Source: Thermococcus sp. 4557 (GTDB taxonomy: Archaea > Methanobacteriota_B > Thermococci > Thermococcales > Thermococcaceae). Taken from it: a DNA stretch of 64,000 bases. Numbering within the stretch: position 1 is the stretch's first letter; each line of letters starts with the position of its first letter. The translations under genes and the position numbers were made by a program. The notes beneath the pieces were generated by a model that was given only the letters and a program-made list of their open reading frames with translations, made no database searches and was not told the DNA's origin. Below, piece after piece: positions 1 to 64,000 of this stretch. Location: positions 1,550,001 to 1,614,000 of the forward strand of contig NC_015865.1 of the NCBI RefSeq assembly GCF_000221185.1. Reading direction: 5' to 3'.

Positions 1-149
1 TCCAGGTTGTATTCGGCTTCCTGGCGGTAGCCCTGATTCTCCTGGCGGCCTGGCTCTTCTTCCGCTGGATGAAGCGGTACGCTGAGAGAAAGGAGAGGGA
101 AATCGAGAAGGAACTCGAGGAATTGGAGGAAACGGGGGAAGTGTATTAG
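1..149 (+). CDS. C-terminal end of a membrane protein (partial)
   Basis: Only the last 48 codons are in the window, read in the frame that starts at base 3 and stops with TAG at 147-149. They encode one hydrophobic segment (about residues 2-21 of the fragment, ending FFRW) and then a charged Lys/Glu-rich helix ending GEVY, which looks like a short cytoplasmic coiled coil. The gene ends 8 bp before the stop of the opposing TPR gene. The fragment is too short and generic to name; it could be the tail of a transporter or of a stomatin- or NfeD-like protein. Confidence 0.6.
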   Translation, partial: QVVFGFLAVALILLAAWLFFRWMKRYAERKEREIEKELEELEETGEVY

Positions 150-156
150 TCTGGAA

Positions 157-1185
157 CTACTCCACATTCTCCTCCGGGAAATTCGAGGTCTCCTCGTTGG
201 CCCTCATTATCTTTGCCCTGTACTCCTCGTACCTCTTCCTGGCCTCTTCCGCCTTCTCCGTCTCGCCCAGGTAGTCGTAGGCCTCGGCGACGTGCTTCCA
301 CCACATGGGGTCCTGCTCGGCCTCCTTCAGGCAGTACTCGAGGAACTTCTCGTAGGCTTCCCTTGCGAGCTCCTCCTTCCCGAGCTTGCGCGCTATGTTG
401 CCGACGTCCTCGTAAAAGACACCCTCCTCTTCTGCCTCCTTCTGGTAGTACTTGAGGGCCCTTTCCCAGGCCTCCCTGGCCTTCTCCTCGTTGCCCAGCT
501 CCTCGTAGAGCTTTGCAACGTCCTCCCAGAACCAGGGCTCCTCCTCGGCGTAGCGCTCGAGGGCTTTAGCGGCCCTCTCCATGTTCCCGGCTTTCTTCCA
601 GTACTCGTGGGCCTCCTTCAGGTAGTAGGTGTCCTTTTCCTTGTCGTAGAGAGCCTCGTATATCTCGGCGGCCCTCTCGTACTTCTCGGCCTTCTCGTAG
701 GCCCAGGCGGCGCTCTCCATCCAGCCGAGCTTCTCGTACATCTCCGCCGCCTTCAGGTAGTTCCCGGCCTTCTCGTACTTCCTTGCCGCGGCTTTGTACT
801 TGCCCGCCCTCTCCAGATTCTCGGCCGAACGGAAGCGGTCCGCGAGACCGAGGTCGGGCTCGCTGATGTACCAGATTCCAAAGGCGACGATCGCTATGAA
901 GAAGACGATTATCCCGGCGACGACGTTGAGGCTCCGCCAGGTGGCGCTCAGGTAGAGGCCGTAGCCGCTTATGGCCGTGAAGATTGCCAGTATCGTCCCG
1001 TACTTCCAGCTCTCGGCGTAGAACGTCAGTCCCGTGAAGAAGAGCAACATCAACGTGACGCCGAGGAAGCCGAGGGTGAGTATCACCTGGAGCAGCAGCT
1101 TCCAGCCGCCGTACCAGACTATTCCAGCGGCTATTGCTAGGATTGCTATCATGAAACCGATCAGGTACGCTTTGAGCTTGTCCAT
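157..1185 (-). CDS. TPR-repeat membrane protein
   Basis: A 342-residue protein. Residues 5-110 hold four to five hydrophobic segments; the rest (about 120-335) is a run of tetratricopeptide-like helical pairs, visible as repeated A-x3-YE-K-A-G and A-A-x2-YE patterns. TPR arrays dock partner proteins, so this is probably a membrane scaffold with a cytoplasmic repeat domain. The ATG at 1185 follows GGGGTGGAAGG and lies inside the 3' end of the upstream methyltransferase gene (25 bp overlap), so the two are probably translationally coupled. The partner is unknown; only the fold is supported. Confidence 0.85.
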   Translation of the reverse strand: MDKLKAYLIGFMIAILAIAAGIVWYGGWKLLLQVILTLGFLGVTLMLLFFTGLTFYAESWKYGTILAIFTAISGYGLYLSATWRSLNVVAGIIVFFIAIVAFGIWYISEPDLGLADRFRSAENLERAGKYKAAARKYEKAGNYLKAAEMYEKLGWMESAAWAYEKAEKYERAAEIYEALYDKEKDTYYLKEAHEYWKKAGNMERAAKALERYAEEEPWFWEDVAKLYEELGNEEKAREAWERALKYYQKEAEEEGVFYEDVGNIARKLGKEELAREAYEKFLEYCLKEAEQDPMWWKHVAEAYDYLGETEKAEEARKRYEEYRAKIMRANEETSNFPEENVE

Positions 1186-1697
1186 CCTTCCACCCCCTCG
1201 ATTTCGAGCAGGAAGACCTTTTCGTCCAGTCGCGGAGTGTAGTAGCCGATGCCGTCGTGGGCAACGACGCGATGACAGGGAACAACGATGGGATAGGGGT
1301 TCCTCCTCATCGCCCCGCCTATGGCCCGCGGTGACGTGCCAATGGCCCTGGCAAGGCCACCATACGTTATAACACTCCCTCTTTTAACGTTTTTCGTGAG
1401 CCACTCGTAAACCCTCCTTTCAAAGGCCGTTACGCCCTCAAAGGAGAGCTCCGGCAGAATTTCGGAGTTGCTCACCCTGCCGATGATGACGTCCCTGACG
1501 AGGGCCGGGTAGTCCGACCTTTCGCGTTCGATACTGACGTCCACACCCCGTTTCCTTAGAAAGCCCGTGAGGCGGTCGAGGTTCCTCTCGAACTGCTCCC
1601 CGTCCAGCGCGAAGGTTATTCCCTGAACCCCGCCCTCAAAAAGCACGGCTATCCAGACGTCTCTGTTTGCTATCCGAAACTTCTCAACGCTCAGCAT
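1161..1697 (-). CDS. ogt: O6-alkylguanine-DNA alkyltransferase
   Basis: This suicide repair protein transfers the alkyl group from O6-alkylguanine in DNA onto its own cysteine. The 178-residue protein has the active-site PCHRV motif with the acceptor cysteine at residue 141, preceded by the helix-turn-helix and arginine finger region (TSPRAIGGAMRRNP). Its start (MLSVEKFR) and length are close to my recollection of the characterised T. kodakarensis MGMT of about 174 residues. It is first in a minus-strand pair with the TPR gene and shares a compact divergent promoter region with the ketopantoate reductase gene. Confidence 0.95.
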   Translation of the reverse strand: MLSVEKFRIANRDVWIAVLFEGGVQGITFALDGEQFERNLDRLTGFLRKRGVDVSIERERSDYPALVRDVIIGRVSNSEILPELSFEGVTAFERRVYEWLTKNVKRGSVITYGGLARAIGTSPRAIGGAMRRNPYPIVVPCHRVVAHDGIGYYTPRLDEKVFLLEIEGVEGWTSSKRT

Positions 1698-1711
1698 AAT
1701 ACCATCGGTAA

Positions 1712-1737
1712 CGCTTTAAGGGTAGCGCTTTAAACGG
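1712..1737. promoter_or_regulatory. Overlapping divergent TATA boxes
   Basis: Two TTTAAA-type boxes sit within 26 bp. CGCTTTAAGGG near 1712-1722 suits rightward transcription of the reductase (predicted start near 1742, short leader GGTGGTGGG). The reverse complement of GCTTTAAACG near 1727-1737 suits leftward transcription of ogt, starting near 1705. The boxes interleave, so the two promoters probably compete. This is inferred from spacing only. Confidence 0.5.
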
Positions 1738-1750
1738 TTGCGGTGGTGGG

Positions 1751-2665
1751 ATGAAGATTTACGTGCTCGGGGCCGGAAGCATAGGCTCGCTTTTTGGCGC
1801 GCTCCTCTCGAGGGCGGGGAACGAGGTCACCCTGATAGGAAGGGAAAACCAAGTGAGGGCGATAAACGAGAACGGTCTGCACGTCTCGGGGGTTGAGGAG
1901 TTCACGGTTCATCCCCGGGCCAGCCTCACCGCCCCGGATGAGCCGCCGGACCTGCTGATTCTGGCCACGAAGTCGTACTCTACGAAGACCGCCCTGGAGT
2001 GTGCCGGGGGATGCATAGGGCCGGATACGTGGATACTCAGCGTGCAGAACGGCCTCGGCAACGAGGAGCTGGCCCTTAAGGTGACCGGAAAGGTCATCGG
2101 CGGGGTGACCACGAACGGTGCCATGCTCGTTGAGTGGGGCCACGTGCGCTGGACCGGGCGCGGACTCACGGTTATCGGGATGTATCCGACGGGTACAGAC
2201 CCCTTCGTGGAAAGGGTGGCCGAAGTTTTCAGAACTGCTGGCCTTGAAACGTCCGTTACGGAGCACGTTATCGGCTGGAAGTGGGCGAAGGCCATAGTCA
2301 ACTCCGTCATCAACGGTCTTGGAACCGTTCTTGGAGTGAAAAACGGTGTGCTGAAGGACGACCCCTATCTCGAAGCGGTGTCCGTGGACCTGGCGCGCGA
2401 GGGCTGCCTCGTGGCCCAGAAGCTGGGTGTGGAGTTCGAAATACACCCCCTTGAGCTCCTCTGGGATACGATAGAGCGAACGCGGGAGAACTACAACTCA
2501 ACGCTCCAGGATATACGGCGCGGTAAGCGGACCGAGGTGGACTACATCCACGGAAAGATAGTGGAGTACGCCCACTCGGTGGGCCTGGAGGCGCCCAGAA
2601 ACGAGCTTTTGTGGGCCCTGATCAAGGCCAGGGAAAATCTAAATAAACCGAATGGTGAAGTATAG
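1751..2665 (+). CDS. panE: 2-dehydropantoate 2-reductase (ketopantoate reductase)
   Basis: Reduces 2-dehydropantoate to pantoate with NAD(P)H, a step of archaeal coenzyme A synthesis. The 304-residue protein opens with a Rossmann nucleotide-binding motif ([14 protein letters not shown], residues 5-18) and carries the catalytic-lysine segment [16 protein letters not shown] about 180 residues in. Length is normal for the family. ATG 1751 follows GGTGGTGGG. The start of the next gene lies 16 bp after the stop, suggesting cotranscription with the PhoU-like and serA genes. Confidence 0.9.
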
Positions 2666-2681
2666 ACTGGAGGGGTCGAAG

Positions 2682-3329
2682 ATGCCCATATTCGGGGGTA
2701 AGGAGAGCAGCGTTTTTGAGGCCATAGACGAGCACCTTGAGGTCGTCAGCGAGTCTCTTGTCGCCTTCAGGGAGCTGGTTGATGCCTACCTCGATGGAGA
2801 TTTTGAGAGGGCAAGGGCCTTTGAGAGGGAGGTTGACCAGCTGGAGAGCAAGGCCGACACCCTCAGGAGGGGCATAGAGACGATGCTCTACGAGGGGGCC
2901 TTCCTGCCTGCCAACAGGGGAGATTACGTGAGGCTGAGCGAGCTCATTGACCAGGTCGCCGATGCCGCGGAGAGCGCGGCCCACACCCTCATACTGGCCA
3001 AGCCGAAGGTTCCGAAGGAGCTGAGGGCCGAGATCCTGAGGCTCGTGGAGTCCGCCGTTGAGACCTACGGGGTTCTCGTTCAGGCGGTGAACGCCATGAA
3101 CTCGGACGTTGACAGGGCGATAGAGCTTGCCAAGGCCGTGGAGGATGCCGAGGAGATGGCCGATGAGGTCGAGTACGACGTCAAGGGCAAGGTTTTTGAG
3201 AGCGAGACCATTACAACCTACGCAAAACTCGTCTGGAACCAGATACTGACGAAGATAGGCGACATAGCAGACAGGGCGGAGGATGCATCCGATCAGGTCA
3301 TGCTCATGGCGATAAAGAGAAGGGGATGA
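2682..3329 (+). CDS. DUF47/PhoU-like protein (TIGR00153 type)
   Basis: A 215-residue all-helical acidic protein with a heptad-like pattern and no membrane segment, beginning MPIFGGKESSVF, the usual opening of archaeal TIGR00153 (DUF47) proteins. Relatives resemble PhoU and are often linked to phosphate transport regulation, but no Pit or Pst gene is visible here. I chose ATG 2682 because GGAGGGG precedes it at good distance; an in-frame ATG at 2652 would overlap the previous gene and has no ribosome site. Role in this organism is inferred from family only. Confidence 0.85.
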   Translation: MPIFGGKESSVFEAIDEHLEVVSESLVAFRELVDAYLDGDFERARAFEREVDQLESKADTLRRGIETMLYEGAFLPANRGDYVRLSELIDQVADAAESAAHTLILAKPKVPKELRAEILRLVESAVETYGVLVQAVNAMNSDVDRAIELAKAVEDAEEMADEVEYDVKGKVFESETITTYAKLVWNQILTKIGDIADRAEDASDQVMLMAIKRRG

Positions 3330-3339
3330 GGTGATGGAA

Positions 3340-4257
3340 ATGGTGAAGGTTTTGGTTGCGGCGCCGCTGCACGAGAAGGCAATCGACGTTTTGAAGAACG
3401 CCGGTTTTGAGATTGTTTACGAGGAGTATCCCGATGAGGCCCGCCTTCTGGAGCTCGTCGGGGACGTTGAGGCTATAATAGTCAGGAGCAAGCCGAAGGT
3501 GACCCGGAAGGTCATCGAGGCCGCCCCGAAGCTCAAGGTCATCGGAAGGGCCGGCGTCGGTCTGGACAACATCGACCTTGAGGCCGCCAAGGAGCGCGGA
3601 ATAAAGGTCGTGAACAGCCCGGGCGCCTCGAGCAGAAGCGTTGCCGAGCTCGCCGTTGCGCTCACCTTCAACGTGGCCAGGAAGGTCGCCTTCGCCGACA
3701 GGAAGATGCGCGAGGGAACCTGGGCCAAGAAGCAGGCCATGGGAATCGAGCTTGAAGGCAAGACCCTTGGAGTCGTCGGCTTCGGAAGGATAGGCTACGA
3801 GGTCGCCAGGATAGCCCACGCCCTCGGCATGAAAGTCCTGCTCTACGACCCCTACCCGAACGAGGAGAGGGCTAAAGAAGTCGGTGGAACCTTCGTCTCC
3901 CTTGAGGACCTCCTCAGGGAGAGCGACGTCGTCACGCTCCACGTTCCGTTAATAGAGCAAACCTACCACCTCATAAACGAGGAGCGCCTTAAGCTCATGA
4001 AGCCGACGGCGATACTCATAAACGCGGCCAGGGGAGCGGTTGTCGACACAAACGCCCTCGTCAGGGCACTCAAAGAAGGCTGGATTGCCGGTGCCGGCCT
4101 GGACGTCTTCGAGGAGGAGCCGCTCCCGGCCGACCACCCGCTCACCAAGCTCGACAACGTTGTCCTGACCCCGCACATCGGCGCCTCCACCGTCGAGGCC
4201 CAGATGCGCGCTGGAGTCCAGGTTGCGGAGCAGATAGTAGAGGCTCTGAAGGGCTGA
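3340..4257 (+). CDS. serA: D-3-phosphoglycerate dehydrogenase
   Basis: Oxidises 3-phosphoglycerate to 3-phosphohydroxypyruvate, the first step of serine synthesis. The roughly 305-residue protein has the short archaeal architecture: substrate domain, NAD-binding segment GFGRIGYEVARIAHALGM, then the catalytic arginine (NAARGAVVD), glutamate (FEEEPLP) and histidine (TPHIGAS). It has no C-terminal ACT domain, so serine feedback of the bacterial type is not expected. Starts at 3334 or 3331 are possible; ATG 3340 fits best because GAGGTGAT precedes it by a few bases. It closes the panE-DUF47-serA run. Confidence 0.93.
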   Translation: MVKVLVAAPLHEKAIDVLKNAGFEIVYEEYPDEARLLELVGDVEAIIVRSKPKVTRKVIEAAPKLKVIGRAGVGLDNIDLEAAKERGIKVVNSPGASSRSVAELAVALTFNVARKVAFADRKMREGTWAKKQAMGIELEGKTLGVVGFGRIGYEVARIAHALGMKVLLYDPYPNEERAKEVGGTFVSLEDLLRESDVVTLHVPLIEQTYHLINEERLKLMKPTAILINAARGAVVDTNALVRALKEGWIAGAGLDVFEEEPLPADHPLTKLDNVVLTPHIGASTVEAQMRAGVQVAEQIVEALKG

Positions 4258-4261
4258 TGCC

Positions 4262-4275
4262 CTTCTTTTCTTAGT
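4262..4275 (+). terminator. Possible T-rich terminator after serA
   Basis: The stop of serA is followed at once by a pyrimidine-rich stretch (CTTCTTTTCTTAG). Archaeal RNA polymerase often stops at such T tracts without a hairpin. Support is compositional only. Confidence 0.3.
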
Positions 4276-4296
4276 TCATCTTGGGTTCTCGCAAAC

Positions 4297-4352
4297 CTTT
4301 ACCAGTATACTGGTAAAGTTCGCCGGAAAAGTTTGCCAGTATGGTGGTAAAC
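4297..4352. promoter_or_regulatory. Paired palindromic operators upstream of fumarase
   Basis: Positions 4297-4318 form a perfect 22-bp palindrome with half-site CTTTACCAGTA. A second, imperfect copy at 4331-4352 (half-sites GTTTGCCAGTA and TGGTGGTAAAC, 8 of 11 positions symmetric) starts 34 bp further on, about three helical turns, so two dimers could bind the same DNA face. Both copies lie upstream of the fumarase TATA box, which fits an activator better than simple steric repression. I do not recognise the motif; it is not the TATCAC-N5-GTGATA Tgr site. Confidence 0.7.
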
Positions 4353-4385
4353 TTTTGCAGTCCTTTCTATAACCATTCCCACGTC

Positions 4386-4398
4386 AAACTTTTTAATC
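4386..4398 (+). promoter_or_regulatory. TATA box of the fumarase operon
   Basis: ACTTTTTAATC just before 4398 lies about 35-40 bp upstream of the first codon, so transcription should start near 4415-4420 and leave a leader of about a dozen bases containing AGGTGA. Inferred from spacing and base composition. Confidence 0.45.
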
Positions 4399-4430
4399 AA
4401 AACCCCAACCTTTAGACAGGTGAGTGCCGA

Positions 4431-5285
4431 TTGCTTGTCGATGCCATCGTCGAGGCGATAAGACTGGCCGTTACGAGGATTCCTGATGACGTTGTTTTAG
4501 CTCTCAGAAAAGCCTACGGGTTTGAGAAGAGCGAGATAGCGCGCTTCAACCTCGAAAACATCCTGAAGGCGGTGGAAATCGGGAGGGATGGCTCAATCCC
4601 CGTCTGTCAGGACACGGGAACGCTCACGTTCTTCGTGAGGGCAGGTGTTGAGAGTCCTTACCTTCGCGGGCTGGAGGGGGCGATAGTCGAGGCGGCGAGG
4701 AAGGCGACGCGGGAGGTTCCGCTCAGGCCCAACGCCGTCGATGTTCTGAACGGGAAGAACTCCGGGGACAACACCGGTCGGTTTGTCCCGGTGGTCCACT
4801 GGGAGCTCGCTGAGGGGAGCGAAATCGAGATGGCAGTTCTCCCCAAGGGGGGCGGCAGCGAGAACTGCTCCGCCCTCGCCATGCTGACCCCTGGCGAGGG
4901 ATGGGAAGGGGTGAGGCGCTTCGTCCTCGAACGGGTCAGGGAGTGCGGCGGCAAGCCGTGTCCGCCGGTGATACTGGGGATAGGTGTGGGCGGGGGCGCG
5001 GACCTCTCGCTGAGTCTGGCCAGGAGGGCCCTGCTCAGGAGGGTTGGGGAGAGGAATCCCGACGGTAGAATAGCGGAAATCGAGGCTGAGCTCCTGGAGG
5101 AGGTCAACTCCCTCGGGATAGGCCCCATGGGCATGGGGGGCAAAACCACCGCGCTGGACGTTAAAATCGAAACAGCGCACAGGCACCCCGCGAGCTTTCC
5201 TGTCGGTTTGGTGGTCCAGTGCTGGGCCAACAGGAGGGCTTTCCTCAGGATAAAGCCGGACGGGAGGGCTGAGATTTGGCAGTGA
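4431..5285 (+). CDS. fumA: Fumarate hydratase class I, alpha (N-terminal) subunit
   Basis: With the next gene it forms the iron-sulfur fumarase that interconverts fumarate and L-malate. The 284-residue subunit shows the three cysteine contexts expected for [4Fe-4S] ligands in the alpha subunit: PVCQDTG near residue 58, SENCSAL and GKPCPPV. The GIGVGGGADLS loop follows. The start is a TTG at 4431, supported by AGGTGA seven bases upstream; GTG codons nearby are out of frame. Its stop overlaps the beta-subunit start. The malic enzyme gene opposite suggests a pyruvate-malate-fumarate segment. Tartrate dehydratase is the main alternative in this family. Confidence 0.92.
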   Translation: MLVDAIVEAIRLAVTRIPDDVVLALRKAYGFEKSEIARFNLENILKAVEIGRDGSIPVCQDTGTLTFFVRAGVESPYLRGLEGAIVEAARKATREVPLRPNAVDVLNGKNSGDNTGRFVPVVHWELAEGSEIEMAVLPKGGGSENCSALAMLTPGEGWEGVRRFVLERVRECGGKPCPPVILGIGVGGGADLSLSLARRALLRRVGERNPDGRIAEIEAELLEEVNSLGIGPMGMGGKTTALDVKIETAHRHPASFPVGLVVQCWANRRAFLRIKPDGRAEIWQ

Positions 5286-5800
5286 GGCTGAGAACTCCCC
5301 TGGGTGAAGAGGACATCCTGACTCTCAGGGCCGGCGACGTGGTTCACCTCTCCGGGACGGTTTACACGGCCAGGGATTCGGCACACAGGAAAATCCTTGA
5401 GCTGGCTGGGAAAGGGGAGCTTCCCCTCGACCTTGAGGGTGCTGTGATATACCACTGCGGGCCCGTGGTGAGGAAAGGCTGTGGGGGCTATGAGGTCGTC
5501 TCTGCCGGCCCCACGACCAGCGCGAGGATGAACCGCTACCTGGAGGGGATTCTCCCCCTCGGCGTCAGAGGGATAATCGGAAAGGGAGGAATGAATCCGG
5601 CGCCCTTTAAAGGCCGCGCCGTTTACTTCGCCTTCACAGGTGGGGCTGGCTCCCTCGCGGCGAAGAGCATAAAGAAAGTCAGGGAGGTGCTCTGGCTCGA
5701 CGAGCTTGGCACGCCGGAGGCGGTGTGGGTTCTCGAAGTCGAGGATTTCCCGCTGCTGGTGGCGATAGACGCTAACGGTAGCTCCCTCTACGGTCGTTGA
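5276..5800 (+). CDS. fumB: Fumarate hydratase class I, beta (C-terminal) subunit
   Basis: The 174-residue subunit corresponds to the C-terminal domain of single-chain class I fumarases. Visible landmarks are the AGDVVHLSGTVYTARDSAHRK entry region (quoted in part: VYTARDSAHRK), YHCGPVV, GPTTSARM and GIIGKGGM, all typical of the family. TTG 5276 has GGAGG at good spacing; GTG 5282, overlapping the alpha stop, is the alternative. The last 29 bp overlap the 3' end of the malic enzyme gene on the other strand, so the two transcripts are complementary at their ends. Confidence 0.92.
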   Translation: MAVRLRTPLGEEDILTLRAGDVVHLSGTVYTARDSAHRKILELAGKGELPLDLEGAVIYHCGPVVRKGCGGYEVVSAGPTTSARMNRYLEGILPLGVRGIIGKGGMNPAPFKGRAVYFAFTGGAGSLAAKSIKKVREVLWLDELGTPEAVWVLEVEDFPLLVAIDANGSSLYGR

Positions 5801-7058
5801 GGGGCGCTATCTCCCGCTCGTAGAACTCCCTCCAGCGCCTCAGCCTCTCCTCCACCTCTTCCCCGCGCACGCGTATCCCTGCAATGTTTTCGCGCATCGC
5901 TTCCTCGGCAACCGCCCTCGCGACCCTCGGGTGGACGTCGGGGTGGAACGGGGAGGGGATTATCTCTTCCTCGTTCGGTTCGATGGTTTCCGCCATGGCC
6001 ATTGCGGCCGCGATGACCATCCCGTCCGTTATGGTTCTGGCCCTCACGTCAAGGGCTCCCCTGAAAATCGCCGGAAAGCCCAGGAGGTTGTTCACCTGGT
6101 TCGGGTAGTCGCTCCTGCCGGTGGCCACTATCCTTGCACCTGCCTTTTTGGCCTCCTCGGGGAGTATCTCGGGCGTTGGATTGGCGAGCGGGAATACTAT
6201 CGCGTCGTCGGCCATCCTCTCAATCCACTCCGGCTTTATGACGCCCGGTCCGGGCCTCGTGAAGGAGATGAGAACGTCCGCACCCTTCAGCGCCTCCGCC
6301 GGGCCGCCCTCAATTCCCTCGGCGTTGGTCCTTTCAAGAAGCCCGCCGCGGTAGGGGAAGAGCTCCTCAAGCGGAAGGTCCGGTGTCAGAATCCTCGGCT
6401 CCCCGTTCACAAGCTCGACAACGCGGACGTTTCCTGCTGGTATTCCTGCCTTCGTGATCAGTTTGAGGGTGGCGAAACCCGCTGCCCCAGCCCCGAAGAG
6501 CGCGACCGTGATTTCGCCGGGCTTCTTTCCGACCACCTTCAGCGAATTTATGAGCGCCGCTAGGACGACGCTCGCGGTTCCCTGCTGGTCGTCGTGGAAG
6601 ACGGGGATTTCGAGCTCTTCCCTCAGCCTCTCAAGGACGTAGAAGCATTTCGGGGAGGAGATGTCCTCGAGGTTGATTCCCCCGAAGGAGGGCGAGACTG
6701 CCTTAACGACTTCTATGAAGCGCTCGGGGTCTTTTTCTGCTAAAACAAGCGGAAAGGCATCAACTCCCCCGAAGGCCTTGAAGAGCAAAGCCTTACCCTC
6801 CATGACGGGGAGCGCCCCGAGGGGCCCTATGTCTCCAAGGCCAAGGACACGCGTCCCATCGCTCACGACTGCTATCGTGTTTCCCCGGTTGGTGTATTCA
6901 AAGGCGTCCTCGGGATTTTCCCGTATCCTTAGCGAGACCTCCGCCACACCCGGTGTGTAAGCGAGGCTGAGGCTCTCCCCCGTGAGGGGAACCTTGGGTA
7001 TCACCTCTACCTTTCCGTTCCCTATGAAGTTGTTCCTGTGAAACGTTAGGGGGTCCAT
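5772..7058 (-). CDS. maeB: Malic enzyme (malate dehydrogenase, decarboxylating)
   Basis: Interconverts malate with pyruvate and CO2 using NAD(P). The 428-residue protein has the malic-enzyme signature region (LAYTPGVAE near residue 40), a lysine and metal-ligand region (VFHDDQQGT) and the Rossmann segment LFGAGAAGFATLKLI. It lacks the phosphotransacetylase-like extension of long bacterial MaeB proteins, as expected for archaeal forms; T. kodakarensis has a characterised malic enzyme of this type. The start is ATG 7058, right after GGTGGTGAG; an upstream in-frame start at 7088 lacks such a site. It is convergent with and overlaps the fumarase operon. Confidence 0.93.
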   Translation of the reverse strand: MDPLTFHRNNFIGNGKVEVIPKVPLTGESLSLAYTPGVAEVSLRIRENPEDAFEYTNRGNTIAVVSDGTRVLGLGDIGPLGALPVMEGKALLFKAFGGVDAFPLVLAEKDPERFIEVVKAVSPSFGGINLEDISSPKCFYVLERLREELEIPVFHDDQQGTASVVLAALINSLKVVGKKPGEITVALFGAGAAGFATLKLITKAGIPAGNVRVVELVNGEPRILTPDLPLEELFPYRGGLLERTNAEGIEGGPAEALKGADVLISFTRPGPGVIKPEWIERMADDAIVFPLANPTPEILPEEAKKAGARIVATGRSDYPNQVNNLLGFPAIFRGALDVRARTITDGMVIAAAMAMAETIEPNEEEIIPSPFHPDVHPRVARAVAEEAMRENIAGIRVRGEEVEERLRRWREFYEREIAPLNDRRGSYR

Positions 7059-7157
7059 CTCACCACCGGAGTTTGTTGGCATGTACAAGTTAAAAGGGCT
7101 TTGGTGGTTTTAGGTCTTTGACATAAATATGGAAACGAAAGGGGCTGGGGGAACCAA

Positions 7158-7171
7158 AAGCTTTTAAACCC
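7158..7171 (+). promoter_or_regulatory. tRNA-Ala promoter
   Basis: AAAAGCTTTTAAAC around 7156-7169 is a strong BRE/TATA pair about 30-35 bp before the mature 5' end of the tRNA. Confidence 0.6.
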
Positions 7172-7196
7172 AGGGCCGGTTCCTAATACCGGGTGT

Positions 7197-7274
7197 GGGC
7201 CGGTAGCTCAGCCTGGTATGAGCGCCGCCCTCGCAAGGCGGAGGCCGCGGGTTCAAATCCCGCCCGGTCCACCA
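7197..7274 (+). tRNA. tRNA-Ala (anticodon CGC)
   Basis: A full cloverleaf can be drawn. The acceptor strands GGGCCGG and CCGGTCC pair with one G-T pair. A D arm follows, then the anticodon stem CCGCC/GGCGG enclosing loop CTCGCAA (anticodon CGC, reading GCG), a one-pair-richer variable region, and a T arm with GTTCAAATC. Discriminator A and the CCA end (7272-7274) are encoded. No intron is present. It carries alanine for GCG codons. Confidence 0.95.
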
Positions 7275-7548
7275 GAAAACAAACCTTCCTGTTCTTGGTA
7301 CATCCACTGTTTCTGGTTTCACCTGCCGCATCACATTCTACTCGATGGCATATTGGCTGAAATACATCCGTTCGTGAGTGCTGTGGGCTTAGTACTCGCC
7401 TTGATAGATGTATACTCCTTTCCCGTGAAATTCAGGGATTCCTTTGGCATTTATTGAAAAAAACTGGGGCTTTGGTCAAATTTTGTTCAATGTGATTAGG
7501 GAAAATTACTTAAGCACTTTGTCGTTTTTATTACATGGTGATGGTTAT
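7275..7548 (+). other. AT-rich gene-free stretch after the tRNA
   Basis: About 275 bp downstream of tRNA-Ala with lower GC than its surroundings and no convincing gene. Open frames through it either run out of the tRNA or lack ribosome sites. The 3' ends of tRNA genes are common archaeal integration sites, but I see no repeat of the tRNA end and no integrase remnant here. The right part should hold the promoter of the M20 gene (GTTTTTATTA near 7523-7532 or an earlier box). Confidence 0.4.
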
Positions 7549-8655
7549 ATGGAATTTGACCTCCTGAAGGAGCTGGTGTCCATCAGCTCCCCGTTTGGGA
7601 AAGAGGAGGAAATCTCCCGGTTCATCGCTTCGTTTCTCGAGGAGCACGGCTTTGACGTGGAGCTCCTTCCCGTTGAGGGCTTTGGGAGTGACGTGATAGC
7701 TTACCTTCCCGGGAGGAGCTACACCGTCGTTCTGAACGGCCACATGGACACCGTCAACCTGTCATCCGGCTGGACAAAGAACCCCAAGGGCGAGCTGGAG
7801 GGCGACCGCTTCTACGGCCTGGGAAGTGCGGACATGAAGGCGGGCCTCGCGGCGCTCCTGTCTGCGTTCGTTGAGATCGCGGAGCTTCCCCGAAAGGAGC
7901 GGCCCACCGTGATCTTCACCGCGGTCGTCGATGAGGAGGGCTACTCCAGGGGTGCCTGGGAGCTGATACGAAGCGGGAAGCTGGACAAGGCCGACGTTGT
8001 TCTCGTCGCTGAACCGACGAACGAGCGGCTCATGCTCGGTGCTAGGGGGCGCTTCGTTGTTCGGGTGGAGGTCTTTGGGAAGAAGGCCCATGCGGCGAGG
8101 CCGCACGAGGGGCTCAACGCCATAGAGGAGCTGGGGAGGTTCGTCGGCTCACTCTGGAAGATACGCTTCAGGAACCACAGAAAGCTTGGGGTGGGCTCTT
8201 ACTGCACCCTCCGCATTGAAGGCTCCGCCGACGGCCTGAGCGTCCCGGACTACGCCCGGGCGATAATAGACAGGCACATAGTCGTCGGCGAGGACTGGGA
8301 GAGGGTCAGCTCCGAGCTTCTAAACCTTGCTGAGAGGATAAAGCTGAAGGGGGACATCAGGGTCTCGAAGTTTGAGAGGCCGACGCCCGATATGCTTCCC
8401 TACGTCGTCAGGGAGAACGACCGCTTTGTGAACATCTTCAAGTCCGCCCACAGAACCGTCCTTGGCGGGGAGCCGGAGATAATCTACGGCCGGAGCGTGG
8501 GGGACTTCAACTACTTTGGAACATACCTCAACAAGCCGACGCTGGTTTACGGGCCGGTCGGCGGCAACTGGCACAGGAGCGACGAGTGGGTGAGCGTTGA
8601 ATCCCTGAGGAGGGTGAAGCGCGTCTACGTTGAATTCCTGAAGGCGCTGGTTTAA
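7549..8655 (+). CDS. M20 family metallopeptidase/deacylase (ArgE/DapE/LysK-like)
   Basis: A 368-residue zinc-dependent amidohydrolase. Metal and catalytic landmarks are GHMDTV (His65, Asp67), GSADMKAG, DEEGYSRG (general base and ligand glutamates), a EPTN motif, and a late GNWHRSDEWV histidine. M20 proteins deacylate amino acids or cleave dipeptides; in archaea the LysW-lysine/ornithine hydrolase LysK belongs here, but no lys cluster is nearby, so the substrate stays open. ATG 7549 is preceded by GGTGATGG; the frame is open 35 codons further upstream without a ribosome site. Confidence 0.88.
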   Translation: MEFDLLKELVSISSPFGKEEEISRFIASFLEEHGFDVELLPVEGFGSDVIAYLPGRSYTVVLNGHMDTVNLSSGWTKNPKGELEGDRFYGLGSADMKAGLAALLSAFVEIAELPRKERPTVIFTAVVDEEGYSRGAWELIRSGKLDKADVVLVAEPTNERLMLGARGRFVVRVEVFGKKAHAARPHEGLNAIEELGRFVGSLWKIRFRNHRKLGVGSYCTLRIEGSADGLSVPDYARAIIDRHIVVGEDWERVSSELLNLAERIKLKGDIRVSKFERPTPDMLPYVVRENDRFVNIFKSAHRTVLGGEPEIIYGRSVGDFNYFGTYLNKPTLVYGPVGGNWHRSDEWVSVESLRRVKRVYVEFLKALV

Positions 8656-8694
8656 AGACATAAAAAGAGTGGGACAAAAACATCCTGAGCGAAC

Positions 8695-10632
8695 TCAGAG
8701 CTTTCTTCCAACCAGGGCACCGACCAGGAACGCCCCCACCGCCGCTGCCGCCAGGGCCGCGGCAGGGAGTCCCCCGGACGTCCCCTCCGAGCGGTCACTG
8801 GGGGAGCCATTCGCCGGAGCGGACGTGCCTGTGGGTATGATTATCTGCGGCACATCGGTCGAGTTGTCCTGGGGCATTGGAGTCTGCTGGGATGGCGCGC
8901 TGAGGAAGAGGCCGGCGGTTTCCCTGGCGTACTGGTAGAATATCATCGCGGTCTGCATGTCGTCGATGCTTCCGTTCTCCTCGGCGCTCTTCTCGTAGCT
9001 CTCCGCGAACTCGTAGTAGGCCATCGCGAGGACGGGCGTGACACCCTGGCTCTGGGCCACCCCGATGGCCGTCTTAGCGTCGTCCTTCATGGCCTTCATT
9101 TTGTCCATCAGCACGCTCCTGTTGTCTATACCCAGCGTGTCGAGGAAGACCTGCGCCCTCACGCGCGCCTCCATCGCCGTGAACAGCGCCGCCGAGTACT
9201 TGCCGTCCTCGTAGTACTGTTCCGCCTGCTGAATGCTCCCGCTGAGGTCGCCCCCAACGGTGCCGTACATGGACTCGATGTAGGTAACGATGAGGCTGGA
9301 CTCGTCTATGTAGTCCCTCGCCGTGGCCTTGACGACCTCCCTGCTTATCTCGTCGTTTCCGGCGAACCTCTCCCCGAGGTGCGCCCAGAACTCCGCGGTT
9401 TTGGCCCTCTCGTAGGCGTATGCCGCATCCCCCACGGCGTCCCAGTAGTCCCCGCTGTAGTAGTACTTCCACGCTTCCTCAAGCAGTCCCTTGGCCTCTT
9501 CCACCCTCTCCTCCGCGGCCGCCACGGCCTGGAGCATCGTGATGCCCTTTATGGTTGTTCCGGAGACTGTGCTTTCAGACGCGTTTATCTGGTTGCCTGT
9601 GGTCTTGAGGAGCCTCTGAACGTCGTCCTGGGATTTCACGTCCAGGTACCAGTCAACGTGCCGTATTATTATCCTTGCCTGGAAGTCCTTGCTGAGTGCG
9701 GTGTAGTACATGCCATCGTCGATCGCTTCCTTGGACTGACTGAGAACCGCGCTGGCCTGGTTCAGGGCCTCCATCAGCGTGGTGTACGTCGCGTAGCCCA
9801 CGTCGCTGTCCTTGAGCTTCTGGAGGGTTTCCCTGTAGTATGCGGTGGTGTTGTCGTAGTCGCTCAGCGCGTCGTCTTTGAGGAATGACGTATCGACGCT
9901 GACGTAGGAGGGGGTCTCGGGCCTCGGTATCCTGCGCCCTGTGAAGTAGTAAACGGCGTCGTATATGTCCTTTATCTCGATAACAGTCAGACCCCAGCGC
10001 TCTTTTGCGTAATCCACCACGTCCACCTTCTTCGTCTGGGTGTTTATCTCCACTAGGCCTCCTATCTCCCTCTTCTGGGTTTCCTGTACGTACTGAACCC
10101 GCTGTCCCTCTGGGATGAGGAACACGGTGGCCCCGACGTCGTGGGCGGCGGACGCCTTCTCCAGTATCCCGCCGACCGGTCCGATGGTGCCGTCCGGGTT
10201 TATCATTCCCGTCATCATGACCTTTGGATTAACATTCCATCCCTCGATGGCCGCGATTATTCCGACGGTCATGGTTCCGCCGGCCGATGGGCCGCCGATG
10301 ATTGGAGAATCGGCTTTTATCTGAATGAAGACGTCGTACTTGTTCATATCCACGCCGAGAACCTTGCCCGCTATCTGGGCGGCAAGCCTTGCGCTGGCCT
10401 GCATATCTACCTCCGCCAGGGGCCAGGTTTCCACGTAGACGTGTCCCGTTCCAGGCGCGACTGTTATCACGAAGTCCGTGGCCACTCCAATGAGCTCTCC
10501 GTTGGAAGTCTTTGAGACCGCCGGTGCCTTCAGAACAACCGTGTGTCCCTCTTCTGGACACTGGGCCGCTGCAAATCCTGCGAACGGCAGAATCAGCAGG
10601 ACTATGAGAATTACGGTTACTGTTCGCTTCAT
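8695..10632 (-). CDS. Secreted Lon-type (S16) serine protease without ATPase domain
   Basis: A 645-residue exported protein. Residues 1-23 form a signal peptide ending near AAAQ. Residues 30-190 are a Lon protease domain with the Ser-Lys dyad visible as GPSAGG (Ser116) and GGILEKAS (Lys159). The remainder is helical and Tyr/Ala-rich, followed by a Pro/Ser/Thr-rich linker and a C-terminal hydrophobic anchor (near residues 620-643). No AAA module is present, so this is not ATP-driven LonB; it probably acts outside the membrane. ATG 10632 follows GGGGTGAG. It is divergent from the universal stress gene. Confidence 0.85.
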   Translation of the reverse strand: MKRTVTVILIVLLILPFAGFAAAQCPEEGHTVVLKAPAVSKTSNGELIGVATDFVITVAPGTGHVYVETWPLAEVDMQASARLAAQIAGKVLGVDMNKYDVFIQIKADSPIIGGPSAGGTMTVGIIAAIEGWNVNPKVMMTGMINPDGTIGPVGGILEKASAAHDVGATVFLIPEGQRVQYVQETQKREIGGLVEINTQTKKVDVVDYAKERWGLTVIEIKDIYDAVYYFTGRRIPRPETPSYVSVDTSFLKDDALSDYDNTTAYYRETLQKLKDSDVGYATYTTLMEALNQASAVLSQSKEAIDDGMYYTALSKDFQARIIIRHVDWYLDVKSQDDVQRLLKTTGNQINASESTVSGTTIKGITMLQAVAAAEERVEEAKGLLEEAWKYYYSGDYWDAVGDAAYAYERAKTAEFWAHLGERFAGNDEISREVVKATARDYIDESSLIVTYIESMYGTVGGDLSGSIQQAEQYYEDGKYSAALFTAMEARVRAQVFLDTLGIDNRSVLMDKMKAMKDDAKTAIGVAQSQGVTPVLAMAYYEFAESYEKSAEENGSIDDMQTAMIFYQYARETAGLFLSAPSQQTPMPQDNSTDVPQIIIPTGTSAPANGSPSDRSEGTSGGLPAAALAAAAVGAFLVGALVGRKL

Positions 10633-10710
10633 ACTCTCACCCCGCACTCACTTCTGCGAGTTTTAATAAAGGGTTTGTGGTTCATTCTTTTAATTAGAAG
10701 CCTGTAACAA

Positions 10711-10724
10711 AATCCTTATATATC
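10711..10724 (+). promoter_or_regulatory. TATA box of the Usp-permease cluster
   Basis: AATCCTTATATATCC lies 30-40 bp upstream of the ATG at 10754, placing the start of transcription near 10745, with GGGGGAGGAG as the ribosome site. On the opposite strand TTTATTAAAA near 10660-10669 probably serves the Lon-type protease gene. Confidence 0.55.
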
Positions 10725-10753
10725 CACCAACAACTGTCAGACGGGGGAGGAGA

Positions 10754-11305
10754 ATGGACATATTCAGCCGGCTCATCCAGAGGAAGTTCCAAAACATCGC
10801 TGCCGACCGGTACGAGGAGATAACCCGGAGGTACCGGGAGTTTTTGCTCCTTCCTGAGGAGTTCGTGCTTCCAGAGGTTCGTTCGATTTTGATCCCCATC
10901 GACAGGTTCTCCGGCGAGATACCGGAGGGGCTCTACGACACGCTGAGCGCCTACAGCGGTGCGTCCGTGACGCTCGTTTACATCTCGGAGAAACGTACCC
11001 TGGCTCTCATTGAGCAGACCCTTGGCAAGGAGGAGGCCGAAAAGCTTAGAAATGCCAAAATGGAATTTGCCAGATCCCTGGTGCTCAAAATAGCCCCAAG
11101 ACTCGAGGAGCTGGGCCTTAGGATAGAGAGGAGACAGTTCATCGGGAGCAAGAGTGACGACGTCATAAGACTTATGGAGAACGAGAACTTCGACCTCCTC
11201 GTGGTGTCCAGGAGCTACGGCTCGGAGGTCACCAAGACGTCCCCCGTGAGCCCCGTCGTTCTGAAGATAGTCCAGCATCTTGAGAGCCCGGTTATAATCT
11301 ACTAG
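10754..11305 (+). CDS. Universal stress protein family (UspA-like)
   Basis: A 183-residue soluble protein. After a 40-residue helical N-terminus it follows the Usp alpha/beta pattern: strand SILIPIDRF, strand SVTLVYISE, a long helix, and strand FDLLVVSRSYGS leading to a C-terminal strand PVIIY. The ATP-loop glycines (G-x2-G-x9-G) are not well preserved, so nucleotide binding is uncertain. It is the first gene of a cluster with an anion permease and a second Usp protein, and probably senses state for that transporter. Confidence 0.82.
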   Translation: MDIFSRLIQRKFQNIAADRYEEITRRYREFLLLPEEFVLPEVRSILIPIDRFSGEIPEGLYDTLSAYSGASVTLVYISEKRTLALIEQTLGKEEAEKLRNAKMEFARSLVLKIAPRLEELGLRIERRQFIGSKSDDVIRLMENENFDLLVVSRSYGSEVTKTSPVSPVVLKIVQHLESPVIIY

Positions 11306-11318
11306 TTGGGTGGTGACC

Positions 11319-12604
11319 ATGGAGCAGACGATCATGACAGGAATAGCCGTCGCAGTGTTCCTGATAACCTACGCCATGATAATCAGCGAGAGGGTTCACA
11401 GAACCGTTGCGGCCCTCTTCGGTGCGGCCGTCGTGCTGTTCTTGGGCATAGTGCCGTGGGAGGCGCTCCCCGAGCACCTCGATCTCGACACACTGTTGCT
11501 CCTAATCGGCATGATGATAATAGTAAACACCGCCAAGGAGAGCGGCCTCTTTGAATTTATAGCAATAAAGACCGCTAAGTTTGCCAAGGGGAGCCCCATG
11601 AAGGTTCTCCTGCTGTTCGCCGTCGTTACCGCCCTCATAAGCTCGGTTCTCGACAACGTTACAACTGTTCTGCTTCTGACGCCGATGCTTCTCTACATAA
11701 CCCGTCTCATGGACATCAACCCCGTTCCGTTTCTCCTGTCGGAGGTTTTCGCCTCCAATATCGGTGGGGCTGCCACCCTCATCGGCGACCCGCCCAACAT
11801 AATGATAGGCTCCGCGGCCGGGCTGAGCTTCAACGAGTTCCTCATCAACATGGGTCCGATAGCGCTCGTGGATCTGTTCGTCTCCCTTGGGATAATCTAC
11901 CTTGTTTACAGGAACTCTATGAAGATCAGCGACGCCAAGAGGGATAGGATACTCTCGACCATCGGCGAGCTCGATGAGAATGAGGCCATAAGGGACTACT
12001 CCCTCTTCAAGAAGTCCGTGGCGGTCATAATCGGGGTCGTCATGCTCTTCTTCATCCACGACAGGCTCGGGATTGAGCCGGCCGTCGTTGCCCTCACCGG
12101 TGCCTCCGTTCTCCTCCTGTGGAGCAGATGGATCCCGAGGAGATACTCGAAAAGGTCGAGTGGACGGCGATATTCTTCTTCATGGGCCTTTTCATACTGG
12201 TGGGGGCACTCGTGGAGACGGGCATCATCGATCAGGTTGCCCGCTGGATACTGGGGTACATCGGCAACACAGGTGAGGCGCTGATTATAATAACCTGGTT
12301 CTCAGCAATCTCATCCGCGATAGTGGACAACATTCCCCTCACCGCGGCAATGATACCTCTCATAAAGGCGATGGGGAGTTCGATGAACATTTATCCGCTC
12401 TGGTGGGCCCTCTCCCTCGGAGCCTGCCTCGGCGGCAACGGAACCGCCATCGGTGCGAGCGCCAACGTTGTTGTTCTCGGTATCGCCGGCAGGGAGGGTG
12501 TTCGGATAACGTTTATGGACTTCCTCAAGGTTGGACTCGTTATAATGTTCGTCACCGTTGCCATAGGACTGGGGCTGATCTGGATAAGGTACATAGGGGT
12601 GTGA
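11319..12604 (+). pseudogene. ArsB/NhaD (SLC13-like) permease gene, frameshifted
   Basis: Two adjacent frames together give one ion-transporter-superfamily protein of about 428 residues. The first frame (from ATG 11319, after GGGTGGTGA) runs through LDLDTLLLLIGMMIIVN, SSVLDNVTTVLLLTP and NIGGAATLIGDPPNIMIG to LLLWSR. The second resumes with MDPEEILEKVEW and ends with a matching second half (AIVDNIPLTAAMIPLI, GGNGTAIGASANVV). The two fit together if one base is missing near 12126-12128 (AGCAG before ATGGATCC). It could be an assembly error, a true disruption, or reinitiation at GTG 12119. The family moves anions, arsenite or Na+/H+; substrate unknown. It lies between two Usp genes. Confidence 0.85.
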
Positions 12605-12608
12605 TGTT

Positions 12609-13058
12609 ATGCGGATACTCGTCCTCGTTGATGGTTCGAAGTGGAGCCAGAAGGCGGCGCTTCACGCCATCGCCATAGCCAAGAAGAAGAGGGGGAAGGT
12701 CATACTCTTCTCTGTCCTGGACAGGAGGGAGGCCAGGGCCATGGCCTTCAACCTTGGGATGTTCAGCGAGAACCTCTCGGAGGTTGAGAGGTTTGAGGCG
12801 GAGATATGGGAGGACATGAAGAGGAGCATCAAGAACCTGATGACGAACCTTCTGGAGTTTTGTCAGGAGGAGGGCGTGAACTGCTCCTTCAGGGTAGTTG
12901 AGGGTCCCGCCAAGGAGAAGATCCTCGAGGAGGCCAACTCCGGTAATTACAGTTTGGTCGTCATGGGTGCCTACGGCAGGAGCGGAAAAACGAGAATAGG
13001 GAGCCTTCTCGAGGAGGTCGTCGGTCTGATAAACCCCCCTGTCATGGTGGTTCGCTAG
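12609..13058 (+). CDS. Universal stress protein (UspA) with ATP-loop-like motif
   Basis: A 149-residue single Usp domain: strand RILVLVDGSKWSQKA with the early aspartate, and near the C-terminus VVMGAYGRSGKTRIGS, which resembles the G-x2-G-xn-GS nucleotide loop although the spacer is shorter than usual. It starts a few bases after the permease stop, so it is cotranscribed. Together with the Usp gene before the permease it makes a stress-protein pair around a transporter. Its stop overlaps the end of the convergent small membrane gene by 4 bp. Confidence 0.88.
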   Translation: MRILVLVDGSKWSQKAALHAIAIAKKKRGKVILFSVLDRREARAMAFNLGMFSENLSEVERFEAEIWEDMKRSIKNLMTNLLEFCQEEGVNCSFRVVEGPAKEKILEEANSGNYSLVVMGAYGRSGKTRIGSLLEEVVGLINPPVMVVR

Positions 13059-13309
13059 CGCCTCCAGAGCGAGAGCACCAGCAGGGTCAGAACGACAACC
13101 TCCAGGGCGCCCACCACCAGCTCCACGTCCCGCTCTATCCACGCCGCCAGTTTGGCGGTCTCTATCGTCTTTTTGATCGCGAGCAGGAGGAAGGCTATCA
13201 TCAGGTACATTGCAGGGCGCAGATGGCTCTTCCTGTACGCGATGAAAGAGATTCCAGCCAGCGTCAGCGCAAGGATCAGCGCCACGATAGTGAGTAGGGT
13301 TTCCATCAT
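13055..13309 (-). CDS. Small membrane protein, partner of winged-helix regulator
   Basis: An 84-residue protein with three hydrophobic segments (about residues 3-24, 34-50 and 62-81) separated by short charged loops (YRKSHLR; IERD). It starts inside the stop of the upstream regulator gene (ATGA overlap), so the two are coupled. No enzyme motif is visible. Regulator plus small membrane protein pairs are common in Thermococcales, where the membrane partner may tether or sense for the regulator; that role is inference. Confidence 0.75.
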   Translation of the reverse strand: MMETLLTIVALILALTLAGISFIAYRKSHLRPAMYLMIAFLLLAIKKTIETAKLAAWIERDVELVVGALEVVVLTLLVLSLWRR

Positions 13310-13815
13310 TCTCCATCACCCACGCTCGTCAGCAGGTCTATCAGGTTGTCGGCCAGCTTCTCCCACAGGCTCGGCCGGTACTCCTTTATCAGCCTTGCTA
13401 TCAGCTCGGGATCGTAGGAGAGGGTGTATATGACGCTCCTGCTTTCCTTCTCCGCGGTCACGACGCCGAGCTTTATCAGTTCGTTCATGTGGTAGCTCAC
13501 CGTCGGCTGGCTGAGTCCGAGGCTCCTCGCCATCTCCTTCTGATTCTTCGGCCCCTCCATGAGGAGCAGCAGAATCCTCCTCCTGGTCTCAGTGGATATG
13601 GCTATGAGCAGCCTCTGCGCCTTCTCCTCAAAGCCCTTCGGGAACAGGTAGCGCCTCTTGCCCGTTTTCCTTGAGAACACCCTGCCTTCCTTCTCGAGTT
13701 TTCGGAGATGGTACTGCAGGTCGCCTATGCCTAACTCGAGCTCCCTTGCCAGCTCCCGGAATGTTATCCCCGGCTTGTCCGTGATGGTTTCGAGTATCTC
13801 GTTACGCCTCTCCAT
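13306..13815 (-). CDS. Double winged-helix transcription regulator (ArsR/MarR-like)
   Basis: A 169-residue protein with two tandem winged helix-turn-helix domains. The first is near residues 3-50 (GITFRELARELELGIGDLQYHLRKLEKEG). The second is near residues 68-130, where NQKEMARSLGLSQPTVSYHM is a classic recognition helix region. A short helical tail follows. No ligand domain is visible. I use ATG 13815; an upstream TTG at 13824 is possible. It is divergent from tldD and forms a coupled operon with the small membrane protein. Confidence 0.85.
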   Translation of the reverse strand: MERRNEILETITDKPGITFRELARELELGIGDLQYHLRKLEKEGRVFSRKTGKRRYLFPKGFEEKAQRLLIAISTETRRRILLLLMEGPKNQKEMARSLGLSQPTVSYHMNELIKLGVVTAEKESRSVIYTLSYDPELIARLIKEYRPSLWEKLADNLIDLLTSVGDGE

Positions 13816-13870
13816 ACCCAACACTTAAACACTGTGGTTCATCCATCTATACCCGTCCTTTATGACAACC

Positions 13871-13880
13871 CATATAAAGG
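13871..13880 (+). promoter_or_regulatory. TATA box of tldD
   Basis: CATATAAAGG at 13871-13880 predicts transcription from about 13898-13900. That leaves the ATGs at 13862 and 13892 outside or at the very edge of the mRNA and supports ATG 13910 as the real start of the gene. Confidence 0.55.
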
Positions 13881-13909
13881 AACTCCCTTTTATGTCCAGC
13901 GGTGTGCGT

Positions 13910-15271
13910 ATGGAGGAGCTTGTGAGAAAGGCCGAGGAACTGGCGGGACGTTACGGTATATCATATTATGAGATTAGGATAACCCGTGTCACGGCCGCCC
14001 ATCTCGGCATGCAGAACGGCCAGCTTGAGGAGCTTTCCCTCAACACCGAGATGGGAATAGGCGTCAGGGCGTTCAACGGTGCCTGGGGGTTCTCCAGCGC
14101 GAACGATATGAGGAGGGCGGAGGACGCTATAAAAACGGCGATGAAAATTGCGAGGCTCTCAAAGGGGAAATCGGAGATCTACCTGGGTGACCCCATGAAG
14201 GACAGGGCGGTTATCGGTGTCAAAAAGCCCTTCACCGAAGTTGACATCGGGGACAAGCTCGCCCTGGTGAAGGAGATCGATTCCCTTCTGAAAGGCGATA
14301 AAGTCTCGAGCAGGCGCGTCCACTACGGGGACGGTCTCAAGGAGACCTTCTACTTCAACTCCCTGGGAAGCGAAATAGAGACCGTGACCCCGCGCCTCCG
14401 CATCGCCCTTTCGGTCACCGCCAGGGAGAACGGCGAGATGCAGGCCTACTGGAAGAGCTTTGGAGGAACCGCTGGCTGGGAGCTTGTGGAGGGCATAGAC
14501 TTCCCCCATTGGGCGGAGGTGATTAAGGAAAAAGCCGTCTCCCTACTCCACGCTCGCTCGCCACCATCGGGCGAGTTCGATGTGATAATGGACCCGGAGC
14601 TTACGGGGGTTTTCATCCACGAGGCCCTCGGCCACGCCGCCGAGGCGGACGCGGTCAAGAACGGCGACAGCATACTCGCGGGCAGGCTGGGGGAGAGGAT
14701 AGCCGTTGAGGGTCTCACCGTCGTTGACGACCCGACGCTGCCCGGCAGGTTCGGCTCCTACGTGTACGACGACGAGGGGGTTAAGGCGAGGCGCGTCGAG
14801 ATAATCCGGGACGGGGTGCTGGTGAACTACCTCAACGACCGTGAGACGAGCGCGCTTCTCGGCCTCGAGCCGAACGGCCACGCCCGTGCCCAGGGCTACA
14901 ACTACCAGCCCCTCGTGAGGATGAGCAACACCTACGTTGAGCCCGGCGACTGGAGCTTTGAAGAGATGGTTGAGGAGGTCAAGAACGGCCTCTATATGGT
15001 CGGCGACAAGGGCGGCGAGGTTGATACGGCCGGAGGCACCTTCACCTTCGGCGCGAGGGAGGGCTACGTGATTGAGAACGGCGAGGTAAAGGAGATGGTC
15101 CGCGACGTGGCCCTGTCCGGAAGCATACTCGACGTCCTGAGAAACATCCACGCCATCGGGAACGACCTGAAGGTCGATTTTCCTGGCTACTGCGGCAAGG
15201 GGCAGTGGGTTCCGGTTGACGACGGCGGCCCGCACGTGCTCACGAGGGCGCTGGTGGGCGGGCTTCGCTGA
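13910..15271 (+). CDS. tldD: TldD-type metalloprotease subunit
   Basis: The active subunit of the TldD/TldE heterodimeric zinc protease, which cleaves small peptides and, in bacteria, matures peptide products such as microcin B17. The 453-residue protein carries the HExxxH zinc motif at 237-242 (HEALGH), preceded by VIMDPELTGVFI, and the C-terminal beta-rich region with TFTFGAREGYVIENGE. The partner lacking HExxxH lies 0.6 kb downstream, separated by a ferritin-like gene. Substrate in archaea is not known. Confidence 0.93.
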   Translation: MEELVRKAEELAGRYGISYYEIRITRVTAAHLGMQNGQLEELSLNTEMGIGVRAFNGAWGFSSANDMRRAEDAIKTAMKIARLSKGKSEIYLGDPMKDRAVIGVKKPFTEVDIGDKLALVKEIDSLLKGDKVSSRRVHYGDGLKETFYFNSLGSEIETVTPRLRIALSVTARENGEMQAYWKSFGGTAGWELVEGIDFPHWAEVIKEKAVSLLHARSPPSGEFDVIMDPELTGVFIHEALGHAAEADAVKNGDSILAGRLGERIAVEGLTVVDDPTLPGRFGSYVYDDEGVKARRVEIIRDGVLVNYLNDRETSALLGLEPNGHARAQGYNYQPLVRMSNTYVEPGDWSFEEMVEEVKNGLYMVGDKGGEVDTAGGTFTFGAREGYVIENGEVKEMVRDVALSGSILDVLRNIHAIGNDLKVDFPGYCGKGQWVPVDDGGPHVLTRALVGGLR

Positions 15272-15354
15272 GGGATGGTTTCTGTCTTGGATTCGTGAGA
15301 TTTGAAAGCAAAGCGTATATACATCAACCTTTAATTTTATATATGGTGGTGAAA

Positions 15355-15840
15355 ATGGTGATAGACGTTGATATTATTCAAGACGTGGAGATCCTGCTGA
15401 AGAACCTGAACGGGTACGAACTCCTCAGCTACGCGATATGCAACGAGAAGTGCGGGGCCGAGACCTACGAGTGGCTGGCCAAGCGCGTTGAGGGGATGCT
15501 TGCCGACGAGTTCCTTCAGCTGGCTGGGGAGAAGAGGAAGCACGCGGCCCAGATGTCCGAGCTGTTCGAGAGGCTCTACCCCGGTATGAAGCCCCTGGAG
15601 TTCAATGCCCCGCCTCTGGACACCCTGCCGGTGTGCACTGAGATGATGAGGGTGGGAGACGTTGAAAACGCCCTGGCGCTGGCCCTGATTTCCGAGGCGA
15701 TGGGCAGGGACATCTACAGAAAGCTCCAGAGGATGGCGGGTGATGAGGAGGTTGCGACGCTCTTCGGGGAGCTGGCCGCGATAAAGGAAAATGCCTACGA
15801 GCGGCTCCTCAAGCTGTACAACGAGGTCATTGGGGAGTAG
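15355..15840 (+). CDS. Ferritin-like/rubrerythrin-family protein
   Basis: A 161-residue four-helix protein. Metal-ligand candidates follow the ferritin-like pattern: NEKCGAETYEWL in the first helix, GEKRKHAAQM in the second (E-x3-H), SEAMGRDIYRKL in the third and KENAYERLL in the fourth. No rubredoxin C-terminal domain is present. Such proteins bind a di-iron site and act in peroxide or iron handling. ATG 15355 follows GGTGGTGAAA; a TATA box GCGTATATAC near 15312-15321 fits. It sits between tldD and tldE and may be cotranscribed with tldE. Confidence 0.83.
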   Translation: MVIDVDIIQDVEILLKNLNGYELLSYAICNEKCGAETYEWLAKRVEGMLADEFLQLAGEKRKHAAQMSELFERLYPGMKPLEFNAPPLDTLPVCTEMMRVGDVENALALALISEAMGRDIYRKLQRMAGDEEVATLFGELAAIKENAYERLLKLYNEVIGE

Positions 15841-15885
15841 CAGAATGCCTTTTAAATTCCCCCTCGAACTCTCCCCGGTGAACCG

Positions 15886-17175
15886 ATGATAGACGAACTT
15901 ATTGGAATCCTCGAGCGCGAGAACGTGGAGTGGGAGCTCTACTGGGAGAGGGGCAGGGGAGGCTCCTTCAGGATAGAGCGCGAGAGACTTGAGCGCTCCC
16001 AGAGAAAGTTCCATTCGGGGATAGGCCTCCGCATCGGTTACAGGGGTAAACTCGGCTTCTCCTACATCACCGGGCTCGCCCACGACCGCGAAACGCTTGA
16101 AAGCTTTGTGAAAAGAACGATAAAGCTCGCGAAGATAAGCGAGGTGCCCTTTGCTGGGTTCCCCTCCGGGGAAAAGCCGCGCCCCGTCGGTGGACTCTAC
16201 GACAGGCTCATCGACGAGATTCCCTTTGAAGACGCCTATGCCCTCGCGGGCGACTTTGCATCCAGTATGGCGGAGCTCAAGGGTGAGGGGGTTACCCTCT
16301 CCGGCTCGCTGGCTTTCGGCGTCAACACCTACGGCGTTGCAAACTCGAACGGTGTTTTCCTCGAGGAGCGCTCCACGGGAATGAGCGTTTCCGCATACGC
16401 GGTTAAAGAGGGTGGGAGAACAGGAACCGGCTCGTACTATCAGTCGTACCGCTCGCTTCAGCCCTTTGAGGAGCTTGAGCGGGCTATAACCCTCGCCGTA
16501 GAGGAGGCGGAGCTGAGCGGAGCCGCCGGAAAGCTCGGGGGATACTCCGGCGAGCTGGTTCTCGAGCCGGAGGCATTTGGGGCGATCCTGGGCATTCTGC
16601 TAGAGAACCTCTACGGCGACAGCGTTTACTTTGGCAGAAGCAGGTTTTCGCGGCCCGGTGAGCATGCCGCCTCTGAGGAACTTACCGTCATCGACGACCC
16701 ATCGATCGAGGGCCTCCCAGGAAGCTACTCCTTCGACGGTGAGGGGACTCCCTCCAGAAGGACGGTTCTCGTTGAGGATGGCGTTCTGAAGTCCTTCCTT
16801 CTTGACCACACGTACGCCTCGTTTCTGAGCATGGAGAGCACGGGCAACGCGGTTCGGGACTTCAGAACAATGCCTCACATAGGGACGAGCAACCTGCTGG
16901 TCGAGCCGGGGAAGGAGAGCCTCCGCGACTTCGAGGGGATCGCGGTTAAAAAAGTCTTCGGCGAGCACACCGCCAACCCCGTCAGCGGCGACTTCTCGCT
17001 GACCGTTGAGCTGGGATACGTCGTGAGGAACGGGGAGCTTCGGCCCTTCAGGGACAACATGCTCGTTGGAAACGCCTTCGAGGTTCTGCGGTCGATCCTC
17101 GCAGTTGGGCGTGAAACTGTTCGCAGGGGTTCCTTCGTCTCCCCGAGGGTGCTGACGGTGGCTAGAATAGTGTGA
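15886..17175 (+). CDS. pmbA: TldE/PmbA-type non-catalytic subunit
   Basis: A 429-residue protein of the TldD/PmbA family without an HExxxH motif, hence the structural TldE partner of the upstream TldD. Family landmarks are the conserved DDPSIEGLPGSYSFDGEG segment near residue 270 and the late LTVELGYVVRNGEL strand pair. Together the pair encloses a peptide chamber that admits only unfolded short peptides. ATG 15886 is preceded by CCCCGGTGAACCG. Confidence 0.9.
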   Translation: MIDELIGILERENVEWELYWERGRGGSFRIERERLERSQRKFHSGIGLRIGYRGKLGFSYITGLAHDRETLESFVKRTIKLAKISEVPFAGFPSGEKPRPVGGLYDRLIDEIPFEDAYALAGDFASSMAELKGEGVTLSGSLAFGVNTYGVANSNGVFLEERSTGMSVSAYAVKEGGRTGTGSYYQSYRSLQPFEELERAITLAVEEAELSGAAGKLGGYSGELVLEPEAFGAILGILLENLYGDSVYFGRSRFSRPGEHAASEELTVIDDPSIEGLPGSYSFDGEGTPSRRTVLVEDGVLKSFLLDHTYASFLSMESTGNAVRDFRTMPHIGTSNLLVEPGKESLRDFEGIAVKKVFGEHTANPVSGDFSLTVELGYVVRNGELRPFRDNMLVGNAFEVLRSILAVGRETVRRGSFVSPRVLTVARIV

Positions 17176-17239
17176 AACAGCGGCCGCCGCGGTAACCTTT
17201 TATACTTTGCCATTGTAAAATGTATCCGGTGATGTTACA

Positions 17240-17902
17240 ATGGGTGCTCACGCTGTGGACTCGGTTCTCTTTGGGCTCAGACCCGGTGAGACAGTCCTGA
17301 TTGAGTACAGTGCGATTTCCTCCCCCGAGCTTCTCCTCTACCTCATCTGTCGCAGGTGCAGGGCCAGGGGGGCACCTATCATAATCGACGACATCTCCGA
17401 TGCCTTCGTGGAGAGTCTCGTTCGCCTGGACCTCATGGGGCTGGAGCTTGAGGACCTCAAGAATGCCCCTGTCATAAAGATAGGGGGCAGCAGAGATATC
17501 GGAAGCGTCTTTGGAAGGGTGGAGGTCGATAAGTACTCCCTCGATTTCAGGTACTACGATGAGATATACGAGAAGATAGTCCCGGAGGATGTTGTCTTCA
17601 ATCCTGTTCTGGGAATCCACAAGCTCTTTATCGCCCTTGATCGGCACGAGAGTATACGGCTGCTCCGCAACATCTCGACCTTCGTCGGGAAGAAGAGCCG
17701 CGTGGCGCTGTACCTCCTCAACGCGGATATGATGGAGAGGTATTTCCCGGAGCTGCTAGCTTTCTTCGAGGAAACCGCCAGCACGGTGCTCCGGTGGGAT
17801 TTCGAGGGCGGCAAATACAGGCTCCGTGTTATCAAAGCCTCGAACAGCTCTATAGTTGGTTCCACGGTTTCCCTGAGCTTCAGGGATATATCAAGACCAT
17901 AG
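17240..17902 (+). CDS. DUF257 family protein
   Basis: A 220-residue soluble protein of a family I know only from Thermococcales. The chain has a RecA-like alternation of strands and helices (PGETVLIEY near residue 15, GAPIIIDDISD near 47, VALYLLNADMM near 157) but no intact Walker A lysine. The equivalent loop, LRPGETVLIEYSA, lacks GK. A good promoter (CCTTTTATACTTTG, about 17196-17209) precedes it, so it is transcribed alone. Function is unknown. Confidence 0.8.
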   Translation: MGAHAVDSVLFGLRPGETVLIEYSAISSPELLLYLICRRCRARGAPIIIDDISDAFVESLVRLDLMGLELEDLKNAPVIKIGGSRDIGSVFGRVEVDKYSLDFRYYDEIYEKIVPEDVVFNPVLGIHKLFIALDRHESIRLLRNISTFVGKKSRVALYLLNADMMERYFPELLAFFEETASTVLRWDFEGGKYRLRVIKASNSSIVGSTVSLSFRDISRP

Positions 17903-17910
17903 TGTGAAGA

Positions 17911-17945
17911 TTTTTAAACCTCCTTCCTTATCACTTTTGGTGATA
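17911..17945 (+). promoter_or_regulatory. TATA box and Thermococcales Glycolytic Motif (Tgr operator)
   Basis: TTTTTAAA at 17911-17918 is followed by TATCAC-TTTTG-GTGATA at 17929-17945, an exact match to the TGM consensus TATCAC-N5-GTGATA bound by Tgr (TrmBL1). The predicted transcription start (about 17938-17941) falls inside the operator, downstream of the TATA box. By the established rule for Tgr, that position gives repression without maltodextrin and relief when sugar is present. The ATG follows at 17948, so the mRNA is nearly leaderless. Confidence 0.9.
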
Positions 17946-17947
17946 TA

Positions 17948-20116
17948 ATGAGGGCAGCCTTAGCTGTGATTCTGATGATGCTTCTGATACTGCCCCCCGC
18001 CGGGGCCTATGCGGTGCCCGAGCGGGACGTCATCTACCAGGTGATGGTTGACCGCTTCTACGATGGGAACCAGAGCAACAACGAGCCCTTCTACGACCCG
18101 ACCCACACCAGCTACCGCCTCTACTGGGGCGGCGACCTGGAAGGCCTCACCGAGAAGCTCGACTACATCCAGAGCCTCGGCGTATCAACGATATGGGTCT
18201 CCCCTCTCAACGACAACATCAACAGGATGGCGGCCGGAAGTGCACCGTACCACGGCTACTGGACGCGCGATTATAAACGCATAGATGAGCACTTTGGAAC
18301 CTGGGAGGACTTCAAGAGGCTCGTGCAGGAGGCCCGAAGGAGGGGCATCTGTATAATCGTCGATTACGTTCCCAACCACTCCAACCCGGCGACGGACGGT
18401 GAGTTTGGAGCGCTCTACGACAACGGCACCTTTGTAACCGACTACTACCGGGACACCAAGAACGCGACGGTGAACCCGTACACGGGCATCAGGGAGAACG
18501 TCTACCACCACAACGGCAACATATTCACGTGGGAGGGAATTCCCCTCAAGTACGCCAACCTCTTCGGCCTGGCCGACTTCAACCAGCTCAACCCCTGGGT
18601 CGATTCATACCTCACGGAGGGCGCGCTCCTCTTCGCCGACTCAGGGGCCTGCGGCTTCAGGATCGACGCCGTTAAACACATGGAACTCGGCTGGCTTGAG
18701 AGCCTCTACCTGCGCCTCTACTCCAGAGCCCCCCTCTTCATCTACGGGGAGTACTACTCCCTCTCGCCGGAAAGGAGCGACGACCTCTACGAGCTCTACC
18801 GCTACTCCAACGTCTCGCCGGTTCTCAACATACCTATAAGGGAGGACATAGTGAGGACCTTCGGCTTCGTGGGAAGCCTCGAAACCCTCTCCAGAACGCT
18901 TGAGGGTTACTACTCTCTCTTTGTCTATCCTAACAAGCAGCTGAACTTCCTCGACAGCCACGACCTCGTCCGCTTCCTCAACGCGGCAAAGCGGGACGAC
19001 GCGGTGGAGCGCTTCCACATGGCTCTGGCACTGACGATGACCCTGCCAGGGATTCCGGTGATATACTACGGCGACGAGAGCTACCTCGTGAGCAGGGACG
19101 GGAAGGGCGACCCGTACAACCGGCCGATGATGGCCTTCAACAACACCACCGAGGCGGCGGGGATAATCAGAACCCTGGCGGAGCTGAGAAAGACCAACGA
19201 TGCCCTGGCCTTTGGAGACTTCAGGACCCTCTATGCCAACTACTCCGTATGGGCCTTTGAGAGAACCTTTGGAAGCCATAAGCTTCTAGTTGTCATGAAC
19301 AAGGGCTCGCCCGTCAGTCTGACCCTCAACCTCAACTGGCCCGACGGAACTTACCGCGATGCCCTGGCCGGCGCTCAGATGAGCGTTTCGAATGGAAAGG
19401 CATTCCTGGAACTCCTGCACAACAGCTTCTACGTCTTCCACATCGAAGGGGAGCAGAAAGAACCCCTCATAGGCTCGGTGACCCCTTACATCGCCCAGCC
19501 CGGCCAGAGAATCCTTATAGGTGGAGCCGGCTTCGGCTCCTCAGGAAGGGTCATCATCGGCGGCGTCGATGCGAGGGTTCTCTCGTGGAATTCGACCGAG
19601 ATACTCGTCGAGGTTCCCGAGGTGAAGACTGAGAATGCCTGGCTCGACGTCGTGGTCGAAACCGGGGGAAAGGCCAGCGAACCGGCAAAGCTGCGCTACT
19701 ATTCGGGGAACGACCTTCCAGCGCTTATAGCCATCAACGCCACAAACCTCACCGGGAGGCTCTGGATTAAGGGTAGCCTCCCGGAGCTCGCTGAACCGAG
19801 GCCCCTGTTTAAATCCTCGACGGGCTACTACTTCACCGTTGCCCCTCTCCCCAACGGAACGGCCTTCTCTGTGGAGCTCTACACTGGTTCACCATGGGGG
19901 GAGCTTGAACCGCTCAACGTGACCCTCTACGGCTTCGTGAACTCCACGGTTGTGGTTCTGAGGGATGAGCCTCCCATCGTTGAAACCGAAACGGCTCCAG
20001 CGATGCCAACGACGACGATAGTCCACAGGCCAATTGGAGAGAATCCCCTCCCCTACGTCCTCGCCGCCCTCCTTCTGCTCGGGGCGGCCCTGATAATCTG
20101 GAAGAAAAGGGGTTAA
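17948..20116 (+). CDS. Secreted, membrane-anchored GH13 enzyme, CGTase-like
   Basis: Acts on starch-type glucans outside the cell. A signal peptide (1-22) precedes a GH13 barrel with DYVPNH (139-144), GFRIDAVKH with nucleophile Asp240, GEYY with acid/base Glu268 and FLDSHD with Asp339. A beta C-domain and an IPT/TIG domain (about 487-575, GSVTPYIAQPGQRI) follow, as domain D does in cyclomaltodextrin glucanotransferases. No starch-binding CBM20 is obvious; instead there is a distinct 100-residue domain and a C-terminal anchor (about 700-718). 722 residues. It may make cyclodextrins or maltodextrins; a maltogenic amylase is the alternative. A Tgr site controls it. Confidence 0.9.
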   Translation: MRAALAVILMMLLILPPAGAYAVPERDVIYQVMVDRFYDGNQSNNEPFYDPTHTSYRLYWGGDLEGLTEKLDYIQSLGVSTIWVSPLNDNINRMAAGSAPYHGYWTRDYKRIDEHFGTWEDFKRLVQEARRRGICIIVDYVPNHSNPATDGEFGALYDNGTFVTDYYRDTKNATVNPYTGIRENVYHHNGNIFTWEGIPLKYANLFGLADFNQLNPWVDSYLTEGALLFADSGACGFRIDAVKHMELGWLESLYLRLYSRAPLFIYGEYYSLSPERSDDLYELYRYSNVSPVLNIPIREDIVRTFGFVGSLETLSRTLEGYYSLFVYPNKQLNFLDSHDLVRFLNAAKRDDAVERFHMALALTMTLPGIPVIYYGDESYLVSRDGKGDPYNRPMMAFNNTTEAAGIIRTLAELRKTNDALAFGDFRTLYANYSVWAFERTFGSHKLLVVMNKGSPVSLTLNLNWPDGTYRDALAGAQMSVSNGKAFLELLHNSFYVFHIEGEQKEPLIGSVTPYIAQPGQRILIGGAGFGSSGRVIIGGVDARVLSWNSTEILVEVPEVKTENAWLDVVVETGGKASEPAKLRYYSGNDLPALIAINATNLTGRLWIKGSLPELAEPRPLFKSSTGYYFTVAPLPNGTAFSVELYTGSPWGELEPLNVTLYGFVNSTVVVLRDEPPIVETETAPAMPTTTIVHRPIGENPLPYVLAALLLLGAALIIWKKRG

Positions 20117-20691
20117 ATCTGTTCGAGAAGCTTCTTTCTCTTTTCTTCGTACTCTTCGGCGCTTATAACGCCCATGTCGTAGAGCTCCTTGAGCTTCTTC
20201 AGTTTCTCCATAGGGTCTTCCTTCTTCTCCACCGCCGGCTGGTGCTGGACGGTGGCCCCGGCCGGGGCAAAGCGGGTCACGAGCTCCTCCGGCTTCTTCA
20301 GAACCCACGTCTCGTGGGTCAGGCCCTTCTTGACCTCTATCGTCACGGGCTCGACGGCTATCGCGTTCAGAGCATCCTTTATGGCGTTTATCGTCTTCCT
20401 CGCCTGCTCCTTGTTCATCCAGCCGAGCTTGAGCCTTATGTTCTCCTCACCCTTTATGAGGAACTCGGAGGATATGACGCCCAGCTCAACGGTGACCTCC
20501 TCAAGCTTCTGATACGGTATGGCCTTTATCTCGTACCTCCCCAGGATTTTCTCGTCGAGGTAGATTATCCTCCTGTTCGTGATGATGAGCCACTTCGGCT
20601 TCTCCACACTTATCTTCTTGCGGACTGTGAACAGAACATCCTCGTTCGGTTCAAGGTGCCTCAAAACGGACTTTGGAAGGTTGTTACCCAT
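20113..20691 (-). CDS. PH-like and SHOCT domain protein
   Basis: A 192-residue soluble protein. Residues 10-120 read as a bacterial-type PH domain (VLFTVRKKISVEKPKWLIITNRRIIYL, quoted in part: WLIITNRRIIYLDEK). The last 32 residues are a SHOCT helix-turn module (LKELYDMGVISAEEYEEKR). SHOCT tails usually mediate oligomerisation. ATG 20691 follows GGAGGTGAGAGT. It is the last gene of the six-gene MoxR-type operon; its stop overlaps the stop of the convergent GH13 gene by 4 bp. Its job in the operon is unknown. Confidence 0.82.
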   Translation of the reverse strand: MGNNLPKSVLRHLEPNEDVLFTVRKKISVEKPKWLIITNRRIIYLDEKILGRYEIKAIPYQKLEEVTVELGVISSEFLIKGEENIRLKLGWMNKEQARKTINAIKDALNAIAVEPVTIEVKKGLTHETWVLKKPEELVTRFAPAGATVQHQPAVEKKEDPMEKLKKLKELYDMGVISAEEYEEKRKKLLEQI

Positions 20692-20696
20692 TACTC

Positions 20697-21563
20697 TCAC
20701 CTCCTTATTCTTCGTCCTCGGTGTATATTAACCTTCTCTTTTTCCACCCGGTAGAGCAGGAAGAGGGTCCCCTGGTCGACGCTTTCAATAAGGGGGCTCA
20801 GGACTTCTTCCCTTTCTCCCGTTCTGAGGAGGACCCTCCTTGGTCTCTCCCCCGTTTCGGCCTCCAGTCTCACGGTCTCCCACTCGAAGCCCATGGAGCG
20901 GCTCACCGGCAGGGTCAGCGTCCTTTTTGAGGTCTGGATAACCACGCTCCCGTTGAACGGGGGGGTTTCCACTGCAACGACCACCCTCCTGTGGTCCCCG
21001 CTTTCGATGGAGGAGTATGCGACGACCAGCCCCACCGTGAGGAGAATCAGCGGCAGCAGAGAGCCGGCCGCCGAGATTCCCAGGCGGCCGCCCAGCCAGA
21101 AGACCGCCAGGGAGAGAACGAACGCAGCCAGCAGGAAGAGAAGGCCGTAGAGCAGTGTCTTCTTCCCAACTTCCCCCCCGCCCAGCTCATTAAGAACGCC
21201 CTCCCACTCCTCGGCGGTCTCCACGTAGTCCGCGGTGATTCCCAGGGCGACGAGGGCGAATATCGGGAGCACCGATGAGAAGTACGGGCTGGCCAGTATT
21301 GCCTCCCCCAGGTTCCGGTAGGCTTCGGGAAATGCCACGGGCAGGAACTGCGACGCCCCGATAGCGTACGGGGCCGCGTAGAGGGTCATCGAGAGGGAGA
21401 CGGCCCTGCTGGCAGAGCCGCTGGATAGAAAGACCCCCAGCAGGATAGCCGCGAGCGCGGCGGGAAGTGCGTAGCCGCTCACCCCGGCGACGCTGGAATA
21501 CGCCAGCGCGGTCAGGGCCGCCGCGGGAAGAACAACCGCGAATTTTGCGAGGGTGAGGCTCAT
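20697..21563 (-). CDS. Membrane protein of the MoxR-DUF58 operon
   Basis: A 288-residue protein with about six hydrophobic segments in the first 190 residues (for example FAVVLPAAALTALAYSSVAG and LLYGLLFLLAAFVLSLAVFW) and a 90-residue beta-rich C-terminal domain. Its ATG at 21563 overlaps the stop of the DUF58 gene (ATGA). An upstream extension of the frame to 21803 is only the antiframe of DUF58 and has non-natural composition. No known family recognised; context suggests a component of a MoxR/DUF58 membrane complex. Confidence 0.8.
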   Translation of the reverse strand: MSLTLAKFAVVLPAAALTALAYSSVAGVSGYALPAALAAILLGVFLSSGSASRAVSLSMTLYAAPYAIGASQFLPVAFPEAYRNLGEAILASPYFSSVLPIFALVALGITADYVETAEEWEGVLNELGGGEVGKKTLLYGLLFLLAAFVLSLAVFWLGGRLGISAAGSLLPLILLTVGLVVAYSSIESGDHRRVVVAVETPPFNGSVVIQTSKRTLTLPVSRSMGFEWETVRLEAETGERPRRVLLRTGEREEVLSPLIESVDQGTLFLLYRVEKEKVNIHRGRRIRR

Positions 21564-22813
21564 CTTATCTCCCCCAGAAGCCTGGTTACTATCCTGCCGG
21601 TTTCCTCCTCGCCGGGCAGCCAGCGGACGACGTAGGCTCCGGTTTTCTCCAGGTCCTCCATTATCGCCCTCTTCTCCATCTCCATCAGCGTCCCTGTCCC
21701 CGGGTCGAGGGTCGGATAGACCGAGATGTCTATCACCATGGGCCTCGTCCTGCCCCGCCCCATGGCCCTCACGGTGAGCAGTCCCCTCCTCGTCTCGGCC
21801 CACGTTCCCTCCAGGATGTTGGAGACGTAGACCACAAGGGGGGTGTACTGGATGAGTATCCTCCTCAGCCTCTCCACCGCGTCGTCGAGCCTTTCCTCCC
21901 CGGTTTGGACCCTCTCAAAGCTCATCATGGCTCTAACGATTTCGTGGAGCTGTCTGGGCCCTGTGGCAGGTGGAATGAACTTTCCCGCTCCCAGCAGATA
22001 GAGCCCCACGTGGTAATCCTTTCTCAGGAAGCGGTGGGCCATGGAGGCCACGAGGTTCATGGCGTGCTCGTAGGGGCTCTCGCTCTCCTTTCCTATCTTC
22101 ATCGCCTCCCGGGCGTCCACAATGAAGAGCACGGTCTTCTTTCCTTCCCTCTCGAACTCGTTGACGAGCACCTCCCCCATCCTCGCCGTTGCCTTCCAGT
22201 TTATGAGCTTCATTGGATCCCCCGTCTGGTAGCTCCTTATCTCCTTGAAATCCGTTGAGATGGGCCCCCTTATGGAGTAGCTCGTCTCCGGAACGCTTAT
22301 CCTGGCCTTTCTCCGGGTTTCAATCACCGATACCTCTCTCAGCACCCTGGGAACGGCCCTTATCCTCAGCTCCTCCCCGTAGAGCCCCCAGAGATAGCGG
22401 GTCCCAAGGGGACTCCTTGTGGTCACCTCGCTCCTGGGCAGGGTGTAAACGCCCCTGAGGACGGGCTTTATCCTGTACGTGTATTCAACCCGCAGTAGCC
22501 TGGGCCCCTTGAAGAACACCCCGACGCTGCTGCCCCCCGTCAGCGCCACGCTCCCAGGCAGGGGGTCCCTGACGACCACTATGCCCATGCCGCGTTCGAC
22601 CGTGACGTGCACCCTGACCTCGACCTCCTCGCCGAGCCGCACCTCCCTCCGGGATATCCTTCTCACCACTGTTATGCCCTTCGGCGGTTCGATCAGCGTT
22701 CCCAGGGCCAGGATTGATAGGGGCACCGTGGCCAGGCCTATCATCCCCGGGGAGAGAAAAAGCGTCCCCAGGAGGAGTGCCCACAGGAGGTAGCCCGTCA
22801 GGTTCTTCCTCAT
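21560..22813 (-). CDS. DUF58 domain protein (vWA-like)
   Basis: A 417-residue protein. Two hydrophobic segments (about residues 7-40) are followed by a beta-rich domain (SRREVRLGEEVEVRVHV) and then the DUF58 core near residues 205-260, with the signature EIRSYQTGDPMKLINWKAT, VNEFEREG and the MIDAS-like VLFIVDARE. DUF58 proteins are found with MoxR ATPases and transglutaminase-like membrane proteins, thought to assemble or mature surface complexes. Its stop overlaps the next gene and its start overlaps the MoxR gene by 4 bp. Confidence 0.9.
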   Translation of the reverse strand: MRKNLTGYLLWALLLGTLFLSPGMIGLATVPLSILALGTLIEPPKGITVVRRISRREVRLGEEVEVRVHVTVERGMGIVVVRDPLPGSVALTGGSSVGVFFKGPRLLRVEYTYRIKPVLRGVYTLPRSEVTTRSPLGTRYLWGLYGEELRIRAVPRVLREVSVIETRRKARISVPETSYSIRGPISTDFKEIRSYQTGDPMKLINWKATARMGEVLVNEFEREGKKTVLFIVDAREAMKIGKESESPYEHAMNLVASMAHRFLRKDYHVGLYLLGAGKFIPPATGPRQLHEIVRAMMSFERVQTGEERLDDAVERLRRILIQYTPLVVYVSNILEGTWAETRRGLLTVRAMGRGRTRPMVIDISVYPTLDPGTGTLMEMEKRAIMEDLEKTGAYVVRWLPGEEETGRIVTRLLGEIR

Positions 22814-23784
22814 CTTCCTTCCACCCCTTTGGGAACGGGGGTCTTTTCCAGGGCTTCCATTATGACGTCCTCGCCCCTGATGCCCTCGAAGGAGTACTCC
22901 GCCCTGATGACGACCCTGTGGGCCAGGGCATCGATGGCGAAGGCCTTGACGTCGTCCGGGAGAACGTAGTCCCTGCCCTCCAGAAGGGCGTTTGCCTTTG
23001 CCACCTTCATCAACGCGATTCCGCCCCTGGGGCTCGGGCCGGCCTCCACCCGGGAATCCGCCCGGGCGTTCCTCACGAGCTCCGAGATGTACCTCACGAT
23101 GTCCCTGCTGGTGAAAATTCTCTCCTCCACGAGGTCCTGGATTCTTACGAACGTCTCCCTGTCGATCATAGGTTCCATGTCGGCGGTTGGGTCGTCCTTT
23201 CTCCAGCTCAAACGCGCTTCGAGGATCGCCATCTCATCTTCCAGGCTCTTGGGATAGCCCACGCGCAGCCTGAGGAGGAACCTGTCGAGCTGGGCCTCGG
23301 GGAGGGGGTATGTTCCCTCGAACTCTATCGGGTTCTGTGTTGCGATGACGAAGAACGGCCGCTCCAGGGGGAAGGTCTCACCCTCTATGGTCACCTGCCG
23401 CTCCTCCATCGCCTCGAGCAGAGCGGACTGGGTCTTTGGTGGAGCGCGGTTGATTTCGTCCGCCAGAAGGACGTGGGTGAAGATCGGTCCCTTTATGAGC
23501 TCGAACGTTCCAAGGTTCTGGCGCCACACCTTCGTTCCCAGTATGTCCGCGGGAAGCAGGTCCGGGGTGAACTGAACGCGGGTGTATTTCAGGCCCAGGA
23601 CCCTCCCAAAGGCTTTGGCCAGGAGTGTCTTCCCCAGGCCGGGGTAGTCCTCAAAGAGGACGTTCCCGTTGACGAGAGCCGCCGCCAGGGTCTTCCTTAT
23701 GACTTCCTCGTTGCCGATGTAGACGGTTGAAATTCTCTCCACAATCTCTTCAAGCTTCTTGGAGGCTTCCTCAATCTCGGTCAT
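22810..23784 (-). CDS. MoxR-family AAA+ ATPase
   Basis: A 324-residue AAA+ chaperone-like ATPase. Walker A is EDYPGLGKTLLA near residues 46-57. Walker B is HVLLADEINRAPPKTQ, the sensor segment is ATQNPIEFEGTYPLPEAQLDRF, which is diagnostic for MoxR, and a helical lid domain follows with SPRGGIALMKVAKANAL. MoxR ATPases work with DUF58/vWA partners to activate or insert metal or protein partners. ATG 23784 overlaps the upstream stop. It is the ATP-driven centre of this operon. Confidence 0.93.
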   Translation of the reverse strand: MTEIEEASKKLEEIVERISTVYIGNEEVIRKTLAAALVNGNVLFEDYPGLGKTLLAKAFGRVLGLKYTRVQFTPDLLPADILGTKVWRQNLGTFELIKGPIFTHVLLADEINRAPPKTQSALLEAMEERQVTIEGETFPLERPFFVIATQNPIEFEGTYPLPEAQLDRFLLRLRVGYPKSLEDEMAILEARLSWRKDDPTADMEPMIDRETFVRIQDLVEERIFTSRDIVRYISELVRNARADSRVEAGPSPRGGIALMKVAKANALLEGRDYVLPDDVKAFAIDALAHRVVIRAEYSFEGIRGEDVIMEALEKTPVPKGVEGR

Positions 23785-24773
23785 GGCTTCCACCCCATCA
23801 GGTCCCTCAATCCTTCAAAAACTTCCTCCACAATCCTCTTTCTCCTCTCGAGCTCGGCCCTCTCATAGCGCCGCCTTATCCAGAGCGGCATGAGGGGGGA
23901 GACCTTTTTTCCCTCGTAGTCCGCCACCTTCGAGATGAGCGCTCCGAACTCCTCCCTGTCCCCGAAGAGCCTCGCACCGTAATAGGTCACGAACGCCACC
24001 AGCGGTCCCCTCCTGCCGCGCACGACGAAATCTTCAACTGCTTTTCTAGCCTCCATCATCTCGGGACCCAGCCTCTCCAGCGTTTTTGCCTCGTGCCTCC
24101 GCCACTGCTCGAGGAGGTAGCGCTCCGGGTCATGCCCCGCCACGTGGGAGTACACCATCGATCCGGCCAGAAAGACCCCCAGGACGAGCACCAGCCACTC
24201 CCCGTAGAAGACCAGCTCCGGATGGCTCTCGCTGAGTTCCCCTCTGACGGAAACGTAAAGGCCCAAAACGCCGCCGAGGGTACCTATTCCAAGCAGGTTC
24301 CTCTCGATGACCTCCACCCAGGGGTACCTCTCGACGAGTTCTGAGGCGGCGTAGCCGAGCAGGAACGCGGCCCCGGCGTAGCTGAAGACGCTTCCGTAGG
24401 CCATCAGCTGGGGCGTTCTGGACAGACCGTAGAGTGCCAGGAAGACCCCAACCCCCCTAACGACCCTGGCCCGCTCCTCCAGATTCGGCGCGGTTAGTGC
24501 GACCCCAGCGCCGAATGAAATCAGGGCCAGCGGGATGCGCCACTCCGGGATCGGGATGAGAAGGGCCGCGGCCGAGAGGCCGAGCGGCACGAGAAGCCCG
24601 GCGAGGAGCTCCCTTCCCAGTCCCTTCGCCACCTCACGCGCCGCCATGAACAGCGCTAAAATTACCGCGGGCCCCTTGATGGCGCTGAGGGGCTCCGCCC
24701 ATGGTGAAAGGGCGTAGATGAGGGCAACCGCCCCGAAGTAAATGCCTATCCTTCCCCAGTTGAGCTTAAACAA
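23781..24773 (-). CDS. Multi-pass membrane protein of the MoxR operon
   Basis: About 330 residues with eight or so hydrophobic segments in the first 230 (IGIYFGAVALIYALSP; AVILALFMAAREV; LVLVLGVFLAGSMVYS), then a basic cytoplasmic tail of about 100 residues (RRRYERAELERRKRIVEEV). I place the start at TTG 24773, since GGAGGTG stands six bases before it; a TTG at 24788 has no such site. The start overlaps the end of the transglutaminase-like gene by 8 bp. No family recognised. Confidence 0.75.
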   Translation of the reverse strand: MFKLNWGRIGIYFGAVALIYALSPWAEPLSAIKGPAVILALFMAAREVAKGLGRELLAGLLVPLGLSAAALLIPIPEWRIPLALISFGAGVALTAPNLEERARVVRGVGVFLALYGLSRTPQLMAYGSVFSYAGAAFLLGYAASELVERYPWVEVIERNLLGIGTLGGVLGLYVSVRGELSESHPELVFYGEWLVLVLGVFLAGSMVYSHVAGHDPERYLLEQWRRHEAKTLERLGPEMMEARKAVEDFVVRGRRGPLVAFVTYYGARLFGDREEFGALISKVADYEGKKVSPLMPLWIRRRYERAELERRKRIVEEVFEGLRDLMGWKP

Positions 24774-27700
24774 TGCAGCCACCTCCAACCAGCTCGAGGA
24801 GCGAGCGGTAAAATCTGATGAACTCCCCCCGCGACACCTCGACCGTGCTGTACTTGGCCCTCTCGAAGACCTCCGTCAGGGTATCCAGGGGCTCCCAGGG
24901 GTACATCATGTCCGTCAGCGCCGCGGCTATCTCCCTGGGGGTCATTCCCTCGACGTTCAGGCCGGCCCCTCTGGCCCACGGCAGGAAGCACCTCTCGTAG
25001 TAATCGACCACGGCGTCGTCGTAGCGGGGCACTATCCTCACGGTCGCACGTTCGATGAGCTCCCCGCAGCGTGCCTCTATGGTGTGTTCCCCACCTTTCA
25101 TGGTCAGGGTAAAGTCCCTGCCCCGTCCTACAAGCTTTCCATCAACGTAAAGCTCCGCCTTTCCCTCGCACTCGATGCTCAGCTCCACCGTTTCCCCCTC
25201 CCGGAATACGGGAATACCGTTGTTGAAGATAATCTTCAGAACCTTCTCCGCCCTCTTTTTCTCGGGTTCTCTTCTCACGAGACGGTATCTGACTATCAGT
25301 GCGCCGATAACCAGAGCTATGGCGATGTAGGTCCATGGGATTCCCCGTTTTCTGGATATCACTACGTGGAACCTCCCGCTCGCGGGCAGGTAGTAGGATG
25401 AGCCGTCAAAATCAACGACCACAGTTGCGTTGGTTTCCTTCTCCGGCACGGGAACCTCGAGCGTGGCTATTCCAGAGCCGTTGGTCATTACCCGCATCGC
25501 GAAGCCGTCCACGCTGACGTTGAGGTAAACCCCGCTCACCGGATTGTCGGAGGAATCAACGACCCTGAACCTCAGCGCCGCGGTTTTTTCGCCCTCCACC
25601 CTCGGCGTCAGGAGCTCTATTTCCACCGGTGAAAGAACCACCACCGTCGTTCTCCCAAGGGTTCTGGTACCGTGGCGGAATTCCACTGACCTTTCCCCCA
25701 CCGTCTGGAAGGGTTCGATCGTCAGCTCAAAGCTTCCGTTGGTCACGTCTATCGGATAGGTCTTCCCCGGAAACACGTAGGCCTGCAGGGCCGCATCCTC
25801 AATTCCAGCGACCTTTCCGCCGATTCTGATGGGCTCCCCGATTTCTCCGGTTATCCTCTCCGGAACCTTCAGCTCAACCGTCGCCACCGTGACGTTCATG
25901 GCGGACGGGGAGTAATCTGGACTTCCTGGATACCTCACGGTCAGCACGTGACTCTCAATCGTGGGGAGCTGGAGAACCAGGGAGAACCTGCCGTCCGTGA
26001 GGGTGGGGGTCTCCCCGAGGGGCCTTCCATCGAGGTAGTATTCGATGCTGGCATTGGCTATTGGCCCCCCCGCCCCGCTGAGGAGGCTGCCGATGACCGT
26101 GACGTTGCCGGGCCTGGCCAGTATCAGCCCTGGCATCGAGAATCTGGCCAGTCCCCTGACTTCGACCGTGAACGTGGCCCCGGAGGGGAGGTAAGGATAT
26201 CCGAGGGGAGTGAGGTAGTATACGAAGACCTGCTTCGTCCCTGGGGAGAGGTACGCCGGGATTTTAACGGGGAGCGCGAAGGTTCCGTTGGATGCGTTTG
26301 CGTAGCCTATCAGGACGTCCCTTTCCCCGTCGTTTATGAACGCAGCCACACTTCCCCGGCGCGGCCGTTCGCCCGTGGCGCTGCCCTCCACGGTTCCGTT
26401 TATAACGAAAGAATCCCCCGCGGTCACCGCTCCGGGTACCTCAGCTTTGATTTCGGTTCGCTCCACTACGAAAACCGGGAGGTGGATTTTGTATTCGTCC
26501 GCTCCCCGCGTGACGGTGAGGTTCTCGATGTGCCAGCCGTTGGGGTAGTCGTCGGGTGGGATTAGCCTGACGTACATCCGGGTCTCGTTCCGCAGGGTTT
26601 CGATGGAGAACCAGGAATCCACCAGCGGGGATTCCGTTTTGAGGCCCACCTCCCCGGTGCCGGGCACGGTGAGCTCAACGGTAAGCGCATCGTTCTTGCG
26701 CAGGTACGCCGTGACCGGGTCGGGAAGGGCGCTCACGTTTCCCGGGACAGTCACAGGGACGATCCTGGTCAGCGAGTTTCCTTCCCTATCCGTTGCCCTG
26801 ACCATGACCGGATAGTAGCCTGGCTCCTCAAAGGGGCCCACCGTCAGGTTGTATATCCCCGGCTCCCCGATGAGCGCTATCCTCCCGATGGCTGGAACGT
26901 CCACGGCAACGCTCGCGTTTGCCCCGCTCGCGACCCGCTCGAACTTTATCGTAACCGTTCCTGATGAACCGGGCTCCAGGGGCATCAGAACCCCGGGTGC
27001 CTCCAGTTCGAAGGGCAGGTACACGTTCTGATCCGTGGGGTGCAGGGGGTCGAAGACCAGCCAGCCCGCATCCTTGAAGTAAACCTCCGCCCAGAAGTGC
27101 CTGTTCTTTTCGGTCACGACCTGGGTCTGGGGGACTGCATCGATGTAAACCCCCTCGACGAGCCTCGCGGGAAGGCCGTTCAGCCTGGCCAGAACCACGA
27201 AGGCGGAGGCGAAGTCGTAGGAACTCCCTGCCTTTGATTCAAACAGAAACCACGTCAGCCTGTCAGCCCCCTCGGGGGGAGTCACGTTTTCCACGTGCCT
27301 GTAGTTGCTGGCCAGGTACCTGACTATACTGAGCGCTTTCCAGTAGTCAGAGCGTGCTCCCATCGTTATGCTCTCCGCCAGGGTCACCAGCCTGGTGTCG
27401 TTGGGGGCCGAGAGATACACCGTCTGATTTCCCGCGGTGAGGTTGACCAGGTAGGGCATATCAAAGGTGTAACCCACCGCGGAGAATGAGTAGGCTGTCA
27501 CGTTCAGGGAGGTTCTGAAGAGGTTGTACTCGGGAATAGCCTCTGCCCCGGCACCGTCAACGCGGGTCGTGTAGAGGGGGGTGAAGAGGTTCCCGCTGAG
27601 GGGAAGAAACGAGACAACGGTTACCCTGTCCCTCTCGGTGTGGTGGGGGACTTTTATCTCCGGGGGGGCGATGACGTTGCCCGGAATCACTGTGGCGTTT

Positions 27701-27987
27701 CCCGTCGTCCACCTCCCGTCGGTGTAGTCGGTGTACACGTTGAGTCGGAGGTAGTGGGTGTGGGCCGCGCCCGTTACGAGGAGAACGAAGTGATGCGAAG
27801 CCGGAGCCTCGACCGGCGGCCCGGTTTCGTTGGTCTCGTTCCCGGGCGGAAGCTTTGGGGAGAGTATCTCCTCGATGCTCTTGGTTCCGGGCGGGGCTTC
27901 GATGAGGGCTGGTCCAAGCACGACGGAGACAAGGAGGAGGGAGAGCAGTGTTAGCGTGAGAAAGGCGATGTATTTCCGCCTCACCAT
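24766..27987 (-). CDS. Transglutaminase-like membrane protein with Ig-like repeats
   Basis: A 1073-residue exported protein. A signal anchor (8-27) is followed by a transglutaminase/protease-like core near residues 205-315: SSYDFASAFVVLARLNGLPA, then HFWAEVY (His297) and VFDPL (Asp313). The usual nucleophilic cysteine before xxFA is Ser256 here, so classic activity is doubtful. Several beta-sandwich repeats (about 350-890), a membrane segment (PWTYIAIALVIGALIV) and a 150-residue cytoplasmic end resembling DUF4129 follow. It opens the minus-strand MoxR operon, with a strong TATA box 20-30 bp upstream and a near-leaderless start. Confidence 0.87.
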   Translation of the reverse strand: MVRRKYIAFLTLTLLSLLLVSVVLGPALIEAPPGTKSIEEILSPKLPPGNETNETGPPVEAPASHHFVLLVTGAAHTHYLRLNVYTDYTDGRWTTGNATVIPGNVIAPPEIKVPHHTERDRVTVVSFLPLSGNLFTPLYTTRVDGAGAEAIPEYNLFRTSLNVTAYSFSAVGYTFDMPYLVNLTAGNQTVYLSAPNDTRLVTLAESITMGARSDYWKALSIVRYLASNYRHVENVTPPEGADRLTWFLFESKAGSSYDFASAFVVLARLNGLPARLVEGVYIDAVPQTQVVTEKNRHFWAEVYFKDAGWLVFDPLHPTDQNVYLPFELEAPGVLMPLEPGSSGTVTIKFERVASGANASVAVDVPAIGRIALIGEPGIYNLTVGPFEEPGYYPVMVRATDREGNSLTRIVPVTVPGNVSALPDPVTAYLRKNDALTVELTVPGTGEVGLKTESPLVDSWFSIETLRNETRMYVRLIPPDDYPNGWHIENLTVTRGADEYKIHLPVFVVERTEIKAEVPGAVTAGDSFVINGTVEGSATGERPRRGSVAAFINDGERDVLIGYANASNGTFALPVKIPAYLSPGTKQVFVYYLTPLGYPYLPSGATFTVEVRGLARFSMPGLILARPGNVTVIGSLLSGAGGPIANASIEYYLDGRPLGETPTLTDGRFSLVLQLPTIESHVLTVRYPGSPDYSPSAMNVTVATVELKVPERITGEIGEPIRIGGKVAGIEDAALQAYVFPGKTYPIDVTNGSFELTIEPFQTVGERSVEFRHGTRTLGRTTVVVLSPVEIELLTPRVEGEKTAALRFRVVDSSDNPVSGVYLNVSVDGFAMRVMTNGSGIATLEVPVPEKETNATVVVDFDGSSYYLPASGRFHVVISRKRGIPWTYIAIALVIGALIVRYRLVRREPEKKRAEKVLKIIFNNGIPVFREGETVELSIECEGKAELYVDGKLVGRGRDFTLTMKGGEHTIEARCGELIERATVRIVPRYDDAVVDYYERCFLPWARGAGLNVEGMTPREIAAALTDMMYPWEPLDTLTEVFERAKYSTVEVSRGEFIRFYRSLLELVGGGCIV

Positions 27988-28008
27988 GATGTTCCTTACT
28001 TCAACCGC

Positions 28009-28021
28009 GGGTTATATAAGG
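28009..28021 (-). promoter_or_regulatory. TATA box of the six-gene MoxR operon
   Basis: On the minus strand, GCCTTATATAACCC lies 22-34 bp before the ATG at 27987, so transcription should begin within a few bases of the start codon. No other promoter is evident down to 20113 because all six genes overlap or nearly touch. Confidence 0.6.
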
Positions 28022-28101
28022 CTTTGCATTAATGTATTATGTTGGACATCCCTGCCCAAAACCCTTAACTATCGGCGGGTCGTCCTTGGATTGGTGGTGT
28101 T

Positions 28102-28887
28102 ATGGAGTTCGAAAGGAAGCCCCTCATAGGCATGGTTCACCTGAAACCCCTCCCCGGTTCCTACCTCTACGGCAGGAACCTTGACGAGGTTATCCAGGCT
28201 GCCCTACGGGACGCGAGGACGCTGGAAAAAGCGGGTTTTGATGCTATAATGGTCGAGAACTTCGGCGACGTTCCCTTCCCGAAGTACGTGGACAAGACGA
28301 CCGTCGCGGCCTTCACGGCGGTCGCCAAGGCAATCCGCGACGAGGTTGACCTTCCCCTCGGGATAAACGTCCTCCGCAACGATGGAATTGCCGCCTATTC
28401 CATTGCCTACGCGGTGAAGGCGGACTTCATAAGGGTGAACGTGCTGAGCGGTGTGGCTTACACAGACCAGGGCATCATAGAGGGCATCGCCCACGAGCTT
28501 GCTAGGCTCAGAAAGCTCCTCCCGAGCAAAATAAAGGTCTTCGCGGATGTACACGTCAAGCACGCGGTTCACTTCTTCGACTTCGAGGACGCGATAAGGG
28601 ACACCGTCGAGCGCGGCCTTGCCGATGCAATCGTCGTCAGTGGGAGAGCAACAGGAAAGCCCGTCGATGTGGAAAAGCTAGCCCTCGCAAAGAGAATCTC
28701 CCCTGTGCCGGTGGTGGTGGGTTCGGGCACCTCCTACGACAACCTCCCGGAGCTCTGGGAGTATGCCGATGCCTTCATAGTGGGCACGTGGATCAAGCGG
28801 GAAGGAAGGGTCGAGAACGAAGTTTCTCCGGAGCGGGCAAGGAAACTGGCCGATTTGGCGAAGGATCTTCGGTCTGAGAATCACTAG
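28102..28887 (+). CDS. BtpA/SgcQ family protein
   Basis: A 261-residue TIM-barrel protein recognisable from IGMVHLKPLPGS near the N-terminus, GFDAIMVENFGDVPF, ADVHVKHAV and VVSGRATGKPVDVEKL. BtpA was linked to photosystem I assembly in cyanobacteria, which cannot be the role here; SgcQ relatives sit in carbohydrate clusters. The catalytic function is unknown. ATG 28102 follows GGTGGTGTT. It is divergent from the MoxR operon. Confidence 0.88.
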   Translation: MEFERKPLIGMVHLKPLPGSYLYGRNLDEVIQAALRDARTLEKAGFDAIMVENFGDVPFPKYVDKTTVAAFTAVAKAIRDEVDLPLGINVLRNDGIAAYSIAYAVKADFIRVNVLSGVAYTDQGIIEGIAHELARLRKLLPSKIKVFADVHVKHAVHFFDFEDAIRDTVERGLADAIVVSGRATGKPVDVEKLALAKRISPVPVVVGSGTSYDNLPELWEYADAFIVGTWIKREGRVENEVSPERARKLADLAKDLRSENH

Positions 28888-28889
28888 TT

Positions 28890-28920
28890 TGACTTTACTT
28901 TCACTCGAATTTTCTTTTCC
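28890..28920 (+). terminator. Possible T-rich terminator after the BtpA-like gene
   Basis: TTTGACTTTACTTTC followed by ATTTTCTTTTCC directly after the stop codon gives several T runs of the kind archaeal polymerase uses to terminate. Compositional support only. Confidence 0.35.
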
Positions 28921-29017
28921 GAAAGTCTTATTATCCAGGAATGCGTAATTTGTTACAAAGCCAGACCCTGTCCCGCTTTTCTTTTCCGCGAGATGGGTTT
29001 TGCCCGGAAGTGAGCGC

Positions 29018-29143
29018 ATGCCCTCCGAACCCCTCACGGGCTTCAACGTTCTCGGCCCGCTCCTCGGGCTTCTCCTTCTCATTGGGACAGCCCTGCTTCT
29101 CTTCCTGCTCGTGAAGTGGCTTTGGGGACTTGTTCGGAGGTGA
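29018..29143 (+). CDS. 41-residue single-pass membrane peptide
   Basis: ATG 29018 to TGA 29143 encodes MPSEPLTGFNVLGPLLGLLL and onward: a short polar N-terminus, one long Leu-rich membrane helix (about residues 11-33) and a basic end KWLWGLVRR, so the C-terminus is probably cytoplasmic. The upstream GGAAGTGAG is a moderate ribosome site. The next gene's ribosome site (GGAGGTGA) includes this stop codon, which argues for a coupled operon and a real gene. No family known. Confidence 0.6.
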   Translation: MPSEPLTGFNVLGPLLGLLLLIGTALLLFLLVKWLWGLVRR

Positions 29144-29148
29144 ACGTG

Positions 29149-29676
29149 GTGCTTAAGGTAATGGCCATGGTCTTGGGCGTTATGCATCTACTGGCCTTTC
29201 CAGTTTCCGCTCCCCAGTTTCCGGATCGACTGCCATCTGTGACCAAAGAGAAGGCGGAATCATTCGGCCTGATATGCTTCTGGAGCGGTGAGGTGGAGGA
29301 AACCCACTCCTGCCAGTACAAGTTCAATGCGGGATCGAACTGCGCCGACCTCGGGGAAGTTTACGAGAAGAGATACTTCGACGGTACCGGATTCATTTCG
29401 ATCAAGCACACCTACGCGGCCCTGGTGGATGACCACTACTACGCTTACGGCGAGGTCGGGTACCTCAAGGAAACGAACGTCTGTGACCTCGAGGGACTCG
29501 CCCCGGTTCTGCTCGACATGTGTCTGGAGGGTATACCCAACAGCACAGTGAGGGTTTCGGTGAACTCCTTGACCACCGCCCCGGAAAACTCGAATGTTTT
29601 CTCTGAAGACTCTGGGGAGCTCTCGCCCGAGGAGTTCGCGAAGGGGATAAGAGTTGTTGAAATAAGAAAATCGTGA
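29149..29676 (+). CDS. Secreted cysteine-containing protein, unknown
   Basis: About 175 residues with an N-terminal signal peptide (MLKVMAMVLGVMHLLAFPVSA). The mature part has five or six cysteines (LICFWSG, HSCQYKF, SNCADLG, NVCDLEG, DMCLEG) that could pair as disulfides outside the cell, as hyperthermophile surface proteins often do. I chose GTG 29149, five bases after GGAGGTGA; the frame is open upstream but lacks a site. It belongs to the surface-gene run 29018-32383. I do not recognise the family. Confidence 0.7.
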   Translation: MLKVMAMVLGVMHLLAFPVSAPQFPDRLPSVTKEKAESFGLICFWSGEVEETHSCQYKFNAGSNCADLGEVYEKRYFDGTGFISIKHTYAALVDDHYYAYGEVGYLKETNVCDLEGLAPVLLDMCLEGIPNSTVRVSVNSLTTAPENSNVFSEDSGELSPEEFAKGIRVVEIRKS

Positions 29677-29689
29677 GGAGATGTGAAAA

Positions 29690-31387
29690 ATGAAAAAATT
29701 CCCCATCTTTGTTGCCTTTCTCCTTGTTGTGGGCCTCTTTTTGCCCCTTGCTAGCTCTTCCAGCGCCTGGGAGGTCATCTACAACGTTCAGCGGGATAAG
29801 ATGGAGCTCGACGGTGTTTACAACCCCGTATCCTTCATTCCAGGAACCTCCGGGGATTACTACCTTCTCGGAAGCCACGGGGCGGGGCTGGCCGTTCTGG
29901 TGCACCTCTCGCCGATGGGTGAAGTGCTCTGGATGAAGAACTTCAGCCTCAGCCAGAAACTCCCCCTAAACCTTCCCTCCGGGCAGTTCCAAGTCATACA
30001 GGACATCGGCGTGGGGAGGGACGGTATCTACGTCGTTTTGATGACGAACGGCGTCCTCAACGTTTCGGCCCCGAGTGACTGGGTGCGGGGAGACCCGCTG
30101 TTCACGCTGGTCAAGTTCGACTTCTCGGGGAACCCGGTCTGGGCCAGGGCCTTCAAGAACTCCAACGGTGGCTATGGGGGCATCAGGCTTCAACCTACTG
30201 ACGACGGGGCCATCGTGCTGGCTCCGGTTTACGCGCACATGCACCACAAGGATCCGGACGACCCCTACGATACTGACCACATAGCCCCCCGCCTCGACGT
30301 TGGGGCGATAAAGTTCGACTCCTCCGGGAACCTCGAGTGGGTCCACATCTACGGAAGGGAAGGCATCCACGAATACGTTTGGGCCGTGGGTTCCGACGGA
30401 AGTGAAGTCGTGATAGCCTTCTCCTCCGACGGAGGCCCGGACCTCGGGTTCATAGGCATAGACCCCGAGACGGGAAACCTGAGATGGGTCAGGGAGTACA
30501 AGCAGGCCATCGATGGCGGCGAGCTCTGGAAGATGGGCGGATTCAACAGCCTCTCCGGTGGAAGGCCCATGCTCTACAGTGTTCCCGACGGGTGGATCTA
30601 TACCAACGGCCTCCCAGGGAAGTATGACGGGGGGGCCTCGGTCTGGATGAAGCTCGATAAAAAGGGGAACATCCTCTGGAGTGGCTTCTGGAACACTACT
30701 CTCTACAAGGGACAATCTCCTGCGAGCTTTGCCCTCGCAGACGATGGTAACTACGTTCTCTTCGACCCGCTCGTCAAGATGTCCCCCTCCGGTGAGATCC
30801 TCAGGGTCTACTACGACGTTCAGCCCCACGGCCACTACATAGCCCGCGCTGGGGACGGCTTCGCCATCTTCCTCGTCCCGGACAGGCTCCTGAAACTCGG
30901 CCCGAACATGGAGTTCGCCGGCTGCGATGTCCACCATGTTGAGGAGGGAGGAGAGCTGACCCCTTGGGTTCCCAACTTCGTGGAGCTGGGGAAGGATGAT
31001 GTAAAGTTCGTGAAGGCGCCCTTCTACTCGGAGGGTGAGTTTGGGGAGGCTTTCGAGTTCGACGACCTCCCGACCGGGGAATGGTACAGGATCGGAAAGC
31101 CCAGTGTCTGGGTTTACGACCATCCAAGCGAGTACTTCCACGTTAAGGACGTCTGCAACCAGACTGGCTCGTCCGAGGCTACCGGGACCTCGACAGGCCC
31201 CGCCACGTCCTCCAACTCACCAACTGCCACGTCTGAAAGCCCCGGCTTTACGAGCTCAGGATCATCCGGCGGCTCCAGCGGCGGGGAAACGGGCACGGAC
31301 GATGGGTTTTCGGTTGACGTGACCTGCGGGCCCGGGATAATTGCCCTGCTCGTGCTGCTGGTAGTTGCAATAACCAGAAGGAGGTGA
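29690..31387 (+). CDS. CGP-CTERM surface protein with beta-propeller-like repeats
   Basis: A 565-residue exported protein. A signal peptide (1-26) is followed by repeated FDxSGNxxW blades (KFDFSGNPVW, KFDSSGNLEWV, DKKGNILW, SPSGEILR), as in quinoprotein-like propellers. A Ser/Thr/Pro/Gly-rich linker (about 485-540) is likely glycosylated. The end is the CGP-CTERM sorting signal: TCGPG, a hydrophobic helix and RRR. The cysteine probably receives a lipid anchor after processing. ATG 29690 is preceded by GGAGATG. Confidence 0.88.
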   Translation: MKKFPIFVAFLLVVGLFLPLASSSSAWEVIYNVQRDKMELDGVYNPVSFIPGTSGDYYLLGSHGAGLAVLVHLSPMGEVLWMKNFSLSQKLPLNLPSGQFQVIQDIGVGRDGIYVVLMTNGVLNVSAPSDWVRGDPLFTLVKFDFSGNPVWARAFKNSNGGYGGIRLQPTDDGAIVLAPVYAHMHHKDPDDPYDTDHIAPRLDVGAIKFDSSGNLEWVHIYGREGIHEYVWAVGSDGSEVVIAFSSDGGPDLGFIGIDPETGNLRWVREYKQAIDGGELWKMGGFNSLSGGRPMLYSVPDGWIYTNGLPGKYDGGASVWMKLDKKGNILWSGFWNTTLYKGQSPASFALADDGNYVLFDPLVKMSPSGEILRVYYDVQPHGHYIARAGDGFAIFLVPDRLLKLGPNMEFAGCDVHHVEEGGELTPWVPNFVELGKDDVKFVKAPFYSEGEFGEAFEFDDLPTGEWYRIGKPSVWVYDHPSEYFHVKDVCNQTGSSEATGTSTGPATSSNSPTATSESPGFTSSGSSGGSSGGETGTDDGFSVDVTCGPGIIALLVLLVVAITRRR

Positions 31388-31391
31388 TGAT

Positions 31392-31663
31392 GTGGGGCTA
31401 CTCAAGAAGCTCATCGTAGGCCTCGTCCTGCTCGTGCTCATCGGTGCCATAGCGGTCTACGGCATCCAGTACTACTACTCAACGCCTACGACCGGGTTCT
31501 TGTGGGGGGAGACGAGAGCGGCAACGTCCTGACCGAGTCCGAGACGGACAGTTTAATCTACGGCTCCAGCGTGCCGTTCCAGGTGAGGGTGGACTACAAG
31601 GCCCCCGTCGGGGTTGATTCGTACGAGGTTAAAATCGAGATTTACAGACTCGTGGAAAAGTGA
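31392..31663 (+). pseudogene. Small membrane-anchored protein gene, frameshifted
   Basis: GTG 31392 opens a frame with a basic start and one membrane helix (MGLLKKLIVGLVLLVLIGA) up to about IQYYYS. A second frame then continues NAYDRVLVGGDESGNV, GSSVPFQVRVDYKAP and EIYRLVEK to TGA 31663. Joining them needs one added base near 31466-31480, next to the TACTACTACT run, giving about 90 residues: an N-terminal anchor and a small external beta domain. Either the repeat lost a base in sequencing or the gene is decaying. It lies between the CGP-CTERM and lipoprotein genes, in the same direction. Confidence 0.65.
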
Positions 31664-31672
31664 GGTGGAAAA

Positions 31673-32383
31673 ATGAAAAAACTCGTCTTTGCCCTGTTTG
31701 CGGTGGCCCTCTTGGCCATCGCGGCCGGCTGTGAAAACCCGGACACGAACGTGAAAACGGAGAAGACCCTCACGATAAACGAGGTAACGGTGCACTACTC
31801 CGGCGACGTATCCCTCTCGCAGGCCAAAGCGGTCCTGAGCTTCGTGGGGGACAACTTTCAGATAAACGGGGAAACGGACGTTTACGTCTCTAAGAGCGGG
31901 GATTCCTACACGGTCAAGGTGACGACCCCCTACGCCAGTGCAAGCGACATCGACGGGAGAACGGCTTTCTACGTGAAGGTAATGGCGTCGAAAATGTCGC
32001 AGGACGTTTTTAACGGGGCAAAACTTACGCTGAAACTCCTGAACGGCGATGAAAAGGAGGTCTTCTCGGCGGAGAGCAAGTACGCCTACATCGAGTCGAA
32101 CGGCATAACCGTCTGGTACTCCGGCGTTAGTGTAGATGATGCCCAGAAGGTTCTCGACTATGCGGTTTCCTTCGCCGGAAGCGGTCCGTGGGACATCTTC
32201 ATCGACGGGAGCAATCCCTACAGGATAAGCGCCATGAGCTCCTTCGAGAGCGCCGACGAGATTGGAGACGCCGAAAACGCCTACAGGGGGATGGCGTCGG
32301 AACTGTCTCAAGAACTTGGTGGAAACGTGGTCATCTACGTGCTGAACCCCGAGGGGGAAGAGATAGCGTCCTTCAACAGCTGA
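31673..32383 (+). CDS. Lipoprotein with two tandem homologous domains
   Basis: A 236-residue protein with a lipoprotein-type signal (LLAIAAGC, lipid cysteine at residue 20). The mature part contains two copies of one domain. TINEVTVHYSGDVSLSQAKA (about 34-53) recurs as ESNGITVWYSGVSVDDAQKV (about 143-162), each followed by a V-x-F-x-G-D/S segment, a short strand region and a MASxxSQ helix (VMASKMSQD; GMASELSQE). An internal duplication is therefore clear. ATG 31673 follows GAGGTGG. Function unknown; it is the last gene of the surface cluster. Confidence 0.82.
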   Translation: MKKLVFALFAVALLAIAAGCENPDTNVKTEKTLTINEVTVHYSGDVSLSQAKAVLSFVGDNFQINGETDVYVSKSGDSYTVKVTTPYASASDIDGRTAFYVKVMASKMSQDVFNGAKLTLKLLNGDEKEVFSAESKYAYIESNGITVWYSGVSVDDAQKVLDYAVSFAGSGPWDIFIDGSNPYRISAMSSFESADEIGDAENAYRGMASELSQELGGNVVIYVLNPEGEEIASFNS

Positions 32384-32545
32384 AACCTGGGAGATCGAGA
32401 AGCTCTCTTAGGGCTCCTCTCCTTCTATTTTCATTTCCATACTGCTGAATTCCAGGATTATTGCGCTCCATCCTTTCCTCTTCCGTCTCCTGCCACGGTA
32501 GCCGAAGTAGACGCCTCCCTTGTAGTTATATACGCCCGTTGGGCG

Positions 32546-32556
32546 GTGGGTATATA
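32546..32556 (+). promoter_or_regulatory. TATA region before the PH-like gene
   Basis: GGGTATATAAGTG (about 32547-32559) is a strong TATA box, though it stands some 65-70 bp before the start codon, so a leader of about 40 bases is expected. It is flanked upstream by CGCCC-GTT-GGGCG, a short perfect hairpin, and by a second ATATA element. Confidence 0.45.
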
Positions 32557-32624
32557 AGTGATGGCGCCTTAGGTGATTTAGGAGGACGGTTCTTTCGCCC
32601 TTTCTGAGTCTGGAGATGGTTCCT

Positions 32625-33074
32625 ATGGAGAATGTACTTTACATCGTGCCCAACGTGTCTTACAAGAAGGGTTTTCTGAGCTCGGCGGCGGTCAACCTCG
32701 TGATAACGAATGAGAGAGTCATAGCGGCCCACATCACGAAGGAAACGATAGCAAAGGGAAAGGAGGAGGCCAGCGGCATCACCGGCTACCTGGCTGGCGT
32801 CGCCTCCGGCTACAGCGAGAGGTACTACGAGATGGAGCCGAGCGAGATACTGGAGGAGTCGGAGGAGAACTTCGTCATCCCGATGGCTGACATCAGGGAG
32901 GTCAAGCTCAAAACCGGGGACTACGATGGCGGAAAGATGGACGAGCTGGAGATAAAGGGGCGCAAAAACATCAAGTTCAAGGCCAACCCCGGGTCAATGA
33001 GCGTGAAGAAGATCAAGGAGGCCTTCAAAGCGGCCGGCATCAAGGTGAAGGGTGGCGGCTTCTTCAACATCTGA
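32625..33074 (+). CDS. PH-like domain protein
   Basis: A 149-residue soluble protein with the beta-strand then terminal-helix layout of bacterial PH-like proteins: VNLVITNERVIAAHI near the N-terminus matches the LITNRRII strand seen in the PH/SHOCT protein at 20113. A central ENFVIPMADIREVKLK and a C-terminal lysine-rich helix follow. No SHOCT tail. ATG 32625 suits the upstream GGAGATGG; ATG 32616 is an alternative with a poorer site. Function unknown. Confidence 0.78.
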   Translation: MENVLYIVPNVSYKKGFLSSAAVNLVITNERVIAAHITKETIAKGKEEASGITGYLAGVASGYSERYYEMEPSEILEESEENFVIPMADIREVKLKTGDYDGGKMDELEIKGRKNIKFKANPGSMSVKKIKEAFKAAGIKVKGGGFFNI

Positions 33075-33133
33075 GCGGAAAAATTATATTTCCCGCGTCC
33101 GAACACCTCCCATAATTCTCACGGGTGGTGCTC

Positions 33134-34483
33134 ATGGGAAAGTACTTTGGAACCAGCGGCATCAGGGAGGTCGTCAACGATAAGCTGACGCCGGAGCTGG
33201 CTTTAAAGGTCGGAAGGGCCCTGGGGACCTGCCTCGGCGGCGGAACCGTCGTAGTCGGTATGGACACGAGGACGAGCGGCGAGATGCTCAAGAGCGCTTT
33301 CGTCAGCGGTTTACTATCAACCGGCGTTGACGTTGTCGACATAGGTCTGGCCCCGACTCCCCTGACCGGCTTCGCCATCAAGCTCTACGGTGCCGACGCG
33401 GGCGTTACGATTACAGCGAGCCACAATCCGCCTGAGTACAACGGTATAAAGGTCTGGCAGGCCAACGGAATGGCCTACACCCCCGACATGGAGAACAGGC
33501 TTGAGGCTATTCTGGAGTCCGGGAACTTCAAGAAGGCTCCCTGGAACGAGATTGGAAGCCTCAGAAAGGCCGACCCGCGGGAGGATTACATAAGGAAAGC
33601 CCTCGAGATGGTTCACCTGGACGGTTCCTACACCGTCGTCGTTGATTCCGGCAACGGGGCCGGCTCGATTCTGAGCCCCTACCTCCAGAGGGAGATGGGC
33701 AACCGCGTGATAAGCCTCAACTCCCACCCCAGCGGTTTCTTTGTCAGGGAGCTTGAGCCGAACGCGAAGAGTCTGTCCGCGCTGGCAAAGACTGTGAAGG
33801 TCATGAAGGCCGACGTCGGCATAGCCCACGATGGCGACGCCGACAGGATTGGGGTCGTGGACGACCAGGGGAACTTCGTCGAGTACGAGGTCATGCTCTC
33901 ACTCATAGCCGGCTACATGCTCAGGAAGTTCGGGAAGGGGAAGATAGTCACGACGGTAGATGCCGGTTTCGCCCTGGACGACTACGTCAAACCCCTCGGC
34001 GGTGAGGTGATAAGGACGCGCGTTGGGGACGTTGCAGTCGCAGACGAGCTGGCCAAGCACGGCGGCGTCTTCGGAGGTGAGCCGAGCGGGACGTGGATAA
34101 TGCCCGAGTGGAACCTCACCCCCGACGGCATCTTTGCCGGGGCGCTCGTCCTTGAAATGATTGACAAACTCGGCCCGCTGAGCGAGCTGGTAAAGGAAGT
34201 TCCGCGCTACGTAACCTTGAGGGCGAAGATACCCTGCCCCAACGAGAAGAAGGGGAAGGCGATGGAAATAATAGCTAAGGAAGCCCTGAAGGCTTTCGAC
34301 TACAAGCGGCTGATAGACATCGACGGTGTTAGAATAGAGAACGACGACTGGTGGATTCTCTTCCGCCCGAGCGGGACGGAGCCGATAATGCGCATAACCC
34401 TGGAGGCCCACACCGAGGAGAGGGCTAAGGAGCTCATGGAGAAGGCGGAGAGGCTGGTGAGGGGGGCGATAGCCAGGGCCTGA
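33134..34483 (+). CDS. glmM: Phosphohexomutase (phosphoglucosamine/phosphomannomutase family)
   Basis: Moves phosphate between the C1 and C6 positions of hexose or hexosamine phosphates. The 449-residue protein has all four family elements: [11 protein letters not shown] with phosphoserine Ser96, metal-loop DGDADRIG, sugar loop GEPSGTW and phosphate loop RPSGTEP. Thermococcales carry several paralogues (phosphomannomutase/phosphoglucomutase, phosphopentomutase, phosphoglucosamine mutase), and motifs alone do not settle the substrate. ATG 33134 follows GGGTGGTGCTC. It ends one base before the stop of the convergent YdjM-like gene. Confidence 0.85.
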
Positions 34484-35050
34484 TCACTTCAGCCTCTTCA
34501 GCTTCTTCCCTATTATCGCGAAGGTCGCCATCAGGGCTATCAGCATGACCCATCCGAGGTTCTTGCTCGTTTCCTCCGGCATGACGATGTAGGCGAACAG
34601 CATCACCGTGGTGAAGGTCACCAGTATCAGAACCAGTCCCTCTCCCCTCGTTCCGGTTTTTATCTTCCCCCTCGGGTGGAAGTTTGAGAAATGGCTCCAT
34701 TTGATGCCCGAAACCGTCAGCGTGTCCGCGAAGAGGTGCGAGATGTAGCCTATGAAGAAAGCTATCGCGGGCCAGTAGCTGTTGGTTATCCAGTACGCCA
34801 GCCCGCCGACGAGGGCGGTTATCAGTATTCCGGCCTCTATCGTGTGGGTAGCGCCCCTGTGCTCGACGAAGCGGGGCATGACCGTTCCGCCGGGCAGTTT
34901 GGTCGAGATATACGACTTGGGGTGGTCTATGTCGGGCATCAGGGCGCCGAGGGCGGCCATACCGATGTCCAGAAAGCTCATCGGGGCTCCAAAGAGAACC
35001 GCTATCAGGCAGAAGAGAACCCCGAAAACCACGTGCGTGTACCACATCAT
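34484..35050 (-). CDS. YdjM-like (DUF457) membrane-bound metal-dependent hydrolase
   Basis: A 188-residue protein with about five hydrophobic segments and the conserved polar motifs of the family: HVVFGVLF at the N-terminus, LMPDIDHP near residue 40, HRGATHTI near 68 and GYISHLFADTLT near 102. The His/Asp residues are arranged like metal ligands of the YdjM/phospholipase C-related group. The physiological substrate is unknown. Two ATGs (35050, 35047) are adjacent. It follows the DUF523-like gene by 6 bp on the same strand. Confidence 0.85.
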   Translation of the reverse strand: MMWYTHVVFGVLFCLIAVLFGAPMSFLDIGMAALGALMPDIDHPKSYISTKLPGGTVMPRFVEHRGATHTIEAGILITALVGGLAYWITNSYWPAIAFFIGYISHLFADTLTVSGIKWSHFSNFHPRGKIKTGTRGEGLVLILVTFTTVMLFAYIVMPEETSKNLGWVMLIALMATFAIIGKKLKRLK

Positions 35051-35056
35051 GTTGCA

Positions 35057-35644
35057 TCATCTGGCTCCTGATTCAGCAAGAACCGATTTAACCCTTTCCC
35101 TGCTCCCCTCTATGTCCCCCTTGTCGAACTCGATGTACGTTCCCTCCGGAAACCTTGCCATGAGTATCTCGAAGAGTATCCCTGGCATCGCCACGAGCTT
35201 AAAGCCCTTTTCTTTTACAAGCTCCTTTGAGTGCTTGAGCCGCTCCTCCTTGCTCAGGTAGAAGAACTCCTGCATAGCAGAGTAGGGATAGCTCTCCGGG
35301 TCGCTTGAGCTCGTGTGGAAGACCCCGCAGGTCGGGGAGCCCTTAACGCCGACGAAGACGACCCTCTCGGGCCTTTCCTCGGTCAGAACCCTTCCTATGA
35401 AGTCGGCTATTACCTTCGCCCTCTCGCGCATGCCGAGCCTCTCAAAAACCTCCCTGCTCGCCGGTGCCCTCGGCCAGCCAATCAGCTCGTATTCGGGGCA
35501 CGGATAAGCCAGAACCTGCCAGTCCTCGTCGAGCTCTCCAATCAGCTCGCGGAGCCTCTTGGCCGTTTCGTACTCCTTCTCCTTCGGCCCGCGGTAGACG
35601 TAGAACGGACTCAACAGGCAGGGGGCGACGATGAGGAGCTTCAT
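35057..35644 (-). CDS. DUF523/TudS-like cysteine protein (tentative)
   Basis: A 195-residue soluble protein with three cysteine contexts, APCLLSP near residue 9, AYPCPEYELIGWPRAP near 48 and KGSPTCGVFHTSS near 106. They resemble the CLxG, CPE-xx-G-xx-xPR and SPSCG motifs of DUF523 (thiouracil desulfurase TudS), which bind an iron-sulfur cluster. Spacing differs enough that I give this as a likely relation only. ATG 35644 has GAGGG upstream; ATG 35650 overlaps the PIN-domain stop. The gene is downstream of a VapBC pair but probably unrelated to it. Confidence 0.6.
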   Translation of the reverse strand: MKLLIVAPCLLSPFYVYRGPKEKEYETAKRLRELIGELDEDWQVLAYPCPEYELIGWPRAPASREVFERLGMRERAKVIADFIGRVLTEERPERVVFVGVKGSPTCGVFHTSSSDPESYPYSAMQEFFYLSKEERLKHSKELVKEKGFKLVAMPGILFEILMARFPEGTYIEFDKGDIEGSRERVKSVLAESGAR

Positions 35645-35646
35645 GG

Positions 35647-36108
35647 TCATCCCTCAAAGGTTTTCAGGAATGGAACCCTCTCGAAGTCAGAATCAAACGT
35701 CAGGATCAGCTCGATTCCATGCTCCTTGCACGTTGCGGCGATGAGAGAATCGTTTGGTAAGAGTTCGTAGTCCTTTCCAATTTGAGACGCGAGTTTTATC
35801 GTGTTTTCGCTTAGGGGGATGATTTTCAAAAACCCTGCCTCGCTGAGTTCCTCCAGGGCTGTCTTGACCCTTTCATACACGAAAGTGTAGTCTTTCAAAT
35901 GCTTTTTGAGGTCGTAGGCCCCTTTAAGGCCGTCCTGAATGGCGAGTGTAAACATGACCTTGTAAACTGTCTCTGAGAACACTACCGGGTTCGTGACCAG
36001 GGTATGTCCCTCATCTATGGCCTTCTTGACGAGTTCCTTCGCCCTCTGATCCCCGAGGTGCAGACCAACGAAAACCGATGAATCCACAAAGACCTCAGAG
36101 CGACTCAT
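35647..36108 (-). CDS. vapC: VapC-type PIN-domain toxin
   Basis: A 153-residue PIN ribonuclease. Acidic metal ligands are visible as VFVDSSVFVG (Asp9), the central glutamate in NPVVFSETVYK, LLPNDSLIAAT and LTFDSDF. PIN toxins cleave RNA, often tRNA, when their antitoxin is lost. The start overlaps the antitoxin stop by 14 bp, the usual antitoxin-first layout. Longer than the minimal VapC, with a helical insertion around residues 60-95. Confidence 0.88.
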   Translation of the reverse strand: MSRSEVFVDSSVFVGLHLGDQRAKELVKKAIDEGHTLVTNPVVFSETVYKVMFTLAIQDGLKGAYDLKKHLKDYTFVYERVKTALEELSEAGFLKIIPLSENTIKLASQIGKDYELLPNDSLIAATCKEHGIELILTFDSDFERVPFLKTFEG

Positions 36109-36292
36109 AATACGCCTCCTTTAGGCGCTTGTAGTCAATTTTTTCAACCTTCCTGATGACCATGGAGTCGAGGAGTTCGTCTATGCCTCTCTCGATAATC
36201 TTTATCTTCACCCTCTCATGCTCGCGCAGGTGGGGCCTTTTCAGGGGCTTTAGGATGCCGTTCTCGTACACGGCCTCTATAATCTCCTCCAT
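36095..36292 (-). CDS. vapB: AF2212-like (DUF104) antitoxin
   Basis: A 65-residue protein beginning MEEIIEAVYENGILKPLKR, the hallmark of the AF2212/DUF104 antitoxin family: an N-terminal beta-barrel DNA-binding strand pair (V-Y-E-N-G-x-L-x-P-L). A basic strand HERVKIKIIER and a C-terminal helix that wraps the toxin follow. It pairs with the overlapping PIN toxin. ATG 36292 chosen; an in-frame start at 36304 adds only four residues. Confidence 0.87.
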   Translation of the reverse strand: MEEIIEAVYENGILKPLKRPHLREHERVKIKIIERGIDELLDSMVIRKVEKIDYKRLKEAYYESL

Positions 36293-36325
36293 GCTTCCAC
36301 CCAATATTCCTTGGTGTAACTCCCT

Positions 36326-36904
36326 TTAAACATTCCCCGTGATCTCCTCAATTATCCTCTCGACTTTCCCCCTCAGCTCCTCGAGCGTTCCCTCGTTGGT
36401 TATCACGTAGTCGGCCAGGCCCTTCAGCTCGCTCGTGCGGTATAAGCGCTCCTCGGCGTCGTCCATGGCCTTGAAGTCGGCAAAGCTCCTTATGCCCTTG
36501 TCCTTGCTCGCCTTCCTCCTCATGAGGCGCTCGAACCTTACCTCCGGGCTCGCCTCGACGTAGATGACCTTCCCGCCGAGCCTCTTCACGGCGTTGATTT
36601 CGCCCTCCGAGCGGACGCCATCGATGACGACCTTCTTGCAGTGCCTCTTCTTGTCGACTGCGAGCCTTATGAGTATGTCCTCGCCGTAGGTCTCCTTGAG
36701 GTACTTCCCGAACTCTATCAGCCTGTCCCGCGTCGGCTCGGCCTTCTCAGGCAGCTCTGGAATCCACGAGTAGTCCGAGACGTTGTGGGTGAGCAGGTCT
36801 ATCAGCGGGTCGCTGCAGGAAACCCTGCAGAATCCCCTCTCCTCGAAGAACTTTGCAACCGTCGTCTTTCCGGCGGCTATCTTTCCAACGACACCGACTA
36901 TCAT
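36326..36904 (-). CDS. UPF0200 family P-loop nucleotide kinase-like protein
   Basis: A 192-residue protein with Walker A GVVGKIAAGKTTVAKFF at the N-terminus, an SCSDPLIDLL segment, VVIDGVRSEGEI resembling Walker B, and a lid-like arginine-rich stretch RFERLMRRKASKDKG. This matches the archaeal UPF0200 group, distantly like adenylate or dephospho-CoA kinases. The phosphoryl acceptor is unknown. ATG 36904 overlaps the upstream stop; GTG 36913 is the alternative. Confidence 0.85.
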   Translation of the reverse strand: MIVGVVGKIAAGKTTVAKFFEERGFCRVSCSDPLIDLLTHNVSDYSWIPELPEKAEPTRDRLIEFGKYLKETYGEDILIRLAVDKKRHCKKVVIDGVRSEGEINAVKRLGGKVIYVEASPEVRFERLMRRKASKDKGIRSFADFKAMDDAEERLYRTSELKGLADYVITNEGTLEELRGKVERIIEEITGNV

Positions 36905-37701
36905 CTTCTCCACATCCTCCAGATTAGATTCGCCCCGTCGGTCGATTCCATAAGCCCCTCGTAGGTTAAGTCTGTAATGAACCGAATTAAGGCTTTTTTG
37001 TCGTACACCACGGGCCTCTCAAAGCCGAAGAGGTACTTCAGCTCGAAGAAGCCTATGTGCAGCAGTCGGAAGGGGTTGAGGAGGGCGGTTTCCCTCTCGA
37101 ATCTCAGACCGAAGGGAAAGTCCGCCAGAACGAGCTTCGCCCCACGATCCTCCGCGAGGGCGACCAATTTTTCCGCGTCCGGGAAGAACAGTTCCTCCGG
37201 CTCTCCGTCTATCGGCTCGTACTTCAGCCTCGGAAAGGCGTACCTGATTCCAACGGCATCGTGGGGCAGGTTCAGCCCCTCGGCAAAGCCGAGCAGAGCT
37301 TTCGCGTTGAAGCTCATGAAGACGAGCGTTTTGACGTCCCCTCTGACGTCCGGCCACTTTCTTGGGGGAAACCTCTTCTCCGCCTCGATTATCGGGAGGA
37401 GGAACTCAAGCTCCGTCCTCTTGACGAGTTTTTCGGCCTCCTCGAGCTTCCTCCGCTTTATCTCCAGATCGAGGTTGGAGTAAACCGTGACCTGCCTCAC
37501 GCCGAGCCTTTCGCGGAGCTTCCCGATTACGAAGCTGTTGCCGATGACGACGCTCTTGTCGGTTCTGTCGTGGGCGATTATGAAGAGCTTGTCACCCTCG
37601 GGGTCGTAGCGAACCTCGTCTATCCTGAACGGGCTCTCCGGAAAACCGTTCTCGCGCCTTATCTCCCCCACCAGCTCCGATATCTCCCCAACCGTGAACA
37701 T
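36901..37701 (-). CDS. Conserved protein of unknown function
   Basis: A 266-residue soluble protein that I do not recognise. It has an N-terminal strand-rich part with DKLFIIAHDRTDKSVVIG near residue 40, a long charged helix (LEIKRRKLEEAEKLVKR near 80), and a C-terminal alpha/beta part with LVLADFPFGLRFERETALLN and HIGFFELKYLFG. The alternation hints at a nucleotide- or RNA-interacting fold, without diagnostic motifs. It overlaps the UPF0200 start by 4 bp, so the two products are made together and may share a pathway. Confidence 0.75.
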   Translation of the reverse strand: MFTVGEISELVGEIRRENGFPESPFRIDEVRYDPEGDKLFIIAHDRTDKSVVIGNSFVIGKLRERLGVRQVTVYSNLDLEIKRRKLEEAEKLVKRTELEFLLPIIEAEKRFPPRKWPDVRGDVKTLVFMSFNAKALLGFAEGLNLPHDAVGIRYAFPRLKYEPIDGEPEELFFPDAEKLVALAEDRGAKLVLADFPFGLRFERETALLNPFRLLHIGFFELKYLFGFERPVVYDKKALIRFITDLTYEGLMESTDGANLIWRMWRR

Positions 37702-37753
37702 GGCTCTTCCCTCTTACCTCAAGGGGCGGGCTTTTAAGGTTCTCGGCGGGAAA

Positions 37754-37797
37754 TTTGTTCCAAAATACGAACAAAAATTTATAAAATGTGGAACAAA
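37754..37797. promoter_or_regulatory. Operator half-sites around the ECF S-component TATA box
   Basis: TTTGTTC (37754-37760) and GAACAAA (37769-37775) form a perfect inverted repeat with an 8-bp spacer. A third half-site GAACAAA at 37791-37797 repeats the second in direct orientation 22 bp on (two turns). The TATA box AATTTATAAA (about 37776-37785) lies between the second and third half-sites, so bound protein would block TBP. I expect repression by a vitamin-responsive regulator; which one is unknown. Confidence 0.65.
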
Positions 37798-37809
37798 CTC
37801 CCTCCGGTG

Positions 37810-38406
37810 ATGAGGGTGAGGATGAGTTCGAGGGAGATAGCTCTAATCGGCATGATGCTGGGACTCTCGCTGCTCTTTGACGTGATGCCTATAGAGATGC
37901 CCACCGTGTGGGGGATGAAGATAGACCTCGTGGCGGTTCCGATAGTGATGGTCTACCTCCTCACTGGGTTCACCGGGGGATTAACCGCGGTTCTGCTGCT
38001 CTTTGCTGGCCTCAGCGTGGTATCCTCGGCCAGCTGGCTCGGGGCCATGATGAAGTCCCTCGCCACCCTCTCGGTCATTGTGGGCTTTGAAGCGGCCAGG
38101 AGACTCACGCGCTTTGACCTTGGCGATGGGACAAGGCAGAGGCTCCTTCTGTTTGCGGTGGTTGCCTACCTCGCTGGAATCGCGATAAGGATACCCCTCA
38201 TGCTGGCCCTCAACTACTACGTTGCCCTTGAGATATGGCTCGGCCTTCCAAGGGAGCAGGTGATCCAGGCTGTCGAGAGCTGGACAGGGGTTCCTTTCTG
38301 GGTCGCCATTGGGCTCCCGAACGCCATTCAGAGCGCCATCGACGTGTTCATCGGCCTGCTAGCCACGGTCCCGGTGCTCAGAAGGGTTCCCCACCTGCTG
38401 GAATAA
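37810..38406 (+). CDS. ECF-type transporter S component (vitamin uptake), substrate unknown
   Basis: A 198-residue integral membrane protein with six hydrophobic segments. The opening SREIALIGMMLGLSLLFDV and the WGMKIDLVAVPIVMVYLLTGFTGG segment follow the layout of ECF substrate-binding (S) components such as RibU, ThiT or BioY, which bind one vitamin and recruit a shared energising module. That module is not in this window. ATG 37810 follows CCGGTG with a leader of about seven bases; ATG 37822 is possible. Regulation is probably by the operator just upstream. Confidence 0.72.
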   Translation: MRVRMSSREIALIGMMLGLSLLFDVMPIEMPTVWGMKIDLVAVPIVMVYLLTGFTGGLTAVLLLFAGLSVVSSASWLGAMMKSLATLSVIVGFEAARRLTRFDLGDGTRQRLLLFAVVAYLAGIAIRIPLMLALNYYVALEIWLGLPREQVIQAVESWTGVPFWVAIGLPNAIQSAIDVFIGLLATVPVLRRVPHLLE

Positions 38407-38427
38407 GGATGAAAATTGGAAAGAGGG

Positions 38428-38883
38428 CTAGAGGTTGCCCAGTATCTCCTCTTCTTCCATCGTCCTCTCGCAGTAGTGGCAGCGCACCTTGAGGGGCTCC
38501 CTTGAGACGACGTAGAATTTGGAGACTGTGTACTCGTGGTTGCTGACGCAGTTCGGATTGGCACAGCGGAGGATTCCGGTTATCTCATCGGGAATCTCGA
38601 CCTTGAACTTCTCGGCCACCCTGTAGTCCCTCACTATGTTGACGGTAGCGGTTGGGGCGATGAGGGCTATCTTGTTGACCTCCTCCTCGCTCAGGAACTT
38701 GCCCTCTATCTTGACGATGTCCTTCCTTCCGAGCTTCCCGCTGTGGACGTTCGAGGCGAGAAGGAGAACGCCGCCGTTCGGCCTGTTGAGGCGGAGTATC
38801 TCGATGACCTTCAGCCCCTTTCCGGCCGGGATGTGGTCTATGACGGTTCCCTCTCTAATGGCGGTAACCTTGAGCTCGGCCAT
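38428..38883 (-). CDS. pyrI: Aspartate carbamoyltransferase regulatory subunit
   Basis: Binds nucleotides and joins catalytic trimers in aspartate carbamoyltransferase of pyrimidine synthesis. The 151-residue chain has the allosteric domain (TVIDHIPAGKGLKVIEIL; nucleotide-site region) and the zinc domain with four cysteines: CANPNC and VRCHYCE. It directly follows pyrB (start one base after the catalytic stop) as in most archaea. Confidence 0.96.
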   Translation of the reverse strand: MAELKVTAIREGTVIDHIPAGKGLKVIEILRLNRPNGGVLLLASNVHSGKLGRKDIVKIEGKFLSEEEVNKIALIAPTATVNIVRDYRVAEKFKVEIPDEITGILRCANPNCVSNHEYTVSKFYVVSREPLKVRCHYCERTMEEEEILGNL

Positions 38884-39852
<969 letters not shown>

Positions 39853-39863
39853 TTAAACGTTTT

Positions 39864-39881
39864 TTGACATAAAATTGTCGA
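39864..39881. promoter_or_regulatory. Inverted repeat between pyrB and thiR promoters
   Basis: TTGACA-TAAAAT-TGTCGA at 39864-39881 is an almost perfect inverted repeat located between the leftward TATA of pyrB and the rightward TATA of the ThiN regulator (CCCTTTAAAGCC, about 39889-39900). It could be a site for the ThiR protein itself or for a pyrimidine regulator; nothing here decides. Confidence 0.4.
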
Positions 39882-39938
39882 CGGTAACCCTTTAAAGCCG
39901 GGTTCAAAATTTCCATAACCTGGTTTTAGGGTGGTAGC

Positions 39939-40829
39939 ATGAGGACGCCCAGCGTGTACGTAGCCGAGGAGCTGATACCTTTTCTGAGGGCCAAGATAGC
40001 GGAGAGGCTTTACCGCGAGGGCATGAGGCAGTCCCAGATAGCCGAGTACCTCGGCATAACGCAGGCGATGGTCAGCAAATATCTGGCCGGGAAGTATAAG
40101 GTGCCCCCCGCGGAGGTGGCCGAGAGGCTCGAAGACATGGCCAACGACGTGTCTTCCTTCATACTCTTTGGAGGGAGCAGGGAGGATGCCGTGCTTCTTG
40201 TGGCGAGACGTGTGTTCGAGCTCTTTCAAAACGGTTTCCTGTGCAGGTTCTACGCTGAATACGCAGGGGTGAGCGAGGAGGCGTGCCGTTCGCTGTTCTC
40301 CGTGGGCCCCAGCCGGGGCGAGATTCTTGAGGTTCTGAACATGGCCCTCAACGAACTTCTCAGGGATGAAAAGTTCCCCGCCCTCATCCCGGAGGTCAGG
40401 AGCAACTTCGCCTACTCCCTTCCGTCCCCGCGGAGCGTCGAAGACGTTGCAGCGATTCCGGGAAGGATAACCGCCGCCAAGGGCAAAGCCTTCGCCCTCC
40501 CGCCCGAGTTCGGGGCGAGCGGTTTTACCGCGGGCATACTCGTTAAGCTGGCCGAGGTCAGGCCCGAGATACGGAGCGTTCTCAACATCAGGTACGGGCC
40601 GGACATAGAATCCGCCCTGACTGCGGCGGGGTTCAAGGTTGGGAGGGTTAAAACCGGTGGGCTGAGCGAAGAGGAGGCCGTGAGGGCTATAGCCGACGTC
40701 TTCAGGCGCGACTCTTACGACGCGGTCGTTGACGTGGGCGGCCTTGGGGTCGAACCGCTGGTCTATATATTCGGCGAGACGCCCTTCGACGTCGTTGAGA
40801 AGCTCAAGAGGCTGGTGGGGAACCTTTGA
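39939..40829 (+). CDS. thiR: ThiR: HTH-ThiN thiamine-responsive regulator
   Basis: A 296-residue protein. Residues 15-55 form a helix-turn-helix (MRQSQIAEYLGITQAMVSKYL). A helical linker follows, and the C-terminal 170 residues are a ThiN domain (thiamine-phosphate synthase type) recognisable from SNFAYSLPSPRSVEDVAAIPGRI and DAVVDVGGLGVEPLVYIFG. In archaea such fusions act as thiamine-phosphate sensing repressors of thiamine genes, and the ThiN part may be catalytic or only sensory. The stop overlaps the VanZ-like start; YjbQ follows, linked to thiamine phosphate in bacteria. Confidence 0.88.
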   Translation: MRTPSVYVAEELIPFLRAKIAERLYREGMRQSQIAEYLGITQAMVSKYLAGKYKVPPAEVAERLEDMANDVSSFILFGGSREDAVLLVARRVFELFQNGFLCRFYAEYAGVSEEACRSLFSVGPSRGEILEVLNMALNELLRDEKFPALIPEVRSNFAYSLPSPRSVEDVAAIPGRITAAKGKAFALPPEFGASGFTAGILVKLAEVRPEIRSVLNIRYGPDIESALTAAGFKVGRVKTGGLSEEEAVRAIADVFRRDSYDAVVDVGGLGVEPLVYIFGETPFDVVEKLKRLVGNL

Positions 40830-41155
40830 GGCGAAGGCTTCTCCTCCTCTACGTGCTCCTCCTTCTGTTTCTGAACCTGACCCCGAGGGTTCCGTCGTCG
40901 CCCGTGGCCAACGGGGATAAACTGGCCCATTTGGTGGAATTTGCCGCTCTGGGCTTTCTTGGATGGTGCTTGTGGCCCTACCTGCTGCCCCTGCCGTTCC
41001 TCCTGGAGTTTCTCCAGCTCTTCGTCCCCGGGAGAACGTTCTCCTTCGCCGACATGGCCGCAAACCTAATAGGCTTCACCCTCGGACTCATCGCGGGGTG
41101 GTGGTATGAAGGTCGTAACGAAGGAGCTCCGCTTCTCAACAAAAGGCGAGATTGA
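40826..41155 (+). CDS. VanZ-like small membrane protein
   Basis: A 109-residue protein with three or four hydrophobic segments and the VanZ-type pattern: LNLTPRVPS after the first helix, DKLAHLVEFAALGFL in the second, LLEFLQLFVPGRTFSFADMAANLIG near the end (E-x2-Q and D-x-x-x-N). VanZ relatives are of unclear function, some tied to lipoglycopeptide resistance. TTG 40826 overlaps the ThiR stop (TTGA). Its last 50 bp overlap the YjbQ gene, so the three genes form one translational unit. Confidence 0.8.
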   Translation: MRRRLLLLYVLLLLFLNLTPRVPSSPVANGDKLAHLVEFAALGFLGWCLWPYLLPLPFLLEFLQLFVPGRTFSFADMAANLIGFTLGLIAGWWYEGRNEGAPLLNKRRD

Positions 41156-41519
41156 CCTCATCGACATAACCCGTGAGGTCGAGAGAATCGTTGATGAGTC
41201 TGGAATCGAGAACGGATATGTTCTGGTCTTCGTTCCCGGAGCGACGGGTGCGATAGTCACGATAGAGCACGAGTCCGGCCTTCTGGAGGACTTCAAGCGA
41301 GCGCTGAAGGAGCTTGTTCCCAAAGGCAAAGGTTACCTCCACGACAGGATAGACGACAACGCCCACAGCCACCTACGGGCAACTCTCCTCGGGGCGAGCG
41401 AATGCTTCCCCGTCGTTGACGGCAGGCTCGTGCGCGGAACCTGGCAGCAGATTTTCTTCGTCGAGCTCGACGTGAGGCCGAGGCACAGGCGCGTTATAGT
41501 GCAGGTTATGGGGGAGTGA
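41106..41519 (+). CDS. yjbQ: YjbQ/UPF0047 family protein (secondary thiamine-phosphate synthase type)
   Basis: A 137-residue protein with the UPF0047 core: IDLIDITREVERIVDESG, a VFVPGATGAIVTIE strand pair, DDNAHSHLRATLLG with conserved His residues and GTWQQIFFVELDVRPRHR. E. coli YjbQ has weak thiamine-phosphate synthase activity, and the position behind a ThiN regulator supports a thiamine link here. ATG 41106 follows GGGGTGGTG inside the VanZ frame. The stop is embedded in a palindromic DNA element. Confidence 0.9.
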   Translation: MKVVTKELRFSTKGEIDLIDITREVERIVDESGIENGYVLVFVPGATGAIVTIEHESGLLEDFKRALKELVPKGKGYLHDRIDDNAHSHLRATLLGASECFPVVDGRLVRGTWQQIFFVELDVRPRHRRVIVQVMGE

Positions 41520-41583
41520 GAACTCCCTGTTCTCACACCTTTATAAAAGCTGAGAAGTGCGAGTTCTCAGAGTTTATAAACTC
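41516..41583. promoter_or_regulatory. Cluster of palindromes and TATA boxes between convergent genes
   Basis: Three palindromic elements lie in 68 bp. GTGAGAAC-TCCCT-GTTCTCAC is at 41516-41536 and CTGAGAA-GTGCGAG-TTCTCAG at 41550-41570. GAGTTTATAAACTC, itself a TATA-containing palindrome, is at 41570-41583. A further TATA (CTTTATAAAAG) lies at about 41538-41549. The four TGAGAA-type half-sites suggest a cooperative operator over a promoter, yet both flanking genes end here. The promoter may have lost its gene when the AT-rich patch to the right arrived. Confidence 0.6.
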
Positions 41584-41632
41584 CTCGTAGGGAGTCATTA
41601 AAGGAGAAATATCGGGAGGAGTGGGAGCGACC

Positions 41633-42001
41633 TCAGGTTTCCTTTGCCTTTTTCATGCCGATTTCGACGCCCTTGGCGATGGCTTCTTGGAGGAGCTGTT
41701 GAGTTTTAAAAAACCGGTACCTTCTATACGCGAGAATTCCAATAACCAATGCAGTAAACGCGGCAAAGCCGTCTATAATTGCCAGATAAGGACTTTCAGA
41801 AAGATAATACGCCAGCGGATTAAACAGAAAACCGAGAGCCCAGATGGTCAAGGAGCTCTTGTACATTTCTTCCGAGTCTTTTAAGGATTCTCCTAAAATA
41901 CTGCCCTTTTTTCGTTGGACATCCCAAATGCCAAGAAATACCATAAACGCATAAACCAGGCCAGAGAAATAACCGACCACAGCGGCGGCTGTATCGTACA
42001 T
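41633..42001 (-). CDS. Small membrane protein, unknown
   Basis: A 122-residue protein with four hydrophobic segments (VGYFSGLVYAFMVFLGIW; LTIWALGFLFNPLAYYL; LAIIDGFAAFTALVIGILAY) and a basic C-terminal helix (KTQQLLQEAIAKGVEIGMKKAKE). ATG 42001 is preceded by GGGAGGAGGG. Base composition is more AT-rich than the neighbouring genes, marking the left edge of the atypical 41.6-45.2 kb patch. No family recognised. Its promoter is framed by a 9-bp inverted repeat. Confidence 0.7.
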   Translation of the reverse strand: MYDTAAAVVGYFSGLVYAFMVFLGIWDVQRKKGSILGESLKDSEEMYKSSLTIWALGFLFNPLAYYLSESPYLAIIDGFAAFTALVIGILAYRRYRFFKTQQLLQEAIAKGVEIGMKKAKET

Positions 42002-42010
42002 TTCCCTCCT

Positions 42011-42048
42011 CCCTCCGGGTATTTATAGATTTCCCTCCTCCCGGAGGG
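42011..42048 (-). promoter_or_regulatory. Inverted repeat flanking the TATA box of the 41633-42001 gene
   Basis: CCCTCCGGG (42011-42019) and CCCGGAGGG (42040-42048) form perfect 9-bp arms around 20 bp that include the minus-strand TATA element TCTATAAATA (about 42021-42030). TTTCCCTCCTCC also occurs twice as a direct repeat (42001-42012 and 42030-42041). The arrangement may be an operator around a promoter or a tandem duplication of the ribosome-site region. Confidence 0.5.
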
Positions 42049-42061
42049 TATAATACTGTGG

Positions 42062-42233
42062 GGACGTAGTTGTGTCACAACTTCCCAGAAACGCCGTGAA
42101 AAGGGGGTAATAACCCGCCCAAGTTCATCGGCTCCGCCTTCGGCGGCACTCCCCGGGCAGGATAAGTTGGACGTTATCCCTAAAAGGCTTCCGGTGGTTG
42201 TCAGCGGCGGGTGTGGACGGGTATCCGCTCTGG
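42062..42233. other. Hairpin-rich noncoding segment
   Basis: No gene fits here, but the DNA is GC-rich and highly self-complementary. AGTTGTG-T-CACAACT is at 42068-42082 and CCGCC-TTC-GGCGG at 42134-42146. CCCCGGGCAGG and GGATAAGTTGGACGTTATCC, another imperfect stem, follow. It contrasts with the AT-rich genes beside it. Candidates are an unrecognised structured RNA or the end of a lost transposable element; I could not match it to a known family. Confidence 0.45.
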
Positions 42234-42731
42234 TTACCTCACTCTCTTCAGCCTTGTACTCGCGAACACGAGCAGCTCATCGTTTACGTAGACGCTGCCG
42301 GTCATCACGGCTTCTTTATCGCTCAGGAAGTAGTAGTGAGTGGTGTTGCGCCTGCGTTCGATGGTTCCGTCCTTTCCAACTGCCTCGTAGAGTTCCACTA
42401 TGTATATCTGATCTTCGGTAACGATACCCTCAAAGGAATGATTTCTGATTTCCTCGGCAGTGTTCGGGTCTTCGGCCTCTTCCCCCACCCATAACAGCCG
42501 GCTCCCATCGAGTCTCATTCGTGCAATCCCTACGTAATCGCTCTTTGTTCCGTCTGGTCTCACAAAGAAGTTCCTCTGGATTATGGTGCCCCCTGGAGTG
42601 GCTTCAACCTCGATTATCATCTTCCCGCGCTGTGTGATTCCTCCCATCTGGTTAACGTAGTTTGAAAACTCCCCTTCCCAGACACCATTGTTTTTCAAAA
42701 AAGCGTCCGTTTTGCTGACGGTTTCGTTCAT
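42234..42731 (-). CDS. Unknown lipocalin-like soluble protein
   Basis: A 165-residue protein lacking signal or membrane segments. Its sequence is a series of strands (GVWEGEFSNYVNQ; GKMIIEVEATPGGTIIQRNFFV; SRLLWVGEEAED; DQIYIVELYEAV; THYYFLSDKEAVMTGSVYV), suggesting a calycin/lipocalin-like barrel of the kind seen in DUF1579-type proteins. ATG 42731 follows GGGAGGGGC at good spacing; an upstream start at 42761 does not. A minus-strand TATA (CCTTTATAGACC) lies about 45 bp upstream. Confidence 0.65.
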   Translation of the reverse strand: MNETVSKTDAFLKNNGVWEGEFSNYVNQMGGITQRGKMIIEVEATPGGTIIQRNFFVRPDGTKSDYVGIARMRLDGSRLLWVGEEAEDPNTAEEIRNHSFEGIVTEDQIYIVELYEAVGKDGTIERRRNTTHYYFLSDKEAVMTGSVYVNDELLVFASTRLKRVR

Positions 42732-42809
42732 TACGGCCCCTCCCTCATTCAGTGGTTCCATCTCATTTCCGGTCTATAAAGGATTTTCTGCATTGCATTT
42801 GGTCCCTGA

Positions 42810-43058
42810 TCAGTAGACGGGCGGCTCCTCGCGGTTCTCCTCGTATTTGCCATTTCTCTTGACGAGCAGGTAGTACACCAGCGCTCCCAGTATCGTGAAG
42901 AGGAACGCCAGGACTATCCAGATGACCTTTTCAACGTCCGGCATTCTCTTCTGCTTTGTGAGGACGTCGTAGATGACCCACACAAGGGCGAGCAGCTGGA
43001 GGCTCATCAGGAGGATACCTAGTAGGTATAATGCGCCGAAGAATACCATTTCGCCCAT
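42810..43058 (-). CDS. PLDc_N-type small membrane protein
   Basis: An 82-residue protein with two membrane helices and the motif arrangement of the phospholipase D nuclease N-terminal (PLDc_N) domain: ALVWVIYDVLTKQKRMPD then KVIWIVLAFLFTILGALVYYLLVKRNGK. In bacteria this domain precedes cardiolipin synthase or stands alone. No catalytic HKD motif is present. ATG 43058 follows GGGTGATT; the longer frame to 43142 runs through the promoter region. Confidence 0.8.
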   Translation of the reverse strand: MGEMVFFGALYLLGILLMSLQLLALVWVIYDVLTKQKRMPDVEKVIWIVLAFLFTILGALVYYLLVKRNGKYEENREEPPVY

Positions 43059-43138
43059 GCAATCACCCTCATAAAAACGAGGAGAATAAATAAAAGGTTT
43101 CCTTTGGTTCAGAAAGATATGAAAATTTGAAAAAGAGG

Positions 43139-44308
43139 TCAAAGAGCATCTAGTGGGATTACTTTTCGCAGCTGGGCTTGGATGTCCTTTAGTTTTTCGC
43201 TAACATCTTCTTTATCCAACTCCTTCCTCAAACTGTAGAGTTCATAGAAAATTGGTAGTATCTCCTTCTCCTCGATAATGCCAAGAGAAACTGCAGTTTC
43301 AATAACATATATCAAATCAACGAAATCTCTTTGAGGTTCTTGGAGGGGTTCGATGAGAATTTGTTTTATGGATTCTTTCTGCTTCTGCCTTAGCCACTCA
43401 TCTTCTCTCTTAAAAAACTCCTCCAGCTCTCTCAAATCCTCTTTGGGGATCTCCCATCCACTCGCCTCAACGTTCTCTTCTAAATGCTTTACTGTTGAAG
43501 GTCCGGTTAGGGCACATATTACCCCCTCATGGGCAAGAACCCAAGCAATGGCAACTTGTACTAGGGTCTTACCGTATTTTTCTCCCAACTCGGCAAACTT
43601 TTTGGCTATTCTCAAGCCGTGTTGAAAGCGTTCCCTCTGGAAAAGTGGGTCTAAATAGCGTATATCCTCAGGTTCAAACTGTTGGTTTTCTTTAAACTTC
43701 CCTGCGAGCAAGCCTCTTCCCGTTGTGCTGAAAGCAATGATTCCCAAATTGTATTTCCTGTAAAGTGGTAAAAGTTTTTCATACGATTCTCTTGCAACTG
43801 CACTAAACTCTGCAAGAACTGAGAAAGGCTTTCCAAGCCTGCAGTATTCCTCCGTAACATCTAAAGGCAAGTGCCCAACACCATAATGTCTAATTTTTCC
43901 CTCTTCAATAAGATCTTCCAGCGCTTCAATGGTTTCCTCTATTGGCGTAGTTGGGTCATGGAAGTGAACTTGGTAGAGGTCGATATAATCGGTCTGGAGT
44001 CTCTTGAGGCTCTCCTCACAGGCTTTTTTGATGTAGTCTTTGGAGAGGTTTGGCTTTATGCCGCTCCTAACCCCCACTTTCGTAGCTATATAAATGTCTT
44101 CACGGAAGGGTTTTACAATCTCTCCCAAAATTTCCTCAGCGTTCCCATAGGCTTCCGCAGTGTCAAAGAAGTTAATCCCAAGTTCATAGGCACGGTGAAT
44201 CATTCTCTTGAACTCTTCAAGATTTTTTACTCCATAAACCCCGCTTAAAGAGTACGTACCAATCCCTATCTCGGAAATTCTCAAACCCCTATGCTTTCGA
44301 TATTCCAT
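43139..44308 (-). CDS. Aldo/keto reductase with C-terminal extension
   Basis: A 389-residue NAD(P)H-dependent oxidoreductase. The AKR barrel covers about residues 1-310 with catalytic Asp and Tyr in FFDTAEAYGNAEE, Lys in IATKVG and His in QVHFHD, plus the cofactor-binding end GPSTVKHLEENVEA. The last 75 residues form an extra helical, charged domain not found in ordinary AKRs. The gene is clearly more AT-rich than its surroundings, suggesting later acquisition. Substrate unknown. Confidence 0.88.
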   Translation of the reverse strand: MEYRKHRGLRISEIGIGTYSLSGVYGVKNLEEFKRMIHRAYELGINFFDTAEAYGNAEEILGEIVKPFREDIYIATKVGVRSGIKPNLSKDYIKKACEESLKRLQTDYIDLYQVHFHDPTTPIEETIEALEDLIEEGKIRHYGVGHLPLDVTEEYCRLGKPFSVLAEFSAVARESYEKLLPLYRKYNLGIIAFSTTGRGLLAGKFKENQQFEPEDIRYLDPLFQRERFQHGLRIAKKFAELGEKYGKTLVQVAIAWVLAHEGVICALTGPSTVKHLEENVEASGWEIPKEDLRELEEFFKREDEWLRQKQKESIKQILIEPLQEPQRDFVDLIYVIETAVSLGIIEEKEILPIFYELYSLRKELDKEDVSEKLKDIQAQLRKVIPLDAL

Positions 44309-44416
44309 AAATTTGCCCCCCTACCATTCGGAGTTATTTCAAGCTCTGCAAAAATGTGTTTTTATCGCTTAGATTATATTGCGCTGCATTATGCTATTGT
44401 TTCTACCTATTTTGCA

Positions 44417-44428
44417 AAAGGTATATAA
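44417..44428 (+). promoter_or_regulatory. TATA box before the metallo-hydrolase
   Basis: AAAGGTATATAAGGG around 44416-44430 is a strong BRE/TATA element some 60-70 bp before the ATG at 44491. Confidence 0.5.
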
Positions 44429-44490
44429 GGGTTTGTCAAAATCACAGCTAACTCTTTGAAAATAATCATGACTCTGGGGAAGGTTTTGAT

Positions 44491-45244
44491 ATGGAGATTA
44501 TAATACTTGGTTCAGGAGTGACAACGGTGTTCCAAAACCCCTGTGCACCTGTGAGAACTGCTCGAGGGCCAGAAAGTCCCCCTCATACCGGCGAACACGT
44601 TTTTCGGCGTATATCCTGAGATTAACGTGCTGATAGACCCCTCGCCCGATCTGCACTACCACCCGGAGCGCTTGAACAAAAAGATAGAGCACATTTTCAT
44701 CACCCACGCCCACTTTGACCACATAGGTGGACTTCCTGAACTTCAGATTTTTAAACACATTAAGCTTTACGGGCATCCTAAAAGCCTCGAGGTAGCGAAA
44801 TACCTGCAAAAGCTTTTTGTCGGGGAGAGCAGGTGGCACTGGGAGTATCTTCCACTGGAATTCAACAGGTGGTACGACTTTGGCTTTAAGGTTTACCACT
44901 TTAGAGTCGCCCATCAGCCGATAGAAGCTGAGGGGGGATTTATACTCCAAATCGAGAGCACCAAGATAGTTATCACCGGTGATACCGGCCCGGAGGTACT
45001 TAAGGATGAAAGAACTCTGGAAGAAATGAGGGGTGTTGATCTGCTCATTGCGGACATGACGCACAGGCATTCAATTTCGGGAGTTCATCTTGGGGTTGAT
45101 GATGCGGTGAGGCTGGCACAGCAGGTAAACGCAAAGAAGACAGTTTTTGCCCACATCAGCCACACGAACTACGCCCACGAAGAGCTTAAAGAAAGGGTAA
45201 GGCCATATATGGTGGCTAGGGACTTCATGCACGTGCACGTTTAG
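44491..45244 (+). pseudogene. PhnP-like metallo-beta-lactamase hydrolase, two frameshifts
   Basis: Three successive frames together give one MBL-fold protein of about 250 residues. The pieces are MEIIILGSG (frame 1 from ATG 44491), DNGVPKPLCTCENCSRARK (frame 2) and VPLIPANTFFGVYPEINV onward (frame 3). The last continues through ITHAHFDHIGGLPELQ (metal motif HxHxDH), VITGDTGPEV and FAHISHTNY to TAG 45244. The first join needs one added base near 44519, the second one near 44575. The cysteine motif CTCENC is typical of PhnP-like phosphodiesterases. If the frameshifts are real the gene is dead, since ATG 44627 would lack the N-terminal strand. Confidence 0.8.
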
Positions 45245-45292
45245 AGAAATTGTGCATTAAAGTAAACGAAAGAGAGCAAGAAAGAGAGAAGC

Positions 45293-46636
45293 TCACTCCT
45301 TCTTGACGTGCTTCTCGACGAACTCCTTGAGGACGTCCCTGAGCTTCGGCTCGCCGATCTCCTCGAGCTCGTACCTGACCCTGACGGCCGGCTTGTTGAG
45401 CTTCATGACGCGGCGGAGGTCGATGGGGGTACCCATGATGACGACGTCGGCGTCGGCCCTGTTGATGGTCTCCTCGAGCTCCCTAATCTGCTTCTCGCCG
45501 TAGCCCATGGCCGGCAGGATGACGTCGAGGTGGCTGTACTTCTTGTAGGTGTCGATGATCGAGCCGACGGCGTAGGGCCTCGGGTCGATTATTTCCTTGG
45601 CTCCGTACTTCTTGGCGGCGATGTAACCGGCACCGTACTTCATGCCGCCGTGGGTGAGGGTCGGGCCGTCCTCGACGACGAGAACGCGCTTGCCCTTGAT
45701 GAGCTCCGGCTGGTCGACGTAGAGCGGTGAGGCACCGTCGATGACGACCGCGTTCGGGTTGATCTTCTCGATGCTCTCGCGGACGGTCTGTATGTCGTCC
45801 CTGTTGGCGGTGTCAATCTTGTTGATGATTATGACATCGGCGGCGCGGAAGTTGGTCTCACCGGGGTGGTACTTGAGCTCGTGGCCCGGCCTGTGCGGGT
45901 CGGTGACGACTATCCAGAGGTCCGGAACGTAGAACGGGAAGTCGTTGTTTCCGCCGTCCCAGAGGATGATGTCGGCCTCCTTCTCGGCCTCGCGGAGGAT
46001 CTTCTCGTAGTCAACGCCGGCATAAACCACCATGCCCCTGTCGATGTAGGGCTCGTACTCCTCGCGCTCCTCGATGGTGCACTCGTGCTTGTCGAGGTCC
46101 TCGTAGCTGGCGAAGCGCTGGACGATCTGCTTCCTGAGGTCGCCGTAGGGCATCGGGTGCCTGATGGCGACGACCTTGTAGCCCATCTCCTGGAGGATCT
46201 GGGCGACCTTCCTGCTGGTCTGACTCTTTCCACAGCCGGTTCTGACGGCGGTAACAGCTATGACCGGCTTGGTGGATTTGAGCATGGTGCTCTTCGGGCC
46301 GAGGAGCCAGAAGTCGGCACCAGCTGAGTGGGCCCTGCTGGCGAGGTGCATGACGTGCTCGTGCGGAACGTCGGAGTAGGCGAAGACGACGACGTCGATG
46401 TCGTGCTCCTTGATTATCTTCTCCATGTCATCCTCGCTCCAGATCGGAATCCCGTTCGGGTAGAGCTCACCGGCGAGCTCGGGCGGGTAGACCCTGCCCT
46501 CGATGTCCGGAATCTGAGTGGCGGTGAAGGCAACGACCTCGTAGTCGGGGTTGTCGCGGAAGAACACGTTGAAGTTGTGGAAGTCCCTTCCGGCGGCGCC
46601 CAAAATGAGAACCCTCTTCCTCTTCTTCTCGGCCAT
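45293..46636 (-). CDS. cpgS: Cyclic 2,3-diphosphoglycerate synthetase
   Basis: Forms cyclic 2,3-diphosphoglycerate from 2,3-diphosphoglycerate with ATP, known as a thermoprotectant in methanogens; Thermococcales carry the gene though the product is less documented there. The 447-residue protein has an N-terminal Rossmann-like part (RVLILGAAGRDFHNF), a P-loop VTAVRTGCGKSQTSRK near residue 130, WDGGNNDFPFY and INKIDTANRDD, a G-protein-like guanine or ATP region. ATG 46636 follows GAGGTGGTC. A leftward TATA (CCGTTATAAATGCC, about 46685-46698) serves it. Confidence 0.88.
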   Translation of the reverse strand: MAEKKRKRVLILGAAGRDFHNFNVFFRDNPDYEVVAFTATQIPDIEGRVYPPELAGELYPNGIPIWSEDDMEKIIKEHDIDVVVFAYSDVPHEHVMHLASRAHSAGADFWLLGPKSTMLKSTKPVIAVTAVRTGCGKSQTSRKVAQILQEMGYKVVAIRHPMPYGDLRKQIVQRFASYEDLDKHECTIEEREEYEPYIDRGMVVYAGVDYEKILREAEKEADIILWDGGNNDFPFYVPDLWIVVTDPHRPGHELKYHPGETNFRAADVIIINKIDTANRDDIQTVRESIEKINPNAVVIDGASPLYVDQPELIKGKRVLVVEDGPTLTHGGMKYGAGYIAAKKYGAKEIIDPRPYAVGSIIDTYKKYSHLDVILPAMGYGEKQIRELEETINRADADVVIMGTPIDLRRVMKLNKPAVRVRYELEEIGEPKLRDVLKEFVEKHVKKE

Positions 46637-46729
46637 TTTTGACCACCTCAAAAGTTTTTAATCAGGCACTGGTGTATCGTTTTTGGCATTTATAACGGTT
46701 TTTGTTTAATGGTGCAAGCTCCTGGCGGG

Positions 46730-46786
46730 GATTATTCGGTGCGGCCATCAGTGAACTGAAAAACATTCAAGCACGGCTGAATAATC
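46730..46786. repeat. Inverted repeat in the cpgS-ybaK gap
   Basis: GATTATTC (46730-46737) and GAATAATC (46779-46786) are exact 8-bp inverted copies 41 bp apart within the 190-bp gap. A folded RNA or an operator is possible; no further support is visible. Confidence 0.3.
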
Positions 46787-46826
46787 TCCGTTTGAATTTA
46801 CCTGTGGGGTTGATAACCTGGCCCGG

Positions 46827-47264
46827 TTATTCCCTAACGTCCATTACCTCCGCCCGCTGGTACTCGATGATCCTTTCCGGCCTTATCCTGATGAGCCTGT
46901 CGACGGCCCCTCCCCCGCCGATGACGTGCTCGTTCTCCAGAACCCGCGGGTCGATTATCGTCCTGAGCGGCACGCCGACGGGAGGAACGCCTCCGACATC
47001 GTAGCCAGTGAGCTCCTTGACTTCCTTTGCTTTGGCGAACCTGCACTTTCCGAACCTTTTCTCCAGCTTCGGTAGGCTGACCCTCGACTCGCCGTCGACT
47101 ATGACGAGAAGAGGCTCACTCTCGCTTATGATGACAAGCGACTTTATAACCTGCTTTCTGGCAACGCCCGCCTCCCTCGTGGCCTGCTCGACGGTCTTGA
47201 CGGGCCTTCCGATTTCGAGAATCTCGGCCCCCAGTTCCTTCGCGATTTCCTCGATTCTTTCCAT
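46827..47264 (-). CDS. YbaK-type aminoacyl-tRNA deacylase
   Basis: A 145-residue single-domain protein of the YbaK/ProX editing family, which hydrolyses mischarged aminoacyl-tRNA. Landmarks are TREAGVARKQVIKSLVI (conserved lysine), LVIVDGESRVSLPKL, FAKAKEVKELTGYDVGGVPPVG and IGGGGAVDRLIRI. ATG 47264 follows GGGTGTTGGC. The divergent neighbour is AlaX, so two trans-editing factors of different type lie back to back. Confidence 0.9.
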   Translation of the reverse strand: MERIEEIAKELGAEILEIGRPVKTVEQATREAGVARKQVIKSLVIISESEPLLVIVDGESRVSLPKLEKRFGKCRFAKAKEVKELTGYDVGGVPPVGVPLRTIIDPRVLENEHVIGGGGAVDRLIRIRPERIIEYQRAEVMDVRE

Positions 47265-47323
47265 GCCAACACCCAAGCCGAGTACCGCGCAATCGTTAAT
47301 AAGTCCTCCGAGAATATGGAACG

Positions 47324-47785
47324 ATGCCTATGTCGTCGGTTGAGGTTAGAACCCACACTGCACTGCACGTGGTTAAAGGAGCTGTCGTCAAGGTTCTGGG
47401 CGAAAACGCCAAGTGGACGGCGAGCGTTTACGTGGACGGAAACCACGGAAGGCTGGCCGTCAAGTTCGACAGGAAGCCAACGCCCGAGGAGGTTGCCGAG
47501 ATAGAGCGCCTCGCCAACGAGAAGGTAAAAGAGAACGCCCCGGTTCGCGTTTACGAGCTGCCCAGGGACGAGGCCGAGAAGCGCTTCGGAGAGGACATGT
47601 ACGACCTCTTCCCGATTCCACCTGAGGTAAGGACCCTCAGGGTCGTCGTCATCGAGGGCTGGAACGTCAACGCCTGCAACAAGGAGCACACCGCAACGAC
47701 GGGAGAAATCGGGGAGGTAAAAATCAGAAAGGTCCGCTTTAGGAGGAGCAAGGAGCTGCTTGAGATAAGCTTTGACGTCATGTAA
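47324..47785 (+). CDS. alaX: AlaX-type alanyl-tRNA editing protein (short form)
   Basis: Removes serine or glycine wrongly attached to tRNA-Ala. The 153-residue protein has both zinc motifs of the AlaRS editing domain: HTALH near residue 11 and CNKEHT near residue 120. It lacks the N-terminal and C-terminal additions of longer AlaX forms. ATG 47324 or 47330 would start near the mRNA end, since the likely TATA (CGTTAATAAG) is about 25-30 bp upstream; a leaderless message is plausible. Confidence 0.92.
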
Positions 47786-47787
47786 TC

Positions 47788-48216
47788 TCAGGGAACCATA
47801 ACGAAGCCGTGAACCGCGAAGTCGCTGTCGAAGGTAAAGGCTTTTCTAATTCCAAGCCTCTCCATTATCGCGAAGGCCAGGCTGTCGAAGAGGTCTATCC
47901 CCCGCTGGTCGCGGTACTTGAAGAAAAGCTCCCAGGCCCTCTCCCAGTCCGCTTCGGTTTCCTTCTCGGTGAATATGAATCTGCTCGCCGTGTAGAGCCG
48001 GTACTGCTCCTCGGCTACGTCTTTCCCAACGTGCTTTGCGACACCGTTCAGGAACTCCATCAATGTAGGCCTGCCGATTACGAAGACCGAACCTTCGCTG
48101 ACGGCGTCTCTAAAGAAGCTCAAGGCTCTCTCGTGCTCCGGGTCGTCCCTGATGAGGAGGGCTATCATGGCGCTCGTGTCCATGTAAAACAGCTCAGGTT
48201 TCAATGGCTTCGCCAT
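47788..48216 (-). CDS. vapC: VapC-type PIN-domain toxin
   Basis: A 142-residue PIN ribonuclease with FYMDTSAMIALLI (first Asp), a mid-chain PTLMEFLNG glutamate, GIDLFDSLAFAIME and FTFDSDFAVHG. It overlaps the antitoxin gene by 16 bp and follows it. The frame ends 2 bp from the convergent alaX stop. Confidence 0.88.
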   Translation of the reverse strand: MAKPLKPELFYMDTSAMIALLIRDDPEHERALSFFRDAVSEGSVFVIGRPTLMEFLNGVAKHVGKDVAEEQYRLYTASRFIFTEKETEADWERAWELFFKYRDQRGIDLFDSLAFAIMERLGIRKAFTFDSDFAVHGFVMVP

Positions 48217-48461
48217 TCAACCACTCCCCAGTCCTCATCGTGGCTGGTCTTCTTGCCCTTGAGCTCAACCACGCCGAAGGCCTTCCAGATAGGGTCTTTT
48301 TCCACTTCCTCTGCCGTTATCTCGGCGTTCTTCATAAGATACTCCTCTATGGCCTCTTGAAGTATCTCCTTTATGGGCTTCCCCTCCCTGAGCGACAGGG
48401 CCTTGAGCATGGAGTAAAGGCTCTCATCAATCTCGGTCTGCACATGTTTTGTAGATGACAT
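48201..48461 (-). CDS. vapB: VapB-type antitoxin (ribbon-helix-helix)
   Basis: An 86-residue protein starting SSTKHVQTEIDESLYSMLKA, the strand and first helix of a ribbon-helix-helix DNA-binding domain. EGKPIKEILQEAIEEYLMK is the second helix, followed by an acidic, flexible C-terminus likely to bind the PIN toxin. Antitoxin-first order with overlap to the toxin. It probably represses its own promoter. Confidence 0.85.
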   Translation of the reverse strand: MSSTKHVQTEIDESLYSMLKALSLREGKPIKEILQEAIEEYLMKNAEITAEEVEKDPIWKAFGVVELKGKKTSHDEDWGVVEWRSH

Positions 48462-48503
48462 GAAACCACCATAAACATGAAGAGAAGAGGAACATTTAAA
48501 CCT

Positions 48504-49292
48504 TCACGTCCTCAGCCACAGCGCCCCGGCCATTCCGAAGTAGGTCGGGCAGGCGTAGGCGGTTTCCCTCACCTCCATTGGGACCCTTTTCAGAAGCCCG
48601 TGGAGGACGATGAGCTGCCAGTAGCTGTCCACCAGGGCCTTTCTCACGAGCTCTTCGGGGATTTCCATGAGCCTTTCCAGCCTGTTTTCCGAGAGGATCT
48701 CCATGACGAGCCTGTCGTACTCCTCGCTCTCCTTCACCTTTCCGTACGGTCCCTTCTCGCTGTGTCCATGTCCGTGGTCGGCGCTGGCTATGAAGGCCAC
48801 CCTCTTCTCGCTCCCCTCTACGACCTCCGCGATAATCTCGCCGAAGCGAACGAGGGCTTCTCTGGACACGTTTCTGGCCGGGGTCAGGAGAACGAGCGGC
48901 TTCTTTTCGAGGAACTGCAGGGGTATGAGCTCTCCCCAGCTCAGCGGCCAGCGCGAGTAGTCCCCGCTCAGCGCTGCGAAGTTCATGTCCACCACGGGCA
49001 GGCCGGCCCTCTTCGCCGCCTCGTAGATTTTCCTCGCGAGGTCTCTCTCGGTCTCCCATTCTCCGGGAAGCTCTTTGCCCTCGAAGCCGAGCCACGAGAC
49101 GAGATGCTCGGCCATGACCACGCCGAGGTGGTCGCTCATCCGGACGTTGTGCGGGCTTATGAGGATGTAGACATCAGCTCCTTTGAACTCCTCGCCGATC
49201 TTCCTGAGAACCTCTGTGAGTCTTCTCGTCTCATCGTCCTCCGGCTCCAGGACGGGGTTCCCGTGGGGCATAACCGCGGCTCCAATCAGCAT
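48504..49292 (-). CDS. Class III extradiol dioxygenase-like (LigB/MEMO family) protein
   Basis: A 262-residue protein. Fe(II)-ligand candidates appear as AAVMPHGNPVLEP (first His), ILISPHNVRMSDHLGVV (second) and IASADHGHGHSEKGP. C-terminal DSYWQLIVLHGLLKR and AYACPTYFGMAGALW complete the family pattern. Homologues in hyperthermophiles are annotated as extradiol dioxygenases, but aromatic degradation is not expected here, so the reaction is open. It lies 4 bp downstream of threonine synthase. Confidence 0.85.
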   Translation of the reverse strand: MLIGAAVMPHGNPVLEPEDDETRRLTEVLRKIGEEFKGADVYILISPHNVRMSDHLGVVMAEHLVSWLGFEGKELPGEWETERDLARKIYEAAKRAGLPVVDMNFAALSGDYSRWPLSWGELIPLQFLEKKPLVLLTPARNVSREALVRFGEIIAEVVEGSEKRVAFIASADHGHGHSEKGPYGKVKESEEYDRLVMEILSENRLERLMEIPEELVRKALVDSYWQLIVLHGLLKRVPMEVRETAYACPTYFGMAGALWLRT

Positions 49293-49296
49293 GGTA

Positions 49297-50427
49297 TCAC
49301 CTCAAACAGCTTTCCAGCATCCCGAGCGGGCACTCCTCTATTTTTCCAGTTGGCGCGTCCTTCAGCGTTCTCAAGCCCGAGCCGGTGAGGATGGAGACGA
49401 CTTTGGCACCGCTTGGAAGGTCGAGCCTCTCCAGCGCCGCTATGCCTGTCGCACTCGCCGGTTGGACGAAGAGGCCTTCGCCGGCGAGCTTCCTCTGAGC
49501 TTCGAGTATCTCACCGTCGGAAACGGATACACAGCTCCAGCCGAAGTCCCGCATGAGCCTTAGAACCGCGTTCCCGCTCGGCGGATACGGGTTGGCTATG
49601 GCCTTAGCTATGGTCTTGGGATTTTCAAAGCGCTTGATCTTCTCCCTGCCCTCCTTAAAAGCCCTGCATATCGGCGAACAGCCCTCCGCCTGAACCGCTA
49701 TGAGGGTGGGGAGGTCATCGATGAGCCCGCTCTCGTGGAGCTCGATGAAGCCTTTGGCTATTCCCCGGAAGAGCCCGCCCGAGCTGGTTGGAATTAGAAC
49801 GTAGTCCGGGCTTATCTCCTCGGCTATCTCGAAGGCTATGCCCTTGTAGCCCTCGATTCTGAAGGGGTTGTCCGAGTTCATGAAGTAGACCCCGAGCCTT
49901 TCTCCCAACTTCAGGCTCTCGAAGTAGAGTCTCCCGTAGTCGCCGTGAACCCTGATGACCTCGCTGCCGTAAACCGAAACGGCCTTCAGCTTCTCGTCGC
50001 TCGCGCTCTCGGAGACGAGGATTTTGGCCTCTAATCCAAAGCGGGAAGCGTAGGCCGAAACGCTCGCCGCCATATTTCCTGTGGAGACGGTTCCAACGGT
50101 TTTGTAGCCGGCCTTTAGGGCGTAGCTCATCGCCAGAAAAGTGCCCCTGTCCTTGAAGCTCCACGTCGGGTTTACTGTCTCGTTCTTGAGGTAGAGCTTC
50201 ACTCCAAGCTCTTCGCCGAGCCTCGACTTCACAAGGGGCGTGTCTCCCTCGCCGAGGGAGAACTCCAGAGCAGGCTCCACCGGCCAGAAGTCCCAGAACC
50301 GCTCCCAGACGCTCTTTCCTATGTACGGCTCGCCCGTGAACCTTTCAAACTCGACCGGCTCGCCGCATTCACACCTCTGAACCGGTTCGTCGTAGGTCTT
50401 TCCACAGATGGGGCAGACCAGCTTCAC
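49297..50427 (-). CDS. thrC: Threonine synthase
   Basis: Converts O-phosphohomoserine to threonine with pyridoxal phosphate. The 376-residue protein has an N-terminal zinc-ribbon-like CPICGKTYDEPVQRCECG, the PLP lysine in TWSFKDRGT, the phosphate loop PTSSGGLFRG and the C-terminal SILTGSGLRTLKD. Length and ribbon match archaeal ThrC. ATG 50427 is preceded by GGAGGGACTG. It is cotranscribed with the dioxygenase-like gene downstream and follows the metallopeptidase gene by 1 bp. Confidence 0.94.
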   Translation of the reverse strand: MKLVCPICGKTYDEPVQRCECGEPVEFERFTGEPYIGKSVWERFWDFWPVEPALEFSLGEGDTPLVKSRLGEELGVKLYLKNETVNPTWSFKDRGTFLAMSYALKAGYKTVGTVSTGNMAASVSAYASRFGLEAKILVSESASDEKLKAVSVYGSEVIRVHGDYGRLYFESLKLGERLGVYFMNSDNPFRIEGYKGIAFEIAEEISPDYVLIPTSSGGLFRGIAKGFIELHESGLIDDLPTLIAVQAEGCSPICRAFKEGREKIKRFENPKTIAKAIANPYPPSGNAVLRLMRDFGWSCVSVSDGEILEAQRKLAGEGLFVQPASATGIAALERLDLPSGAKVVSILTGSGLRTLKDAPTGKIEECPLGMLESCLR

Positions 50428-50428
50428 A

Positions 50429-51520
50429 TCAGTCCCTCCTTTCGGCGATCAGGAGAACGGAGTTCCCTTCAATCCTTATCGTGTAGTTCGCGTAAGTGTT
50501 GCCCTCCGCGAGCCTGGAGAGAGTTTCCCCAAAGGTCTTCGCGGCGTTCTCGCTTGAGAAGACGACCTTCCACTGGAGGATGTAGCCCGTCGCGTTCTGG
50601 GTTAGGAGGAGCCTGTCCCCGCGCCACGCACTCGAAACGTTCCAGGCGGTCTCGTTGTCTAGCTTCGCAACGTCCCTGAGGAGGAGGTAGACGTAGTACT
50701 CGCCGAGCCTGTCCTCCTTGAGAATCCGTGAGTTCGGCGGTGCGCCCAGGGTGACGTTGAGGGGGGTAACGTTTTCGAGGTACAGCTCCGGGTGCATGAC
50801 CTGCTGCGCCGAGACCGGATAGCGGAGGTACGCCTCGTTAACGAGACTCCAGCCGCCTTTCTCGTAGAGGTACCTCACGAATCTGTCGCCGAAGACGTAG
50901 GGGAAGATGTGAAGGTCCGTGAGTGGATTGCCGCTCAGCGAGCGTATCTTATGAATCGGTATCCCGTTCCTCTCGCAGTAGAGGTCGGCGACGAGGTCTG
51001 CGTCGCCCTCGATGAGGGACTGAACAGCTATGGTGCCGTCGTAGGTGTCGGCGCCGTACTTCGCGTCGAACCACTGCTTCTGGAGCACGTGAACGCTCTC
51101 GTGGGCTATCGTCCTCCTGGCTGTGTCCTGGTCGGACATGAAGTTCTCCTGGATGATGTAGATAGTATTCCCCACCGTCGCGGCTATCCATCCCGCGCTC
51201 CGCTCCGTTTCTTTTTTGATGTACTGATAATTCGGGGGGAGGAGAAGGGTCATCTTGTAGGTCAGCTCTTCTATTTTCATCCTCTCGATGTCCGCTTTGC
51301 CGGGCTTCCATTTGGCCAGGGCCTCGCTCTTCGTGAGAACCACTATCTTCGGCCTCTCCTTGAATGTGAGGTTCCTTATCTCCTGAACCTGGTCGAGTAT
51401 CCCGTTTACCTCTCCGAGAACCGCGCTTGGGCTGACGGTTAGCCTTTCAGCTGCGTAGAGCGACGATACGAGCAGGATTATCAGCCCGAGAACCGCCAGC
51501 TTTTCTGGGAGATTCCGCAT
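50429..51520 (-). CDS. Membrane-anchored or secreted zinc metallopeptidase (gluzincin-like)
   Basis: A 363-residue protein with an N-terminal signal anchor (about residues 8-23). The zinc site is HESVH (140-144) with a likely third ligand Glu171 in QSLIEGDAD, the DUF2268/M1-like arrangement. The C-terminal 90 residues form a separate alpha/beta domain (WKVVFSSENAAKTFGETL). It probably acts outside the membrane. No inhibitor or substrate gene is obvious nearby. Confidence 0.82.
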   Translation of the reverse strand: MRNLPEKLAVLGLIILLVSSLYAAERLTVSPSAVLGEVNGILDQVQEIRNLTFKERPKIVVLTKSEALAKWKPGKADIERMKIEELTYKMTLLLPPNYQYIKKETERSAGWIAATVGNTIYIIQENFMSDQDTARRTIAHESVHVLQKQWFDAKYGADTYDGTIAVQSLIEGDADLVADLYCERNGIPIHKIRSLSGNPLTDLHIFPYVFGDRFVRYLYEKGGWSLVNEAYLRYPVSAQQVMHPELYLENVTPLNVTLGAPPNSRILKEDRLGEYYVYLLLRDVAKLDNETAWNVSSAWRGDRLLLTQNATGYILQWKVVFSSENAAKTFGETLSRLAEGNTYANYTIRIEGNSVLLIAERRD

Positions 51521-51574
51521 GTTACCAACTCGAAAAGAGAATTAAAAAGGGCTTTGGTGCGACCGTTGAACGGT

Positions 51575-52177
51575 TCACTCCTTGAACTCAACGAACTCCT
51601 CCTTCATGCCGTCCTTCGTTATGACAACGACCTGAACCTTCCTGTCGCCGGTGTAAACGTCCCTCTTTCCGGCGGTTCTGACGGCCCTGACCGCGAGCTC
51701 CTTCGCCTCTTCGACGCTCATGTCCTTCTTGAAGCCATCCTCAAGGACGGCTATGGCGAAGGGGCTTCCCGAGCCGGTTGCGGTGTAGTCGTCGAAGACG
51801 AGGCCTCCCATCGCGTCGAGGTTGGCCAGGGTTGGCTCGTCAACGTAGCCGCCGATGATTATCTGGACGAGGTATGGGAACCACTTGTTCTCGTTGAGTA
51901 TGTTGCTGAGCAGGTTCGCCATCGCCCTCGTGGTCATCGGCCTGTTCCAGGTGAACTGGTAGTAGCGCGCCTCGGCCTCGAGCATCCTCGCCAGGGCCTG
52001 GACGTCGCCGACGCTTCCCGCGGTGGTTATCGCTATCCTGTCTGTGATAGGGACTATCTTCCTGATGTTGAGGGTCTCGACCATGTGGTCGAGTGAAGCC
52101 TGCGTATCAGCGGCCAGAACAACGCCGTCTCTGGCCTTTATTCCCACGGTGGTGGTACCGGTCTTCTTAGTTTCCAT
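51575..52177 (-). CDS. psmB: Proteasome beta subunit
   Basis: Catalytic subunit of the 20S proteasome. The 200-residue precursor starts METKKTG and is cut before Thr8 (TTTVG), the N-terminal nucleophile. Asp (VLAADTQAS) and Lys (IRKIVPI) of the active site and [15 protein letters not shown] are present. ATG 52177 chosen: the upstream in-frame start at 52204 would lengthen the propeptide and lies before the GGGGTGAGA site. Thermococcales have two beta paralogues, and which one this is cannot be fixed here. Confidence 0.94.
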
Positions 52178-52212
52178 TCTCTCACCCCTGACCCATCTTC
52201 TCACCCGACGTT

Positions 52213-52947
52213 TTAAACCTTTGCGAGTTCCGGCAGAACGACCCTGTGACCATCGACCTCAGCTATCCTCGCCTTCACCCCGTAGACTTCCTCAAGAACC
52301 TCAGGTTCCAGTTCTCCGGGGGCTCCCTCCCAGTATTTGCCGCCTTGGTGGAGCAGAATCAGCCTGTCCGCGTAGCGAAGGGCCAGGTTGAGGTCGTGGA
52401 GGACCGCCACAATTATCTTCTCCTCCTTGAGGCCCTTCAGCAGCTCCATCACCATGAGGGCGTGGTTTATATCCAGGTGGCTCGTCGGCTCGTCCAGGAG
52501 TATTGCCTCGCTCCCCTGCGCAAGCGCCCTGGCCACGAGGGCCAGCTGGTACTCGCCGCCGCTCAGGTTCGTAACCGGCTCCTTCCTGCGCTCCCAGAGC
52601 CCGACGCGCTTTAAAGCCGCCTCAACGTTGCCCCTTGTTGCATAGGCGCCCATCTCAACGAACTCCTCGATGGTGAAGGCGAACTCGGGGAAGGAGCTCT
52701 GCGGGACGTAGGTTATGAGCCTTGCCCTCTCCGGCGGCCTCATTAAGAGAAGGTCCCTTCCGTCGAGCCTCACACTCCCCCTCGGTCTCAGAATCCCGAC
52801 CATGGCCTTCAGCAGGGTGCTCTTTCCGGCACCGTTCGGCCCGATTATCGCGAGGAGCTCACCCTTCTCCGCCGTGAACTCGACGCCCTTCAGGACCTCC
52901 CTCTCGCCGTAGGCGAAGGAAACCCTAACCTCCAGCCTCATCTTCAT
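52213..52947 (-). CDS. ABC transporter ATP-binding protein (FepC/BtuD type)
   Basis: A 244-residue ATPase with Walker [11 protein letters not shown]-loop YVPQSS, signature NLSGGEYQL, Walker [13 protein letters not shown] and switch [14 protein letters not shown]. The sequence style is that of iron-chelate or cobalamin importers. Its start overlaps the permease stop by 4 bp. No solute-binding protein is encoded next to the pair, so the substrate is not shown. Confidence 0.92.
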
Positions 52948-53957
52948 GAGTACAGCTCACCCCTCTTGTGCTTCATCAGGAGGTAGAGGAAGAAGGGCGC
53001 CCCCATCAGGGCGGTTATTATGCCCACCGGCAGTTCAGTCGGCTTTGCGACGGTTCTGGCGAGCAGGTCTGCAAAGACGAGGAGAACGCCCCCGAAGAGG
53101 GCGCTCGCGGGGGTCAGGCTTCTGTGGTTCGGGCCGAGGAGGAGGCGCATTATGTGAGGACTGACGAGGCCGATGAAGCCGATTATTCCCGCGGTCGAGA
53201 CTGCGAAGGCCGTTAGAACCGCTATTGCTCCGATGAAGAGCTTTCTGTAGAGGTGCAGGTCGAGGCCAAGCGCTATGCTCTCCTCGCCCAGGAGGATGAG
53301 GTTCAGCTCGCGCCACTTCCATATCAGGAAGCCCGTCCCCAGGGCGGAGACGACGAACATCTCGCCAACGTCGCCCCAGCCGGCGCCGTTGAACGTTCCC
53401 ATGAGCCACATCCATGTGACGTGGGCCCTCTCCCCCTGGCTTATGATGAGGTACCACGTTACCGCGTTCGCCAGAAAGCCGTACGCTATTCCCGCCAGGA
53501 GGAGGGTGTCGACCGGGACGTGGCCATCGACCCGTGAGACGGAGTAAACTATGAAGACCGAGAGCAGGGCGGAGGCGAGGGCGAGGGAGCCCATGTGGGA
53601 GGGGGCGTAGATGGCACCCAGCGCGGCCCCGATTCCGGCGCCGGCGCTAACACCGATGATGTAGGGGTCCGCCAGCGGGTTTCTGAAGAGGGCCTGACTG
53701 GCAACGCCGGCTGAGGCGAGGGAGAGCCCGACGAGATAAGCCAGGAGAACCCTCGGGAGGCGGAGCTCCCATATTATAACGAAGTACCTCGGCTTTTCGC
53801 CCAGGTTGGTCTGGGTGAAGTGGGAGAGCGTCGATTTTATTCCATAGGCTATGCTGGCGGTAACGTCGAACGGGCTTATGCCCACGGAGCCCACGTAGAC
53901 CCCAAGGAACAGCACGGTTGTTGAGAGCAGTGCCAGCGCGGGGAGCCATCTCCTCAT
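52944..53957 (-). CDS. FecCD-family ABC transporter permease
   Basis: A 337-residue integral membrane protein with about nine to ten helices and family motifs LRLPRVLLAYLVGLSLASAG, NPLADPYIIGVSAGAG, GFIGLVSPHIMRLLLGPNHR and the C-terminal LPVGIITALMGAPFFLYLL. It forms the channel for iron-chelate or B12-type uptake with the ATPase downstream. ATG 53957 is divergent from a secreted protein gene at 54051. Confidence 0.93.
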   Translation of the reverse strand: MRRWLPALALLSTTVLFLGVYVGSVGISPFDVTASIAYGIKSTLSHFTQTNLGEKPRYFVIIWELRLPRVLLAYLVGLSLASAGVASQALFRNPLADPYIIGVSAGAGIGAALGAIYAPSHMGSLALASALLSVFIVYSVSRVDGHVPVDTLLLAGIAYGFLANAVTWYLIISQGERAHVTWMWLMGTFNGAGWGDVGEMFVVSALGTGFLIWKWRELNLILLGEESIALGLDLHLYRKLFIGAIAVLTAFAVSTAGIIGFIGLVSPHIMRLLLGPNHRSLTPASALFGGVLLVFADLLARTVAKPTELPVGIITALMGAPFFLYLLMKHKRGELYS

Positions 53958-54013
53958 GGGGTCGGATTATTTGTCCAGGCGTTTAAAGCTTTTGGGTGCG
54001 GTGCTCGAAAGGA

Positions 54014-54025
54014 AAAGATAAATAG
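54014..54025 (+). promoter_or_regulatory. TATA box of the secreted 648-residue protein
   Basis: AAAGATAAATAG lies about 26-37 bp before ATG 54051, giving a leader of a few bases that includes AGGGGTG. Inferred from spacing. Confidence 0.45.
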
Positions 54026-54050
54026 TTCGGGGTTGTAGTGTGTAGGGGTG

Positions 54051-55997
54051 ATGGGTACGAATAAAACCGCCGCGCTTTTTACGACGCTGTTATTGCTTGT
54101 CCTGGTTTTGCCGGTCGCGTCCCCGACCGTGATAGTGACCGCTCCTCAGCCCCCAATAGTGATAGTGGGCAACCCCCCGGAGGGTTCAACGGTTGCGCCG
54201 TACACGGAGTACACCATCTATTTCCTCGTCGCCGACGACTACGGTGTCACAACGGGCCTGGGCAAGATTGAGGCGTACTACCGAATAAACGGAGGGGAGT
54301 GGACTGAGGCCTACCTGAGAACGACGGCTGAGAACACCATTACTGCGGCCCTCAGAGCCAGGTTCTATGGGGAGACCCAGAATTTCTACGTGTTCTACCG
54401 CAGGTTCACCATACCCGGGGCGGCTCCGGGAAGCAGGGTGGAGTTCAAAATAAAGGTCACCGACGTTGAGAACCACGTCTCATTTAGCCCCGTCTACACG
54501 TACTACGTCGTCAATCCAGAGGGCCCGAGGGTTCTTATAGTTGATCCCTCAGTTGAAGCCCTGGCATTCGAGCGTTCCTTTGACTGGGTCACCGCGCAGG
54601 TAAACGCATCCCGGGCATTCTATCACTACAATCTTTCGGATTTTGAGGCCGTCCTCGGACCCCTCAACAGGGGTGCGGGACAGTTCCTTGGGGAGCACCA
54701 CTGGGAGTTCCTCGCGAAGGACTACAACATCAGCATCGTCTCCCCCGACGAGCTCCCCGAAGCCCTCGAGAGGTTCCAGCCGCAGGTCGTTGTACTATCA
54801 AACCTGTGGGTGCCGGACTGGGGCCTGGACAGCGGGGAGATGAACGCCCTTGAGGACTACCTCCGGTCAACCCATGCCGGTCTGATAGTCACCGCCGGAA
54901 CCCTGCTGGACTCCACGAATCCCCAGCACATAGGCTCACCCGGAAATGTCAGCGTTGCCTCGATGCTCCGCATGGAGCCGCTCCAGCTTGCCGTGGCTGT
55001 CAGGGACGCACTCAACATGAGCGACGTCCCTGTGATGACGATGAACGTGAACACGGGCTACCCCATGATGCTCATGAAGCAGGGGCCCTTCGACGGCGGG
55101 CAGGTTAGTTTGAACGTCTCCACCGTCGTCGGCTGGCAGTGCCTTCTGCCCGAGACCCAGCTCGGTATTTCAAAGAGGAGCCTTGTGAAGTTCGCTAACG
55201 AGAACGGGCTGAGGCTCCGCCAGGCGGAGGGTGCTGTGGAAGGGCTGACCGGACAGAAATTCAACTTCTCGGCAGCGGCTTCCCTTCTCCTTCCGGAGGT
55301 TCTCACGAAGGTTTCGGTCTCGGACAGCGGGGTGGCGTTTGAGCACAACGGAACAGTGATGGAGCTGAGCTTTGAGAGGAAGTTCCTTGAAAGGCTGAGG
55401 CTCCTCCGTGCCGTTGGGGGGAGATACCCTGTCCTCCTGGCGCGCACCTCTGACTACAGCGGGGCCATACTGGCCAGCGATGGGGACTACCGGGCCGCAT
55501 ACGTCTCGTTCGAGCTTGAAGCCGGTGGTAAAGATGAGTTCAATGTCCTGAAGGAGCTCATCGACTGGAGCATCTCCTATGCCGAGCCTGAGAAGCCGGA
55601 GGTAGTGGTACTTGCCAACGATATCGACTGGAGCATAAAAGGTAAACTCCTCGCCTCTCAGCTCGAGGCGCTGGGCTTTCCTGTGAAACGGGTCACTGCT
55701 GATGAGTTCGACTCCCACAAGGACGCCGGGGTGGTGGTGATACTCGGAGGCCCGGATGCCTACGACGGTGTTGGGGCCTACGTGCGGCAGGTTCTGAGCG
55801 CGGAGGAGCAGAACGCGGTTCGGACTGGGAAGGCAGGAATGTTCATAAGGACGGGCGTTTGGAGTAGCGGACAGGTTGTCATCGTCCTCGCCGGGGATGA
55901 CAGGTGGGGAACGGGAGACAAGATAACGGCCTACATGGAGGGGGTCGATTTCGACTACGCGGAGATGCTCACTGGGGTTGTTGCCTCAATTTCGTGA
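54051..55997 (+). CDS. Large secreted protein, S-layer-like C-terminal domain
   Basis: A 648-residue exported protein with a signal peptide (1-25, ending VASPT). Residues 35-160 are a fibronectin/Ig-like domain (GEWTEAYLRTTAENT, PGSRVEFKIKVTD), and the middle has a Rossmann-like segment (PQVVVLSNLWVPDWG, GLIVTAGTLLDS) resembling glutamine-amidotransferase-like surface proteins. The end (from about 515) holds EVVVLANDIDWSIKGK, VVVILGGPDAYDG and VIVLAGDDRWGTGDKI, the style of archaeal S-layer C-terminal domains. No membrane anchor is visible. Function unknown. Confidence 0.75.
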   Translation: MGTNKTAALFTTLLLLVLVLPVASPTVIVTAPQPPIVIVGNPPEGSTVAPYTEYTIYFLVADDYGVTTGLGKIEAYYRINGGEWTEAYLRTTAENTITAALRARFYGETQNFYVFYRRFTIPGAAPGSRVEFKIKVTDVENHVSFSPVYTYYVVNPEGPRVLIVDPSVEALAFERSFDWVTAQVNASRAFYHYNLSDFEAVLGPLNRGAGQFLGEHHWEFLAKDYNISIVSPDELPEALERFQPQVVVLSNLWVPDWGLDSGEMNALEDYLRSTHAGLIVTAGTLLDSTNPQHIGSPGNVSVASMLRMEPLQLAVAVRDALNMSDVPVMTMNVNTGYPMMLMKQGPFDGGQVSLNVSTVVGWQCLLPETQLGISKRSLVKFANENGLRLRQAEGAVEGLTGQKFNFSAAASLLLPEVLTKVSVSDSGVAFEHNGTVMELSFERKFLERLRLLRAVGGRYPVLLARTSDYSGAILASDGDYRAAYVSFELEAGGKDEFNVLKELIDWSISYAEPEKPEVVVLANDIDWSIKGKLLASQLEALGFPVKRVTADEFDSHKDAGVVVILGGPDAYDGVGAYVRQVLSAEEQNAVRTGKAGMFIRTGVWSSGQVVIVLAGDDRWGTGDKITAYMEGVDFDYAEMLTGVVASIS

Positions 55998-56122
55998 GTT
56001 CCCTGTTTTTGTTTATTATCTCCTTTTCTTGAAAGCTCACCCTTCGAAACGGAACGCTGGAAGGTTTTGGGGGCACCGATAGCTCCCTCAATCCTTAAAA
56101 GCTCTGGTGCGTAGAATATCAT

Positions 56123-56626
56123 ATGAGCGTCTCCATCCGTCAGTTTGGGGGAAGGATCCCACTGGCCATGGTGGCCATAAGGCCCGCCAGGCTCTTTGAT
56201 ATCCCCGACGTCATGAGAATAGAGCGCGAGTCCTTCAGGGAGGACTACCCGAGGGGCGTTTTCCTTGTTTTCCTGGAGAACAACCCGGACACCTTTTTGG
56301 TCGCCGAGTACAACGGAAGGGTCATCGGCTACGTCATGGGATACCTCAGACCGGACCTTGAGGGCCACATCATGAGCATAGCCGTCGATCCTGCGTACCG
56401 GGGCAACGGCATAGGCTCCGCCCTTCTCACCGAGGTCATCGAAAGGCTCATAAACAGGGGAGCCCGCTACATAGGCCTGGAGGTTCGCGTCAGCAACGAA
56501 AAGGCCATAAAGCTCTACGAGCGCTTTGGCTTCAGGCGCATCAAGCGCATAATCGGCTACTACGCCGACGGGGAGGATGCCTACTACATGCTGATGCCGG
56601 CCGACGAGTGGGGTGGAAGGAATTGA
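56123..56626 (+). CDS. rimI: GNAT N-acetyltransferase, RimI family
   Basis: Acetylates protein N-termini using acetyl-CoA. The 167-residue GNAT protein has the acetyl-CoA loop DPAYRGNGIGSALLTEVI (Q/R-x2-G-x-G/A form) and the late EVRVSNEKAIKLYERFGF with catalytic tyrosine. A 15-residue N-terminal extension precedes MVAIRPARLFD; I keep ATG 56123 because the whole extension looks conserved in style, with ATG 56168 as the alternative. The stop overlaps the start of endA. Confidence 0.9.
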   Translation: MSVSIRQFGGRIPLAMVAIRPARLFDIPDVMRIERESFREDYPRGVFLVFLENNPDTFLVAEYNGRVIGYVMGYLRPDLEGHIMSIAVDPAYRGNGIGSALLTEVIERLINRGARYIGLEVRVSNEKAIKLYERFGFRRIKRIIGYYADGEDAYYMLMPADEWGGRN

Positions 56627-57138
56627 AGGAACCGATAATCTTTCAGCTCAGCGGGGACAGGGTCTTCAGCGAGAGGGAGAAGGCGATAAACCAGTTCTAC
56701 AACAAGCGCTACTTTGGCGAGGTCGTGAACGGAAAGCTCTTCCTCTCGCTCATAGAGGCGGCCTACCTGATGGAGAAGGGCAAGATACGGGTCTTCGACG
56801 GCGAAAGGGAGCTTTCCTTCCAGGATTTGGTCGAACTCGGCAGGAAGAGGGACGACCAGTTCGACATAAAGCTCCTCGTCTACACCGACCTGCGCGACAG
56901 GGGCTACACCGTCAAGTCCGCCCTCAAGTTCGGCTCCCACTTCCGCGTTTACAGGCGCGGAATGGACGAGCATTCCCAGTGGCTGATATGGGTAGTCCCA
57001 GAGAACCTCCGCTTTTCCCCGAACGACATCACCGCCCGCGTTCGCGTCGCCCACGGCGTCAGGAAGAACATGGTCATGGCCGTCGTTGATGAGGACAACG
57101 ACGTGGTGTACTATAAGATTGAGTGGGTGAAGTTTTGA
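56623..57138 (+). CDS. endA: tRNA-splicing endonuclease
   Basis: Cuts introns from archaeal tRNA at bulge-helix-bulge sites. The 171-residue chain is the homotetramer-type size. The catalytic triad is visible as Tyr in FRVYRRG (near residue 108), His in DEHSQWLI and Lys in VRKNMVM, preceded by the conserved GYTVKSALKFGSHF loop. TTG 56623 is chosen since GGTGGAAGG precedes it and it overlaps the rimI stop (TTGA); GTG 56608 is the alternative. Confidence 0.94.
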   Translation: MKEPIIFQLSGDRVFSEREKAINQFYNKRYFGEVVNGKLFLSLIEAAYLMEKGKIRVFDGERELSFQDLVELGRKRDDQFDIKLLVYTDLRDRGYTVKSALKFGSHFRVYRRGMDEHSQWLIWVVPENLRFSPNDITARVRVAHGVRKNMVMAVVDEDNDVVYYKIEWVKF

Positions 57139-57144
57139 GCCAGG

Positions 57145-57942
57145 CTACCTTTTTCCCGCCTTCAGCATCGGGAACTCCCTGAGAAGGAGCGCGGTGTCTT
57201 TTTCCGAGAACACGTCTTCCCCGATCGTTGCTATTATGACGGCGTTTTTAATGGTGGCGTAGTCCTTGAGCGTCGTCAGGAATTTAAAGAGCGCCGGAAA
57301 CCCGATCTCCACGGACAGGTACTCCAGGCCCTCAATGAGGACAAGCTTTGGCCTGTCGTCCTGCGACATGAAGTCCACTAGTATCTGGGTGAGGTATTCC
57401 AGCCGCCTGGGGTTCACGGTGTTTTCTCCCCTCACCTTCGTGAGCCAGAGGACGGGTATTCTTTCCACCCCAAACCTCTCCCGTGCCATGTCCTCGGGAT
57501 ACCTGGAGACTATAAGTCCCGCCCTTCTTGTGAGGAGCTTTTTAACCACCTCGGGGTGCGGCGATGTGCAGATGTAGAGCCCGGGAGGTATATGCTCCAT
57601 CTCCCCCTCTTCGAACTCAACAACCCTGCTCACCTCGTGTTTCCTGCCCATTCCCCTGACCAGCTCCGCCCATCCAACCGTGAAGGTCATCAGGCCCGCA
57701 ACCACAAAGCCGTTTCCCAGCCCTCTGATCAGTGCATCGTCAGCATACCACTCGGCTTTTATTATGAGGAACGCCAGCGTGCCCATGCTCAGAAGAGCGA
57801 AGCTCGCCGTGACTGCATCGTATGTCACCCTTCTCTCGGGGTGCATGCTGAGGAAGACCGCCCTGTACCTGAGACTCGTCAGGAAGAGTGTGAGGGTTAT
57901 GAGAACGAGCACCCCGCAGACCACGGGCTCGTAGCTGGTCAC
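57145..57942 (-). CDS. DUF835 membrane protein
   Basis: About 265 residues. Three to four membrane helices (PVVCGVLVLITLTLFLTSL; ASFALLSMGTLAFLIIKA; GFVVAGLMTFTVGWAEL) lead into a 165-residue cytoplasmic DUF835 domain: GLYICTSPHPEVVKKLLTRR, VLWLTKVRGENTVNP, KLVLIEGLEYLSVEIGF and NAVIIATIGEDVFSEKD. The domain is RecA-like in outline without a P-loop lysine. GTG 57942 follows GGGTGGGT; GTG 57951 is also possible. Function unknown; common in Thermococcales. Confidence 0.85.
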   Translation of the reverse strand: MTSYEPVVCGVLVLITLTLFLTSLRYRAVFLSMHPERRVTYDAVTASFALLSMGTLAFLIIKAEWYADDALIRGLGNGFVVAGLMTFTVGWAELVRGMGRKHEVSRVVEFEEGEMEHIPPGLYICTSPHPEVVKKLLTRRAGLIVSRYPEDMARERFGVERIPVLWLTKVRGENTVNPRRLEYLTQILVDFMSQDDRPKLVLIEGLEYLSVEIGFPALFKFLTTLKDYATIKNAVIIATIGEDVFSEKDTALLLREFPMLKAGKR

Positions 57943-58056
57943 GGCACCCACCCAGCATCGAAACTATGTGCTTGAAATTAATATACTCACCGGTGCTGAT
58001 GGCACGGGGTCTTGAGAAAATGGGTTTTAAATATGAATCAAAAAGAGTAAAAAGGT

Positions 58057-59244
58057 TCACTTCAGGAACCCAGTCTTCTTTCCGAGGTCCTCGAAGGCAT
58101 CCAGCACGTACTGGAGGTCCTCCTTGCTGTGGGCCGCAGAGGGCTCGAGCCTTATGCGAGCAGTTCCGAGCGGGACGGTCGGGTAGACTATCGCCTGCGC
58201 GAAAATGTTGTACTCGTCGTAGAGCCTCCTTGAGAACTCCTGGGCGGTCTTCTCGTCGTAGAGCATGACCGGGGTTATCGGGTGCTTGGTGTTGCCGAGG
58301 TCGTAGCCGAGGTCCCTCAACCCGTTCTGGAGGAAGTGGGTGTTGTCCCAGAGCTTCCTGACGAGCTCGTCGCTCTTTTGGAGTATCTCGACGGAAGCTA
58401 TAGCCGCGGCGACGTCGGGTGGGTTCGGGGCGCTTGAGAAGAGGAACGGCCTTCCGCGCTGGCGGAGGTAGTCGATGGCCTCCTCCGGTCCAGCCACGTA
58501 GCCGCCGATGACACCGAAGGCCTTGCTCAGCGTACCCATCTCGAAGTCAACGCGGTCGTGGAGCTTGAAGTGGTCAACTATACCCCTTCCGCTGTCTCCG
58601 AGGACACCCTCACCGTGGGCGTCGTCTATGTAGAGCATGGCATCGTACTGTTCAGCTAACTCGGCCATCTCCGGCAGCGGGGCGAGGTCACCGTCCATCG
58701 AGAAGACACCGTCGCTGACGATGATTTTCTTCTCCTTGTCCTTGTTCTCCTCGAGGCGCTTCTTGAGGTCCTCCATGTCGAGGTGCTTGTAGATGACCTT
58801 CGGGGCGCCGCTGAGGCGCATTCCGTCTATGATGCTCGCGTGGTTGAGCTCCTCGCTGATGAACACGCCGTTGTCTTTCTTGGTGAGCAGAGCACTTAGA
58901 GCGCCGAGGTTGGCGTTGTAGCCGCTCTGGAAGAGTATGGCGGCCTCTCTCTTCTTGAACTTGGCGAGCTTCTCCTCGAGCTCCACGTGAAGCTCCATGG
59001 TACCGGCGATGGTCCTAACCGCTCCGGCACCGACGCCGTAGTCGAGGATGGCCCTTATCGCGGCCTCCTTTATCTTGGGGTGTGCGGCCAGGCCGAGGTA
59101 GTTGTTCGAACACATGTTGAGAACGCGCTTTCCGTCAACGACGACCCAGGGGCCCTGGGAGCTCTCGAGCTTTCTTATAGTTACATACAAGCCCTTGTCC
59201 TTGAGCTCTTTGAGCTCTTCCTTAATCCAGTCCAGCTTTGCCAT
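58057..59244 (-). CDS. kbl: Alpha-oxoamine synthase, KBL/serine palmitoyltransferase-like
   Basis: A PLP enzyme joining an amino acid and an acyl-CoA. The 395-residue protein shows NMCSNNYLGLAAHP, FQSGYNANLGAL, DDAHGEGVLGDSGRG (PLP ring Asp), and the PLP lysine in MGTLSKAFGVIGGY. Best fit is 2-amino-3-ketobutyrate CoA ligase of threonine breakdown; related archaeal enzymes of this type also act on other acyl-CoAs, so the name is tentative at substrate level. ATG 59244 follows GGTGGTTCTC, with TATA ACTTTTATACCTC about 30-40 bp upstream on the minus strand. Confidence 0.87.
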   Translation of the reverse strand: MAKLDWIKEELKELKDKGLYVTIRKLESSQGPWVVVDGKRVLNMCSNNYLGLAAHPKIKEAAIRAILDYGVGAGAVRTIAGTMELHVELEEKLAKFKKREAAILFQSGYNANLGALSALLTKKDNGVFISEELNHASIIDGMRLSGAPKVIYKHLDMEDLKKRLEENKDKEKKIIVSDGVFSMDGDLAPLPEMAELAEQYDAMLYIDDAHGEGVLGDSGRGIVDHFKLHDRVDFEMGTLSKAFGVIGGYVAGPEEAIDYLRQRGRPFLFSSAPNPPDVAAAIASVEILQKSDELVRKLWDNTHFLQNGLRDLGYDLGNTKHPITPVMLYDEKTAQEFSRRLYDEYNIFAQAIVYPTVPLGTARIRLEPSAAHSKEDLQYVLDAFEDLGKKTGFLK

Positions 59245-59291
59245 GAGAACCACCGGTCGTTTTTTGGTCATCGAGGTATAAAAGTTTTGCA

Positions 59292-59339
59292 GTGCCCCCT
59301 TTGGTGCAGCCGCTGAACAGGGCCCTCAGATGGGGGCAC
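59292..59339. repeat. Inverted repeat between kbl and rfcS promoters
   Basis: GTGCCCCC (59292-59299) and GGGGGCAC (59332-59339) are exact 8-bp inverted copies with a 32-bp GC-rich interval, between the kbl TATA and the rfcS TATA (CCTTAATATCCC, about 59352-59363). It could be an operator or a hairpin; no further evidence. Confidence 0.35.
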
Positions 59340-59397
59340 CACTCACCGGTAACCTTAATATCCCCAAGTGCCGTTTAGATTTGGGTAGGTGATAACC

Positions 59398-61998
59398 ATG
59401 CCGGATGAAGTTCAGGAAGTTAGGATTCTTGAAAAGCCCTGGGTTGAGAAATACAGGCCCGCGAGGCTCGATGACATCGTCGGTCAGGCTCACATAGTCA
59501 AAAGGCTCAAGCACTACGCCAAAACCGGTTCGATGCCGCACCTTCTATTCGCCGGTCCGCCCGGCGTTGGGAAGTGCCTCACGGGAGACGCTAAGGTCAT
59601 AATCAACGGCGAGCTGACCACCATAGGTGAACTCGTCGAGAAGCTGAGCAACGGCAGGTTCGGGCCAACCCCTGTTGGTGGCCTTAGGGTCCTCGGAGTT
59701 GATGAGGACGGAAAACTCAGGGAGTTGCCCGTTGAGTACGTTTACAAGGACAGAACCGATGAGCTCATCAGGATAAGGACGAAGCTTGGAAGGGAGCTCA
59801 AAGTCACTTCTTATCACCCGCTCCTCGTGAACAGAAGGGACGGGAGAATAGAGTGGGTCAAGGCCGAGGAGCTCAGACCCGGGGACAGGCTCGCGGTTCC
59901 ACGCTTTCTCCCTGCAATTCTTGAAGAAGACCCCTTGGCCGAGTGGCTCGGCTACTTCATCGGCGACGGCCACGCCGACGCTCAGAACAACGTCATAACC
60001 TTCACTAACACTGACGAGAAGCTCAGAAAGCGCTTCATGGAGCTCACCGAAAGGCTCTTCCCAGACGCGAGAATTAAGGAGAGGATCCACAAGAACCGTG
60101 CCCCTGACGTTTACGTGAACTCAAAGGCCGCGAAGGAGCTCGTTGAGAGCCTTGGCCTCGCAGGCAGGAAGGCTGATAGGGTTTACATACCTAAGCAGGG
60201 ATGGAAGGGTCTGCGCTCCTTCCTCAGGGCTTACTTCGACTGCGACGCGGGCGTTGAGCACAATGGCATAATCCTCTCAACAGCGAGCAAGGAGATGGCC
60301 GAGCAGGTCTCTTACGCGTTGGCGGGGCTTGGGGTGGTCGCCAAAGTGAGAGGCAAGGCCATCAAAGGGCGTACCTACTACTACGTTGTTATCTCAGGCT
60401 CCGAGAACATATCGCGCTTCCTCAGGGAGGTCGGCTTCTCGGTCGAGGAGAAGAGGAGGAAGGCTGAGGCGCTCGTGAAGAGGCCCAACCCCAACATAGG
60501 CTCGCTCTACGCAGACCGGGAGCTGATTTCCTACGTTAGAGACAGGCTCAAGTTGAACTTCTACGATGACAAGGTCCGGTGGAGCCCAGAGAAGGCCAAG
60601 AGGATAGCATGGGAGCTGATGAAGGAAATCTACCACCGCCTGGATGAGCTCGAAAAGCTTGAGAAGGCCCTGTCGAGGAGCGTTCTCATAGACTGGAACG
60701 AAGTCGCGAAGAGAAGGAAGGAAATCGCCGAGACCACTGGAATAAGGGCTGACCGGATTCTTGAGTACATCAGGGGCAAGAGAAGGCCGAGCTTGAGAAA
60801 CTACCTCAAGATTGCAGGTGCCCTTGGAATCCAGCTGGAGGAAACGATAGAAGCCATGAGACTCTTTGCGAGGAAGTACTCAAGCTACGCCGAGATTGGA
60901 AGGCTCGTCGGAACTTGGAACTCAAGCGTTAGAATAGTTCTTGAGAGCAACACGGAGAAGATAGCGGCTCTCGAGGAGATTAGAAAGGCCGAGCTGAAGC
61001 TTTTAAGGGAGATACTCAACGACGAAAAGCTCAAGAGGGGTGTCGCTTATCTGGTATTCCTCGCCCAGAACGAGCTCCTCTGGGACGAGATAGTTGAGGT
61101 CGAGAAGCTTAAGGGCGACTTCGTAATCTACGACCTCCATGTGCCCGGTTACCACAACTTCATAGGTGGCAACCTTCCGACGGTTCTCCACAACACAACG
61201 GCCGCTCTGGCCCTTGCGAGGGAGTTATTTGGCGAAAACTGGCGTCATAACTTCTTAGAGCTGAACGCGTCGGATGAGCGCGGCATAAACGTCATCCGCG
61301 AGAAGGTCAAGGAGTTTGCAAGGACGAAGCCGATAGGCGGGGCGAGCTTCAAGATAATCTTCCTCGACGAGGCCGACGCCCTGACCCAGGACGCCCAGCA
61401 GGCCCTGAGGAGAACGATGGAGATGTTCTCCAACAACGTTCGTTTTATCCTCTCCTGCAACTACAGCAGTAAGATAATTGAGCCGATACAGTCGAGGTGT
61501 GCAATTTTCCGCTTCAGGCCCCTCAACGACGAGGACATAGCAAAGCGCATAAAATACATCGCCGAGCAGGAGGGGCTTGAGCTCACCGAGGAGGGCCTTC
61601 AGGCGATTCTCTACGTTGCCGAAGGCGACCTGAGGAGGGCCATCAACGTCCTCCAGGCGGCGGCCGCTCTGGACAAGAAGATAACCGACGAGAACGTCTT
61701 CCTCGTTGCGAGCAGAGCTCGTCCCGAAGACGTTCGCGAGATGATGACCTTAGCGTTGGAGGGCAACTTCCTGAAGGCGAGGGACAAGTTGAGGGACATA
61801 CTCCTCAAGCAGGGCCTCAGCGGTGAGGACGTGCTGATTCAGATGCACAAAGAAGTGTTTAACCTGCCGATTCCCGAGGACAGGAAAGTTGCACTGGCGG
61901 ACAAGATAGGGGAGTACAACTTCCGCCTCGTTGAGGGCGCCAACGAGATGATACAGCTCGAGGCTCTCCTGGCGCAGTTCACCATAATGGGCAAGTGA
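59398..61998 (+). CDS. rfcS: Replication factor C small subunit, intein-containing precursor
   Basis: Clamp-loader ATPase that places PCNA on primed DNA. The 866-residue precursor becomes a protein of 326 residues after splicing. Extein landmarks: [16 protein letters not shown] at the N-terminus, P-loop GPPGVGK interrupted by the intein after lysine and resumed with TTAALALA, Walker [16 protein letters not shown] and the SRC sensor-arginine segment [15 protein letters not shown] 59398 follows GGTGATAACC. The stop overlaps the rfcL start region, so the two subunits are coupled. Confidence 0.97.
59575..61194 (+). mobile_element. Intein with LAGLIDADG homing endonuclease in rfcS
   Basis: A 540-residue in-frame insertion beginning CLTGDAKV (Cys1) directly after the P-loop GPPGVGK and ending VLHN before Thr of the C-extein. 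Splicing blocks are complete: block [10 protein letters not shown], block [14 protein letters not shown], block [17 protein letters not shown] and block G. Two LAGLIDADG-type helices ([15 protein letters not shown] and [13 protein letters not shown]) keep their acidic residues, so both splicing and homing look functional. This is the RFC-a insertion site used in other Thermococcales. Confidence 0.95.
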
Positions 61999-63500
61999 TG
62001 GCCATGCCGAGGGAAGTGCCCTGGGTCGAGAAGTACAGGCCGAGGCGGCTGGATGAGATAGTCGGCCAGACCAAGGCCATAGATCAGGTCAAGGCCTGGA
62101 TAGGGGCGTGGCTGGAGGGGAAGCCCCCAAAGAAGAAGGCCCTCATCCTCGCGGGACCGCCCGGAACCGGTAAGACGACCACCGTCTATGCCCTGGCCAG
62201 GGAGTACGGTTTCGAGGTCATAGAGCTTAACGCGAGCGACGAGAGGACGTACGAGAAGATAGAGCGCTACGTTCAGGCCGCCTACACCATGGACATCCTC
62301 GGAAAGAGGCGGAAGCTCATATTCCTAGATGAGGCAGACAACATCGAGCCGACGGGGGCGAGGGAGATAGCGAAGCTCATCGACAGGGCGAGGAACCCCA
62401 TCATAATGAGCGCCAACCACTACTGGGAGGTTCCCAGGGAGATACGGAGCAGGTCGCAGATAGTGGAGTACAAGCGCCTGACCCAGCGCGACATCATCAA
62501 AGCCCTCGCCAGGATACTCCACCACGAGGGCAAGAGGGTTCCAAAGGAACTGCTCTACGACATTGCCAAGCACGCGGGCGGCGACCTTCGTGCCGCAGTG
62601 AACGATCTGCAGACCGTCGTCACGGGCGGGGTCGAGGACGCGGCCCAGGTTCTAGCCTACCGCGACACCGAGAAGAGCGTTTTCCAGGCACTGGCGCAGA
62701 TTTTTGCCACGGACAACGCGAAGAAAGCCAGGATGGCAACGCTCGGCGTTGACATGTTCCCCCACGAACTCCTCCAGTGGATAGACGAGAACCTTCCCTA
62801 CGTCTACTACAAGCCCGAGGACATAGCGAGGGCCTATGAGGCTCTCAGCAGGGCGGACATATACCTCGGCAGGGCGCAGAGAACCGGAAACTACGGCCTC
62901 TGGAAGTACGCCACGGACATGATGACGGCGGGGGTTGCCGTTGCGGGCGTCAAAAAGAAGGGCTTCGTGAGGATTTACCCGCCCAAGACCATAAAGCTCC
63001 TCACGGAGAGCAAGGCTGAGAGGGGACTGAGGGATTCGGTGCTCAAGAAGATAATGAGCGAGATGCATATGGCGAAGCTGGAGGCCTTGGAGACACTCAA
63101 CGTCCTGAAGGCGATATTCGAGTACAATCCGGACATGGCGGCGCACTTCGTCGTCTACCTCGACCTTGACCTCAAGGAGGTCGAGTTCATAGTCGGGGAC
63201 AAGGAGAAGGCCAGGACCATATGGGGCAAGAGCATGAACATCGAGAAGAGGCTCAAGGAGCGCGGTGAGCTGGAGGAGCACGTGAGGGTTGCCGCTGAGA
63301 AGGAACCCGAGGAAGAGGCTGAGCCCGCGGAAGAGGAAGAAGTCGAGGAAGAGGCCGAGGAAGAGATAAGCGAGGAGGAGCTTGAGAAGGCCGAGGAAGA
63401 GATGGAGAGCGTGGAAGAGCCGGAGGAGTCCGGGAAGATAGACAAGCCCAAGAAGAAGGGCAAGCAGGCGACGCTGTTCGACTTCCTGGGGAAGAAGTGA
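61998..63500 (+). CDS. rfcL: Replication factor C large subunit
   Basis: Partner of RfcS in the 4:1 clamp loader. The 500-residue protein has [18 protein letters not shown], Walker [24 protein letters not shown], Walker [13 protein letters not shown] and a collar region. It then has a 70-residue Glu-rich acidic stretch (about 430-485) and ends in the PCNA-interacting PIP box [11 protein letters not shown]. No intein here. ATG 61998 overlaps the rfcS stop; ATG 62004 ([10 protein letters not shown]) is a likely alternative. Confidence 0.96.
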
Positions 63501-63510
63501 TGTTTGTTCG

Positions 63511-63845
63511 TCAAATCTCTTCAGCGAGTTTCTCCATCTTTTCTTTAAGTTCAGGAAGCTTGTTCTGAACGATGTCCCAGATTAGTTCGACATCGATTCC
63601 AAAGTACTGGTGGATTAGTATGTTTCTCAGTCCGATTATCTTGCGCCATTCTATCTCTGGATGCCTCTCCCGGATTTCTTCTGGGTAGCCCGACAGGCTT
63701 CACCGATTATTTCGAGGTTCCTTACAACAGCGTCAATAACCATTCCCTTCGCCCTGAACTCTTCTAAACTCAATTCCTCTGTGTATTCCTCGATCCGGGA
63801 TATCGCTTCGAGGATATCTTCAACGTACAGCCTGTAGTCCCTCAA
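63511..63845 (-). pseudogene. hepT: HepT-type HEPN toxin gene, frameshifted
   Basis: TTG 63845 opens RDYRLYVEDILEAISRIEEY through [13 protein letters not shown]. The second frame then continues [39 protein letters not shown] and [13 protein letters not shown] to TGA at 63511. The HEPN catalytic R-x4-H motif (RNILIH) is in the second part. One added base near 63690 restores a protein of about 111 residues. HepT is an RNase or AMPylation-controlled toxin neutralised by the MntA nucleotidyltransferase encoded just upstream and overlapping by about 26 bp. Whether the break is real or an assembly error is unresolved. Confidence 0.78.
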
Positions 63846-64000
63846 CGCTCACCGCCTCGCTCCATATGTACTTCCGGACCCTCGGCTTGAGGGCCTCGAC
63901 CGTTATCAGATCAACCTCGACTCCGAGGAGGTCTTCGAGGAAGAACTTGAGCTCCATGTAGTTGTCGAAGGTTTTTCTCCCTGGTTCAAACTCCACCAGA
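63820..64000 (-). CDS. mntA: MntA-type nucleotidyltransferase antitoxin (partial, C-terminus)
   Basis: Only the last 59 residues are in the window; the N-terminal GSxAxG nucleotidyltransferase motif lies beyond base 64000. Visible are LVEFEPGRKTFDNYMEL, FFLEDLLGVEVDLITVEAL with the third catalytic aspartate (VDL), and KPRVRKYIWSEAVSVEG. This matches MntA, which AMPylates HepT toxins. The gene reads into the hepT start and ends at TGA 63820-63822. Confidence 0.85.
   Translation of the reverse strand, partial: LVEFEPGRKTFDNYMELKFFLEDLLGVEVDLITVEALKPRVRKYIWSEAVSVEGLQAVR

Follow-up and report, generated by a model that had tools for sequence, protein, structure and literature searches.

The window, by which we mean the whole stretch of DNA analysed, comprises 64,000 nucleotides of Thermococcus sp. 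4557 (NC_015865.1, positions 1,550,001 to 1,614,000 of the forward strand), and within it we studied positions 29018 to 32383. Five co-directed reading frames fill this region with gaps of only a few bases, and GGAGGTG- or GAGGTG-like ribosome-binding sequences precede most of their starts; all coordinates below are window positions on the + strand. The left border is a BtpA-family gene (28102 to 28887; PF03437, E value = 8e-106) and the right border a gene that reads as a phosphomannomutase/phosphoglucomutase-like gene (33125 to 34483, name taken from the sequence); the same two genes are the borders in most loci of this kind. A literature search for BtpA in Thermococcales found nothing. A sixth gene, F (32616 to 33074), follows the five frames with TATA-like boxes of its own upstream, so it is probably a separate transcript, and the five frames plus a hairpin leader are predicted from sequence to be a real operon, transcribed as one unit. 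The original prediction had named a five-gene cell-surface cluster outside any described pathway. None of the six frames gave a confident family match, in agreement with this, and the five co-directed frames are there, but two of them (the second and the fourth) are not intact genes. Both the leader hairpin and gene F had been missed.

The first frame (29018 to 29143) encodes a 41-residue single-helix membrane peptide, as had been described. It belongs to a conserved family (EPLTGxN..GPLLGLLLL) that is kept in nine loci sharing the same leader, with a family pN/pS of 0.53. Gene C (29690 to 31387) is intact and encodes 565 residues, with a signal peptide, GN-x-x-W repeats, a Ser/Thr/Gly-rich linker, and a CGP-CTERM tail. 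It scored 20.1 bits against TIGR04288 (cutoff, 21 bits), and motif and position fit; the CGP motif and hydrophobic tail are shared with CGP-CTERM proteins, and such a tail is silent on function. The earlier description of C as a CGP-CTERM propeller protein stands for the C-terminal motif, but a propeller-like fold is only suggested, by the repeated GN-x-x-W motifs, with a match to the SBBP-propeller family (E value = 0.0055) far under the family cutoff. C occurs in 13 other genomes at 71 to 94% identity, and its omega against the near relative G032 was 0.26 to 0.28 (0.26 to 0.30 for C and E together). Gene E (31673 to 32383) is also intact. It had been called a two-domain lipoprotein, and it carries a lipobox and an alpha/beta domain that occurs twice in tandem (self-match probability, 98%); it is present in 30 of 121 genomes. 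The model of its domain had a pLDDT of 93, and a fold search of the PDB was uninformative (best E value = 0.03; best-looking match, the KH-like ribosomal S3, TM = 0.59). Gene F encodes 152 residues with no signal seen and is present in 27 of 121 genomes.

The second frame (29149 to 29676, 175 residues) had been read as a cysteine-bearing secreted protein; by comparison with relatives, it is a deletion-derived in-frame fusion of two genes, A and B, and not an intact gene. Its homologues were mostly frames of 477 to 516 residues in which the match was split into separated pieces, and in G032 a third piece aligned with the end of a different gene. The DNA alignment to G032 ran through the signal peptide and start of A, a loss, more of the A N-terminal domain, a second loss, and the end of B, so that the frame consists of the N-terminal part of A followed by the last ~25 codons of B. 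The first junction, within A (29269 to 29270), marks an in-frame loss of ~207 bp, and in G032 a TGATA direct repeat stands on both sides of the lost segment. At the second junction (29566 to 29610), ~1.4 kb is missing, comprising the C-terminal domain of A and nearly all of B, and the reading frame runs on from A into B. The genome is a single contig, and we found no further A or B in it. The intact G032 homologue lacks cysteine at the positions aligned with four of the five, so the cysteine-bearing trait is not ancestral. The fourth frame, taken earlier for a small beta protein, is likewise a remnant (31392 to 31663), identified by DNA alignment to G032, of a gene D that encodes 127 residues in relatives. 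A 1-nt deletion near 31477, which shifts the frame, and a 111-bp deletion near 31510 have left D split over two frames, one of 46 residues (31392 to 31532) and one of 53 (31502 to 31663).

We compared the upstream regions of nine loci and found a BRE/TATA-like element, CGAAAGTCTTATTA (28920 to 28933), conserved 5' of the module in other species, from which we infer that it acts as a promoter. A 29-bp block was kept between species along with this element upstream of the peptide; it is single copy in the window genome, and a search across the family found 59 sites in 50 of 94 genomes, versus 3 sites with a reversed-pattern control. With 4 mismatches allowed, a loose setting, the window also gave a leader-like site ahead of BtpA, which we put down to chance. 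The block lies in a conserved leader of 45 nt (28961 to 29005) with a 15-pair stem and an 11-nt pyrimidine loop, TTTTCTTTTCC. In the alignment, 85.5% of cells were paired, compared with 35 to 45% when the pairing was slid, and changes on both sides of the stem numbered 64 versus 30.6 ± 3.8 after shuffling, a value that none of 500 shuffles reached. This strong covariation argues that the leader is a structured RNA hairpin. Folded as a single sequence, the window copy did no better than its shuffles (z = −0.11), so the case for a hairpin stands on covariation. A covariance model detected the leader in 57 of the 115 phylum genomes, every one of them Thermococcaceae, and most of these sites had served to train it; the window leader, itself a training site, scored 64.5 bits (E value = 1.4e-16). 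A search of Rfam gave no match up to an E value of 1.

The leader is tied to the module. For 64 of 64 leaders in mapped loci, the next module domain downstream belonged to a module gene, whichever gene that was. Conversely, most module copies open with the leader, but L130 has no detectable one and those of L120 and L203 are weak. One extra weak match (L253) stands ahead of a lipoprotein gene unrelated to the module; its stem differs but its loop is nearly identical, a pattern suggesting that the loop is what is recognized. The spacing between the TATA-like element and the leader suggests that the mRNA would begin with the hairpin, which could control the translation or stability of the whole transcript, with the loop as its constant part. 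Fluoride and preQ1 riboswitches of T. kodakarensis are archaeal 5'-untranslated-region regulatory RNAs (PMC4247193), and the leader resembles them as a structured element predicted to open a Thermococcales mRNA. It is unlike them in being a simple hairpin whose pyrimidine loop is constant, in its tie to a single gene module, and in having no Rfam match.

We then drew a scheme of the full locus from about 60 loci, several of them from draft or metagenome assemblies; a scan of genome contigs for BtpA yielded 15 Thermococcaceae loci, mostly from metagenome bins. The common order is BtpA, leader, optional 41-residue peptide, A, B, a varying combination of C, D, E, and F, and the mutase. This hypervariable spot usually lies between btpA and the phosphomannomutase-like gene. 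The minimal form is the leader followed by D, and some genomes are empty between the borders. The genes proved syntenic in other Thermococcaceae and remained grouped even at three loci (L105, L135, and L197) where the module lies off its usual site. Among the 115 genomes of the phylum, A and B were restricted to Thermococcaceae. By sequence, A and C carry signal peptides, B and D a membrane helix, and E a lipobox; A is accordingly predicted to be secreted and B to be membrane anchored. A and B had no convincing match in Pfam, NCBIfam, PADLOC, or PHROGs, and profile searches of the PDB gave nothing useful. An AlphaFold model of A built from three sequences had a pLDDT of 37 and was left uninterpreted.

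The C terminus of A is one of two domain types, and B, after its membrane helix, starts with one of two. Neighboring A-B pairs were of type 1 with type 1 (n = 29) or type 2 with type 2 (n = 16), with no crosses (n = 0); the loci share ancestry, and this count is therefore a description and not a test. The two A C-terminal types had no detectable relation, leaving homology between them unsupported, and homology between E and B was rejected (5% by hhalign). Pairs of A proteins with C termini 89 to 92% identical had N termini at the shuffled level (0.22 to 0.29, versus 0.26), and the same N-terminal types were found on both C-terminal types. These comparisons of sequences show an A N-terminal domain that is hypervariable and is swapped between backbones. 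A stood without B only at a contig end and was otherwise never intact alone, and two loci (L115 and L120) hold tandem units.

The cargo of the locus moves between species. For the shared genes C, E, and F, dS against G032, G014, and G039 was 0.03 to 0.16, compared with 0.5 to 1.1 for BtpA and the mutase; for F, which is cargo of the same exchanged segment, it was 0.04 to G032 versus 0.5 for the flanks. Synonymous divergence so far below that of the flanks indicates that species exchange the cargo, and because the nearest partners differ gene by gene, the locus is a mosaic. The second leader of L115 is preceded by a fragment corresponding to the last part of BtpA, which is what recombination that took the border with it would leave. 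A plasmid or phage origin of the module was considered and dropped: A found no match among plasmids and B none among phages, each protein having been searched in one collection only. The locus also erodes. Two further genomes, G014 (L098) and G045 (L100), have different A-B deletions with C intact, and G050 and G055 hold scraps of B only; the fusions in the window and G014 are in frame, and that in G045 shifts near its end. A and B have thus been deleted repeatedly while C was kept. We found C exclusively in A/B loci or next to what remains of A and B, and it may be the component that is worth retaining once they are gone.

The locus is an undescribed cell-surface system, and the window shows its ruins. 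The five genes had been put forward as a complete system, which the comparison does not support: only remnants survive of the core genes A and B, a frameshift has disrupted D, and the rest are accessories of a variable locus, not members of a fixed five-gene pathway. The key parts, A, B, and the leader hairpin, are invisible from a single genome, which can mislead when deletion remnants are taken for genes. With about even confidence, we conclude that the window contains a degraded copy of a surface operon of modular build, which Thermococcaceae species exchange, whose A-B pairs are cognate, and which would serve in recognition or display.

Conflict and recognition in hyperthermophilic archaea are, to our knowledge, little understood. 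In the literature, VARTIG was the only comparable Thermococcales module that we found. VARTIG modules are Thermococcales-only and hypervariable, with a large protein encoded by the first gene (arCOG07710) that has several Ig/CARDB domains (Makarova et al. 2021, PMC8416519). The present locus resembles them in being restricted to Thermococcales, patchy, and hypervariable, in its membrane and secreted proteins, and in its between-species recombination, pseudogene fragments, and polymorphic-toxin-like layout. It differs in that the variable end is the N terminus, whereas in VARTIG it is the C terminus, and in having usually one fixed site and a constant leader hairpin. Ten A, B, and D proteins gave no CARDB or Ig family match up to an E value of 1, and the C-terminal D[ND]NxxxG[GD] motif of VARTIG occurred in 0 of 125 listed A to F proteins. 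By the family search, motif, and variable end, we found no counterpart of the VARTIG Ig protein, C-terminal motif, or C-terminal variability, and we class the locus as analogous to VARTIG and not a member of it. It is a second Thermococcales module beside VARTIG, with rules comprising a constant leader, a leader-D form, two pair types, and a swapped N terminus.

Polymorphic toxin systems combine a constant N-terminal trafficking part with a variable C-terminal toxin (Zhang et al. 2012, PMC3482391). Cognate pairs of neighboring genes, domain swapping, and tandem units are shared with them, but the polarity is reversed here, the C terminus being constant and the N terminus variable, and no toxin or immunity domain was recognized. 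Bacteriocins of the colicin/pyocin type have a swapped N-terminal domain and a constant C-terminal domain that is paired with a neighboring protein. Our locus shares this domain layout, with no sequence relation found.

As a mechanism, the N-terminal helix of B would anchor it in the membrane, and the next domain of B would dock the cognate C-terminal domain of secreted A, so placed that the variable N-terminal domain of A would face outside. There it would recognize related cells or viruses and might attack them, with C, D, and E as possible anchored partners or protection factors. We tentatively extend this to a self/non-self or antagonism cassette in which swapped A-B pairs, their recognition domains interchangeable, stand behind a constant promoter-hairpin leader whose loop a dedicated regulator would read, a possibility that we consider less likely than not. 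Thermococcus includes laboratory strains that are genetically tractable, which opens pairing, secretion, antagonism, and the leader RNA to direct tests.

An alternative, bacteriocin-like account is that A is a secreted toxin that kills through its C-terminal domain and binds the target cell with its swapped N terminus, with B as the cognate immunity protein on the outward side of the membrane and C, D, and E as helpers or extra immunity. The invariably cognate types of the A C terminus and B N terminus, the swapped A N termini, the presence of B beside every intact A except at a contig end, the tandem units at L115 and L120, and the exchange of cargo between species are all consistent with it. 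On the other side, A has no toxin domain or known family, there are just two C-terminal types, and three eroded loci lost B along with A, though immunity usually goes last; this joint loss speaks mildly against B as a simple immunity protein, and overall we consider the account doubtful. An adhesin or S-layer-associated appendage, with an exposed N terminus that varies against viruses and a loss of A and B that is selected where A serves as a virus receptor, is unlikely. The N terminus is indeed hypervariable and would be exposed, A and B and only those were lost repeatedly, and all parts have surface signals by sequence, but we found no link to viruses or adhesion, and the idea by itself leaves the leader and the strict pairing unexplained.

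We return to the eroded window operon, of which two further readings touch only the remnants. That the fusion frame (29149 to 29676) is a new, shortened functional protein and D alone a pseudogene is improbable. Both of its deletions are in frame, no stop has arisen, and the four gained cysteines could form disulfides. The omega of its larger segment was 0.43, versus 0.26 in the compared genes, a difference resting on too few changes either to set the frame clearly apart from other genes or to decide for relaxed selection on it. The frame also lacks the A C-terminal domain, the B membrane anchor, and the B domain, and coupling to the downstream gene C could keep it open instead. It is hardly credible that the operon is intact and that faulty assembly or sequencing produced the deletions and the frameshift: there is a single assembly and the 1-nt deletion falls within a TACTACTAC run, but three separate deletions remove whole codons each amid diverged sequence, no B lies elsewhere in the one-contig genome, and two other genomes have similar independent deletions. 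In the window genome, the function of A and B is lost, and intact products are still possible only from the peptide, C, E, and F.

The 1-nt deletion at position 31477 in D, the remnant module gene in the window, sits within a TACTACTAC run and, because of this placement, may be a sequencing error. Without this deletion, D would encode an in-frame protein of 90 amino acids.

Among relatives, the C-terminal half of type 2 forms of the secreted protein A (e.g., L133:2265-4769) contains an acidic/cysteine repeat, IDNDxDGLVDCDDPD, similar to part of teneurin (E value = 0.002 to PDB 7plp); the match of these proteins to NF033662 was under the cutoff. The N-terminal domain of type 2 forms of the membrane-anchored protein B (e.g., L133:4762-6018) is a series of DxNxDGxxD repeats, which look calcium binding and EF-hand-like, with a nonsignificant Pfam match.

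At four loci in relatives (L129, L143, L199, and L248), a second propeller-like CGP protein, of 955 amino acids, is encoded on the opposite side of BtpA, with its own copy of the leader hairpin, and is followed by a D-like gene. A further hairpin, at L253 (G005:C1:1154746), has a pyrimidine loop (TTTCCTTTTCT) nearly as in the module leader and a different stem, perhaps reflecting a wider regulon of the pyrimidine loop. The gene downstream of it encodes an unrelated Thr-rich lipoprotein.

In the window, the minus-strand gene at 24766-27987, divergent from BtpA, encodes a protein of 1,073 amino acids that combines a transglutaminase core, Ig-like domains, and a DUF4129 tail; a homologue neighbors BtpA in many, though not all, relatives. 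Downstream of the mutase gene lie several paralogous frames of ~195 amino acids, and among them a frame at 35647-36108 (minus strand) appears PIN domain-like (VapC-like) from sequence alone.
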